Both the position numbers and the translations under genes were made by a program. This document shows positions 1-47,118 of a stretch of DNA of 47,118 bases, in pieces. The stretch is from an uncultured Zetaproteobacteria bacterium (GTDB lineage Bacteria; Pseudomonadota; Zetaproteobacteria; Mariprofundales; Mariprofundaceae): contig CAMZLG010000032.1 in the NCBI GenBank assembly GCA_947311495.1, forward strand, positions 1 to 47,118, given 5' to 3'. Numbering within the stretch: position 1 is the first letter of the stretch; every line of letters begins with the position of its first letter. The notes beneath the pieces were generated by a model. The model worked only from the letters and a program-made list of their open reading frames with translations. It did not search any database and was not told where the DNA came from.

Positions 1-2
1 GA

Positions 3-833
3 GGCGATGACTACCACGAGCTGATGAAGAAAAAACTCAAAGCTTTAGCGCGAGATTTGGATATTTTGCTTGGTGAACATGGGCAGCGTGTTTATGTGGA
101 TACTGCCCCCGTGTTGGAACATGCGCTTGCCGCTAAAGGTGGGCTTGCTTGGCAGGGTAAACATTCCTTAAGTATTAATCGTGATTATGGGTCTTGGTTC
201 TTTTTAGCCGAGCTTTTTACCACGGCAAACATTGAACCCGACACTGAAGCCACCCTACATTGCGGCACATGCACCGATTGTATGCCTGCCTGCCCTACAG
301 GTGCGATAGTCTCGCCTTATGTCGTGGATGCGCGGCTTTGCATTTCTTATTTAACCATTGAGTTTAACGGTTTTATCCCTGAGAAATTGAGAAAACCCAT
401 GGGCAATCGTATTTTTGGTTGCGATGATTGCCAGACCATTTGCCCATGGAATCAAAAAGCCAAGAAGCCAGAAATTGATTTCCTTAAACCACGCGAGGAT
501 ACATTTTTACCCAACCTTGCTAGGCTTCTCACCTTGGATGATGATGGGTTTCGCCAAATGTTTCGCAAATCTGCCATCAAACGAACAAAACGCGCTGGGC
601 TTTTGCGTAATGTGTGTATTGCGATGGGTAATAGCGGTGATGTGAGTTTTGTGCCACCCTTGCTCGAAGCTATGCAAGATGATGAAGCTATGATTCGCGG
701 TCATGCCGTGTGGGCTTTGACGCAACTTGCAGCGAGTGATACAAACGTGCAGCAACAGATACAGTTATTGAAAGACAAAGAGCAACATAAAGACGTGCTG
801 GCAGAAATCGCCAGTTTTGAGAGGATAATATGA
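3..833 (+). CDS. queG: Epoxyqueuosine reductase QueG, 5' end cut by window edge
   Basis: Reduces epoxyqueuosine to queuosine in the wobble base of GUN-anticodon tRNAs, using cobalamin and two 4Fe-4S clusters in the cytoplasm. The open frame runs off the left edge, so roughly the first 100 residues are missing; the first Met, at base 24, is internal. Visible family marks are VDTAPVLEHALA, KHSLSINRDYGSWFFLAEL, the two cluster motifs CGTCTDCMPACP and CDDCQTICPWN, and an ISYLTIE segment between them. The C-terminal part (LPPLLEAMQDDEAMIRGHAVWAL region) looks like HEAT-type repeats, usual for this family. Its TGA overlaps the next start (ATGA), suggesting translational coupling to the HAD gene. 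Confidence 0.95.
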   Translation, partial: GDDYHELMKKKLKALARDLDILLGEHGQRVYVDTAPVLEHALAAKGGLAWQGKHSLSINRDYGSWFFLAELFTTANIEPDTEATLHCGTCTDCMPACPTGAIVSPYVVDARLCISYLTIEFNGFIPEKLRKPMGNRIFGCDDCQTICPWNQKAKKPEIDFLKPREDTFLPNLARLLTLDDDGFRQMFRKSAIKRTKRAGLLRNVCIAMGNSGDVSFVPPLLEAMQDDEAMIRGHAVWALTQLAASDTNVQQQIQLLKDKEQHKDVLAEIASFERII

Positions 834-1498
834 GCAACCAAGATACTAAAATTAAAGCATTCATTTTCGATTTGGACGGCACTTTGATTGACGCGCTTCC
901 TGATATTCGTGCCAATGCCAACCGTGCACTAGAGAAGCTTGGTTATGACTTTCAAATGACCACAGCCGAAACCCAACCCCATGTGGGTGGCGGCGCACAA
1001 AAGCTTGCCTCAAACGTACTTGGTAAACCCATGGATCACCCTGATACCATGGCAATGTATCATGCATTTGCTGATTTTTATGAGCAGTTTCCTGCTGAAG
1101 AAGGGAAAATGCTTCCAGGTGTGACCGAAACACTGGATACGCTCAAAGCCAAGGGTATTCCTATGTGTATCGTGACTGCAAAACCTGCCAAAGCGCGGGT
1201 AAAAGTGACCGCAGCATTGGGTTTGGATGATTATATGACGCTGGCACTATCGCCTGAAGATGGTTTTGCCAAAAAACCTGCACCCGATATGTTGCTGGAA
1301 TGCTGCCGCGCTATGGGCGTTGACCACAGTGAAACTGTGATGGTGGGTGATACCCGCTTTGATGTGGAAGCTGGGTTTGCAGCCAACTGCCACACGGTTG
1401 CGTTCGCAGAGCATGGCTACCAAGATGTGCCTGCTGAATATGCAGATAGAGTGATTAGCTTGCCGCATTTCACGGATTTGTTAAAACTTGTCGATTAA
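830..1498 (+). CDS. HAD-superfamily phosphatase, phosphoglycolate-phosphatase-like
   Basis: A 222-residue haloacid-dehalogenase hydrolase with all four motifs in order: DLDGT near residue 14-18 (nucleophile Asp), a Thr in IVTAKPAK (motif II), the Lys of KKPAPDML (motif III) and VGDTRFDVEAG (motif IV Asp). Length and the helical cap between motifs I and II match the Gph/PGP-like subfamily, which dephosphorylates 2-phosphoglycolate or similar small phosphoesters. The substrate cannot be fixed from sequence alone, so no symbol is given. It overlaps queG by four bases (ATGA). The gene is followed by a non-coding repeat region. Confidence 0.88.
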   Translation: MSNQDTKIKAFIFDLDGTLIDALPDIRANANRALEKLGYDFQMTTAETQPHVGGGAQKLASNVLGKPMDHPDTMAMYHAFADFYEQFPAEEGKMLPGVTETLDTLKAKGIPMCIVTAKPAKARVKVTAALGLDDYMTLALSPEDGFAKKPAPDMLLECCRAMGVDHSETVMVGDTRFDVEAGFAANCHTVAFAEHGYQDVPAEYADRVISLPHFTDLLKLVD

Positions 1499-1813
1499 AC
1501 ATTAGCCACAGATGCACGCAGATAAACACGGATAAAGTAACCAGTCAACTTTCCCCTTTGTTAAGCTGCGCCTGAGTGTCTTGTAGCAAAAGGATAAAGG
1601 CGAAAAAGCTTTTCGCCCCTTTTGCTGTAAGTAAACGAAGGAAACAAGCAGCTTGTAAAGGGCAGCTTTTTGATTCGTTTTGAAGGTGAATTGCGCTAAG
1701 CGCAAGAGAAGCTGCCCTGGGGTATGACTGCCCAAAAATGAATAAATACACCTGTGTTCTTTAATACCTTTCATTCATTAATATGACAGGATTCCCGCCT
1801 ACGCGGGAATGAC
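1499..1813. repeat. Structured intergenic region with several inverted repeats
   Basis: No convincing gene lies in these 315 bases; the short leftward frames have no family resemblance or good ribosome binding site. Instead there are nested hairpins: 1585-1593 pairs with 1618-1626 around an inner 8-bp stem 1599-1606/1610-1617 (GGCGAAAA, loop AGC); 1660-1668 pairs with 1709-1717 (GGGCAGCTT) and encloses a 7-bp palindrome 1691-1697/1699-1705 (TTGCGCT, one-base loop); and a palindrome at 1791-1810 ends just before thiE. The left edge (1505-1534) resembles the degenerate 'cacagatgcacgcagataaa' type repeats seen between genes in many proteobacteria. It may be a composite of intergenic repeats; I cannot test its copy number here. 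Confidence 0.55.
1791..1810. repeat. 20-bp palindromic repeat, dRS3-like
   Basis: ATTCCCGC (1791-1798) and GCGGGAAT (1803-1810) form a perfect 8-bp inverted repeat around CTAC. The reverse strand with flanks reads GTCATTCCCGCGTAGGCGGG, the form of a very widespread intergenic repeat in proteobacteria (the Neisseria dRS3 type). It lies three bases before the furthest-upstream possible thiE start. Confidence 0.7.
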
Positions 1814-2521
1814 ATGATCAATAATAAAATTAAGGCAACCTTACCCACAACCCGCTACACTTTCGCCATGGCTCAAAAAGAAATGAACTTAGGTATTTAC
1901 GGCATTCTACCCGCCGATATTGAAACAGACCTTTTGCTTGAAAAAGCAGAAGCTGCGTTAAAAGGTGGCATCAAAACCGTACAACTGCGTGATAAAAAGC
2001 TTGGTTTTAAGCGCAAGCTACAACGCGCCCAACAATTACGTGAACTCACGCAACGTTATGATGCTGCGCTAATAATTAACGATTCAACGCAACTCGCCAA
2101 AGAAAGTGGCGCAGACGGTGTGCATTTGGGTAAAGATGATGTGCGTGATTTATTGACCATGCGTGATGATTTACCCGATGATTTAATCGTGGGTATCACT
2201 TGCCGTGCCGATGTTCAATTTGCCAAAATGGCATTGCAACATGGCGCGAACTATATTTCATTTGGCGCTGTGTTTGCTTCCAAAACCAAAGCCGATGTAC
2301 CTGAAATTGGCGCAGCTCGGTTAACCAAGGCGTGTGCTATGTTTCCCAATGCCAAGGTATGCGCCATTGGTGGCATCAATCTGAATAACCTTGTGATGAT
2401 AAAGTTGGCAGGCGCAACTTATGCCGCAGTCATTTCAAGCTTGTTTGATGGCAGCCCAGAAGATATTCAAACCCAAGCTGAAAATATGGTCACTTTGTGG
2501 AACAACGCCCCGTCTGCTTAA
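1814..2521 (+). CDS. thiE: Thiamine-phosphate synthase ThiE
   Basis: Joins hydroxymethylpyrimidine diphosphate to thiazole phosphate to make thiamine phosphate. The TIM-barrel marks are VQLRDK (diphosphate-binding strand), ALIINDS, GADGVHLG, a GITCR strand, ISFGAVFASKTKAD and VCAIGGINLNN. From 1814 the protein has 235 residues, slightly long; the family core begins at GIYGILP. ATGs at 1868 (MAQKEMN) and 1883 (MNLGIYG) are alternative starts, and no start has a strong ribosome binding site, so the 5' end is uncertain. If 1814 is used, the upstream palindromic repeat would supply its leader. The 3' end overlaps thiD by 25 bases. Confidence 0.92.
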   Translation: MINNKIKATLPTTRYTFAMAQKEMNLGIYGILPADIETDLLLEKAEAALKGGIKTVQLRDKKLGFKRKLQRAQQLRELTQRYDAALIINDSTQLAKESGADGVHLGKDDVRDLLTMRDDLPDDLIVGITCRADVQFAKMALQHGANYISFGAVFASKTKADVPEIGAARLTKACAMFPNAKVCAIGGINLNNLVMIKLAGATYAAVISSLFDGSPEDIQTQAENMVTLWNNAPSA

Positions 2522-3237
2522 CCGTTGGCGGCTCGGACTCTTGCGGCGGCGCAGGTATCCAAGCTGACTTGCGCGTGTTTGAAGCCCTTGGGGTTCAAGG
2601 TTGCTCTGCAACCACAGCGCTTACCGCACAAAACCCCGATGTTATCCAATCTATTCAGCCTTCATCCATAGACCATTTCTCTGCTGAACTACACGCCATA
2701 TTCAGTTATTATGATGTGGTTTGTATCAAAACAGGTATGTTGTATGACCAAGCTCACCTTCAAGCCTTGTTACCTTGGATTAAAAATACTCCACTGGTGG
2801 TTGACCCCGTGCTTATATCCTCATCAGGCACTTTTCTGTTTGCTAAAGACACGGCAAAAGATGCGTATGCTAAGCTTATTCCTCACGCCACACTGTGGAC
2901 ACCCAACTTGGATGAAGCCGCATTTTTCTTGGGCAACACAACCCATGATGCCAAACAAACAGCTTTGCGTTTGTTTGAGATGTTTCAAACCCCAGTTTTA
3001 CTCAAAGGTGGGCATGGCAAATCAGACATATTACAGGATATTTTTTGTGCCAAAGATGGAACCATACAAGTCTTTGAGCATCCAAAACAGGATATAAACA
3101 GCGAGAAACTACACGGCACAGGCTGCCGCTTAGCTTCTGCCATCGCCACTTTTATCGCCAAATATGGTGACTTAGCAACAGCCGTGCATCATGCCCATGA
3201 CTGGCTGCAATCCGACCTCAATTCTTCATATAAATAA
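2497..3237 (+). CDS. thiD: Hydroxymethylpyrimidine (phosphate) kinase ThiD
   Basis: Phosphorylates HMP and HMP-phosphate to give the ThiE substrate. The 246-residue ribokinase-fold protein opens with CLTVGGSDSCGGAGIQADL, the classic ThiD N-terminal motif, and has LVVDPVLISSSG, WTPNLDEAAFF, VLLKGGHG and the anion-hole loop LHGTGCRLASAIA with the catalytic Cys/Thr-Gly region. Translation starts at a GTG inside the end of thiE, a 25-base overlap that suggests coupled synthesis. Together with ThiE this gives the HMP half of thiamine synthesis; thiazole genes are not in the window. Confidence 0.93.
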   Translation: MEQRPVCLTVGGSDSCGGAGIQADLRVFEALGVQGCSATTALTAQNPDVIQSIQPSSIDHFSAELHAIFSYYDVVCIKTGMLYDQAHLQALLPWIKNTPLVVDPVLISSSGTFLFAKDTAKDAYAKLIPHATLWTPNLDEAAFFLGNTTHDAKQTALRLFEMFQTPVLLKGGHGKSDILQDIFCAKDGTIQVFEHPKQDINSEKLHGTGCRLASAIATFIAKYGDLATAVHHAHDWLQSDLNSSYK

Positions 3238-3301
3238 TGCTTCTTTATTTTTTTATCGTGGGTGGTATATTCCGCAACCTTTTTTTGCTGGAGTAAAATC
3301 A

Positions 3302-3898
3302 ATGATTAAGTTGTATTCAAGTGGCGTTTCCCCTGATTCTCATCGCACACGTATTGTTTTAGAAGAAAAAGAATTGCCTGTCGAAACTTTTGAATTGGAT
3401 GAAGATAAGCTTCCTGCTGATTTCACCAAAATCAATCCATATGGCAAACTTCCAACAGTGATTGACCGCGATGTAGTGTTTTTTGAATCATCGGTGGTGA
3501 ATGAGTATTTGGATGAGCGTTATCCTCACCCACCCCTTAAACCTGGCTCACCTGCGGAACGCGCACAAATGCGTTTGGCTGTGATGCGCATTGAGCAAGA
3601 AGTGTATCCACTTCATTACAACTTGGTTCGCTTGAAAAAGAAATCTGAGCCTGCGAAAAAAATGCGCGCCTACCTTGAATCTTTGGATGGTTATCTTGCC
3701 AACCAAGTGTTCTTTATTGGTGAACAATATACGCTTGCAGACATTACCCTTGCACCTGTGTTGTGGCGTTTGGAATCCAACGGCATCAGCACCATCGACT
3801 GGCCGCATTTGGAAGCATACATGGACAGAGTTTTTGAACGTCCTGCATTTGGTCGTTCCTTATCTGAACATGAAAAGATGCTACGCGATAGCTTGTAG
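3302..3898 (+). CDS. sspA: Stringent starvation protein A (GST-fold)
   Basis: A 198-residue glutathione-S-transferase-fold protein. In enterics SspA binds RNA polymerase during starvation and has no GST activity. The match is shown by RIVLEEKELPVE, NPYGKLPTVIDRDVVFFESSVVNEYLDERYPHPPL, ADITLAPVLWRLES and YMDRVFERPAF, all SspA-type. The frame is open further upstream, but the ATG at 3302 has GGAG at 3290-3293 eight bases before it and the GST fold begins at IKLYSSG, so this start is preferred. SspA usually sits beside rpsI-rplM-sspB; here it stands alone between thiD and mnmA and has its own terminator. Confidence 0.88.
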   Translation: MIKLYSSGVSPDSHRTRIVLEEKELPVETFELDEDKLPADFTKINPYGKLPTVIDRDVVFFESSVVNEYLDERYPHPPLKPGSPAERAQMRLAVMRIEQEVYPLHYNLVRLKKKSEPAKKMRAYLESLDGYLANQVFFIGEQYTLADITLAPVLWRLESNGISTIDWPHLEAYMDRVFERPAFGRSLSEHEKMLRDSL

Positions 3899-3920
3899 GC
3901 ATTGATTTAGAGCCTTTTCT

Positions 3921-3958
3921 AAAAGCCTACATTGTTGCAAAACGTGTAGGCTTTTTTG
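3921..3958 (+). terminator. Rho-independent terminator after sspA
   Basis: An 11-bp perfect stem AAAAGCCTACA (3921-3931) / TGTAGGCTTTT (3945-3955) with a 13-base loop, followed by a T-run, 22 bases after the sspA stop. Confidence 0.9.
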
Positions 3959-3982
3959 TGTAATAAATATAATGGAGAATCC

Positions 3983-5101
3983 ATGAGTTCAGCTGACATC
4001 ACATCACTTAAACCTGACTTATCGCACCTCAAAGGTGTGCGGGTGATTGCTGCGATGTCGGGCGGCGTGGATTCCTCTGTGGTCGCTGCTATGCTCAAAG
4101 AAGCAGGTGCCGATGTGATTGGCGTGTTCCTGCATGTGTGGGACTACAACCGTGATGAAGTCTCTGGGCACGGTTCATGTTGTTCACTCGATGATGCATA
4201 TGATGCACGACGCGTGTGCGACCAAATCGGCATTCCTTTTTACAATATGGATATGCGCGAGAACTTCCGTGAAAATGTGATTGACCCATTCATCAATGAT
4301 TATGAAACAGGGCGCACCCCTAATCCATGCGAACGGTGCAACCGGTTTGTAAAATTCGGTGCATTGCTTGATGCCGCTGATGAGCTGGCAGCTGAGTTTA
4401 TTGCCACAGGTCATTATGTGCAGCGCAAAGATGATGCAGAAGGTGTGCATATTTATCGCGGCAACGACCAAATCAAAGACCAAAGTTACTTCCTCGCCAC
4501 CACCAATAAAGCGCAAGTTGCCCGCATTCTTTTTCCTGTGGGTCATTTGCAAAAAGATGGTACGCGCATCTTAGCCCGTCACTATGATTTGATGACGGCT
4601 GAAAAACATGAATCCCAAGACATCTGTTTTATCCCTGCTGGCAATCGCATTACTTTTCTTAAAAAAGAAGGTGCAGAAGCTGGGTTTCGCGCTGGCGATA
4701 TTTTAGATAAAGAAGGTAATGTTTTGGGTAGGCATCAAGGCATTGCCCATTTTACGTTGGGGCAGCGCAAAGGTTTGGGGCTTCCCAATGGCCCTTGGCA
4801 TGTTGTCGAACTCGATGGCACAACGGCGCGGGTGATTGTTGCCCCGCCTGCGGAAGCATTGATTACACAAGTGAATGTGGCTGAAACCACTTGGCTACGC
4901 GATATTAAAGATGGAGAAGCCATACTTTCAAAGGTTCGTTATCAAATGCGCCCATCAGCTTGCGTTATCACACATGATAATGATAACACATCTCTCACCT
5001 TTGATGAGCCGCAAAAACCAACTGCACCAGGGCAGGTCGCTGCATTTTATATTGGTGATGAACTGGTTGGCGGTGGTATCGTGAGCTCTATAAAAAAGTA
5101 A
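3983..5101 (+). CDS. mnmA: tRNA-specific 2-thiouridylase MnmA
   Basis: Thiolates U34 of Lys, Glu and Gln tRNAs using persulfide sulfur and ATP. The 372-residue protein has the PP-loop AMSGGVDSSV near the N-terminus, the first catalytic Cys in TPNPCERCNRFVKFG, the tRNA-binding and ATP region FIATGHYVQ and DQSYFL, and the second catalytic Cys in ESQDICFIP. The C-terminal half (LGQRKGLGL, RYQMRP, PGQVAAFY) is the usual beta-barrel. A TTG frame start at 3956 lies inside the sspA terminator; the ATG at 3983 follows GGAG (3974-3977) and is preferred. With queG it makes the second anticodon-wobble modification gene in this segment. Confidence 0.96.
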   Translation: MSSADITSLKPDLSHLKGVRVIAAMSGGVDSSVVAAMLKEAGADVIGVFLHVWDYNRDEVSGHGSCCSLDDAYDARRVCDQIGIPFYNMDMRENFRENVIDPFINDYETGRTPNPCERCNRFVKFGALLDAADELAAEFIATGHYVQRKDDAEGVHIYRGNDQIKDQSYFLATTNKAQVARILFPVGHLQKDGTRILARHYDLMTAEKHESQDICFIPAGNRITFLKKEGAEAGFRAGDILDKEGNVLGRHQGIAHFTLGQRKGLGLPNGPWHVVELDGTTARVIVAPPAEALITQVNVAETTWLRDIKDGEAILSKVRYQMRPSACVITHDNDNTSLTFDEPQKPTAPGQVAAFYIGDELVGGGIVSSIKK

Positions 5102-5111
5102 TGCCTAAAGA

Positions 5112-5141
5112 CTTGAACCGCGAAGGTTCAAAGCTGTTTTT
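5112..5141 (+). terminator. Possible weak terminator after mnmA
   Basis: A 7-bp stem TTGAACC (5113-5119) / GGTTCAA (5125-5131) followed by a short T-rich stretch, placed between the convergent ends of mnmA and pta. It may work in only one direction, weakly. Confidence 0.5.
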
Positions 5142-5146
5142 ATCGG

Positions 5147-7189
5147 TTAACTTGCTTGAATAGCAGTCAGTGCGATGGTGTAAACAATATCCTCCACCGT
5201 TGCGCCGCGAGACAAATCATTAACGGGTTTCGCTAAGCCTTGAAGCATAGGTCCAATGCTAACCACATGCGCATTACGTTGTACTGCTTTGTAGGTGGTG
5301 TTACCCGTGTTTAAATCGGGAAAAATAAACACATTGGCTTGACCTGCCACCTGGCTATCAGGTGCTTTACTTTTACCCACAGAAAGCGTTGCTGCTGCAT
5401 CATATTGTAGCGGACCATCCACAATCAAATCGGGGCGTTGCTCTCGCACCAAAACTGTTGCTTGACGCACCTTTTCAACATCAGCACCCTTGCCTGATTC
5501 GCCCGAACTATAACTGATCATCGCTACACGCGGTTCAATACCAAACCGCTTCGCAGAATCTGCACTTTGAATAGCAATATCGGCAAGCTCTTTAGCATTG
5601 GGTTCTAAATTAATCGCACAATCACCATACACCACCACTTGGTTGGGTAAACACATAAAGAAAATTGAAGACACCAATTTTGCCTCAGGGCGGGTTCCAA
5701 TCAATTGAAATGCTGGGCGAACTGTGTTCGCCGTGGTGTGTAAAGTGCCTGACACCAAGCCATCCACTTCATCTAACGCCAACATCATCGTGCCTAACAC
5801 CACTTTGTCTTGAAGTTGGTCTTCTGCCACGTTTTCAGTCAGCCCCTTATGTTGACGTAGAGATACCATGGCTTCGATATATTGATGTCGAACATCATCA
5901 GGGTTAATGATGCGTATGCTCTTATCAAGTTGAATTCCTTGCGACGTTGCAACGTGATAAATTTCATCGGGATTACCCAATAACACACATGATGCAATAT
6001 GACGCTGTTGGCATTGATGAGCAGCCATCACCGTGCGCGGTTCATTGCCTTCGGGTAATACAATCGTACATAACTTTTCTTGCACCCTTTGCATAAGCTG
6101 GTAGCGAAATGCAGCAGGTGATAACCGTGGTTTTCTTTCAATCGCGCAGCGCTGTTTCAGCCAGTCTGCATCCAAATGATTCGCCACATGTTCCATGGCT
6201 TGATCAATTAATGTGTAATCATCAATAGCAACTTCAGTGGGTCTATTCGCTAATTTCGCTGCCGTTTGGTAGGAGCCTTCTTCAACACATAAAACAGGTA
6301 ATCCCTTCTGAATCGCTTGTTCACATAAATTTAAAACCTTTTCATGAGGTCTCAAGTCACCTGTTAATAATATGCCTGCTAAAGGGACACCATTAAGCGA
6401 TGCCATACATGCCGCAATAAATACATCATCCCGATCCCCAGGAAATACCAGAAGTGTATGGGGTTGATATACACTTAGCGTGTTCGCTACCGTGCGAGCA
6501 CATAGCTCAATATGCCGCGCTCTGCGTGCCGCCAAATCACCTTCAAACAAGACTGTCGCACCAAGATAATCGGCAACATCACTCATTCGCATGGCTGTTA
6601 ATTCATCATACCTTGGAATCGCTGCAATAAAATGTCCTGCTTTACGTGGCAGTTTAAAGTGCGACAACCTCTCGTTTTCTACCTTGTTAAGAATAGTGCC
6701 AATGAGCGCTGTGCCATTATCATTTTTAAAGGTATCCGCTGCGATATTGATATACGCTTCAATCTCATCTTCCAGCGTTCCCACTAAAATCACTTCCGCA
6801 TCCAGTGCTCTGACCATATCTGCATTTAAACGTGATGCATAACCTGCATGACCATCCGCAACCAAACCCTCAATAATCATAATATCGGTATGCGCAGCAC
6901 ATTGCCTATATAATCCAACCACTTCTTCCATCAGAAGCTCTTCATCGCCACGACCAAGAAGCGCTGTCGCACGTTTGATATCAATGGGTTTGGGTGTTTT
7001 AATATTGGTAAGGTGCTCAATCAAATGTGTGGAACGCTCCAAGCCTGTATCACCATCATGAAGCTGAGCAATGGGTTTATAAAACCCTGTGCGAATACCC
7101 AAGCGGTCAAGGGCACGCACCAAACCCAAACTCACTGTGGTTAAGCCTCCTCCAGCACCTGTTGAAACAAGCAAAAATGTATGACTCAT
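5147..7189 (-). CDS. pta: Phosphate acetyltransferase Pta, long form
   Basis: Converts acetyl-CoA plus phosphate to acetyl phosphate. At 680 residues it is the long three-domain type: an N-terminal BioD-like P-loop-fold domain (STGAGGGLTTVSLGLVRAL, without the Walker Lys, as in E. coli Pta), a middle DRTGG domain (LLVFPGDRDDVFIAA to LPVLCVEEGSYQTA), and the C-terminal catalytic PTA_PTB domain (LPEGNEPRTVMAA, LVSGTLHTTANTVRPAFQLIG, VYGDCAINLEPN, SYSSGESGKGADVEKV, GPLQYDAA). AAGGAG lies eight bases before the ATG. It follows ackA by 34 bases, so the two form the usual acetate operon. Confidence 0.96.
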   Translation of the reverse strand: MSHTFLLVSTGAGGGLTTVSLGLVRALDRLGIRTGFYKPIAQLHDGDTGLERSTHLIEHLTNIKTPKPIDIKRATALLGRGDEELLMEEVVGLYRQCAAHTDIMIIEGLVADGHAGYASRLNADMVRALDAEVILVGTLEDEIEAYINIAADTFKNDNGTALIGTILNKVENERLSHFKLPRKAGHFIAAIPRYDELTAMRMSDVADYLGATVLFEGDLAARRARHIELCARTVANTLSVYQPHTLLVFPGDRDDVFIAACMASLNGVPLAGILLTGDLRPHEKVLNLCEQAIQKGLPVLCVEEGSYQTAAKLANRPTEVAIDDYTLIDQAMEHVANHLDADWLKQRCAIERKPRLSPAAFRYQLMQRVQEKLCTIVLPEGNEPRTVMAAHQCQQRHIASCVLLGNPDEIYHVATSQGIQLDKSIRIINPDDVRHQYIEAMVSLRQHKGLTENVAEDQLQDKVVLGTMMLALDEVDGLVSGTLHTTANTVRPAFQLIGTRPEAKLVSSIFFMCLPNQVVVYGDCAINLEPNAKELADIAIQSADSAKRFGIEPRVAMISYSSGESGKGADVEKVRQATVLVREQRPDLIVDGPLQYDAAATLSVGKSKAPDSQVAGQANVFIFPDLNTGNTTYKAVQRNAHVVSIGPMLQGLAKPVNDLSRGATVEDIVYTIALTAIQAS

Positions 7190-7223
7190 GCCAAAAGCTC
7201 CTTAACCAACCCACATATAGACA

Positions 7224-8420
7224 TTATAATCCTATGGTTTCACCAACATAACGTGCAATCATTTTTTCTTCATTGGTGGGTATCACAAACACATCAATAA
7301 TTGAAGCTGGTGCACTTATTTGAGATGGTATCCCTGTAGCGCACGTTTGATTCAATACTTCATCCCAAGTGATTCCTAAAAATTCAAGCTGCTGCAAAAC
7401 ATTTGCTCGAATCAATGGCGCATGCTCACCAATGCCACCTGTGAAAACAATAGCATCTACCCTACCCAATGACACGACAAGCGAAGCCAACGATTTCGCA
7501 AGTCGGTAACAAAATATTTCAATCGCAAGTGTTGCCCGCTTATTACCTTTTTCACTAGCCGACAACAATGTACGCATATCATTGCTCAACCCTGAAACAC
7601 CGAGTAAACCAGACTTCTTATTAAGCTTGTTGGTAATCTCTTCTATACCTTCACCTGTTTGTTTGGTCATAAATGCGATAAGCCCAGGGTCAACATCACC
7701 ACTTCGTGTACCCATCACCAACCCTTCAAGTGGCGTAAGTCCCATGGTTGTATCCACACTTTTCCCATCCGCAATCGCTGTCGCACTACACCCATTGCCC
7801 AAATGAACCGTTAACAATTTACAATCTTCAAATTCTTGCCCCAACAATTTTGCAGCTTCTTGTCCAACATAGTGATGGCTGGTGCCATGAAACCCATATT
7901 TGCGCACATCATAAGTGGTATACCACTCATAAGGGACGGCATACAGCTTGACTTTCTCAGGCATATTATGATGAAAGGCTGTGTCAAATACGGCGACATG
8001 AGGCATGTCTGGTAAACACAACATTGCCGCCTGAATACCCAATAAGTTCGATGGATTATGTAGTGGCGCTAAATGTGACAACGCCTGAATACCTTTCATC
8101 ACCGAATCATCAATACGAACAGGTGATACAAACTTCTCCCCACCATGTACAACCCGATGACCCACAGCTTTAATGGTCTGTTTATCAATGGTTGCAAACA
8201 ACGCATCCAACATCTGCGTCATCACATCTTGATAAAGGTTTGTGGGTTTTTGCTTTTGAATCAAAGGAGTCGTGGTCAACTCGCCACCAATATTCCACTT
8301 TAAAACAGGGTTGTTTTCACCTAATTTTTCTGCAAAACCCTCAGCCAAAAGCTGTTCACTGGATTGTTCTAACAATGCTATCTTAACCGAGGAACTACCT
8401 GTGTTGATGACCAAAATCAT
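7224..8420 (-). CDS. ackA: Acetate kinase AckA
   Basis: Interconverts acetyl phosphate plus ADP and acetate plus ATP; with Pta it gives overflow acetate or acetate uptake and sets the acetyl-phosphate pool. The 398-residue ASKHA-fold protein shows NTGSSSVKIALLE, GHRVVHGGEKF, FDTAFHHNMPEK, GFHGTSHHYV, HLGNGCSATAI, TTMGLTPLEGLVMGTRSGD and FTGGIGEHAPLIR, covering both PROSITE-type signatures and the catalytic Arg/Asp/Glu loops. AGGTGG lies just upstream of the ATG. The gene starts only 45 bases after the toxin stop, so read-through from the toxin-antitoxin promoter is possible. Confidence 0.97.
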   Translation of the reverse strand: MILVINTGSSSVKIALLEQSSEQLLAEGFAEKLGENNPVLKWNIGGELTTTPLIQKQKPTNLYQDVMTQMLDALFATIDKQTIKAVGHRVVHGGEKFVSPVRIDDSVMKGIQALSHLAPLHNPSNLLGIQAAMLCLPDMPHVAVFDTAFHHNMPEKVKLYAVPYEWYTTYDVRKYGFHGTSHHYVGQEAAKLLGQEFEDCKLLTVHLGNGCSATAIADGKSVDTTMGLTPLEGLVMGTRSGDVDPGLIAFMTKQTGEGIEEITNKLNKKSGLLGVSGLSNDMRTLLSASEKGNKRATLAIEIFCYRLAKSLASLVVSLGRVDAIVFTGGIGEHAPLIRANVLQQLEFLGITWDEVLNQTCATGIPSQISAPASIIDVFVIPTNEEKMIARYVGETIGL

Positions 8421-8465
8421 TGTTGAACCACCTTTTTATCCCAAAATAGAAGCATCAAAAAAATA

Positions 8466-8747
8466 TCAGCGTTTTGCAGCTGCTTTATATACCGCATTGC
8501 GTTCACGTTTACCCACAGCAACCACAAGCACCGCCACTTCTTGATCCAATACTTGATACACTAGGCGAAACCCAGATTGCCGTAGTTTAATTTTGTAACG
8601 GTGTTTTGAGCCATACAACTGTGATGCAGCAATCTTTGGATTGTCTAATCGTTGCTCTAACTTTTTCTTAAATTGTTTTTGAATCGTGTTATCCAATGCC
8701 TGCCATTCTTTGAGCGCATCACGCACAAAAACAAGCTTATAAGTCAT
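8466..8747 (-). CDS. RelE/StbE-type toxin of a toxin-antitoxin pair
   Basis: A 93-residue basic protein of the RelE/ParE superfamily, close to the StbE/RelE subgroup: KLVFVRDALKEWQALD, IQKQFKKKLEQRL, KHRYKIKLRQSGFRLVYQV and AVGKRERNAVY. Relatives are ribosome-dependent mRNA endonucleases; the C-terminal Arg/Lys/Tyr cluster fits that. The ATG at 8747 lies within the antitoxin's last codons (11-base overlap), so the antitoxin is made first and coupled. A TTG one codon upstream is less likely. Activity and target are inferred from the family only. Confidence 0.88.
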   Translation of the reverse strand: MTYKLVFVRDALKEWQALDNTIQKQFKKKLEQRLDNPKIAASQLYGSKHRYKIKLRQSGFRLVYQVLDQEVAVLVVAVGKRERNAVYKAAAKR

Positions 8748-8985
8748 CAATATCGACTTCGATACGCGCTTGATTCATACGCTGATTGGCTAAAGCATGA
8801 AGTTCCAAGTCTTCCAACTTATCCATCAATGCTTCATAAGCTTCCGCAGGCACACAATAAAAAGCAGGGGTATTGCGATTCAACACGGCAATAGGAAAAC
8901 CTTCACCTTGTGCAACCACTTGCATTGGATTCTTCTTTAAATCTGAAACACTAACCACTGTATCTGATAATACTGTTGCAACCAT
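8737..8985 (-). CDS. StbD/Phd-type antitoxin
   Basis: An 82-residue acidic antitoxin. The N-terminus (VSVSDLKKNPMQVVAQGEGFPIAVLNRNTPAFYCVP) is the Phd/YefM-type DNA-binding domain of StbD/RelB antitoxins, and the C-terminal stretch (EALMDKLEDLEL to DIDDL) is the acidic toxin-wrapping tail. The ATG at 8985 has GAGG at 8992-8995 six bases before it; an ATG at 8997 overlaps that ribosome binding site and is rejected. Its promoter overlaps repeated AGACC/GGTCT half-sites, as expected for autoregulation by the antitoxin. Confidence 0.88.
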   Translation of the reverse strand: MVATVLSDTVVSVSDLKKNPMQVVAQGEGFPIAVLNRNTPAFYCVPAEAYEALMDKLEDLELHALANQRMNQARIEVDIDDL

Positions 8986-8997
8986 ATTACACCTCAT

Positions 8998-9034
8998 AAG
9001 ACCTTATTATAGACCACTTAACAGGTCTTTTCAA
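8998..9034 (-). promoter_or_regulatory. Toxin-antitoxin promoter with operator-like half-sites
   Basis: On the minus strand TTGAAA (9034-9029) and a perfect TATAAT (9011-9006) are separated by 17 bases. AGACC (9011-9015) and GGTCT (9024-9028) form an inverted repeat across the spacer, and a further AGACC copy at 8999-9003 lies 12 bases away around the expected transcription start. This layout fits repression by the antitoxin or the complex. Confidence 0.75.
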
Positions 9035-9095
9035 TACTTATGTCAAATAAGAAAACTGTATATCGTTTTATGAAGTTTATATTTCAGTGTAACAG

Positions 9096-9136
9096 GAAAA
9101 AAAACACCCTAATTAGGACAATGCTAATAGGGTGTC
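9096..9136 (-). terminator. Rho-independent terminator after the lipoprotein gene
   Basis: On the minus strand an 8-bp stem (ACACCCTA/TAGGGTGT at 9128-9135 and 9104-9111) is followed by a run of eight T. It lies 21 bases after the lipoprotein stop and separates it from the toxin-antitoxin pair. Confidence 0.88.
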
Positions 9137-9156
9137 TTTTATATTAATAACATCAG

Positions 9157-9534
9157 TTATTTTTCTAAACGAACTAAGTCACCTTTAATAGTGATACAAT
9201 TACTTCTATAACCTAGAAACCCAAAGTCTGTTTCTGTGATTAACACATTAACCAACATATCACCATCCGTTCCAGAATCTTGTCCACTCCGAATTGCACT
9301 ATCCATCGCAATCTGCTGTCGGTTCTCTGAGTCGCCAAATGGGATACCAATAAATGACTTACTACAAGATTCTCCTTCTGTGCGAACAGATGTATTATTC
9401 GCAACATTATAATCAAGGTTTCTAACATTGTGTGTTGAAGCTGCGGTAAAGTGACCTAAACTTGCAGTTGACGAACACGCAACCATCATCAAACATGATG
9501 CTGCAATCGTTATTTGTACTGTTTTCGCAATCAT
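9157..9534 (-). CDS. Small predicted lipoprotein of unknown function (TRL-like)
   Basis: A 125-residue protein with a lipoprotein signal: Lys4, a hydrophobic stretch, then MVAC with the modified Cys at position 20 and Ser at +2, which would send it to the outer membrane. The mature part contains GESCSKSFIGIPFGDSENRQQIAMDSAI and LGYRSNCITIKGD, a pattern that recalls TRL-like lipoproteins (Cys, small-loop LGI, repeated Ala/Ile helix, terminal Cys-T/I-I-K-G); this is a weak resemblance. GGGAG lies five bases before the ATG. Its promoter carries an 11-base homopolymer between the -35 and -10, so expression may be phase variable. The function is unknown. Confidence 0.8.
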   Translation of the reverse strand: MIAKTVQITIAASCLMMVACSSTASLGHFTAASTHNVRNLDYNVANNTSVRTEGESCSKSFIGIPFGDSENRQQIAMDSAIRSGQDSGTDGDMLVNVLITETDFGFLGYRSNCITIKGDLVRLEK

Positions 9535-9565
9535 GAATACTCCCTTTTTCCAAACTGACTGTAAG

Positions 9566-9592
9566 AGTATAAATGGGGGGGGGGGCTGTCAA
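9566..9592 (-). promoter_or_regulatory. Promoter with poly-C(11) spacer before the lipoprotein gene
   Basis: On the minus strand a perfect -35 TTGACA (9592-9587) is followed by G, eleven C (9585-9575), ATT and a -10 TATACT (9571-9566). The spacer is 15 bases, two short of the optimum, and 11 of them are one homopolymer. Slipped-strand change of the tract would change the spacer length and so promoter strength, as known for Neisseria porA and opc. The -35 starts four bases after the thrB stop. Confidence 0.75.
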
Positions 9593-9596
9593 GAAG

Positions 9597-10547
9597 TCAT
9601 TCTGTAAACTTATGGGAGAGTAACTTCCTGCGGTATTCCTCAGGGTCTTTGGTTTGTGTCATTGCGCCACCTCTGGGGTACAAAGCATCAAACAAACGCG
9701 ACACCCAAAAACGCAATGCGCCCAAGCGAAGCAAACCATTCAGCGCATCTTTCTCATTTGTTTCTAATTGACGTTTGCTTTCATAACCTTGAAGAAAAGC
9801 ATCCATGCGTTTGTCATCCTCATCACCCAACACAATGGCTTGGGCATTGATGGCAATAGCAATATCCATAGCATAAGCAGCATCGTGGGCATAATAAAAA
9901 TCAATCACACCCGACACGTCATCTCCCTCAAACAAGATGTTATCCACGAATAAATCACCATGAATCACGCCTGTTGGTAAACCTGAAACAGTTTGCTGCT
10001 TTTGATAAGCCAGCTCATCATTCAGCAAAGCAAGCGCATCTGCACCATACGTCTTTTTCACATCGGCTTGCATGGCAGTGATGGTATCTTCCAACCAAGC
10101 AAAACCTGTAGGATTATTTCGATGCTCATCAAAAGCTTGTCCTGCAAGGTGCAGGCTCGCCAAAGCTGCACCCGATGATTCCAACTGAGCGGCATTAAGA
10201 AAGTCTAAGGTTTCGCCTGTTAAACAAGACACTATACAACCCTGCTTCACTTCATCCCCAGTTTGGATGTCAAAAATCAATGAGTCATCTTTGCGCACTT
10301 GGACATCAGGGCTCTTTAAACCATTGCTCGCCAAATGTTTCATCAAACGCATGAAGTACGGCAGTTCATCAGCCCCCAATCGCTCAAAAATGGTCAACAC
10401 AAACCGTTCACCACTTTGCATATCCAAAAAGAAATTGCTGTTTTCGATGCCTGCGGCAATGCCTGTGAATGATTTGAGTTTACCAAGATTATAATCGGCA
10501 AGAATGGCTTCAAAATCTTGTGTTGTGAGTTCTGTATAAACGGACAT
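9597..10547 (-). CDS. thrB: Homoserine kinase, APH-fold type (ThrB)
   Basis: Phosphorylates homoserine on the way to threonine. The 316-residue protein belongs to the aminoglycoside-phosphotransferase/choline-kinase fold, not the GHMP fold of E. coli ThrB. Support: start SVYTELTTQDFEAILADYNLG, GIAAGIENSNFFLDMQSGERFVLTIFER, catalytic loop VIHGDLFVDNILFEG, metal-binding GVIDFYYA and the C-terminal LRFWVSRLFD, all typical of this ThrB form in proteobacteria. It ends the long trp-lpt cluster; no terminator is seen after it, and the lipoprotein promoter begins at once. Confidence 0.92.
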   Translation of the reverse strand: MSVYTELTTQDFEAILADYNLGKLKSFTGIAAGIENSNFFLDMQSGERFVLTIFERLGADELPYFMRLMKHLASNGLKSPDVQVRKDDSLIFDIQTGDEVKQGCIVSCLTGETLDFLNAAQLESSGAALASLHLAGQAFDEHRNNPTGFAWLEDTITAMQADVKKTYGADALALLNDELAYQKQQTVSGLPTGVIHGDLFVDNILFEGDDVSGVIDFYYAHDAAYAMDIAIAINAQAIVLGDEDDKRMDAFLQGYESKRQLETNEKDALNGLLRLGALRFWVSRLFDALYPRGGAMTQTKDPEEYRRKLLSHKFTE

Positions 10548-10573
10548 GCGTGAATAAAACCTTTATATTTAAA

Positions 10574-11125
10574 TTATTTCAAACGAAGTGCAGTTTCAGC
10601 TATATGTGCGCCATAAGCTCTTGCCGCCACCAATGCAGAATCCGACACACCTTCAGGCATACCTTCATCATTACCCGTACGCACTGCCAATCCCCAATGC
10701 AAACCAGCCTCGGCAAAACCCGAAAGCGAACGTGGGAAACCACAGACCAACATGCCATGTTCCAAAAAATTGGCATGAAGCGACATCAAGGTTTGCTCAA
10801 CACCACCACCTGCACCACCAAAACCGCCATAGGTTGCAAACACACCACCAACTTTGCCTTCCAAATCCCCTGCCATCCAAAGCTTGGAACCTGAATCAAT
10901 CAACTGTTTCATTTGCCAAGCCATGCTGCCCATGTGAACAGGTGAACCAAAAATAATCACTTCGGCGTTACGCATATCATCAAGATTAACGTCCGCTGCT
11001 TGTTTCACATCAACAGAAGCAGTCTCGCCTTCATCTGCCAAAGCAGCTTGAACACCTGCAGCCACTGCATCGGCAACAGATTGTGTATGTTGATAATCAG
11101 AATGGTAAGCAATGAGCACTTGCAT
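10574..11125 (-). CDS. Flavodoxin-fold NAD(P)H:quinone oxidoreductase, WrbA-like
   Basis: A 183-residue FMN-binding protein: VLIAYHSDYQHTQSVADAVAAG is the phosphate-binding loop of flavodoxins, IIFGSPVHMGSMAWQMKQLID and VFATYGGFGGAGGGVEQTL are flavin-contact loops as in WrbA. It probably reduces quinones by two electrons and protects against oxidative stress, but its exact substrate is not shown by the sequence; the glycine-rich loop and length differ enough from E. coli WrbA that no symbol is given. Its start overlaps the yqgE stop by one base (TGATG). Confidence 0.85.
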   Translation of the reverse strand: MQVLIAYHSDYQHTQSVADAVAAGVQAALADEGETASVDVKQAADVNLDDMRNAEVIIFGSPVHMGSMAWQMKQLIDSGSKLWMAGDLEGKVGGVFATYGGFGGAGGGVEQTLMSLHANFLEHGMLVCGFPRSLSGFAEAGLHWGLAVRTGNDEGMPEGVSDSALVAARAYGAHIAETALRLK

Positions 11126-11703
11126 CAGGCGTGTCCGATTTGGGACGATAGTTGCGAACGTTCAAAACCAATACTTCTCGCCGCTGCAGCCCACATCAAT
11201 TCGGGTGATGTGCCAAACAGCATGTCTTTGGTTGGGTTAGCAAGCAGCCAATCATTGCCCATCAATTCATCTTCAAGCTGACCTGCCTCCCAACCAGCAT
11301 AACCCAGTAACAATAAAAACTGCTTGGGTCCTTTGCCTGCTGCAATCAATTCCAAAACATCTTTGGATGTGGTTAAATTAAAGTCAGCGCCCACACGCAT
11401 GGTTGAGTCATAGGTTTTATCCAACTCATGCAACACAAAACCACGGTATTCATCCACAGGACCTGCTTCGTAGACGATTTGATCTTCAAATTTCATTTGG
11501 GCAATACCTTTTTGCCGTTCTGTTTCAAATAATGCCATATCATCCAACACTTCAAACACATTAATCGGCTGCGGCTTATTCAATACCAAGCCCATAGAAC
11601 CTTCATCATCATGTTGACACAATAACACCACACTATCATGGAAAAAACCTTCCCGAAGTGAGGGTGTCGCAATCAAAAGTTTACCTGCAATATCATCAAT
11701 CAT
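11125..11703 (-). CDS. yqgE: UPF0301 family protein YqgE/AlgH
   Basis: A 192-residue DUF179 protein. Signature parts are GKLLIATPSLREGFFHDSVVLLCQHDDEGSMGLVLNKP, VYEAGPVDEYRGFVLHE, FLLLLGYAGWEAGQLEDELMGNDWL and FGTSPELMWAAAARSIGF. The family is widespread and its biochemical role is not settled. It is packed between pdxA (four-base ATGA overlap) and the flavoprotein gene. In many proteobacteria yqgE precedes yqgF; here yqgF is not adjacent. Confidence 0.94.
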   Translation of the reverse strand: MIDDIAGKLLIATPSLREGFFHDSVVLLCQHDDEGSMGLVLNKPQPINVFEVLDDMALFETERQKGIAQMKFEDQIVYEAGPVDEYRGFVLHELDKTYDSTMRVGADFNLTTSKDVLELIAAGKGPKQFLLLLGYAGWEAGQLEDELMGNDWLLANPTKDMLFGTSPELMWAAAARSIGFERSQLSSQIGHA

Positions 11704-12701
11704 GCATTGCTCCGCTGAGAACTTATATCAAAATCAAATGCCATTTGGATGGCTGCAATCAGACTAGTATAGTTGATGTCACCCGTAGCTGCACGACTTA
11801 ATGCCGTGCCATGGTCAACGCTGGTGCGAATAAATGGTAGCCCTAACGTCACATTCACTGCATCACCAAAACTTAATGCTTTAATCGGAATCAAAGCTTG
11901 GTCGTGATAGCAGCACACTATCGCATCAAACTGGCTGCGCATTTCTGCTGAGAATAAGGTATCAGCAGGCAGCGGCCCTGCAACATCCAAACCTTCGTCT
12001 TTCAAGTCTGCCAAAGCAGGGCTTAACACATCAATTTCTTCGCGCCCAAAGTGCCCTTGCTCACCTGCGTGTGGGTTTAAACCTGTGAGTGCCAGTTTTG
12101 GTTGTTGGATGCCCATTTTTTGCTGCATATCTTGGTAAGTGATGCGAATGATAGCCTTGGTTTCCTCTATACTTAGCAAAGAAGGCACATCAGCAATCGC
12201 TACATGCGTGGTTAACAGGGCAACGCGCACTTGCGAACTCGCCAACATCATCACAACCCTATCCACACCTGCAATATCAGCTAAAAATTCCGTATGCCCA
12301 GGGAAATCAAAACCCCCATCTTTCAAGATGGCTTTTTCAATAGGTGCGGTAATCAAACCCAAAGCCTGCCCACTTAAGCACATCTCTGCGGCAATGCGGA
12401 TACATGTGACCACGGATTCAGCTTCCAAAGCACTGGGCTTCCCAGCCTGCACATCTCGTGCTTCATCAGCCGTTGGGTCAAACACCCATATAGTATTGTC
12501 TTGTTTGTTATGCTTTAAATCAGAGCCGCAGCTTTGAACATGAATCGAAAGCCCAAGTTCTTTGGCTCGACCTTGCAGCCAACATGCTTTGGCAACAATC
12601 ACAATATTTTCAAATAATTTCGGCTGATGTTTGAAAGCTAACAATACACAGTCTGGGCCAATACCCGCAGGCTCGCCCAAAGTTAAAACGAAGGGTTTCA
12701 T
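11700..12701 (-). CDS. pdxA: 4-hydroxythreonine-4-phosphate dehydrogenase PdxA
   Basis: NAD-dependent oxidation step of the DXP-dependent pyridoxal-phosphate pathway. The 333-residue protein opens with LTLGEPAGIGPD and carries the metal-binding His residues in FPGHTEFLA, CYHDQALIPIK and the substrate loop TSVDHGTALSRA, plus TGLNPHAGEQGHFG. It follows surA by four bases, continuing the common lptD-surA-pdxA order; in enterics the next gene is rsmA (ksgA), here replaced by yqgE. Confident. Confidence 0.96.
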   Translation of the reverse strand: MKPFVLTLGEPAGIGPDCVLLAFKHQPKLFENIVIVAKACWLQGRAKELGLSIHVQSCGSDLKHNKQDNTIWVFDPTADEARDVQAGKPSALEAESVVTCIRIAAEMCLSGQALGLITAPIEKAILKDGGFDFPGHTEFLADIAGVDRVVMMLASSQVRVALLTTHVAIADVPSLLSIEETKAIIRITYQDMQQKMGIQQPKLALTGLNPHAGEQGHFGREEIDVLSPALADLKDEGLDVAGPLPADTLFSAEMRSQFDAIVCCYHDQALIPIKALSFGDAVNVTLGLPFIRTSVDHGTALSRAATGDINYTSLIAAIQMAFDFDISSQRSNA

Positions 12702-12705
12702 TGGG

Positions 12706-14550
12706 TTATTTTACCGTGTGTTCACGAACAATCTTCCATGCACCACCAATGTTTTCCATGGTGACAACTTTACGGTCAAAATCATCCAAACGGTTGGACT
12801 GAAAGTGTTGGTCAAAGCTAAACTGTATGCGTTTGCCTGATTCCAACTCTGTCTCAATAACATTGCTAATTTCCACATGTAAATTCTGATGTTTTGCCGT
12901 CACCCGCTGTTTATAAGCTTTCCATTTGGCAAAACTAGCAAAACGTTTATCTGGTGAATGCCTATCATCATACATGTCAAAATAAGCATCCATATCTTTA
13001 TGTTGCCACGCATCTTTCCAAACGCTCAGAGCAAACGATGGTGTTGATGTGTCTTCTGTCTTATCTGGCATGTTTGCTAACGTATTCACCAACGCTTTTT
13101 GTGATGAATCCGTAACTTGTGTATAAACATCATCCGCAGCTGATGTTTGGCTATATATATCTTGCGCTGCTACAAGGGTTTCTGTGTGGTTATCTTTAGC
13201 CCCACCCGCTGGCAATGTGAGTGCCAAAGTATCACAACTTCTTCGCTCAACTTTTGCCTGCTCAATCAAAGTATTCATCCAGCGTGGCACTTGCTGTTGC
13301 ATCTCCGTTTGAACCAAGAGTTGTTCAACATTATCTTTGTGCGCTTCAAACGAGTTCGGATTCACTTTTCGTTTCTCAACGAGACGAATAATGTGCAAGC
13401 CAAACTGCGTTTCCACAACGCCACTGGTCTCTCCCGGCTTAAGGCTGAAAGCAACTTTCTCAAAAGCTGGAACCATTTGTCCTTTTTTAAACCAGCCTAG
13501 GTCACCACCACGAGCAGCACTTGGCCCTTGAGAAATTTCCTTGGCACGCACCGCAAAAGCTTCATCCGACGAACCTTGCATTTCATCAGCAATATCTTGA
13601 GCACGGTTTCTAATTTTTACTTGTGTATCCACATCTGCACTATCAGGAATTTGCAGCAAAATATGTCGCGCATGGGCTTCTTCATAAGGTAATAGGTTTT
13701 GTGGCTTACGCATACGCTCTTCTAGCACTTTCACAATATGAAATCCGCCAGCAGAGCGAATGGGTGGTGTGACATCACCCACAGGCACATCAAACATTTG
13801 CTTGAATGCACCTTTCACTACGCCTTGCGATACCCAACCCATATCACCACCCTCACTGGCATTGGGTGCATCAGATTCAAACGTTACAATTGACGTAAAA
13901 TCCTCACCTGCTTTAAATCGCTGGTAATACTTTTCGGCTTCTTCACGTTTGTATTCAACCGTTTGTACATCGGCATTGGCAGGTAGCGCAAGAAACATTT
14001 GTGCTGTATGCACTTCACGCACAGGTTTAGGGTCTTTAAGATTTTTTCGGTAATACTCACGAATAGCCTCTTCACTGACGCTAATTTTTGAGCGCACAGC
14101 CACATTGATAAGGCGTGAGCTTAAAATTCTATCTTGAATCGTTTCTTTATAAACCTCAACATCTATACCTTGAGCTTTGAGCACATCTTCCAGCTGACCG
14201 GGTTCCAAATTATTACGCTTCTCAACATCTGCCATCGCCGCTTTAATTTCTTCAGGTGCAATCTTTATGCCCAGCTTCTCAGCTTCTTGATATTGCACTG
14301 TACGCTGAATACGCGAATCTAAGGCTTTTGTAAAAAGTGTGCCTGCATCGGGGGTAGGCGCACCACTTTGTTCTAGCTGTGCTTTTAAACTCTCCTGCGC
14401 CGTTTGCACTTCATAACATGTAATCACTTCACCACTCACAGTGCCCGCAATCGCATCCAAACGCTCTGCAGATGCGCCTTGCACTGTAAACAATAAACCT
14501 ATTAAACTCACAACTAATGTATTCAAGATGTTCAATGTGTACCCTCTCAT
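12706..14550 (-). CDS. surA: Periplasmic chaperone/PPIase SurA with extra C-terminal domain
   Basis: Chaperone that carries unfolded outer-membrane proteins, including LptD, through the periplasm. From the ATG at 14550 it has 614 residues: signal peptide 1-28 (cut after GASA), SurA N-domain, parvulin domain 1 (about 176-280), parvulin domain 2 (about 285-395, AHARHILLQ to FGLHIIRLVEKR), then an extra region. Residues about 507-614 (VWKDAWQHKDMDAYFDMYDD, FASFAKWKAYKQR, GGAWKIVREH) resemble the NTF2-like domain found at the C-terminus of some L,D-transpeptidases (Cds6 type). E. coli SurA has 428 residues, so this is about 190 longer. Met at 14583 lies inside lptD and was rejected because the signal peptide would be misplaced. 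Confidence 0.92.
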   Translation of the reverse strand: MRGYTLNILNTLVVSLIGLLFTVQGASAERLDAIAGTVSGEVITCYEVQTAQESLKAQLEQSGAPTPDAGTLFTKALDSRIQRTVQYQEAEKLGIKIAPEEIKAAMADVEKRNNLEPGQLEDVLKAQGIDVEVYKETIQDRILSSRLINVAVRSKISVSEEAIREYYRKNLKDPKPVREVHTAQMFLALPANADVQTVEYKREEAEKYYQRFKAGEDFTSIVTFESDAPNASEGGDMGWVSQGVVKGAFKQMFDVPVGDVTPPIRSAGGFHIVKVLEERMRKPQNLLPYEEAHARHILLQIPDSADVDTQVKIRNRAQDIADEMQGSSDEAFAVRAKEISQGPSAARGGDLGWFKKGQMVPAFEKVAFSLKPGETSGVVETQFGLHIIRLVEKRKVNPNSFEAHKDNVEQLLVQTEMQQQVPRWMNTLIEQAKVERRSCDTLALTLPAGGAKDNHTETLVAAQDIYSQTSAADDVYTQVTDSSQKALVNTLANMPDKTEDTSTPSFALSVWKDAWQHKDMDAYFDMYDDRHSPDKRFASFAKWKAYKQRVTAKHQNLHVEISNVIETELESGKRIQFSFDQHFQSNRLDDFDRKVVTMENIGGAWKIVREHTVK

Positions 14551-14551
14551 T

Positions 14552-16522
14552 CTACTTATCACCAAAGCTACCCAGCCCATCAAAAGTGAGCAAGAGCCGC
14601 CAACCTATATCCGTTAAACTATTGGTGCCTACTTGATAAGCCTTAAACCCTTCCAAGCTTAAATCCCAACATGCATGACTATATGCCACACCCAAACGCG
14701 TTTGAATCACATGTTTTCTAAGCATATCATATTGGTTTGAAGTGTTGGTTGACCACCGTTGATTTAACTTTACTTTTGCGGCAAGCGTAACCGATTCAGC
14801 AGCCAAAGAATACGAAGCATCTGTCTGCCGCCAAGACATATTAAAGTATTGTCCTTGCCCTGACCACCTCACCCCCCCATGCGCCTCAGCCCAAAGGTTT
14901 GTCGGCTGATGATATTGTCCACCTAGGCTAAACCTCCACTTTTTATGTGGCATCCATCCCATTTCTACCAACAAGTTAGAGCTTGCTCGTGTTGGTGCAG
15001 CACCCGTTGCTGCATCCACTGTTTCCCGTAGCCCATCATAAGCCATACCTAATGTTGTTTCCAAAACAGTACGCACTTGACCATCATCTTTGCTTTGTAA
15101 AGTAGACACAAACAGCAGGCTTACTTTCCGCATACGTTCAAACCTATCCCAGCCTGAATAGCGGTTGCCTTGCATCAAATTACTCAGTGTTAAAGGCAAT
15201 AGACTTGAATCATACCGTGGCTGAAAACTTTGATCAGGTGCCGATGACACATCAAAACGTATGATAGGTTTAATTTCATGCCGCCACTGCTGATCGGCAA
15301 ACACCTTCTCAAACTTTGCTTGCATTTGTAGGCTGGTCGCAAGCGCACTATAATGTGAAGCCCTTTGTGTGAAATTCTTTGAATCATAGCCCACAACCTG
15401 CCCTTGCATACCCCATACCGTAGACACTGCTCCACCCTGCGTCTCCCAAGGCACAGACCATGATGGTCGAAGACCAATTCGTAAACCTGATACACCTACA
15501 TCACGTTGAAATAATGTGCTTTGATGCTCCAACTTAAACGTATCATCCTCAATAATATCAAAATAATTGCGCGTTTGCAGGCGCGGTAATACTTGTAAGG
15601 TGCTGGCATTGCTTGCTCCACCCAAAACCTGCTGATATCGTGTATTAAAAATAGCGCTATCACTACCATCGCGCCATGTCAGTGAAGCATTGCTGGTTAA
15701 ATAAGACGCTGATTCCCTATCTCCATCATAAAAAGGAAAATCTGCAATATAAAAACCATCATTAACCGCATCAATATTGATAGCAGCATCAAGGGTTGGG
15801 GCAAACTGCCAACCCATATCTGTACGCACCCGCCCGCGCTGTTCACCTGTTTCTCTATCTTTAAGGCTTTGCACTTGTAACGTTTCTTCACCTATTCGTG
15901 AACGATGTCGCCATTCCACATCTGCCATTGTGCCCCGCAATGACATCCAACGTGGCGTAAATGTCATATCCCAGTTGGGGGATGCCGCCCAATACAAAGG
16001 CATATTAATTTGTGTACCTCGGCGCGTGCTGTTGGAAAAGTTAGGTGTCAATAGCCCTGAATTTCTATACAACGCATGACTCCAATAGGGTGTATAAAAA
16101 ATGGGAACTCCTCCCCACACAAATCGAGCATCTCTAGCTGTAAACTCACCTGCGTCATGATTCAAATATGCAGAGCTCGCTACAATCTTCCAGCCCCCAT
16201 CATCATCAGGACATAACGTGTATTCAATACCTTCGCCGCGAAATGTTTCTAAATCAATACGCTGCAAGTGAGAGCCGCTTAACTTATGCCCACCTTTAAG
16301 TTCTACCTTCGCAGCTTCTAAGTTCGCCGCTTGCGAGTCCACATCAAAACTTAATGATTCTGCGTGAATATCCACCCCTTGTGAGGTAAAGTGGACATGA
16401 CCTTTAGCTTTAATCTGCCCATAGGGGTCGCGTTGAATTTCATCTGCTGTCATTTCACCAGCAAACAACAATATCGGTTGTAATAACAGTAAGCTCAATC
16501 CAGCTAGAAAGAAAAAAGGCAA
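14552..16522 (-). CDS. lptD: LPS-assembly outer-membrane protein LptD
   Basis: Outer-membrane barrel that inserts lipopolysaccharide with LptE. At 656 residues it is shorter than E. coli LptD (784). The N-terminal OstA-like beta-jellyroll (ADEIQRDPYGQIKAKGHVHFTSQGVDIHAESL to LKGGHKLSG) precedes the barrel domain (FYTPYWSHALYRNSGLLTPNF, FTPRWMSLRGTMADVEWRHR). Only two Cys are present, CPDD near the jellyroll end and ACWD near the C-terminus, so one interdomain disulfide is likely instead of two. The frame opens only 10 bases after the ubiG stop, in the same frame. No ATG exists before residue 24, so a TTG (16522) is taken; CTG at 16531 is possible. Confidence 0.9.
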   Translation of the reverse strand: MPFFFLAGLSLLLLQPILLFAGEMTADEIQRDPYGQIKAKGHVHFTSQGVDIHAESLSFDVDSQAANLEAAKVELKGGHKLSGSHLQRIDLETFRGEGIEYTLCPDDDGGWKIVASSAYLNHDAGEFTARDARFVWGGVPIFYTPYWSHALYRNSGLLTPNFSNSTRRGTQINMPLYWAASPNWDMTFTPRWMSLRGTMADVEWRHRSRIGEETLQVQSLKDRETGEQRGRVRTDMGWQFAPTLDAAINIDAVNDGFYIADFPFYDGDRESASYLTSNASLTWRDGSDSAIFNTRYQQVLGGASNASTLQVLPRLQTRNYFDIIEDDTFKLEHQSTLFQRDVGVSGLRIGLRPSWSVPWETQGGAVSTVWGMQGQVVGYDSKNFTQRASHYSALATSLQMQAKFEKVFADQQWRHEIKPIIRFDVSSAPDQSFQPRYDSSLLPLTLSNLMQGNRYSGWDRFERMRKVSLLFVSTLQSKDDGQVRTVLETTLGMAYDGLRETVDAATGAAPTRASSNLLVEMGWMPHKKWRFSLGGQYHQPTNLWAEAHGGVRWSGQGQYFNMSWRQTDASYSLAAESVTLAAKVKLNQRWSTNTSNQYDMLRKHVIQTRLGVAYSHACWDLSLEGFKAYQVGTNSLTDIGWRLLLTFDGLGSFGDK

Positions 16523-16531
16523 AATAAACAG

Positions 16532-17236
16532 TTAGGCAGGTTTTTGAGCAAAACCCAAATAGTTCACATTTAAATTATCCGACAACGAAAATTGCCCCGA
16601 TAACATCGCATAACGCATGCCTTGCATATCTTGTTCCACCAAACCTGCACCACGCACAGCATCAACCATTTCTGATGGACGAATAAACTTATTGTACTGA
16701 TGTGTACCCTTAGGCAACCACCCTAAAACATACTCTGCGCCAATGATGGCTTTGAGATAACATTCAGGTGTACGATTCAGCGTAGCAAAAATGAATAAAC
16801 CGCCTGGTTTGAGCATATCCGCACATGCTGCCACTGCGCGTTTCACATCTGGCACATGTTCTAACACTTCCAAACATGTCACCACATCATACGTTTGCGT
16901 GTGTGTTTCTGCCCACGTTTCCGCATCATTTTCTTGGTAGTCCACTTGGATGCCTGATTGTTCAGCATGAACAGAAGCCACACTCAAAGCTTTGGGGGAA
17001 CGGTCAATGCCTGTGACATCCGCACCACGGCTTGCCATACCTTCTGCGAGCAAACCACCACCACAACCCACATCCAAAACCTTGGCTTGGTCTAAATCCA
17101 CACGTTGTGCAATATAATCCAAACGTAATGGGTTGATTTGATGCAAAGGTTTAAAGCGACCATCAGGATCCCACCACTCTGCGGCGATGGCTTCAAAACG
17201 CTTTATTTCTTCAGGGTCAACGTAAATGGATGTCAT
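16532..17236 (-). CDS. ubiG: Ubiquinone biosynthesis O-methyltransferase UbiG
   Basis: SAM-dependent methyltransferase carrying out both O-methylations of the ubiquinone ring. The 234-residue protein starts TSIYVDPEEIKRFEAIAAEWWDPDGRFKPLHQINPLRLDYI, the family N-terminus, then LDVGCGGGLLAEGMASRG (SAM motif I), TCLEVLEHVPD (motif post-I/II) and GGLFIFATLNRT. The frame extends to a TTG at 17260, but the ATG at 17236 fits the family start better; neither has a strong ribosome binding site. Its presence indicates a ubiquinone-based respiratory chain. Confidence 0.95.
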   Translation of the reverse strand: MTSIYVDPEEIKRFEAIAAEWWDPDGRFKPLHQINPLRLDYIAQRVDLDQAKVLDVGCGGGLLAEGMASRGADVTGIDRSPKALSVASVHAEQSGIQVDYQENDAETWAETHTQTYDVVTCLEVLEHVPDVKRAVAACADMLKPGGLFIFATLNRTPECYLKAIIGAEYVLGWLPKGTHQYNKFIRPSEMVDAVRGAGLVEQDMQGMRYAMLSGQFSLSDNLNVNYLGFAQKPA

Positions 17237-17277
17237 GCACAAATAATGGTCTAAAGCCAAATAATGACAAGCTTAAG

Positions 17278-17700
17278 TTATAAAAGCTTCCCCTCACCTT
17301 CAGACCAAGTTATATCCCCTTGTGTCACCCCCAGCCACACCACTGCCTTTTCCATATCTTTAAAGGGCAATATCCAAATGTGGTCGCCTCGGCTAGCCAT
17401 AAACAAGCGTACAAAGCCGAAGGCTAAAGAACTGCACACAACTACCGCCATTTTCGCACCTTTTGGCAGAGCTGGTCTATGATGAAACTGCGCCCCCATC
17501 TGTTTCAGTGCTTGCATCGCACCCTTTCCAAAACAGCCGTCTTTTGCGGTGAAATCAACGATTGCCTTGTTGCATGTCCCCACATGCGGCATGCCACTAA
17601 GAGTTGTGTAATATAATTGAATATCGCCACTGGTAATCTCACCCACAGCCTTCACCAGAAGAAGCTTCTGTTCTCTGTTGATACAAATACTAACTGGCAT
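17278..17700 (-). CDS. STAS-like/SpoIIAA-like protein of unknown function
   Basis: A 140-residue cytoplasmic protein without signal peptide or membrane segment. The first half has alternating strands and helices (SICINREQKLLLVKAVGEITSGDIQLYY) like a SpoIIAA/STAS domain, and the C-terminal RGDHIWILPFKDMEKAVVWLG resembles the end of SpoIIAA-like proteins. I do not recognise a named family. It begins 11 bases inside the end of folC, so it is translated from the same message. Role unknown; STAS folds often bind nucleotides, lipids or regulatory partners, which is only a hint. Confidence 0.7.
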   Translation of the reverse strand: MPVSICINREQKLLLVKAVGEITSGDIQLYYTTLSGMPHVGTCNKAIVDFTAKDGCFGKGAMQALKQMGAQFHHRPALPKGAKMAVVVCSSLAFGFVRLFMASRGDHIWILPFKDMEKAVVWLGVTQGDITWSEGEGKLL

Positions 17701-18859
17701 GGTGCTTTAACCATGCTAATGTCTGGGCTATCGTCACAAAAGAACCCAGCACCAAGAACTTACCACCTTGAACTCGGTTAATTTCAGCATCTAAGGCTTG
17801 GTGTATATCTGTATAATCATGCTCTTCTTCGCCAGTTAAGCGCACAACTTTGTTAGTCAGCGGTTGCAAACCAACCACCACCCCACTTAAATCACGATCT
17901 TCACGGGTAGCTACAAATATCACATCAAACAAACCATCCATCGCTTTTAAGGTTGGCAATAGCGCTTGGATAGCATGGTTATTATGTGCAGCATCCAACC
18001 AAAATGTATGCCCTTGAAGCTGCACTTGCTGCAAACGCCCATCTATTTGTATCTGTTTTATGGCTTGTTTGGCTTTATTGGTATCAAGATCATGAAGTAA
18101 TGATGCAAGTTGCCTCATTGCTGCAAAAGCTAAACCTGCATTGATGTGTTGATGTTCACCTATCACTTCCAATCGCCCTTCAAACAACGGTGCATAGGTG
18201 ATAGCCTCACTTTGGGTATTTAATACCTGCCTGACTTCATGAACTTGCGGCGCACTGATGCAAATATTGCAGCCTTGGAATATATATACTTTTTCTTGCG
18301 TTATGCTTTCAAGCGTGCCGCCAAGCCAGTCTTGGTGGTCGAGCCCAACAGGTGTGAGCAGCCCAACATCAGCTGCAACAGCAGTCGTCGCATCCAACTT
18401 CGCGCCCACACCAGCTTCTAAGATTTCAACATCGACTTGTTGTTGTGAGAAATATAGCAACGCCAGCACCGTAGCAGTTTCAAAATAAGATGTGCCTACT
18501 TCCAAAGCCAATGGCATCACATCTGACATCATGTCGAGTAACGCTTCATCAGAAACCATGGTGCCATCAACTTTTATCCGCTCATGGAACTGCAAAATAT
18601 GGGGTGATGTGTATAAACCAACACACAAACCATTGGCTTGCAAAGCTGCAGCCAGAAAGTTTGCCGTTGACCCCTTACCATTGGTTCCAGCAATACGAAT
18701 CCGAACCTTAGGCTTAAGAAATACATTTGATTTTCGTTCCAACGCCTTGATTAGCGCTTGAATACGGGCGTGACCTGGTTTGTAGTCTCTGTCTGCACTG
18801 GGCGCACCCAAAGCACCCAACCAAGCCTCAATATCACTTGGTTTAGCTGTACTTGTCAC
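17690..18859 (-). CDS. folC: Bifunctional dihydrofolate/folylpolyglutamate synthase FolC
   Basis: Adds glutamate to dihydropteroate and to folates. The 389-residue Mur-ligase-fold protein has the ATP loop IRIAGTNGKGSTANFLAAAL, YTSPHILQFHERIKVDG, EAGVGAKLDATTAV, TPVGLDHQDWLGGTLESI, and the C-terminal WLDAAHNNHAIQALLP followed by FVATREDRDLSGV. The accD-folC pair spaced by eight bases is conserved widely in proteobacteria. The gene is somewhat shorter than the E. coli enzyme (422). Confidence 0.94.
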   Translation of the reverse strand: MTSTAKPSDIEAWLGALGAPSADRDYKPGHARIQALIKALERKSNVFLKPKVRIRIAGTNGKGSTANFLAAALQANGLCVGLYTSPHILQFHERIKVDGTMVSDEALLDMMSDVMPLALEVGTSYFETATVLALLYFSQQQVDVEILEAGVGAKLDATTAVAADVGLLTPVGLDHQDWLGGTLESITQEKVYIFQGCNICISAPQVHEVRQVLNTQSEAITYAPLFEGRLEVIGEHQHINAGLAFAAMRQLASLLHDLDTNKAKQAIKQIQIDGRLQQVQLQGHTFWLDAAHNNHAIQALLPTLKAMDGLFDVIFVATREDRDLSGVVVGLQPLTNKVVRLTGEEEHDYTDIHQALDAEINRVQGGKFLVLGSFVTIAQTLAWLKHHAS

Positions 18860-18867
18860 GGATCGTT

Positions 18868-19737
18868 TTAGTGTGGTTGGCGGTATGAGCGCGACATCAA
18901 ATGTTCAAATAAAGTACGCAGGTATTCGCGCTGCTCACGCCTGTCGACAACATCATCAATCAAGCCATGTTCAAGCAAAAACTCAGCCCTCTGGAAACCT
19001 TCTGGCAATTCTTCTGCCACAGTCTCTTTAATCACACGCGGGCCAGCAAAACCAATCAGAGCCCCAGGTTCTGCAATAATTACATCACCAAGCCATGCTA
19101 CCGATGCAGATACACCACCCATGGTTGGGTCTGTCAGAAGGCAAACAAAAGGAAGTTTAGCCTCATTTAAACGGTTCGCTACGGATGATGTTTTTGCCAT
19201 TTGCATCAAGGATAAAATACCTTCTTGCATACGCGCACCACCAGATGCGGTCACCAGCAGGTATGGGCACTGGCGTTCAATCGCACGTTCCATGCCCAAC
19301 ACAATTTTTTCACCCACCACAGAGCCCATGCTTCCGCCCATATAGGCAAACTCAAACATAGTGACGGATGTGGTGATACCTTTGATGTCACCATAGTAAT
19401 TGCGTGCCGCATCATTCTTACCTGCCTTTTTATTCGCAGCTTTAATGCGGTCTGTGTAACGCTTTTGGTCTTTGAATTGTAAAGGGTCTTGTGATGTTAA
19501 GTGCGTATCACACTCGTCATACGTATCTTCGTCGAATAAAAACTCTGCACGTTGCGCCGTAGGAATACGCATGTGTTGACCGCATTTCGGGCAAACCATC
19601 TCAGAGCGTACTAATTCTTTATTGTATAATGTTTCTGCACAACCCGGACATTTAATCCACAAACCATCAGGTGTATTGTCCGTTTCACCACCCATGATAC
19701 TTTTAGGTCGTTCAATTAACCGTGTTAACCAACTCAT
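18868..19737 (-). CDS. accD: Acetyl-CoA carboxylase carboxyltransferase beta subunit AccD
   Basis: Beta half of the carboxyltransferase that makes malonyl-CoA for fatty acids. The 289-residue protein has the N-terminal zinc ribbon CPGCAETLYNKEL ... CPKCGQHM, then the crotonase-like core with MGSVVGEKI, LLVTASGGARMQEGILSLMQMAKTS, LTDPTMGGVSAS, GALIGFAGPRVIKETV and LPEGFQRAEFLLEHGLID. It precedes folC and follows trpA with one gene between. Zinc ribbons of AccD can bind its own mRNA in E. coli, a possible control here. Confidence 0.97.
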   Translation of the reverse strand: MSWLTRLIERPKSIMGGETDNTPDGLWIKCPGCAETLYNKELVRSEMVCPKCGQHMRIPTAQRAEFLFDEDTYDECDTHLTSQDPLQFKDQKRYTDRIKAANKKAGKNDAARNYYGDIKGITTSVTMFEFAYMGGSMGSVVGEKIVLGMERAIERQCPYLLVTASGGARMQEGILSLMQMAKTSSVANRLNEAKLPFVCLLTDPTMGGVSASVAWLGDVIIAEPGALIGFAGPRVIKETVAEELPEGFQRAEFLLEHGLIDDVVDRREQREYLRTLFEHLMSRSYRQPH

Positions 19738-19761
19738 AATATTGTCCTTAACTGCAAACTT

Positions 19762-20553
19762 TTATGCTTCAATCACCAATTCATCAACTTGCGTCAACAT
19801 GCGTAAGTGTGGGATATTTTCTGCTTCAACTTCTGATGCCATTTCCGTCAACACTTCAGGCTTCATATGGTACAAATAAATAGAAACTTCGCCAAGGTTA
19901 TCCAGTTTTTTCAACTCTTGCGCCATACCTTTAGGCGTTAAGTGCCCACTAATGTTTGCCAAATGTTCACGATTGTTGGGGAAAGAGCAATCAATAATCA
20001 CAGCTTTAAGGTTGGGCTGCTGATTCGCAATTTCCCAAATTCTGTCCGTGTGCCCAGTATCTGCTGTGAAAATAGCTTGTGCACCACCTTGATTAAGCAA
20101 AAATCCTGTGCATGGCACGGGATGTTCCACTTCAATCGGCGTGATTTCCAAATCACCAACTGTAAGCACATCTTCAGCCTCAAAACTTTGCATATTCAAA
20201 ATGGCATCGGAAGCCGTTGGAATCTTAGTAAAATCTGGCCAAACAATATTATTTAAGAAATGATTGGATAAGGTATCTAAATTATCTTGCAAACTATGAA
20301 TGGTAATCGCACAAGCTTCTTTATCATTAGAGAGCCGTTTCAGTGAGCGGTTATCCGCTAAAAACGCAATATCTTTGATATGGTCAAGGTGGGTATGAGA
20401 TAAAAAGATGTGTTTAATCTGGCTTTGCTCTTCCAAAGTTAACACTTCAGTCGGTGAGCCTGCATCAAGCAAGACCGTGTCATTCACTAAAAAAGAGGTC
20501 AGGTGAAAACCCAAAAGTTGGCCACCATAACACCCTAAAACACGTATCTTCAT
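19762..20553 (-). CDS. Metallo-beta-lactamase-fold phosphodiesterase, class II cyclic-nucleotide PDE-like
   Basis: A 263-residue cytoplasmic MBL-fold hydrolase with the metal-binding motif LSHTHLDHIKDIAFLADNR near residue 52, VEHPVPCTGFLLNQ, the metal Asp in FTADTGHTDRIWE, IIDCSFPN and a final His in ISGHLTP. The layout (MKIRVLGCYGGQLLGFHLTSFLVND at the start) matches class II 3',5'-cyclic-nucleotide phosphodiesterases such as CpdP, but tRNase-Z-like activity cannot be ruled out. It sits between trpA and accD, breaking the frequent trpA-accD pair. Start is an ATG at 20553 with GGGGAGAG upstream. Confidence 0.82.
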   Translation of the reverse strand: MKIRVLGCYGGQLLGFHLTSFLVNDTVLLDAGSPTEVLTLEEQSQIKHIFLSHTHLDHIKDIAFLADNRSLKRLSNDKEACAITIHSLQDNLDTLSNHFLNNIVWPDFTKIPTASDAILNMQSFEAEDVLTVGDLEITPIEVEHPVPCTGFLLNQGGAQAIFTADTGHTDRIWEIANQQPNLKAVIIDCSFPNNREHLANISGHLTPKGMAQELKKLDNLGEVSIYLYHMKPEVLTEMASEVEAENIPHLRMLTQVDELVIEA

Positions 20554-20582
20554 GCACTCTCCCCAAGTTGCAACTACTAGCT

Positions 20583-21386
20583 CTACCGCTTCATCGCATC
20601 TGCCATCGCAGATGCACTTGATGTAAGCGAGGAAACCATAGCATCATCATCATGAATATTCGATGTGATTTGGCTCACAAAATGGCTGCCAACCACAACG
20701 CCATCCCCAAATGTTGCAATACTTTCTGCTTGAGCAGGTGTTTTAACACCGAATCCCACGCATATAGGTAGTTTAGTGTATTGGCGGATTAAAGACAACT
20801 TATCTTGAATATTTTTCACTTCACCCATCTCAGCACCCGTGATACCCGCAAGCGAAACATAATAAATAAAACCCTGTGCAATGCTTGCTGCCAACGCAAT
20901 GCGTTGCTCAGTTGATGTGGGCGCAAGTAACATAATTTGGCTTAAATCATGGGTTTTAAATGCCTTGGCACAAATCCCACTTTCTTCAGCAGGGATGTCC
21001 ACCAACAATATTCCATCTACACCCGATGCCTTGGCTTGTTTTGCAAATGGTTCAAAACCCATGGTATAGGGAACATTTGCATATCCCATCAAGACAATGC
21101 CAACCTCAGGTTTCGCTTCACGCACTCTCTGAGCAATTAAAAATACATCCTGAATATGTGAGCCTGCAGCTAAAGCGCGTTCGCTGGCAGCTTGAATCAC
21201 AGGTCCATCCGCAGCCGGGTCTGAAAAAGGCATGCCGATTTCAATAATATCCACTTGTTCAGCCAGTGCTAACATTAATTTTTCAGATGTTTGCACATTG
21301 GGATCACCTGCTGTTAAGTAGCCAACCAAAGCTGCTCTGTTTTCTTTCGCACATCGCGCAAAAACATGTGAAAGCTGATTATTCAT
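20583..21386 (-). CDS. trpA: Tryptophan synthase alpha subunit TrpA
   Basis: Cleaves indole-glycerol phosphate and channels indole to TrpB. The 267-residue TIM barrel shows [13 protein letters not shown], the catalytic Glu in [19 protein letters not shown], the catalytic Asp in [10 protein letters not shown], phosphate loop [12 protein letters not shown] and [19 protein letters not shown]. The ATG at 21386 lies eight bases inside the trpB end with GGAG seven bases upstream; a Met eight residues further up is out of register with the family. Coupled to TrpB, as usual for the alpha2beta2 complex. Confidence 0.97.
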
Positions 21387-22608
21387 CTTCAGACTCCACA
21401 TCAAAGCCAAATTTATCCATCACCGTGTTCAAGTCTTTATCACCGCGACCTGAAAGATTGATGAGCACAATTTCTTCAGGTTTCATTGTTGAGGCAATGC
21501 GTATTCCAGCTGCCAGTGCATGACTAGATTCCAATGCAGGGATAATTCCCTCAGCTTTGGTAAGCATCTCAAATGCTTCTAGCGCTTCGTCATCCGTCGC
21601 ACTATCCAAATCAAGTCGTCCAATATCCATCATGTGCGCAAGCTCTGGACCAACACCAGGGTAATCTAGACCTGCTGAAATACTATGCGCATCTGCTGAA
21701 ATTTGACCTTCTTCATCATCCAACACATAACTCAAACTACCGTGAATAATTCCTGGTTGACCTTTGGCAAGCGATGCCGCGTGTTCCCCAGTCTCAAGCC
21801 CATGACCACCCGCTTCAACGGCGACAAGTTTAACGCTTTCATCATCCCACAAGGGGTGCAACAAACCCATAGCGTTGGAGCCACCGCCTACACATGCCAC
21901 CGCAACATCAGGAAGCCTGCCTGCTTGCTCCAAACATTGTTTACGTGCTTCTTGACCGATTACTGTATGAAATTGGCGTACCATCAAAGGAAACGGATGA
22001 GGACCTGCCGCAGTACCAAAGATATAATATGTATCCTCACATGATGCCACCCAAACGCGTAAAGCTTCATTCACCGCATCTTTAAGTGTGCCCGTTCCCG
22101 AATCCACGGCAATAACATTCGCCCCCAGCAATTTCATGCGGAATACATTGGGGGCTTGCCTACGAATATCTTCTCGGCCCATATAAATATCGCATTGCAT
22201 ATTAAACATCGCAGCCACAGTTGCCGTGGCAACCCCATGTTGACCAGCGCCTGTTTCAGCAATCACTTTCTTTTTACCCATACGACGTGCCAACAAGGCC
22301 TGCCCAATCGTATTGTTTACCTTATGCGCACCTGTATGATTCAAATCTTCACGTTTAAGGTAAATTTGCGCACCACCCACTTCATTTGTGAGTTGTTTAG
22401 CATGATAAAGCGGTGTCATACGACCTACATAGTTCTTGAGTAAGTCCAATCGTTCTTTATGAAATTCTGGGTCAGCCCAAGCTTCAAAAAAAGCATCTTC
22501 AATTTCTTTAAGCGGTTGCATCAATGTTTCAGCCGCAAAGCGACCACCATACTTACCAAAATGCCCCCCTTCATCCGGTGCATGTTTAATATCTAAATCA
22601 TAATCCAT
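21379..22608 (-). CDS. trpB: Tryptophan synthase beta subunit TrpB
   Basis: PLP enzyme joining indole and serine. The 409-residue protein carries the PLP Lys in [36 protein letters not shown], the phosphate loop [44 protein letters not shown] and [12 protein letters not shown]. The ATG at 22608 shares bases with the trpF stop (TGATG), so the pair is coupled. A TTG at 22611 would also be in frame, but the ATG is preferred. Confidence 0.98.
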
Positions 22609-23222
22609 CAATGGAACTTCTCACATAGTGTTATCATTTTTTGTTTATCTTTAATGCCTTTAGCGGATTCAACTCCCGAAGAAACATCCAAAGCATATAA
22701 ACCTTGCACTTGTTTTGCACGGTCAATATTTTGCTCATCAATACCACCAGCAAGAATAAGTGGGTGTTTATGTTTCACGCCATCAAGCATAGACCAATCG
22801 AAGCTAGCGCCTGTGCCACCGTAAACCCCATGTGGGGCTTTAGCATCTAACAAAACAGAACAATCAAAGCTTTTTATTTTATCTAAATCTTCTTGCTTAG
22901 AAATTGCTACCGCTTTGACCACGCGCCGTTTCTGCTGCATACAAAAACTAGGCGACTCATCGCCATGTAATTGAAGAGTATCCAGCGGACACACATCTAA
23001 CGTTTGATTAATATCTGACTGTGAAGGGTTCACAAATAAACCCACAATCGTTATAAAAGGGGGCAGACCTTGAATAATACGCTTGGCATCTTCTGGACTA
23101 ATATAACGTGGTGATTTTTCATAAAACACGAACCCAATCGCGTTCACGCCCAAGTCTGATGCCAACAAAGCATCTTCAAGTCGTGTAATCCCACAAACTT
23201 TCAAATATAGAGGAGAATTCAT
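22608..23222 (-). CDS. trpF: Phosphoribosylanthranilate isomerase TrpF
   Basis: Amadori isomerisation step of tryptophan synthesis. The TIM barrel opens with [38 protein letters not shown] (catalytic Cys in KVCGIT), then [38 protein letters not shown] and the catalytic Asp in [11 protein letters not shown]. Starts at 23222, 23234 (ATG) and 23240 (GTG) are all possible; no strong ribosome binding site decides among them, and the 23222 start leaves a normal 204-residue enzyme. First gene of the trpFBA operon; trpC, trpD and trpE must be elsewhere. Confidence 0.95.
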
Positions 23223-23251
23223 ATGCTCTACCATTGCCACAGCTTAAAACG

Positions 23252-23281
23252 AATATACGAACAAGCAATACATAGCATCAA
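23252..23281 (-). promoter_or_regulatory. Possible trpF promoter
   Basis: Minus strand TTGATG (23281-23276), 18-base spacer, TATATT (23257-23252), about 20-30 bases before the trpF start. The -35 overlaps the T-run of the atp terminator. I see no leader peptide or attenuator. Confidence 0.4.
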
Positions 23282-23306
23282 AAAAGGCCACCCTAAGGTG
23301 ACCTTG
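23279..23306 (-). terminator. Terminator of the atp operon
   Basis: On the minus strand AAGGTCACC and GGTGGCCTT (23305-23297 and 23292-23284) form a 9-bp stem with one G-U pair and a four-base loop, followed by six T. It lies 25 bases after the atpC stop. Confidence 0.9.
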
Positions 23307-23329
23307 TATGAATTAGCCCAATAGGCTAT

Positions 23330-23737
23330 TTATTTTTTATATTTCTGAATCATGCGTAGGCGTGCTGCCATCATTGCGATTTCAGCTTCTGCGGCTGCAA
23401 AATCAATATCATCTTTTTTCGATGCAATTAATTCTTCTGCTTTACGCTGCGCCACAAGAATTTCAGCTTCATCCATATCCGCTGCACGTTCTGCAACATC
23501 TGCAAGAACTGTAACTTTATTAGGCTGAACTTCCATATAGCCACCGGCTACAAACACTTCATCCACTTCATCGCCATTGGTGATAATAAGTTCACCAGCA
23601 TTGAGAGATGTAAGCAAAGCATTATGACCAGGCAAAATACCCAACTCACCCTCTGCACCTGGAGCTAGTAGCATCGTAGCTTCACCCGAAAAGACTTCGC
23701 GTTCAGCCGTAGCAACTACAATTTTCATGTTAGACAT
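23330..23737 (-). CDS. atpC: ATP synthase epsilon subunit AtpC
   Basis: Regulatory subunit of the F1 central stalk. The 135-residue protein has an N-terminal beta-sandwich (IVVATAEREVFSGEATMLLAPGAEGELGILPGHNALLTSL, then GGYMEVQPNKVTVLADVAERAAD) and the C-terminal two-helix hairpin that can inhibit ATP hydrolysis (AEILVAQRKAEELIASKK to RLRMIQKY). The ATG at 23737 follows AAGG nine bases upstream; a Met three residues later is an alternative. Last gene of the atp operon. Confidence 0.96.
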   Translation of the reverse strand: MSNMKIVVATAEREVFSGEATMLLAPGAEGELGILPGHNALLTSLNAGELIITNGDEVDEVFVAGGYMEVQPNKVTVLADVAERAADMDEAEILVAQRKAEELIASKKDDIDFAAAEAEIAMMAARLRMIQKYKK

Positions 23738-23742
23738 GATAA

Positions 23743-25152
<1,410 letters not shown>

Positions 25153-26028
25153 CTATGCAGCAGCTGCACCGGCACTAATTTCAGCAAGTTCTTGCGTAAT
25201 TGCTGCTTGGCGTGCCTTGTTATAAGTAATTTGCAAATCAGATATAATATCTTTTGCGTTATCAGTTGCAGATTTCATTGCAACCATTCGTGCTGATTGT
25301 TCACAAGCTTTATTTTCCAATACTGCTTGATAAACAATAGTTTCGATGTAGCGACGTAACAAACCGTCAAGAACCGCTTTACTATCTGGCTCATATAGGT
25401 AATCCCAATAACCTGGATATTCCCAATAACCACTTTCGCCTTCAGTTTTCGCCTCAGGGCAAGGAAGAAGCTGAACTTCAGTTGGTGTCTGTGTCATCGT
25501 GTTCACAAAAGTGTTAAACACCAAACGAACTTCGTCGTATTCACCAGCCAAGAATTTTTCCATCGCTAGGTTCACAACACCAACAATTTCTGAAAACTCT
25601 GGCGCATCGTTAATGTCTTCAACGCTAGCAGCAAGTGGTGCTACACGTTTCATAAACAGGCCCGCACGACGACCAATCGACAACACTTCAACTTCTGCTG
25701 TTTCCTTGATTTCCTTCAAGCTAACCATGGCATGTTTAAATACATTGGTATTCAAACCACCACACAAACCCTTGTCCGAAGAAACAACGATATAAGCCAC
25801 ACGTTTTACTTCATCATGTTTTACCAAAAATGGATGAGGGTACTCAGTGTGCGCTTGCATTAAGTTTGCAATCACAGTATTGATGCCGTCAGAGTAAGCA
25901 CGCGATTGAGTTACTGCATCTTGTGCTTTACGCATTTTACTCGCCGCAACCATTTCCATAGCTTTGGTGATTTTTGACGTATTTTGCGTGGCTTTGATTT
26001 GCCCGCGAATTTCCTTAGCCGATGCCAT
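25153..26028 (-). CDS. atpG: ATP synthase gamma subunit AtpG
   Basis: Rotor shaft that turns inside the alpha3beta3 ring. The 291-residue protein begins MASAKEIRGQIKATQNTSKITKAMEMVAASKMRKAQ, the long N-terminal helix, contains VVSSDKGLCGGLNTNVFK and ends with YQAVLENKACEQSARMVAMKSATDNAKDIISDLQ and ITQELAEIS, the C-terminal helix. A short Tyr/Trp-rich stretch near residues 196-210 (ESGYWEYPGYWDYLYEP) appears slightly extended compared with common homologues; it should lie on the globular side domain. Confidence 0.97.
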   Translation of the reverse strand: MASAKEIRGQIKATQNTSKITKAMEMVAASKMRKAQDAVTQSRAYSDGINTVIANLMQAHTEYPHPFLVKHDEVKRVAYIVVSSDKGLCGGLNTNVFKHAMVSLKEIKETAEVEVLSIGRRAGLFMKRVAPLAASVEDINDAPEFSEIVGVVNLAMEKFLAGEYDEVRLVFNTFVNTMTQTPTEVQLLPCPEAKTEGESGYWEYPGYWDYLYEPDSKAVLDGLLRRYIETIVYQAVLENKACEQSARMVAMKSATDNAKDIISDLQITYNKARQAAITQELAEISAGAAAA

Positions 26029-26038
26029 AGAAGACCCC

Positions 26039-27580
26039 TTAGTACGTGCCAGTCGCTTTAAAGTCAGCTACTGCTTTCTTCAAAGTGTCTGTAACTTCGC
26101 CACTAAGTTCAGGTTTATCATTCAAACCTTTGATAAAGTCGCTCTGATTCGATGCCAAGTAAGCAATGTATGCTTTCTCAAAATCCACCACTTTATCAAC
26201 AGCTACATCATCCAAGTCGCCATTGTTTAACGCGAACAATACAGCGGTCATTTCAGCAACAGACTGTGGTGAGTTCTCATCTTGTTTCAATACTTCAACA
26301 CCACGCTTACCGCGTTCGATTTGAGCACGAGTTGCTTCATCCAAATCAGATGCAAATTGAGCAAATGCTGCCAACTCACGGTACTGAGCCAAATCAAGCC
26401 TAAGACCGCCACCCACTTTCTTCATCGCTTTGGTTTGCGCTGCACCACCCACACGGGATACCGACAAGCCCGCATTAATCGCTGGACGTTGCCCAGAGTT
26501 AAACATTGAAGTTTCCAAGAAAATCTGACCATCTGTAATTGAAATTACATTGGTAGGTACGAATGCAGATACATCGCCCTCTTGTGTTTCAATCACGGGA
26601 AGTGATGTTAACGAACCTGTTTTACCCTTCACTTCACCATTGGTGAATTTTTCAACATATGCTTCATCAACACGTGATGCGCGTTCCAACAAACGAGAGT
26701 GAATATAGAATACATCCCCTGGGTATGCTTCACGACCTGGAGGGCGGCGCAAAATCAATGAAATTTGACGGTAAGCCCAAGCTTGTTTGGTCAAATCATC
26801 ATAAATAATAAGTGCATCTTCACCACGGTCACGGAAATACTCGCCCATCGTGCAGCCAGAATAAGGTGCGATGAACTGCAGTGCTGCAGCTTCAGAAGCG
26901 TTGGCAGATACGATAATTGTGTGGTCCAAAGCATCATGTTCTTTCAAGGTCCGAACAATGTTTGCAACTGTTGCAGCTTTTTGACCAACTGCCACATAAA
27001 TACACGTTACACCTGTATCTTTTTGGTTGATAATGGTATCAATGGCAATCGCAGTTTTACCTGTTTGACGGTCACCAATGATAAGCTCACGCTGACCACG
27101 CCCTACAGGAACCATGGAATCAATTGCCTTAATGCCTGTTTGCAAAGGTTGATCTACTGATTTACGTTCAATCACACCAGGTGCAATTTTTTCAACAGCA
27201 TCAAAACCGTCGTTATCAACAGGCCCCTTACCATCTACTGGCTCGCCAAGTGCATTCAATACGCGACCTTTCAATCCAGGCCCAACAGGAACCTCGAAGA
27301 TACGACCTGTACACTTCACTTCGTCGCCTTCAGCCAAATGCATGTATTCGCCGAAAATAACCGCACCTACACTGTCTTGTTCAAGGTTAAGTACCATGCC
27401 AAGTGTGTCGCCTGGAAATTCAAGCATCTCACCAGCCATGGCACCAGCAAGCCCATGAATGAGTGCAACACCATCACCGACCGAAATCAAGCGACCCATG
27501 TTTGCATCACTTGCGCTGGCTTCAAAACCTTTAATTTGCTCTTTAATAATAGAACTAATTTCTGCTGTATCAAGTTTCAT
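26039..27580 (-). CDS. atpA: ATP synthase alpha subunit AtpA
   Basis: Non-catalytic nucleotide-binding subunit of F1. The 513-residue protein has the beta-barrel N-domain ([25 protein letters not shown]), Walker [70 protein letters not shown], the arginine-finger region [22 protein letters not shown] and the C-terminal helical domain. Standard length and complete motif set. Confidence 0.98.
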
Positions 27581-27604
27581 AATCTCAATATCCTCTGTAT
27601 CTAA

Positions 27605-28129
27605 TCAAACCGACAATGCACGTTTAAGACCATTTAAACGGCCACGTACAGAGTGATCAATTTGGCGATCGCCAATGTTTAAAATCATACCACCCAAAAT
27701 TGAAGCATCTTTTTGAACATTAAGTTCAACCTGCTTACCAATATCTGAGGTAATGGTTTCTTTTAGTTTGCCAGCGAGCGCCGCATCCAAATCTTCTGCA
27801 ACTGTCACATTTACCATAACTTGAGCATTAGCCTCACGAACCATCTTATCAAGCATTTCAGAAATACTCGGTAACAAGGTGGCTTTATTACGAGATGCCA
27901 AAAGTGTTACTAAACGCAACACGTGCTTATCTTTAACAGAAGCTGCTTTCATCACAACACCTGCGCGATTTTCCGCAGTTATCTGCGTATTAATCAGCAA
28001 AGCCTTTGCATCATCGTTGGTTGCAACCTGAGCGACTTTGTTTAATCCCTCAGTCACATCAATACCTTCCTGATGTAGCTCGAACAATGCGGCCGCATAA
28101 CGACGTGCTATAGCTCTTTCGTCGCTCAC
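27605..28129 (-). CDS. atpH: ATP synthase delta subunit AtpH
   Basis: Joins the peripheral stalk to the top of F1. The 174-residue protein shows the OSCP/delta pattern: AIARRYAAALFELHQEG near the start, DKHVLRLVTLLASRNKATLLPSISEMLDKM in the middle, VTVAEDLDAALAGKLKETITSDIGKQVELNVQKDASILGGMILNIGDRQIDHSVRGRL at the end. The start shares four bases with the atpF stop, coupling the two stalk subunits. Confidence 0.96.
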   Translation of the reverse strand: MSDERAIARRYAAALFELHQEGIDVTEGLNKVAQVATNDDAKALLINTQITAENRAGVVMKAASVKDKHVLRLVTLLASRNKATLLPSISEMLDKMVREANAQVMVNVTVAEDLDAALAGKLKETITSDIGKQVELNVQKDASILGGMILNIGDRQIDHSVRGRLNGLKRALSV

Positions 28130-28605
28130 GCCGACACTCCACTAGCAATGACTTTTTCAATCAATACCTTGTGTTTGCTCGCATCAAGTTCAGATTCTAC
28201 AATCTTCTCTGCAGCCATCATTGCTAAACCAGCAACTTCCTTCTGCAACCCTTGGCGTACACGCCCCGCTTCAGCTTCAGCCTCTTCTTTCGCACTTTGA
28301 ATAATAAGCTCACCATCGTGACGCGCTTTAGCTACAGCTTCTTCCGAAACCTCTAATGCACGGCGCTCAGCGCCTGATACAATTTCTTGTGCCTTTTGCT
28401 TAGCTTCCTCGATTTGTGCTTTCACGTCGGCTTCCGCTTCTGCTTTTGCATTATTACCAGCTTCAGCGGCGGCAAGACCATCTTCGATCTTTTTCGTCCG
28501 TGCAGCCATCGCATCATTCAAAGGTTGATAAAGAAGCTTACCCAACAAAACTACCATCGTTAAAAAAACGACCATTTGTCCAATTAATGTTAAGTCTACA
28601 CTCAT
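28126..28605 (-). CDS. atpF: ATP synthase b subunit AtpF
   Basis: Membrane-anchored peripheral stalk. The 159-residue protein has a single N-terminal transmembrane helix (LTLIGQMVVFLTMVVLLGKLLYQPL) followed by a long charged, Ala-rich helix (AEADVKAQIEEAKQKAQEIV and so on) that dimerises. Only one b-type gene is present, so the stalk is a homodimer, unlike the b/b' pairs of phototrophs. Confidence 0.95.
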   Translation of the reverse strand: MSVDLTLIGQMVVFLTMVVLLGKLLYQPLNDAMAARTKKIEDGLAAAEAGNNAKAEAEADVKAQIEEAKQKAQEIVSGAERRALEVSEEAVAKARHDGELIIQSAKEEAEAEAGRVRQGLQKEVAGLAMMAAEKIVESELDASKHKVLIEKVIASGVSA

Positions 28606-28641
28606 TACCTTACCCCTTTAAAATTCTTAATCGTTCGTGAA

Positions 28642-28899
28642 TTAGCCCAAGAATGGGTTAGCAAATACGAACCAAAGTGCGAATGCCATAATAATGAACG
28701 GGAAAGATTCCATCAAACCTGCGAAAATAAACATGTTAAATACCAATGTTGGGCGCATTTCTGGTTGACGAGAAATCCCTTCCATCGTTTTAGCGCAAAT
28801 CAAGCCCCAAGCAATCGCAGAACCCAGACCTGCAGCTGCCAAGATAATCCCGACAGCAATTGCTGTCGCAGCGGTGATTAATGATACATCCATTTCCAT
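28642..28899 (-). CDS. atpE: ATP synthase c subunit AtpE
   Basis: Ring subunit that carries the translocated ion. The 85-residue hairpin has a Gly/Ala-rich first helix, the polar loop SRQPEMRP and the second helix with the ion-binding Glu64 in FAGLMESFPFIIMAFALWF. The first helix lacks the Gln seen at the Na+ site of Na+-type c subunits, so H+ coupling is more likely. AGGAG lies seven bases before the ATG. Confidence 0.96.
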   Translation of the reverse strand: MEMDVSLITAATAIAVGIILAAAGLGSAIAWGLICAKTMEGISRQPEMRPTLVFNMFIFAGLMESFPFIIMAFALWFVFANPFLG

Positions 28900-28949
28900 T
28901 TTACTACTCCTTAGTTTTACTACTTTTTTTTAAAAATATCGCTTTGCGA

Positions 28950-29843
28950 TTAGTGCTCTACTGGCTGGTGTGTCATAGATAGGTACACCACCGTAAGAGT
29001 CATAAAGATAAAAGCCTGAAGCAAGCCAATAAACATGTGGAAGAATGACCAGCCCAAGGCAATAACGAAGCCTAAAATTTCACCAATAATACCGCCGACA
29101 CTCATCAAGCCATCTACCGAATCTGAGAACAACAAGAATGCGATCAGCAAGAAAATAACCTCACCCGCAAACATATTACCAAACAACCGGAACGAAAGAC
29201 TTAAGGGCTTAGCAACCTCTTCAACAATTTTCAAAACCAAATTGATAGGCATAACAATAGGTTTTGCCCATATAGGAACCAAACTTGTAAATGGCTCATT
29301 CACCATGTCTTTCAAGAAGTGCAATGGCTTGAGTTTAAGCTCATAATAAAGCGTCATGGCAAATACAGACAACGCCATCGCCAAAGGTAAATTTAAATCA
29401 TTGGTCGGCACAGGGCGGAATGCTGGCGAACCAAATGAGTGCGCGATATGCCCAATCAAGTATGCCGGCAAAATATCAATCGTATTGCAAAGGAAGATAA
29501 AAACAAAAATAGTGAAAGCTAGCGGTGCCATCCATGGGTTATGTACTGCAAAGTTATTATCTACGGTGTCATTGATGAAATCTACAATCGTTTCAATGAA
29601 ATTTTGTGCGCCTGTTGGTGCGCCTTCCGTGATTTTTCCACGCAACCAAAGCGCAAAGCCAATCAACATCAACGCAATCGTTGTTGTCATAATCATAGTA
29701 TCCACATGGATCTGCATGAATGGATTGCTATCATCGAACTTATAAGTCCAGTATTCTAAGTGGTCTGCAATGGTAGCACCATGCTCTTCAGCGTGTCCTT
29801 CCATTAGCCCTTGTTCAACATGTCCGTGCTCAGCCAAGACCAT
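28950..29843 (-). CDS. atpB: ATP synthase a subunit AtpB
   Basis: Stator channel for protons. The 297-residue membrane protein has the essential Arg in PLSLSFRLFGNMFAGE and several hydrophobic helices (MIMTTTIALMLIGFALWL, LAFTIFVFIFLCNTIDILPAYLIG, VIALGWSFFHMFIGLLQAFIFMTLTVVYL). The start is uncertain: the ATG at 29843 has GGGAG touching it with no spacer; TTG at 29837 is six bases after the same site, and ATG at 29804 also has an upstream AAGG. The N-terminus is His/Glu-rich. It overlaps the atpI end by 14 bases if 29843 is used. Confidence 0.95.
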   Translation of the reverse strand: MVLAEHGHVEQGLMEGHAEEHGATIADHLEYWTYKFDDSNPFMQIHVDTMIMTTTIALMLIGFALWLRGKITEGAPTGAQNFIETIVDFINDTVDNNFAVHNPWMAPLAFTIFVFIFLCNTIDILPAYLIGHIAHSFGSPAFRPVPTNDLNLPLAMALSVFAMTLYYELKLKPLHFLKDMVNEPFTSLVPIWAKPIVMPINLVLKIVEEVAKPLSLSFRLFGNMFAGEVIFLLIAFLLFSDSVDGLMSVGGIIGEILGFVIALGWSFFHMFIGLLQAFIFMTLTVVYLSMTHQPVEH

Positions 29844-30225
29844 CTCCCTTCATATTCTTATATACAAACATCAAACTTATGGCATACATTGCAGCATACG
29901 AAATAAACATGCCCACAATGACTGCAAAAGGATGCAAGGATAAAACATATATCCCAACCGCTAGCGCCAACAAAAAAACTGCAAATCTAAAGCCCGCTGC
30001 TTTAAGCATTTGCACCTTGTCTTCACCTGCTTTATGCACACTTTTATGAACATGCCATGTGGACACCATTACAGTAAACCCACCGTACAACACGCCCAAC
30101 CAAGGCTTTGCAAAAGAGAGCATCACGACAGCCGCAATTAACACAACAATCACTTGACATATCAAGACTGAACGCACTTTAAAGCTTTGCTCAGATCGTG
30201 CATTAAACATAGGAACAACCTTCAT
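29830..30225 (-). CDS. atpI: ATP synthase-associated protein AtpI
   Basis: A 131-residue membrane protein at the head of the atp operon. Four predicted membrane helices (VLICQVIVVLIAAVVMLSFA, WLGVLYGGFTVMVSTW, FRFAVFLLALAVGIYVLSL, VGMFISYAAMYAISLMFVY) and its position match AtpI/UncI, which assists c-ring assembly or Mg2+ supply in some bacteria. ATG at 30210 has AAGG eight bases upstream and may be the real start (126 residues). Confidence 0.85.
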   Translation of the reverse strand: MKVVPMFNARSEQSFKVRSVLICQVIVVLIAAVVMLSFAKPWLGVLYGGFTVMVSTWHVHKSVHKAGEDKVQMLKAAGFRFAVFLLALAVGIYVLSLHPFAVIVGMFISYAAMYAISLMFVYKNMKGDGLG

Positions 30226-30303
30226 ATAAAAAGAGTTCCCCCCTCTTTTGCAGTGCGATTTCTAACAGAAGAAAAAGCAAAAAACAAACATTGTTTTTAT
30301 GCG

Positions 30304-30332
30304 CAAAAAAAAGGTAGCTAACACTACCCTTT
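30304..30332 (-). terminator. Terminator after the outer-membrane protein gene
   Basis: On the minus strand GGTAG (30328-30324) and CTACC (30317-30313) with a six-base loop, followed by eight T. It lies about 30 bases after the stop codon and separates this gene from atpI. Confidence 0.85.
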
Positions 30333-30360
30333 TAAAATTTACACCGACATTAAAAAAGCT

Positions 30361-31848
30361 TTAGAAATCAACCGCTAAAGCCAGTGCCCCTGCCGCATAA
30401 GCTGGCACTTCCCTACCATCAAAGGCAACTTTTTTGCTCGACACTGCCACAGCTAAGTCAATCCTTGCAGCCCACAAATTTAGACCTAAGCCAAAAGTGG
30501 GCACTAAACCAATATCCGTTTGTGCCATATTCTGGAATGCACCGGCACGTAACGCCAATACTTTCCATGCGTCCCATTCTAGCCCCACATTCCAGTATTG
30601 TGACTCACCCGAAGCAACTGCACCTTTATTTTTTGTTAAATCCAAAGCCGCCTCAACAGTTACTGTATCTGTTGGTATCCAAGCGACACCAAACTTAGCT
30701 TGCGGCTTAAGCTGATAGGTATAAGGTGTATTTGCAAAAGTTCCTGCCCCAGAATGTTCGAATTTCGGTGTGTTTAAATTGCGAATCGTCAAACCTACTT
30801 GCCAAGAAGGAATACGGTACATCACACCAAGATCCAAGCCAAATGCAGAAGAAGATTCAACATTATTCCGATCAAAACTAACACCTGCATTCTGTGCAAA
30901 TAGTTTAGTATCTGAAGCCACAATATCTGCCTGCATATACTTTAGCACGCCACCAACGCTTAGTTCTTCATTGATTGCATAACCATAAGTAAACCCAACC
31001 TCCCTAATCGCAACACCACGCAAAGAAAGTGAGGTCGTATTATTAGTTAGGTCCGTTCCTGCTGCATTGGCAATCGTAGTCATTGCATCGGCATTGGTCT
31101 GCTGCTCTGCTACTGGTGCGCCAGACGTTACCAGCGCTGCATCATATGCAATAACCACAGCATTAGCTTCCCCAATACTGTTTACTGCACCACTATTTAC
31201 AAGGTTAGTCGCCATGCCGTCAGCCTGAGCTTGAGAAAAATAATTAATTGTCCCAGGAGCGATAGTAGCAGGCAATAGTGCACCAGGAGCCGTGAACGAT
31301 GTGAAAACATTTGCAAAACCGACATTGGTTGCATCAATTGCAATGCTACTATTCAAGTCAACGGTTTGACGGATACCCAAACCATAGTTTGAAACACGCG
31401 TCCCAATCGTGGCGTTAGCAAAAACATTAGCCCCCATAGGTGACGTATCCAGCGAGGATAAACCATCTACAATCTTCGCTGCATCCTGAATTTGAGATGA
31501 GCTCAACGTTCCTACATTTGTTAAAGCACTAGGGTCAGGTAAATTTTGTATTTTAAGTCGATTTGCTTCAATAGGTCCAAAAATATAACCACCCGCTCCA
31601 ATATCAACATCTAATCCAAAGTCCTTGCCACTCATGTCATTGTTATCATTTTCGCCTGCATTTTCGGCAAAGAATCCATAAGCTGCTGGATTCCAGTACG
31701 ATGCATCAACACCATTCGTGGATGCAACCGATGAACCACCCATGCCAAGCGCGCGCACACTTGCTGGTGCAAACTCAGCAGCTTGCACAGCATTAACAGC
31801 AACACCCATCGACAATAGAGCACCAATAATATATCTATTCTTTTGCAT
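30361..31848 (-). CDS. Predicted outer-membrane barrel, TraF-like (FadL/OMPP1-related)
   Basis: From the ATG at 31848 (GGAGGG five bases upstream) a 495-residue secreted protein: signal peptide 1-23 (cut after VQAA), then ALGMGGSSVASTNGVDASYWNPAAYGF, the N-terminal signature of the 'conjugal transfer TraF'/FadL-like outer-membrane families. Later strands alternate polar and aromatic residues (AIREVGFTYGYAINEELSVGGVLKYMQADI, FGLDLGVMYRIPSWQVGLTIRNL, SQYWNVGLEWDAWKVLALRAG), and it ends in aromatic Phe (LALAVDF). The 200-300 region is rich in Ala, Thr and Asn with low complexity. Despite the family label, no other conjugation gene is near. Its cargo or role is unknown. Confidence 0.8.
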   Translation of the reverse strand: MQKNRYIIGALLSMGVAVNAVQAAEFAPASVRALGMGGSSVASTNGVDASYWNPAAYGFFAENAGENDNNDMSGKDFGLDVDIGAGGYIFGPIEANRLKIQNLPDPSALTNVGTLSSSQIQDAAKIVDGLSSLDTSPMGANVFANATIGTRVSNYGLGIRQTVDLNSSIAIDATNVGFANVFTSFTAPGALLPATIAPGTINYFSQAQADGMATNLVNSGAVNSIGEANAVVIAYDAALVTSGAPVAEQQTNADAMTTIANAAGTDLTNNTTSLSLRGVAIREVGFTYGYAINEELSVGGVLKYMQADIVASDTKLFAQNAGVSFDRNNVESSSAFGLDLGVMYRIPSWQVGLTIRNLNTPKFEHSGAGTFANTPYTYQLKPQAKFGVAWIPTDTVTVEAALDLTKNKGAVASGESQYWNVGLEWDAWKVLALRAGAFQNMAQTDIGLVPTFGLGLNLWAARIDLAVAVSSKKVAFDGREVPAYAAGALALAVDF

Positions 31849-31886
31849 AAAACCCTCCAATGTATGATTCATCACATAGTTTAGGT

Positions 31887-31920
31887 CAAAAAAAAAGACT
31901 TCGCAACTGCGAAGCCTTTT
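31887..31920 (-). terminator. Terminator of the ribosomal superoperon (after rplQ)
   Basis: On the minus strand CTTCGC / GCGAAG (31914-31909 and 31904-31899) with a tetraloop, followed by nine T. It closes the cluster and lies 30 bases after the rplQ stop. Confidence 0.92.
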
Positions 31921-31947
31921 TAAATATCATGATATGGGTGAAACAGC

Positions 31948-32346
31948 TTATTCTTCAGTCACCACTTCTTTTTCTTCTGTAGAAGCGTCAATCCTTTCAA
32001 CCAATTCAATCAATGCCATGGGTGCTGCATCACCAACACGGAAACGTGTTTTGATAATACGTGTATATCCACCAGGACGTTCACTGAATGCATTTGCAAC
32101 GTCGCCAAACAAACGGTCAACAATTGGGCGATAACGCAATTTAGATAATGCTTGGCGACGCGAATGTAAGTCACCTTTTTTACCTAAAGTAATCAATTTT
32201 TCAATATATGGTTTAACAGCACGAGCCTTGGCTTGTGTTGTTTCAATTTTGCCATGCGTCAATAGTGCAGTGGCAAGGTTAGCCAATACTGCGCGACGAT
32301 GCCCTGAAACAAGACCAAGTGATGTGCGATGTTTGCGATGTCTCAT
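31948..32346 (-). CDS. rplQ: Ribosomal protein L17
   Basis: Large-subunit protein near the tunnel exit. The 132-residue product starts MRHRKHRTSLGLVSGHRRAVLANLATALLTHGKIETT, the conserved L17 start, and includes KPYIEKLITLGKKGDLHSRRQALSKL. The tail is acidic (EEKEVVTEE). It is the last gene of the alpha operon, downstream of rpoA. Confidence 0.97.
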   Translation of the reverse strand: MRHRKHRTSLGLVSGHRRAVLANLATALLTHGKIETTQAKARAVKPYIEKLITLGKKGDLHSRRQALSKLRYRPIVDRLFGDVANAFSERPGGYTRIIKTRFRVGDAAPMALIELVERIDASTEEKEVVTEE

Positions 32347-32360
32347 CGTGTAATACCTCT

Positions 32361-33329
32361 TTATTTCTCTACGGCTGACTCAGAAGTCCAGCCGTCAACT
32401 TCCATACCTAAAGCAAGACCCATACTTTCCAATACCACTTTAATCTCAGTCAAAGACTTGCGACCAAAGTTTGGTGTGCGAAGCATTTCTTGCTCAGTGC
32501 GTTGCACCAAGTCACCAACATAAAATACATTGTCACTTTTTAAACAATTCATAGAACGGACAGATAGATCCAAGTGGTCAATAGGCTGACTCAATAAATC
32601 TGCAACATTATCACCAGCATCCTCATTTTCATCAGCAACTTCAACCACATCAAAATCAACAAATACATTCAATTGCTCTTGAAACATTGCAGCAGCTGCG
32701 CTAATTGCATCTTGCGGCGTAAGTGAACCATCAGTTTCAACTTCCATAATCAATTTATCATAGTTAGTCTTTTTGCTTACACGTGCATTTTCAACACGCA
32801 TAGCAACACGACGAATTGGTGAGTAAGAAGCATCAATCAAAAGAAACCCTTTGGGACGATCTTCTTCTTCGCGGTCTTGTGCAGGGTCGTAGCCACGACC
32901 TTTCTCTGCAACCAATTCCATTTTCAATTCACCATCATCATTCAAATGTGCGATAATCAATTCGGGATTCAATACTGAAACACCTGCTGGACACTTGATG
33001 TCTGCCGCAGTTACCACAGCAGGACCCTTAGCATCAATCGTCAAGGTTTCTACTGAATCGCCGCTCAAGTGAACATCAAGTTCTTTAAGCGTAAGAATCA
33101 TATCTACAACATCTTCACGCACACCACTGATAGAATCAAATTCATGCATCACACCATCAAAGGCTACAGATGTAATCGCGCCACCTGGCAAAGATGACAA
33201 AAGCATACGACGCAAGCCGTTGCCGATGGTTGTGCCAAAGCCACGTTCAAGAGGTTCGAAAACAATCTTAGCTGAACGGCCTGCTACCACTTCTTCAATC
33301 GAAATCGAACGCGGATTAATCAGTTCCAT
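32361..33329 (-). CDS. rpoA: RNA polymerase alpha subunit RpoA
   Basis: Two-domain subunit: the N-terminal assembly domain contains FEPLERGFGTTIGNGLRRMLLSSLPGGAITSV, and the C-terminal DNA-binding domain has LDLSVRSMNCLKSDNVFYVGDLVQRTEQEMLRTPNFGRKSLTEIK, including the Arg and helix-hairpin-helix that contact UP elements. 322 residues. Located between rpsD and rplQ, the usual alpha-operon position. Confidence 0.98.
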   Translation of the reverse strand: MELINPRSISIEEVVAGRSAKIVFEPLERGFGTTIGNGLRRMLLSSLPGGAITSVAFDGVMHEFDSISGVREDVVDMILTLKELDVHLSGDSVETLTIDAKGPAVVTAADIKCPAGVSVLNPELIIAHLNDDGELKMELVAEKGRGYDPAQDREEEDRPKGFLLIDASYSPIRRVAMRVENARVSKKTNYDKLIMEVETDGSLTPQDAISAAAAMFQEQLNVFVDFDVVEVADENEDAGDNVADLLSQPIDHLDLSVRSMNCLKSDNVFYVGDLVQRTEQEMLRTPNFGRKSLTEIKVVLESMGLALGMEVDGWTSESAVEK

Positions 33330-33348
33330 AGTATCATTAACCTCTTAA

Positions 33349-33978
33349 TTATTTAGAATACAATTCTACGATGAGCTGTTCGCGAATGCCAGCATCTAAC
33401 TGGTCACGCATTGGAAGCTCACGATAAATACCTTGACGCTGTTGCAAGTCAACATCCAGCCACTCAGGCGTACCTTTTTGACCAGCCGCTTCAGTTGAAG
33501 CATTGATACGCAAGTGTTCTTTTGCTGCATCCACCAATGAAATAGTATCTCCAGCTTTAACACGGTATGAAGGCACATTCAAAACAGAGCCATTCACTTG
33601 AATTTGTTTATGGCGTACAATTTGACGCGCTTCAGTACGTGATGATGCAAAACCCATGCGGTAAACAACATTATCTAAACGGCTTTCAAGAAGCTGCAAC
33701 AATGTTGTACCTGTAATGCCAGTCATTTTATCTGCGTCTTTATAATAGCGAAGAAATTGTTTTTCTTGCAAGCCATAGATACGTTTTACTTTTTGTTTTT
33801 CGCGCAACTGAATACCATAGTTGGATACTTTTACGCGGCGGCCTTGACCATGCATACCTGGAGGAAACGGACGTTCTTCCATCGGGCATTTTGCCGAATA
33901 ACATTTTGAACCTTTAAGGAAAAGTTTTTCGCCTTCACGGCGGCAAAGACGACACTTTGCTTCTAAATAACGAGCCAT
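33349..33978 (-). CDS. rpsD: Ribosomal protein S4
   Basis: Small-subunit assembly protein and translational regulator of the alpha operon in E. coli. From the ATG at 33978 (AGGGG upstream) it has 209 residues: ARYLEAKCRLCRREGEKLFLKGSKCYSAKC near the start carries four Cys, the zinc-binding form. The S4 RNA-binding domain follows (RLDNVVYRMGFASSRTEARQIVRHKQIQVNG). A longer frame to 34023 overlaps rpsK and adds residues foreign to the family. Confidence 0.97.
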   Translation of the reverse strand: MARYLEAKCRLCRREGEKLFLKGSKCYSAKCPMEERPFPPGMHGQGRRVKVSNYGIQLREKQKVKRIYGLQEKQFLRYYKDADKMTGITGTTLLQLLESRLDNVVYRMGFASSRTEARQIVRHKQIQVNGSVLNVPSYRVKAGDTISLVDAAKEHLRINASTEAAGQKGTPEWLDVDLQQRQGIYRELPMRDQLDAGIREQLIVELYSK

Positions 33979-33988
33979 TCTATTACCC

Positions 33989-34375
33989 CTAAACCCGACG
34001 ACGCTTGGAAGGACGGCAACCATTATGAGGAATGGGCGTCACATCGCGAATCGATGTTACATTTAAACCAACTGCTGCAATTGCTCGCATTGCTGATTCA
34101 CGACCAGAACCTGGTCCTTTAACCAAAACTGCCACATTTTTTACACCATGATCCATAGCTTTGGTTGCGGCTTCCTCAGCTGCCACCTGTGCTGCGAATG
34201 GTGTACTTTTACGAGAACCTTTAAATCCTGCACCACCACTGGTTGCCCAGCTGATTGTGTTTCCAGATTCATCTGCAAATGTAATGATTGTATTGTTGAA
34301 AGAAGCTTTAATGTGTGCCACAGCGTTTGCAATATTCTTGCGTACGCGCTTCTTGGTGATTTTTGCTTTAGCCAT
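33989..34375 (-). CDS. rpsK: Ribosomal protein S11
   Basis: Small-subunit platform protein. 128 residues with [54 protein letters not shown] and the C-terminal [18 protein letters not shown], both invariant. Lies between rpsM and rpsD. Confidence 0.98.
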
Positions 34376-34389
34376 TATTCAACCCAGCC

Positions 34390-34758
34390 TTACTTCTTCT
34401 TACCAGCAACTGCCCTACGAGGACCTTTGCGAGTACGAGCGTTTGTTTTACTTTTCTGACCACGAACAGGAAGACCTTTACGATGGCGCAAGCCACGGTA
34501 GCAGCCTAAATCCGTAAGACGTTTGATGTTCATCAAAACTTCACGGCGAAGATCGCCTTCAATTTTGTAGTCATCATTCAATAAGTTACGAATGCTATCC
34601 ACTTGTTCTTCTGTTAATGCATTAACACGGGTATCCGGGTCAATTTTTAACTTTTCTAAAATCTGAGCCGAGCGAGACGCACCTACACCAAAGATGTAAG
34701 TTAACGCGACTACAACACGTTTCTGAGTTGGTATGTTTACACCAGCAATACGAGCCAT
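34390..34758 (-). CDS. rpsM: Ribosomal protein S13
   Basis: Small-subunit head protein that contacts the large subunit and P-site tRNA. 122 residues, starting [26 protein letters not shown] and ending with [30 protein letters not shown], the conserved basic tail. First gene of the alpha operon, following rpmJ. Confidence 0.98.
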
Positions 34759-34787
34759 TTATGCCACCTTCTTCAATACAGTCATCA

Positions 34788-34901
34788 TTAACCCTGACGT
34801 TGCTTATGACGTGGATTTTCGCAAATGATGCGAACCACGCCTTTACGACGGATTACCTGACATTTCAAACACATTTTCTTTACAGACGCACGAACTTTCA
34901 C
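34788..34901 (-). CDS. rpmJ: Ribosomal protein L36, GTG start
   Basis: A 37-residue protein, easily missed because of size and a GTG start. It reads (M)[19 protein letters not shown] then [17 protein letters not shown]; the C-x2-C ... C ... H set is the zinc-binding L36 form. GGAGGG lies six bases upstream of the GTG on the minus strand. It sits in the infA-rpsM gap, its usual place. Confidence 0.95.
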
Positions 34902-34937
34902 AGTACGCCCTCCATCATGCATAACCCAAAGGTTATG

Positions 34938-35156
34938 TTATTTTTCGCGGTAACTAATGCGACCGCGACTTAAGTCGTAAGGAGAAATATCTACTTTAAC
35001 CTTATCGCCTGGCAAAATGCGAATATAATACTTACGCATTTTGCCTGAAATTGTACATAGCACCTCATGACCATTTTCAAGTTTTACCTTGAACATTGCA
35101 TTGGGCAGCTTTTCAACCACCTCGCCAGCCATTTCAATAATATCTTCTTTAGCCAT
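34938..35156 (-). CDS. infA: Translation initiation factor IF-1
   Basis: 72-residue OB-fold factor that occupies the ribosomal A site during initiation. Sequence [71 protein letters not shown] is typical in pieces such as KLPNAMFKV and [17 protein letters not shown] precedes the ATG, which is one base after the adk stop. Confidence 0.97.
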
Positions 35157-35157
35157 G

Positions 35158-35802
35158 TTATCCTTTTACCGCTTCAAGCAATGATGAATAAACCTCATCC
35201 ATGCCCGCTTCAGCATTTACTTTGCGAAACGCCTCGTCTTGACCATAAAAGTCTAACAACGGTGCTGTTTGCTCTGCATACACTTCAAGGCGGCGTGAAA
35301 TAACTTCTTCAGTATCGTCAGCTCTTTGGTACAAAGAACCACCGCATTTATCACACTGCCCCTCAATTTTGGGTGGCGAATAATGCCGATGAAAACTAAA
35401 ACCGCAAGCACTACATATCAGACGCCCTGTCAAACGCTCCAAAAGCGCTTCGTTTGAGGCATCCATGAAGATGACGCGGTCAATTTTCAAGCCATGCCTG
35501 TCTAACATTTCGTTCAAAGCTGTTGCTTGCGCAACATTTCTTGGAAAACCATCCAATAAAAAACCTTGGTTCGCATCAGCCGAAACAATACGCTCTTCAA
35601 TCAAACCAATCACCAAATCATCAGTGACCAATTTTCCAGCATCCATGAACGCTTTTGCCTTCAATCCAAGCTCTGTCTTTTCAGCAACTGCAGCTCTTAA
35701 CAAGTCGCCCATCGCCAAGTGAATAATACCAAACTTGCTTGCCAGCTTCACACCTTGAGTGCCTTTACCTACACCCGGAGGTCCAAACAAAATAATGTTC
35801 AT
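35158..35802 (-). CDS. adk: Adenylate kinase Adk, zinc-lid form
   Basis: Interconverts AMP plus ATP and two ADP. The 214-residue protein starts with the P-loop [20 protein letters not shown], has GFPRNVAQA and [40 protein letters not shown], a lid with four Cys that binds zinc. It is inserted between secY and infA; its ATG overlaps the last base of the secY stop (TAATG). No map gene lies here, unlike the secY-adk-map-infA order in Firmicutes. Confidence 0.97.
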
Positions 35803-37127
35803 TAACGACGTTTCAACTTCGCTTGTTTCATCAAACTATCATACTGGTGGCTCATCAAATGCGATTGGACTTGCGCCATGGTATCCATAGTCACCACAAC
35901 AATAATCAACAAGCTGGTACCACCAAAATAAAACGGTACGCCAAATTGGCTAATCAATGCTTCAGGCAATAGACACACCAGTGTTACATATACAGCACCA
36001 ACCACAGTAATCCGGGTCAATACGGAATCAATATATTTGGATGTATTTTGCCCTGGGCGAATGCCTGGAATAAAACCACCCGCTTTTTTCAAATTATCAG
36101 CAGTGTCTTTAGGGTTAAAAACAATGGCTGTGTAAAAGAAGCAGAAAAACATAACCAAGGCACTGAAGGTAGCTAAATACAACCATTGCCCAGGTGCCAT
36201 CATGGCTGCAATATCACCAACCCACTCAAGCCCTTCTGTGTCTTTTGTAAACTGACCAAAGGTAGCTGGCAACAAAATTAAACTTGAAGCAAAAATAGGA
36301 GGAATCACACCTGCTGTATTCAACTTCAAAGGTAAAAAGGAAGATTGACCACCAAACATTTTGTTGCCCACCTGTCGCTTGGCATACTGCACAGGAATTC
36401 TTCGCTGTGCACGCTCAAACCAAACCACCAAATAGGTGACAACAAGAAGCATGACCAAAATTGCCAATACGCCCAGCGCAGTGTATTCACCTGTTCTTGC
36501 AAGCTCTAATGTTCCACCAATTGCACTTGGTAAACCTGCCACGATACCTGCAAAGATAATGAGTGAGATACCATTGCCAATGCCGCGTTCGGTGATTTGT
36601 TCACCCAGCCACATTAAGAAAATAGTGCCTGACACTAAAGTCACAACTGTAATAGCTCTAAAATCTAGACCTGCATCAATCACCACAGGACGACCACCCA
36701 CAGAGAAAGACTCTAAACCAATGGACATACCAATGGCTTGGAATACAGCCAAGAATACTGTGCCATAACGGGTGTACTGGGTAATCTTACGACGACCCGC
36801 TTCACCTTCTTTTTTCAACTGCTCAAGCTTGGGCGACACAACCTGCAATAACTGCATAATAATGGATGCCGAAATATATGGCATAATACCCAATGCAAAA
36901 ATGGTCAAACGTGAAAGCGCACCACCAGAAAACATATCAAACATACCCAATAGAGAGTTTGATGTTTGATCAAAAAACTGAGCTAGAACATGAGCATCAA
37001 TACCTGGCACAGGAATATGCGCGCCAATGCGGTAGACCACAAGCATCGCCAACACGAAGTAAATACGTTGTTTAAGTTCCCCAACCTTGCCGATATTGGC
37101 TAGGCCACCCAGTTGTGGTTGCTGCAT
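35802..37127 (-). CDS. secY: Protein translocase subunit SecY
   Basis: Channel of the Sec translocon in the inner membrane. The 441-residue protein has about ten hydrophobic helices and the SecY marks KQRIYFVLAMLVVYRIGAHIPVPGID, SLLGMFDMFSGGALSRLTIFALGIMPYISASIIMQLL, LVVWFERAQRRIPVQYAKRQ and GFIPGIRPG. Located after rplO (3-base gap) at the end of the spc operon. Confidence 0.98.
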   Translation of the reverse strand: MQQPQLGGLANIGKVGELKQRIYFVLAMLVVYRIGAHIPVPGIDAHVLAQFFDQTSNSLLGMFDMFSGGALSRLTIFALGIMPYISASIIMQLLQVVSPKLEQLKKEGEAGRRKITQYTRYGTVFLAVFQAIGMSIGLESFSVGGRPVVIDAGLDFRAITVVTLVSGTIFLMWLGEQITERGIGNGISLIIFAGIVAGLPSAIGGTLELARTGEYTALGVLAILVMLLVVTYLVVWFERAQRRIPVQYAKRQVGNKMFGGQSSFLPLKLNTAGVIPPIFASSLILLPATFGQFTKDTEGLEWVGDIAAMMAPGQWLYLATFSALVMFFCFFYTAIVFNPKDTADNLKKAGGFIPGIRPGQNTSKYIDSVLTRITVVGAVYVTLVCLLPEALISQFGVPFYFGGTSLLIIVVVTMDTMAQVQSHLMSHQYDSLMKQAKLKRR

Positions 37128-37130
37128 AAA

Positions 37131-37574
37131 TTAAGCCGAAACTGCGACTGAACCACCAGCAGCTTCAACTTTCTTGATTGCTGATGGTGATGCTTTAGCT
37201 ACAGAAATCTTAGCTGCCTGATTACAGTCACCTGATGCTAATAATTTAATAGGATCTACTGCATTACGAACCAAACCAGCAGCATACAATGCAGCTGCAT
37301 CAATGGTTGAACCCGCTTCAAAAGAAGCAAGCTGCCCAACATTAACCAATTGATAAGTTGTACGTGAAAGCGGTGTGAAACCACGCTTAGGCAAGCGACG
37401 AATTAAAGGCATTTGACCACCTTCGAAACCACGCATTACACTACCACCAGAACGAGACTTCTGACCTTTATGACCGCGTCCGCCCGTTTTACCATGACCT
37501 GTGCCAATGCCACAGCCCAAACGTTTACGATTACGACGTTGCCCTTTACTTGCTTGAATATCGTTTAATTTCAT
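37131..37574 (-). CDS. rplO: Ribosomal protein L15
   Basis: 147 residues, starting MKLNDIQASKGQRRNRKRLGCGIGTGHGKTGGRGHKGQKSRSG, the glycine/arginine-rich rRNA-binding start, with FEGGQMPLIRRLPKRGF. Precedes secY. Confidence 0.97.
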   Translation of the reverse strand: MKLNDIQASKGQRRNRKRLGCGIGTGHGKTGGRGHKGQKSRSGGSVMRGFEGGQMPLIRRLPKRGFTPLSRTTYQLVNVGQLASFEAGSTIDAAALYAAGLVRNAVDPIKLLASGDCNQAAKISVAKASPSAIKKVEAAGGSVAVSA

Positions 37575-37594
37575 TATTGTCTCCGAACGATTAC

Positions 37595-37786
37595 TTAAGA
37601 CTCATCAACTTCAACAGCAACCAGGTGACGTACCTTGTTCACCATGCCGCGTGTTGAAGGCGTATCTTCAAGTTCTACAACTTGATGCATACGACGAAAG
37701 CCTAAACCACGTAATGTGGCATTTTGATCTTTAGGGTATCCAATACCACTTTTGATCTGACGGATTTTAAAAGTTTTCTTAGCCAT
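37595..37786 (-). CDS. rpmD: Ribosomal protein L30
   Basis: 63 residues with FKIRQIKSGIGYPKDQNATLRGLGFRRMHQVVELEDTPSTRGMVNKVRHLV, the short bacterial L30 form. Lies between rpsE and rplO. Confidence 0.96.
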   Translation of the reverse strand: MAKKTFKIRQIKSGIGYPKDQNATLRGLGFRRMHQVVELEDTPSTRGMVNKVRHLVAVEVDES

Positions 37787-37804
37787 TATCTTTTATCCTC
37801 TGAC

Positions 37805-38284
37805 TCAAGAAGCTTTGCCGCGGCGAGCCGCAACTTGACTTGGACTTTCCAAGCTTTTTAAGCCATTAAATGTAGCACGAACAACGTTGATAGGGTTACG
37901 TGAACCGTGTGCTTTCGTCAAAATATCTTTAATACCAACAGCTTCAATCACCGCACGAACCGCAGCACCAGCAATAACACCAGTACCTTCAGTTGCAGGC
38001 TTAAGCATCACACGTGATGCATCTTGAATGCCCGTTGTTTGATAGAAAATCGTACCGTCTTTACGAGGAATAAATACCAAGTTCTTACGCGCAATTTCAT
38101 TCGCTTTACGAATCGCTTCAGGCACTTCTTTAGCTTTAGCATAACCAAAACCAACGTGACCATCACCATCACCAACAACCATCAGTGCGGCAAAACCAAA
38201 ACGACGACCACCTGCCACAACTTTGGCAACACGGTTAATATGAACAAGCTTTTCAGTTAGCTCAAGTTCTTCTGCGTTAATCAT
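37805..38284 (-). CDS. rpsE: Ribosomal protein S5
   Basis: 159-residue small-subunit accuracy protein. Has the double-stranded-RNA-binding start [48 protein letters not shown] and [40 protein letters not shown]. Mutations at its loops give spectinomycin resistance in other species. Confidence 0.98.
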
Positions 38285-38294
38285 TCCCTATCTC

Positions 38295-38648
38295 CTAGAA
38301 CTTCAGACCAGCAGCACGCGCTGCTTCAGCCAAAGCTTGAACACGACCATGGTAAGGATACGAACCACGATCAAAAGCTAAATTCTCTAATTTTTTCTTT
38401 GATGCACGTTCACCAAGTAATTTACCAACCGCTTCCGCACCTTCACGACCACCGCCGTTTTTAATGCTTTTATCCAAGCTAGATGCTGACACCAAAGTTT
38501 CACCTTTTGCATCATCAATAATTTGTGCATAAATATTCCGTGAAGAACGGAAAATACTGATGCGCAAACGCCCTGAAGCTTTTACTTTCGCACGAACACG
38601 TCGAGCACGACGCACATTTGCATTTTTTTCATAACGTTTTACAGCCAC
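38295..38648 (-). CDS. rplR: Ribosomal protein L18
   Basis: 117-residue 5S-rRNA-binding protein: [33 protein letters not shown] and [27 protein letters not shown] are conserved. Between rplF and rpsE. Confidence 0.97.
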
Positions 38649-38675
38649 TGAAACGTCTCCTATCCTATCAAGCGA

Positions 38676-39209
38676 TTAAGCTCGTTTACCTTCTTTCATT
38701 GCAACATATTCATCTGCATAGCGAACGCCTTTACCTTTGTAAGGCTCTGGTGGACGATAAGCGCGAATTTCTGAAGCAACCTGACCCACTTTTTGTTTGT
38801 CATGGCCAGAAATAATAATATTTGATTTCTCTACTTTTGCTTCAATACCATCAGGAATAGCATAAATCACAGGATGTGAGAAACCCAAAGACAAATCAAG
38901 GTTTTTACCTTGAACCTTAGCGCGGTAACCAACACCGCGAAGCTCTAATTTCTTTTCAAAACCTTTGCTTACACCAATCACATTGTTGGCAACCAAAGAG
39001 CGAGCTAGACCAAAAAATGATTTCATTTTTTTATTGCCCAAATCTGCACATTCAAACTGCACTTCATTGCCTTCAACTTTAGCAGTTACACCTTTAAAGA
39101 GTGCAGATTCCAAAGAACCCTTTGCACCTTTCACTGTAACACTTGATGCATTTACCGTTACTTCAACCCCAGCAGGGATTGTCACGGGCTGTTTACCAAT
39201 ACGAGACAT
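38676..39209 (-). CDS. rplF: Ribosomal protein L6
   Basis: 177 residues with MSRIGKQPVTIPAGVEV at the start and, in the second repeat, GYRAKVQGKNLDLSLGFSHPV and PYKGKGVRYADE. Two tandem L6 folds, near the GTPase centre. Confidence 0.97.
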   Translation of the reverse strand: MSRIGKQPVTIPAGVEVTVNASSVTVKGAKGSLESALFKGVTAKVEGNEVQFECADLGNKKMKSFFGLARSLVANNVIGVSKGFEKKLELRGVGYRAKVQGKNLDLSLGFSHPVIYAIPDGIEAKVEKSNIIISGHDKQKVGQVASEIRAYRPPEPYKGKGVRYADEYVAMKEGKRA

Positions 39210-39221
39210 AGTAATCTACCT

Positions 39222-39617
39222 CTAAAATACTGTACAAAGAACTTCGCCACCAATGTTCTTGGTGCGAGCATCTTTGTCAGTCATAAGACCTTGTGAAGTG
39301 CTGATTACAGCAATACCATATCCGTTACGAACACGTGGTAATTCCGTTGCTGGTGCGTAAACACGACGCCCAGATTTAGAAATACGTGTAATTTCACGGA
39401 TAGCTGGTTGACCTTCATCATCATAACGTAGTGTCAAACGCAAATAGCGATGACCTTTATAATTATAAGGTTTTCCAGCTTGAATATAACCTTCAGCCTT
39501 CAGAATTTGAGCGATTGAAACCAAAGTATTGCTACCTGGCATTTCCACTTTCTCAAGCCCTGCTTGCTGTGCGTTGCGAATGCGGGTTAACATGTCCGCA
39601 ATACGATCCATCATCAT
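39222..39617 (-). CDS. rpsH: Ribosomal protein S8
   Basis: 131-residue protein and, in E. coli, the translational repressor of the spc operon. Shows DRIADMLTRIRNAQQAG and VYAPATELPRVRNGYGIAVISTSQGLMTDKDARTKNIGGEVLCTVF. Three in-frame ATGs open the gene; AGGAG is 8 bases before the first. Confidence 0.97.
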   Translation of the reverse strand: MMMDRIADMLTRIRNAQQAGLEKVEMPGSNTLVSIAQILKAEGYIQAGKPYNYKGHRYLRLTLRYDDEGQPAIREITRISKSGRRVYAPATELPRVRNGYGIAVISTSQGLMTDKDARTKNIGGEVLCTVF

Positions 39618-39635
39618 AAAACTATCTCCTACCCA

Positions 39636-39821
39636 TTACCAGCTTGATTTAACCATGCCTGGGATTTCACCCGCCAAAGCATGTTTTCTCAAACAAATAC
39701 GACACATACCGAGTTTACGATAAACAGAATGTGGACGACCACACAACTGACAGCGCGTATAACCACGAACTTTAAATTTTGGTGTACGGTTACATTTAAC
39801 CTTTAATGCCTTCGTTGCCAT
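39636..39821 (-). CDS. rpsN: Ribosomal protein S14, zinc-binding short form
   Basis: 61-residue S14 with the zinc site [32 protein letters not shown], the short type with four Cys rather than the long Cys-free type of E. coli. The ATG at 39821 is preferred over a TTG one codon upstream. Between rplE and rpsH. Confidence 0.97.
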
Positions 39822-39833
39822 CAAAAGCTCCTA

Positions 39834-40373
39834 TTAATTCCGAAAAGGCATACTGAATTGTTTCAACAGTGCGCGCCCTTCGTCATTTGTATTCGCTGTT
39901 GTACAGATAGTGATATCCATACCACGAATTTTATCAATCTTATCATAATCAATTTCAGGGAAAATGATTTGCTCTTTTACACCTAAAGTGTAATTACCAC
40001 GACCATCAAATGCTTTCGGGCTAATGCCACGGAAGTCGCGAATACGCGGAAGCGCGATATTCACCAAGCGGTCGAAGAATTCCCACATGCGCTCACCACG
40101 AAGCGTTACACGACAGCCAACTGGCATACCGTCACGCAACTTGAAGTTTGCAATAGATTTGCGCGACATGGTTACCACTGGTTTTTGACCAGATAAAGCC
40201 AACATATCTGTTAATGCGCCATCCAATAATTTGCGGTTTTGTGAAGCTTCACCACAACCCATATTGATTACAATTTTTGTAATCGCAGGTACTTCCATAA
40301 CGTTTTTATAGCCAAGCTCTTTGATAAGCGCTGGTTTTACACGTTTATTATAATCTTCTCTCAAGCGTGCCAT
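39834..40373 (-). CDS. rplE: Ribosomal protein L5
   Basis: 179 residues, 5S-rRNA-binding protein of the central protuberance. [42 protein letters not shown] and [35 protein letters not shown] are conserved. The frame extends upstream into rplX; the ATG at 40373 matches the family start. Confidence 0.97.
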
Positions 40374-40383
40374 TGCACTACTC

Positions 40384-40713
40384 CTACTTATCCAACACTT
40401 CGCCACATTTGCGGCAAGTGCGAACTTTACGACCATCTTCTAATGTTTTAATGCCCAAGCGAACACCCGTGTCACATTTTGGACAAACAAATTGAACATT
40501 TGAAATTTCCAAAGGTGCTTCACGTTCAATAATACCACCAGCGCTTGCTTGTGATGCTTTGGTATGACGCTTAACCATGTTAATTTTAGCAACAATTACT
40601 TTGCCTTTTTCAGGAAGAACACGTGTAACTTTACCACGTGCACCTTTATCACGGCCAGTGATGACAACAACTTCATCACTGCTGCGAATACGATATTTTA
40701 CGTTCGTAGACAT
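40384..40713 (-). CDS. rplX: Ribosomal protein L24, with two CxxC pairs
   Basis: 109 residues; KOW domain [37 protein letters not shown] near the start. The C-terminal half has CPKC and CRKC about 30 residues apart, a probable zinc site present in some but not all bacterial L24. Between rplN and rplE. Confidence 0.97.
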
Positions 40714-40728
40714 GCCAAATCCTCTTTA

Positions 40729-41097
40729 TTAAAGAACTTCTGGCGCAAGGGAAATAATTTTCATATATCCTTTTGCACGAAGTTCGCGGGTTACAGGGCC
40801 AAAAATACGCGTACCAATTGGCTCACCTTGTTTATTCAATAATACTGCAGCATTTTCATCAAAGCGAATTGAACTTCCATCAGGGCGACGGAATTCTTTT
40901 GCCACGCGAACCACAACAGCACGTTGCACTTCACCTTTTTTCACTTTGCCGCCAGGAATAACTTCCTTCACTGCAACAACAATCACATCACCAACACTTG
41001 CATAACGACGTTTTGAACCACCCAAAACTTTAATACAAGTCACGCGACGTGCGCCTGAGTTGTCTGCAACTTGCAGAACTGTTTCATTCTGAATCAT
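40729..41097 (-). CDS. rplN: Ribosomal protein L14
   Basis: 122 residues: [45 protein letters not shown] and [13 protein letters not shown], invariant L14 pieces. Contacts IF-6-type and RsfS factors in other bacteria. Confidence 0.98.
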
Positions 41098-41109
41098 CTT
41101 TCAAAACCC

Positions 41110-41376
41110 CTACAATTGCTCAGCACGTGAAATGACTTCATCCATCATCCAAGTCTTACGACGAGAAATCGGAGGGCATTCAGAAATGCGTACTTTATCA
41201 CCAATGTTGCAGGTATTTTCCGCATCATGGGCCATGTATTTTTTATGCGAGCTTACAGTTTTGCGGTAGCGAGCATGCAAAAAGCGACGCTCAACTTCAA
41301 CAACAACGGTTTTCTCACCTTTGTTACTTACAACAACACCTTCAAGGGTGCGTTTATTACTACTAACTTCACTCAT
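41110..41376 (-). CDS. rpsQ: Ribosomal protein S17
   Basis: 88-residue primary rRNA-binding protein. RTLEGVVVSNKGEKTVVVEVERRFLHARYRKTVSSHKKYMAHDAENTCNIGDKVRI is conserved. AAGAGG lies eight bases before the ATG at 41376 but only two before the ATG at 41382, so the inner start is chosen. Confidence 0.96.
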   Translation of the reverse strand: MSEVSSNKRTLEGVVVSNKGEKTVVVEVERRFLHARYRKTVSSHKKYMAHDAENTCNIGDKVRISECPPISRRKTWMMDEVISRAEQL

Positions 41377-41388
41377 TTCCATAACCTC

Positions 41389-41574
41389 TTAGCGACGTTC
41401 ATTCAGAACAGTCTGAATACGTGCTATTTCACGGCGGTTTGCTGAAATACGGCTTGTATGCGTTAACTGCATAGTAGCCCTTTGAAATCTAAGCTTCATG
41501 CCTTCTGCAGCCAATTCATCCATTTTATCTTTCAATTCAGCGTCTTTCATTTCACGCAATTCTTTAGCTTTCAT
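41389..41574 (-). CDS. rpmC: Ribosomal protein L29
   Basis: 61-residue two-helix protein at the tunnel exit: [21 protein letters not shown] and [20 protein letters not shown]. The start overlaps the rplP stop by four bases (ATGA). Confidence 0.97.
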
Positions 41575-41993
41575 CGTCCAACTCCACGCACAACTACTTT
41601 AGTGCGAATCGGCAATTTTGAGGCAGCGCGACCCAGTGCTTCACGTGCCAACTCTTCATTCACGCCATCCATTTCAAAAAGAATGCGACCAGCGCGAACT
41701 GCAGCCACCCAATATTCTGGTGAACCTTTACCTTTACCCATGCGAACTTCCGCAGGCTTTTTCGATACTGGCAAATCAGGGAACATGCGAATCCATACGC
41801 GTCCTTGACGTTTAATGTGACGTGTCATTGTGATACGTGCAGCTTCAATTTGACGTGCAGTAATACGACCAGGCTCCATAGCCTTGATGCCGAAATCACC
41901 AAAATTCAAACTTGCGCCACGTGTCGCTTTACCACGGATGCGTTGAAGCTCCTTGTGGTGTTTACGCCAACGTACTTTTTTCGGTTGTAACAT
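41571..41993 (-). CDS. rplP: Ribosomal protein L16
   Basis: 140 residues: [54 protein letters not shown] and RIWVIMFPD-type [33 protein letters not shown]. Part of the A-site-facing large-subunit core. Confidence 0.98.
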
Positions 41994-42008
41994 AACTCTT
42001 AATCTCCG

Positions 42009-42665
42009 TTACGCGTTTGTAGCTGCTGCTTCGCTTTCGCCAAGCTTCTCGCCGTTAAACACCCAAACTTTTACACCAATAATACCGTATGTTGTTGCAG
42101 CTTCTGCAACACCATAATCGATTTCTGCACGTAGTGTATGCAAAGGCACACGACCCTCACGATACCATTCCATGCGGGCAATATCAGCACCACCCAAACG
42201 ACCTGAACAGTTAATACGAACGCCTTTAGCACCCATACGCATTGCACCTTGTACCGCACGTTTCATCGCACGACGGAAAGCAACACGGCGCTCAAGTTGG
42301 AAAGCAATGTTTTCTGCAACCAATTGGGCTTCTGCTTCAGGGCGTTTAATCTCTACAATATAAACTTGTACTTCTTGACCAAACTTATGCAATAAGGCGC
42401 TACGAAGCGCTTCAATCTCAGAACCTTTGCGACCGATGATGACGCCGGGGCGCGCAGTATGCACAGTTACTTTTACTTTACCAGCAGGTCTTTCAATCAC
42501 GATACGTGATACGCCTGCATGTTTCATTCTAGCCTTGATAAACCTACGCATTTGGATGTCTTCACGAAGCTGACTACCAAAATCCTTATCTGCTGCATAC
42601 CAAACTGATTCCCATCCACGGGTAATACCAACTCGGAAACCAATTGGATTGACTTTTTGTCCCAT
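42009..42665 (-). CDS. rpsC: Ribosomal protein S3
   Basis: 218 residues; KH domain with [63 protein letters not shown], then the C-terminal domain [31 protein letters not shown]. Lies at the mRNA entry. Confidence 0.98.
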
Positions 42666-42677
42666 TCCAGAACTCCC

Positions 42678-43019
42678 TTAACTGCGTTCGCTCACAGCCA
42701 CTGTTACATGACTATGACGATGAAAACGTTGACGCATACGACCCATTCCTTTCGGACGGTAGCGTTTTAAAACTTCACCTTGATCAACCGTGATGGTTGA
42801 AATCAATAGATTATCAATATCCAAACCATTGTTTTGTTCTGCATTAGCAACCGCAGACTTCACAACTTTCTCAATAACCCGCGCAGCTTTTTTAGGCGAC
42901 AATGACAATGCAGCTAAGGCACGATCAACGGGAAGACCACGCACAGCATTGGCTACTGTACGAACTTTTTGTGCGCTAATATGTGCATTTTTATGCATCG
43001 CACGTACTTCTTCAGACAT
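42678..43019 (-). CDS. rplV: Ribosomal protein L22
   Basis: 113-residue exit-tunnel protein: KNAHISAQKVRTVANAVRGLPVDRALAALSLSPKKAARVIEKVVKSAVANAEQNNGLDID and the loop RYRPKGMGRMRQRFHRHSHVTV, whose changes confer macrolide resistance in other species. Confidence 0.97.
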   Translation of the reverse strand: MSEEVRAMHKNAHISAQKVRTVANAVRGLPVDRALAALSLSPKKAARVIEKVVKSAVANAEQNNGLDIDNLLISTITVDQGEVLKRYRPKGMGRMRQRFHRHSHVTVAVSERS

Positions 43020-43024
43020 ACCGA

Positions 43025-43303
43025 TTACCTCTTCCGCGCTTTTTTGTCAGCACCGTGACCATAATAAGTACGCGTTGGTGCAAATTCGCCCAATTTGTGA
43101 CCTACCATGTTCTCAGAAACAAACACAGGAATAAATTTATTGCCGTTATGCACAGCAAAGTTCAAGCCTACAAAATCAGGTGAGATAGTTGAGCGGCGAG
43201 ACCAAGTTTTGATAACGCCTTTCTTACCATTCTCAATAGCAGCATCTACTTTCTTCTCAAGAGAAGCTTGAATGTAAGGACCTTTCTTTAATGAACGTGC
43301 CAT
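43025..43303 (-). CDS. rpsS: Ribosomal protein S19
   Basis: 92 residues: [19 protein letters not shown] and [21 protein letters not shown]. Small-subunit head protein; follows rplB. Confidence 0.98.
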
Positions 43304-43315
43304 TTTCTAGCTACC

Positions 43316-44146
43316 TCACTTCTGATTGCGACGACGAATAATATCACGATTCGAAGTCTTATTCTTTTTACGAGTCTTACGACCCTTGGTTGGAACACCC
43401 CAAGGTGTTACTGGGTGACGACCACCCGATGTGCGCCCTTCACCACCACCATGTGGATGGTCAACTGGGTTCATGGCAACACCACGAACATGAGGGCGTT
43501 TACCCAACCAGCGTGAACGGCCTGCCTTTCCAACCTTTTGGTTGGAATGGTCGGCATTACCAATCACGCCAATACTTGCCATGCAACGCAAATCTACTTT
43601 GCGGAACTCACCCGATGGTAATTTCAAAATAGCTTTGCCATTTTCTTTACCCATCAACTGAACAGAAGCGCCAGCTGTGCGCGCCATTTGCCCACCTTTG
43701 CCAGGTTTCATTTCAACATTGTGCACCATGGTACCTACACGAATATTACCAAGTGGCATTGCATTGCCTGGGCGAATTTCTGCTTCAGAACCTGATACTA
43801 CGGTATCACCAGCTCTAAGACCTTGCGGTGCTAAAATATAACGCTTATCACCATTACTAAACACAATCAATGCAATGTGTGCAGTACGATTAGGGTCATA
43901 TTCAAGGCGCGCAACCTTACCTTCGATTCCTTGATTGTCACGTTTAAAATCAATCATACGATAAAGGCGTTTATGTCCGCCGCCACGATGACGAGAAGTG
44001 ATGCGGCCATTGTTGTTACGACCGCCCGATTTTGTAAGACCTTCTGTCAAACGTGCTTCTGGCGCACCTTTGTACAAATCAGGGTTTACAATCGCAACGC
44101 GTCCACGAACACCATTGGTCATTGGTTTCCATACTTTAATTGCCAT
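43316..44146 (-). CDS. rplB: Ribosomal protein L2
   Basis: 276-residue protein needed for subunit joining and peptidyl transfer. [45 protein letters not shown], the conserved His/Gly loop [31 protein letters not shown] are complete. Confidence 0.99.
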
Positions 44147-44149
44147 GTC

Positions 44150-44449
44150 TTATGCCTCTTCCGCTGCTTCAAGCGACTGACCTTCTGCCAGACGAATAAT
44201 CGCTTTACGATAACCAGAGCGAGCTCCAGAATGCATGCCGCGACGCTTTTCTTTGCTCGGCATGTTCACAACTTGAACTTTTACAACCGATACTTCAAAG
44301 ATTGCCTCAATAGCCGCTTTTACTTGAACTTTTGTTGCATCAGGTGCAATGCGGAACGTATATTGGTTCGCTTCACCTGTTGCTTGATAGCTCTTTTCAG
44401 TAATTACTGGCTTACGGAGCGTGTTGAAATGATGATATTTTGCGCTCAT
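44150..44449 (-). CDS. rplW: Ribosomal protein L23
   Basis: 99-residue exit-site protein that binds trigger factor and SRP: LRKPVITEKSYQATGEANQYTFRIAPDATKVQVKAAIEAIFEVSVVKVQVVNMPSKEKRRG. The start overlaps the rplD stop by four bases. Confidence 0.97.
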   Translation of the reverse strand: MSAKYHHFNTLRKPVITEKSYQATGEANQYTFRIAPDATKVQVKAAIEAIFEVSVVKVQVVNMPSKEKRRGMHSGARSGYRKAIIRLAEGQSLEAAEEA

Positions 44450-45075
44450 CCTTCACCTCCCAAGCGTTTTTCAATATTTGTTAGTGCATCTTCAGTCACA
44501 ACCAAGTGATCAAATTTAAGCATATCATGCAAGTTCATTTGACCATCCAACACCACTTTACTTAAAGGCACATTGCGGCCTGAAAGCTCAACAGCATCGT
44601 TGTTTTCAGCCAATACAAACAAACCTGAAGTCACCTTCAATTTGTCGCGAACTGCTAAGAACGCTTTTGTTTTGGTTTCTTTTAATGCTAATTTTTTAAC
44701 CACAATCAAACGCCCTTCGCGAAGTGCGTCAGAAAGAACAACTGCCACTGCCCGACGGCGTTCTTTTTTATTGATACGTGTGTTGTAGTCGTGCGGTTGC
44801 GGGCCATGAGCCACACCACCGTGACGCATTTGCGCTGCACGTGTTGTACCTTGACGCGCACGTCCTGTACCTTTTTGTTTGAATGGTTTTTTACCACCAC
44901 CAGAAACATCAGCTACGGTTTTGGTGCTATGCGTACCCACACGTTGCGTGCGAGCCAAAGCATTATAAACACGATGCACTAAACCTGCATCTGTTTCCAA
45001 ACCGAAAATAGCATCGCTTACTTCACGAGAGCCGACTTTCTTGTTGTTTTGGTCAACAATTTTTACTTCAGCCAC
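44446..45075 (-). CDS. rplD: Ribosomal protein L4
   Basis: 209-residue protein with a long tunnel-reaching loop (GGGKKPFKQKGTGRARQGTTRAAQMRHGGVAHGPQPHDYN). In E. coli L4 represses the S10 operon; no leader for this is visible because the upstream gene is tuf. Starts one base after the rplC stop. Confidence 0.98.
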   Translation of the reverse strand: MAEVKIVDQNNKKVGSREVSDAIFGLETDAGLVHRVYNALARTQRVGTHSTKTVADVSGGGKKPFKQKGTGRARQGTTRAAQMRHGGVAHGPQPHDYNTRINKKERRRAVAVVLSDALREGRLIVVKKLALKETKTKAFLAVRDKLKVTSGLFVLAENNDAVELSGRNVPLSKVVLDGQMNLHDMLKFDHLVVTEDALTNIEKRLGGEG

Positions 45076-45076
45076 C

Positions 45077-45709
45077 TTAAGCTCCCTTCACCGCAAGACG
45101 AAGTTCAAGCAAACCATTTTTTGCGCCAGGTACTGCACCTTTCACAAGAATACGATTTTGTTCTTCATCAATACGAACAATTTCAATGTTTTGGGTTGTG
45201 ATACGCTTATCACCATAGTGACCAGGCATCTTTTTACCCGGGAATACACGACCAGGCCATTGGCACTGACCAGTTGAACCCATTTGGCGATGAACTTTTT
45301 CAGCACCATGTGTTGCGCGTTGCCCGCCAAAGTTATAACGCTTCATCGCACCTGCGAAACCACGCCCCTTTGATGTGCCTGCAATATCAAGCTTTTGACC
45401 AGCTTCAAATAATGATGCAGTCAAATCTTGACCCAATTCCAATTCTGGTTCGGCTGCAGTTCTAAATTCCATCAATCCGCCCATGGCTTCTTGACCTTGT
45501 TTAGCATAGTGACCTTGCAATGCACGAGACACTACTTTTTTCGCTTTGCCAAAACCAACTTGAACTGCGTTGTAACCGTCTTTAGCCGAGGTACGCAAAG
45601 AAATAACTTTGCATGCTTCAACATTAAGAACGGTAACAGGAATCACTGAACCATCTTCAGCGAAAACCTGTGTCATACCCGCTTTACGGGCAATTAGACC
45701 TGTACTCAT
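45077..45709 (-). CDS. rplC: Ribosomal protein L3
   Basis: 210 residues, early large-subunit assembly protein near the peptidyl-transferase centre. GLIARKAGMTQVFAEDGSVIPVTVLNVEACKV and GRGFAGAMKRYNFGGQRATHGAEKVHRQMGSTGQCQWPGRVFPGKKMPGHYG are conserved, including the Gln methylated in E. coli. Confidence 0.98.
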   Translation of the reverse strand: MSTGLIARKAGMTQVFAEDGSVIPVTVLNVEACKVISLRTSAKDGYNAVQVGFGKAKKVVSRALQGHYAKQGQEAMGGLMEFRTAAEPELELGQDLTASLFEAGQKLDIAGTSKGRGFAGAMKRYNFGGQRATHGAEKVHRQMGSTGQCQWPGRVFPGKKMPGHYGDKRITTQNIEIVRIDEEQNRILVKGAVPGAKNGLLELRLAVKGA

Positions 45710-45720
45710 GACAACGCCCC

Positions 45721-46029
45721 TTAAAGTTTAATTTCAACATCGACGCCAGACGGAAGGTCTAGCTTCATCAACGCATCCACAGTTTGTGGGGTTGGTTTTT
45801 CGATGTCGAGTAGACGCTTATGCGTCCGAATTTCAAATTGTTCACGTGATGCTTTGTATTTATGCGGTGAACGAATAACGCAGAACTTACGGATGCGTGT
45901 AGGGATTGGGATTGGACCCTTAACCGTTGCACCAGTACGTTTTGCTGTTTCTACAATGTCTTGAGCGCTTTTGTCCAAAATTCTATGGTCAAAAGCTTTC
46001 AAGCGAATACGAATAGTTTGATTTGCCAT
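45721..46029 (-). CDS. rpsJ: Ribosomal protein S10
   Basis: 102 residues: [70 protein letters not shown]. Also acts with NusB in antitermination. First gene of the S10 block, 18 bases after tuf. Confidence 0.98.
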
Positions 46030-46047
46030 TATATTATATGCTCTTAA

Positions 46048-47118
46048 TTACTTATTAATATCAGTTACAACGCCAGCGCCAACTGTGCGTCCACCTTCAC
46101 GGATAGCGAACCTAAGCTCTTTATCCATTGCGATAGGTGTAATCAATGTAACATCCATTGCTACGTTATCACCAGGCATCACCATTTCAGTGCCTTCTGG
46201 CAATTTAACAGAACCCGTCACGTCAGTTGTACGGAAGTAAAACTGTGGACGGTAACCGTCGAAGAATGGCGTGTGACGACCACCCTCATCTTTGTTCAAA
46301 ATGTATGCTTCAGCTTTGAACTCAGTGTGTGGTGTGATTGAGCCAGGCTTAGCCAATACTTGACCACGCTCAACGTCTTCACGTTTTGTGCCACGAAGCA
46401 ATGCACCAATGTTGTCGCCTGCTTCACCACGGTCTAGCAATTTACGGAACATCTCAACACCAGTACAAGTGGTTGTGGTTGTGTCACGAATACCAACGAT
46501 TTCAATGTCGTCACCAACATTCAACACGCCTTGCTCGATACGACCCGTAACCACAGTACCACGACCAGAGATTGAGAACACATCTTCGATAGGCATCAAG
46601 AATGATTTATCAACATCACGTGCTGGTGTAGGAATATAAGAATCCACTGCATCCATCAATTTCATGATTGCTGCTGCGCCGATGTCAGAAGTATCACCTT
46701 CCAATGCTTTAAGTGCAGAACCTGTAATCACAGGAATGTCATCACCTGGGAAATCGTAAGAGTCTAGAAGTTCGCGAACTTCCATTTCCACCAATTCAAG
46801 TAGCTCTTCGTCATCAACCATGTCTGCTTTGTTTAAGAATACAACCAAGTGAGGAACGTTTACTTGGCGAGCAAGAAGAACGTGTTCACGGGTTTGTGGC
46901 ATTGGGCCATCTGCAGCCGATACAACAAGGATACCACCATCCATTTGTGCAGCACCTGTAATCATGTTTTTAACATAGTCTGCATGACCTGGGCAATCAA
47001 CGTGTGCATAGTGACGTGTTGCAGTTTCATATTCAACATGTGCAGTTGAAATTGTGATACCACGCTCGCGCTCTTCTGGTGCACCATCAATATCAGCGTA
47101 GTCTTTAAACTCAGCGCC
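46048..47118 (-). CDS. tuf: Elongation factor Tu, 5' end cut by window edge
   Basis: GTPase carrying aminoacyl-tRNA to the ribosome. 356 residues are present and the frame runs through the right edge; about 40 N-terminal residues with the P-loop are missing. The visible start is the switch I region [21 protein letters not shown], followed by G3 [15 protein letters not shown]4 NKAD and G5 SALK, then domains II and III ([49 protein letters not shown]). An internal ATG at 46965 is not the start. Upstream of rpsJ, as in the str-S10 arrangement. Confidence 0.98.

Follow-up and report, generated by a model that had tools for sequence, protein, structure and literature searches.

Phase variation at promoters is known mainly from host-associated bacteria, and its usual explanation is immune evasion. 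In the porA promoter of Neisseria meningitidis a poly-G tract lies between the -35 and -10 elements and its length sets their spacing. The fim promoters of Bordetella lack a usual -35 and carry, upstream of the -10, a phase-variable C-stretch, together with an activator site; in Mycoplasma hyorhinis several lipoprotein genes (vlp) each have a homopolymer tract, of poly-A, in their promoter. For the opc (opcA) promoter of N. meningitidis, PMC3447861, which cites Sarkari 1994, gives 11 C as the low and 12 C as the high expression state.

The window, i.e. the whole stretch of 47,118 nucleotides analysed here, from an uncultured Zetaproteobacteria bacterium, carries a putative promoter that resembles those of opc and porA by its anatomy. 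As in this type of promoter, a homopolymer of at least 8 nt separates the -35 and -10 hexamers, and the gene downstream encodes a predicted envelope protein, judging from its lipobox. The features are, from upstream to downstream:

9597..10547, minus strand: thrB (homoserine kinase), co-directional and directly upstream (NCBIfam PRK05231/TIGR00938, above cut-off)
9587..9592, minus strand: putative -35 element TTGACA, 6/6 to consensus; TTGAC is also found upstream of the ortholog in genome G003
9575..9585, minus strand: poly-C tract C11 in the -35/-10 spacer, the proposed slippage site
9566..9571, minus strand: putative -10 element TATACT, 5/6 to consensus
9540..9546, minus strand: ribosome binding site AAGGGAG, 5 nt 5' of the ATG
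9157..9534, minus strand: predicted lipoprotein gene, 125 aa, lipobox MMVACSS, ATG at 9534-9532
9098..9140, minus strand: intrinsic terminator of the lipoprotein gene, a long stem then T8 (fold -17.4 kcal/mol, z -4.6)

Re-reading the minus strand confirmed the arrangement described in the initial annotation, TTGACA-G-C11-ATT-TATACT with a 15-nt spacer (single G at 9586) before a lipoprotein gene, and both the good ribosome binding site and the lipobox were found again. Position and elements thus stand; only the strand needs stating, the gene running on the minus strand from 9534 to 9157, with its ATG 31 nt from TATACT. The tract had also been described as unique in the window for its size: indeed there is no other homopolymer of at least 10, the next longest being A9. 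Pattern searches over the assembly, a draft of 1.85 Mb in 162 contigs, further gave no C or G run of 11 other than this one.

With opc this promoter shares a poly-C tract before a surface protein gene, and with porA a homopolymer placed within the -35/-10 spacer. Because anatomy, position and target type match these two, the mechanism would be one already known. The differences lie elsewhere. The porA run is of G on the coding strand, whereas here the runs are of C and G-runs are rare in the genus; opc serves a single outer-membrane protein of a human pathogen, whereas here the targets are several lipoproteins, outer-membrane and secreted proteins of an iron oxidiser, with a putative effect on expression. 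The fim promoters have in common with the window a C-stretch in the promoter of a surface structure, but the window promoter has a good -35. The vlp tracts are poly-A and belong to one gene family of a host-associated bacterium, while those described below precede unrelated genes in unlinked places. As far as the open-access literature tells, what is new is the lineage, the spread over many genes and the recurring -10 context; among the titles and abstracts listed there, we found no report of phase variation or homopolymer systems of such kind in Zetaproteobacteria.

We consider it likely that the C11 promoter of the window is phase-variable by slippage and a member of a set of poly-C promoters that serve surface genes across the genus. 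C11 would make the spacer of a sigma-70-type promoter hypermutable: Cs gained or lost by slipped-strand mispairing at replication would bring TTGACA and TATACT, at present 15 nt apart, closer together or further apart, and this change of spacing would move the transcription of the lipoprotein gene between low and high. This supposes that the elements form a real promoter, that spacing sets its output and that tract lengths vary within one population, all of which we infer from the DNA. With about five such promoters in the genome, the make-up of the cell surface would vary randomly from cell to cell.

For the protein itself, Pfam gave nothing up to E 10, its NCBIfam matches fall far under cut-off, no relatives appeared among plasmids, phages or viral contigs, and its AlphaFold model has a mean pLDDT of 28.8. 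Its lipobox, MMVACSS, suggests a surface-exposed protein. A toxin-antitoxin pair of Phd/YefM-ParE type adjoins the gene (window 8466-8997); on the minus strand, 9034-9006 reads as a promoter-like TTGAAA-17-TATAAT. On the other side, the stop codon of thrB lies 4 nt upstream of TTGACA, and a terminator scan between thrB and the lipoprotein gene found none, so that read-through from thrB could bypass the switch. This proximity also favors another possibility: the promoter would be real but constitutively weak, transcription being largely thrB read-through and the tract a tolerated accident under no selection for switching. The spacer agrees with it, since 15 nt is suboptimal for sigma-70 promoters, whose optimum is 17 nt. 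Both the orthologous locus and the recurrence of the architecture argue against this possibility, which we regard as quite unlikely.

Within the class, a single order of which 78 genomes were covered, the lipoprotein is present in three genomes, all of the host genus. This genus of the Mariprofundaceae is probably Ghiorsea, given vent and subseafloor origins that agree with PMC10734525. The ortholog of G003 is complete (85% protein identity), that of G001 is partial, and there are no others in the class. Upstream of the G003 gene we observe TTGAC, then C11, 43 nt before the ATG instead of 40 nt in the window. Outside TTGAC-C11 the intergenic DNA of the two genomes does not align, which indicates that the tract outlived its flanks. 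In G003, moreover, about 190 bp separate the end of thrB from the tract downstream: the C11 is thus kept in place despite diverged flanks and a distant thrB, which hardly suits a tolerated accident behind a read-through transcript. With the best -10 of the G003 promoter, the spacer measures 18, vs 15 in the window. On the other hand both known full copies of this promoter have C11.

The recurrence of the architecture is clear at the level of the genus. Its 16 genomes contain 18 distinct sites with the pattern TTGA N0-6 C8 N0-12 TANNNT, vs 0 for the reversed pattern. The absence of control matches, together with the position of the sites before surface genes, also argues against a merely weak promoter. 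It bears as well on the quality of the sequence: assembly readily goes wrong at homopolymers, and this draft genome has 162 contigs, so C11 might be an assembly artefact, or a chance run; but the tract stands at the orthologous place in the assembly of another species, G003, and 18 sites vs 0 leave such an origin very improbable. Replacing the C-run by a G-run leaves only 2 distinct sites in the genus. Outside the class, TTGA-C8-TANNNT gave 30 matches vs 21 reversed in 221 Pseudomonadota genomes, with no clear excess, which rules out the excess as a general feature of the phylum.

Pattern searches in the own genome gave ten tracts of at least C8, five of them promoter-like and placed before lipoprotein or secreted genes. 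Over the genus, 15 of the 62 examined tracts of C9 or more are promoter-like, judged on DNA alone; that every long C-run would be a promoter is rejected, the rest lying in genes, hairpin loops or intergenic DNA. The gene following a promoter-like tract has a signal, a lipobox or a membrane segment in 13 cases out of 15, and a lipobox in 9 out of 15, compared with 16 of 211 ORFs for the background frequency of lipoboxes by the same crude predictor. Nearly all targets of poly-C promoters in the genus are lipoprotein, outer-membrane or secreted genes. The initial annotation considered a single locus; its description of this locus holds, but the evidence extends it to a set of surface-gene promoters across the genus.

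Homopolymers were also met in other situations. On contig C91 of the own genome, a C10 (8587-8596) lies within the ORF of a TrkH-like transporter and might be a frameshift switch. In G008 and G012, C17 and C19 form the loop of a common hairpin, GGCCTGTCAATT...AATTGGCAGG, with a length varying by species. In the congener G009, at three loci, poly-G runs of 10-11 occupy the Shine-Dalgarno position of genes for membrane or secreted proteins, 2-5 nt ahead of the start codon, and possibly act as translational switches.

In many members of the set, GCAAHTANNNTGCC spans the -10. In the family, TTGAC N4-30 GCAAHTANNNTGCC has a C-run of at least 6 in 14 of its 15 matches. In the 78 genomes of the class, C5 N0-3 GCAAHTANNNTGCC is found at 21 distinct sites, vs 0 reversed; though C5 sufficed, the runs were mostly of 8 (8 sites), 9 (6) or 10 (4). 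Such an association could also mean that co-regulated envelope genes use a class of promoters in which the poly-C spacer has a fixed structural or regulatory role, acting by DNA shape or as an activator binding site that realigns the polymerase, and that the drift of its length is incidental. The window promoter, however, is devoid of the GCAAHTA context.

The distribution of spacers speaks partly for such a fixed part. Among 27 promoters of the genus, the predicted spacers are of 12 (1), 13 (1), 14 (3), 15 (10), 16 (4), 17 (0), 18 (3), 19 (4) and 22 nt (1): they pile up at 15 and none is at 17. Moreover one family of secreted proteins keeps a 19-nt spacer in four species despite runs of C8 to C10. 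At the opposite, spacers ranging from 12 to 22 and a C-run starting 0 to 8 nt from the -35 hardly evoke a rigid element. If on/off states were random around the usual optimum, 17 should be among them, and its absence would not obviously follow from switching; either the assembled alleles are mostly in the low state, or a spacer made of a G:C tract obeys another rule. Poly-C promoters of other lineages also favor 15-16, among the matches listed.

Two parallels outside the genus can be mentioned beside these. Mucispirillum genomes repeat TTGACATT-C9-RTGA-TATAATG, at nine loci among the matches listed; most precede lipoprotein, signal-bearing or membrane genes, and likely form a parallel poly-C set in a gut bacterium. 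In another genus, G095 and G096 have TTGACCCGAY, then G9 or G10, then TATAGT, a promoter-like site whose poly-G spacer differs in length between the two congeners.

Among the loci covered, every pair of C-tracts having similar flanks was compared; six pairs turned out to be promoters of the class:

G006, two copies: C9/C5, 60-nt flanks identical
G005/G014: C9/C8
own genome (C45)/G011: C9/C8
own genome (C62)/G011: C9/C8 plus 4 more bases
G071/G069: C9/C8
G008/G014: C8/C9 by substitution, spacer length constant

The length of the C-run differs in all six pairs and that of the spacer in five. In the alignment of C62 with G011, over 2327 bp and 191 mismatches, the tract is the sole indel. Long-read assembly can shorten homopolymers. 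The quality figures of G006 resemble those of the long-read vent MAG of PMC10734525; G006 could thus be such a MAG and its C5 an assembly error. The pair G008/G014, which keeps its total length, adds to the arguments for a fixed part, but a run that changes in six close pairs out of six speaks against it, and we hold this explanation to be unlikely.

Length differences between near-identical promoters are the comparative signature of slippage, as read from assembled copies, and because of it a phase-variable promoter appears as the best reading. Since the architecture recurs before surface genes and near-identical copies differ in length, the window promoter is probably one of several random on/off switches. 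The initial claim of phase variation is therefore partly supported: the tract in the spacer, the lipoprotein target and the analogy with porA and opc are strengthened by the G003 ortholog and by the recurrence in the genus, and the expected length differences are observed between close members of the set; the only full ortholog of the window promoter has diverged flanks and also C11.

The wider proposal is that a free-living, marine, chemolithoautotrophic iron oxidiser has phase-variable surface genes all over its genome, driven by one stereotyped poly-C module, TTGACT-N-C8-10-(A)GCAAHTANNNTGCC or a close variant of it, that stands before many unrelated envelope genes, and this outside any host immune selection; we give it an even chance. 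Escape from phages or grazers, put forward as the selective force, is speculation. If the proposal is true, it raises the question of other selective forces behind random surface variation, such as phage, grazers, mineral encrustation or life in mats. A multi-gene set of marine iron-oxidising Zetaproteobacteria would place this question in a group with cultured members, where existing metagenome reads could address it.
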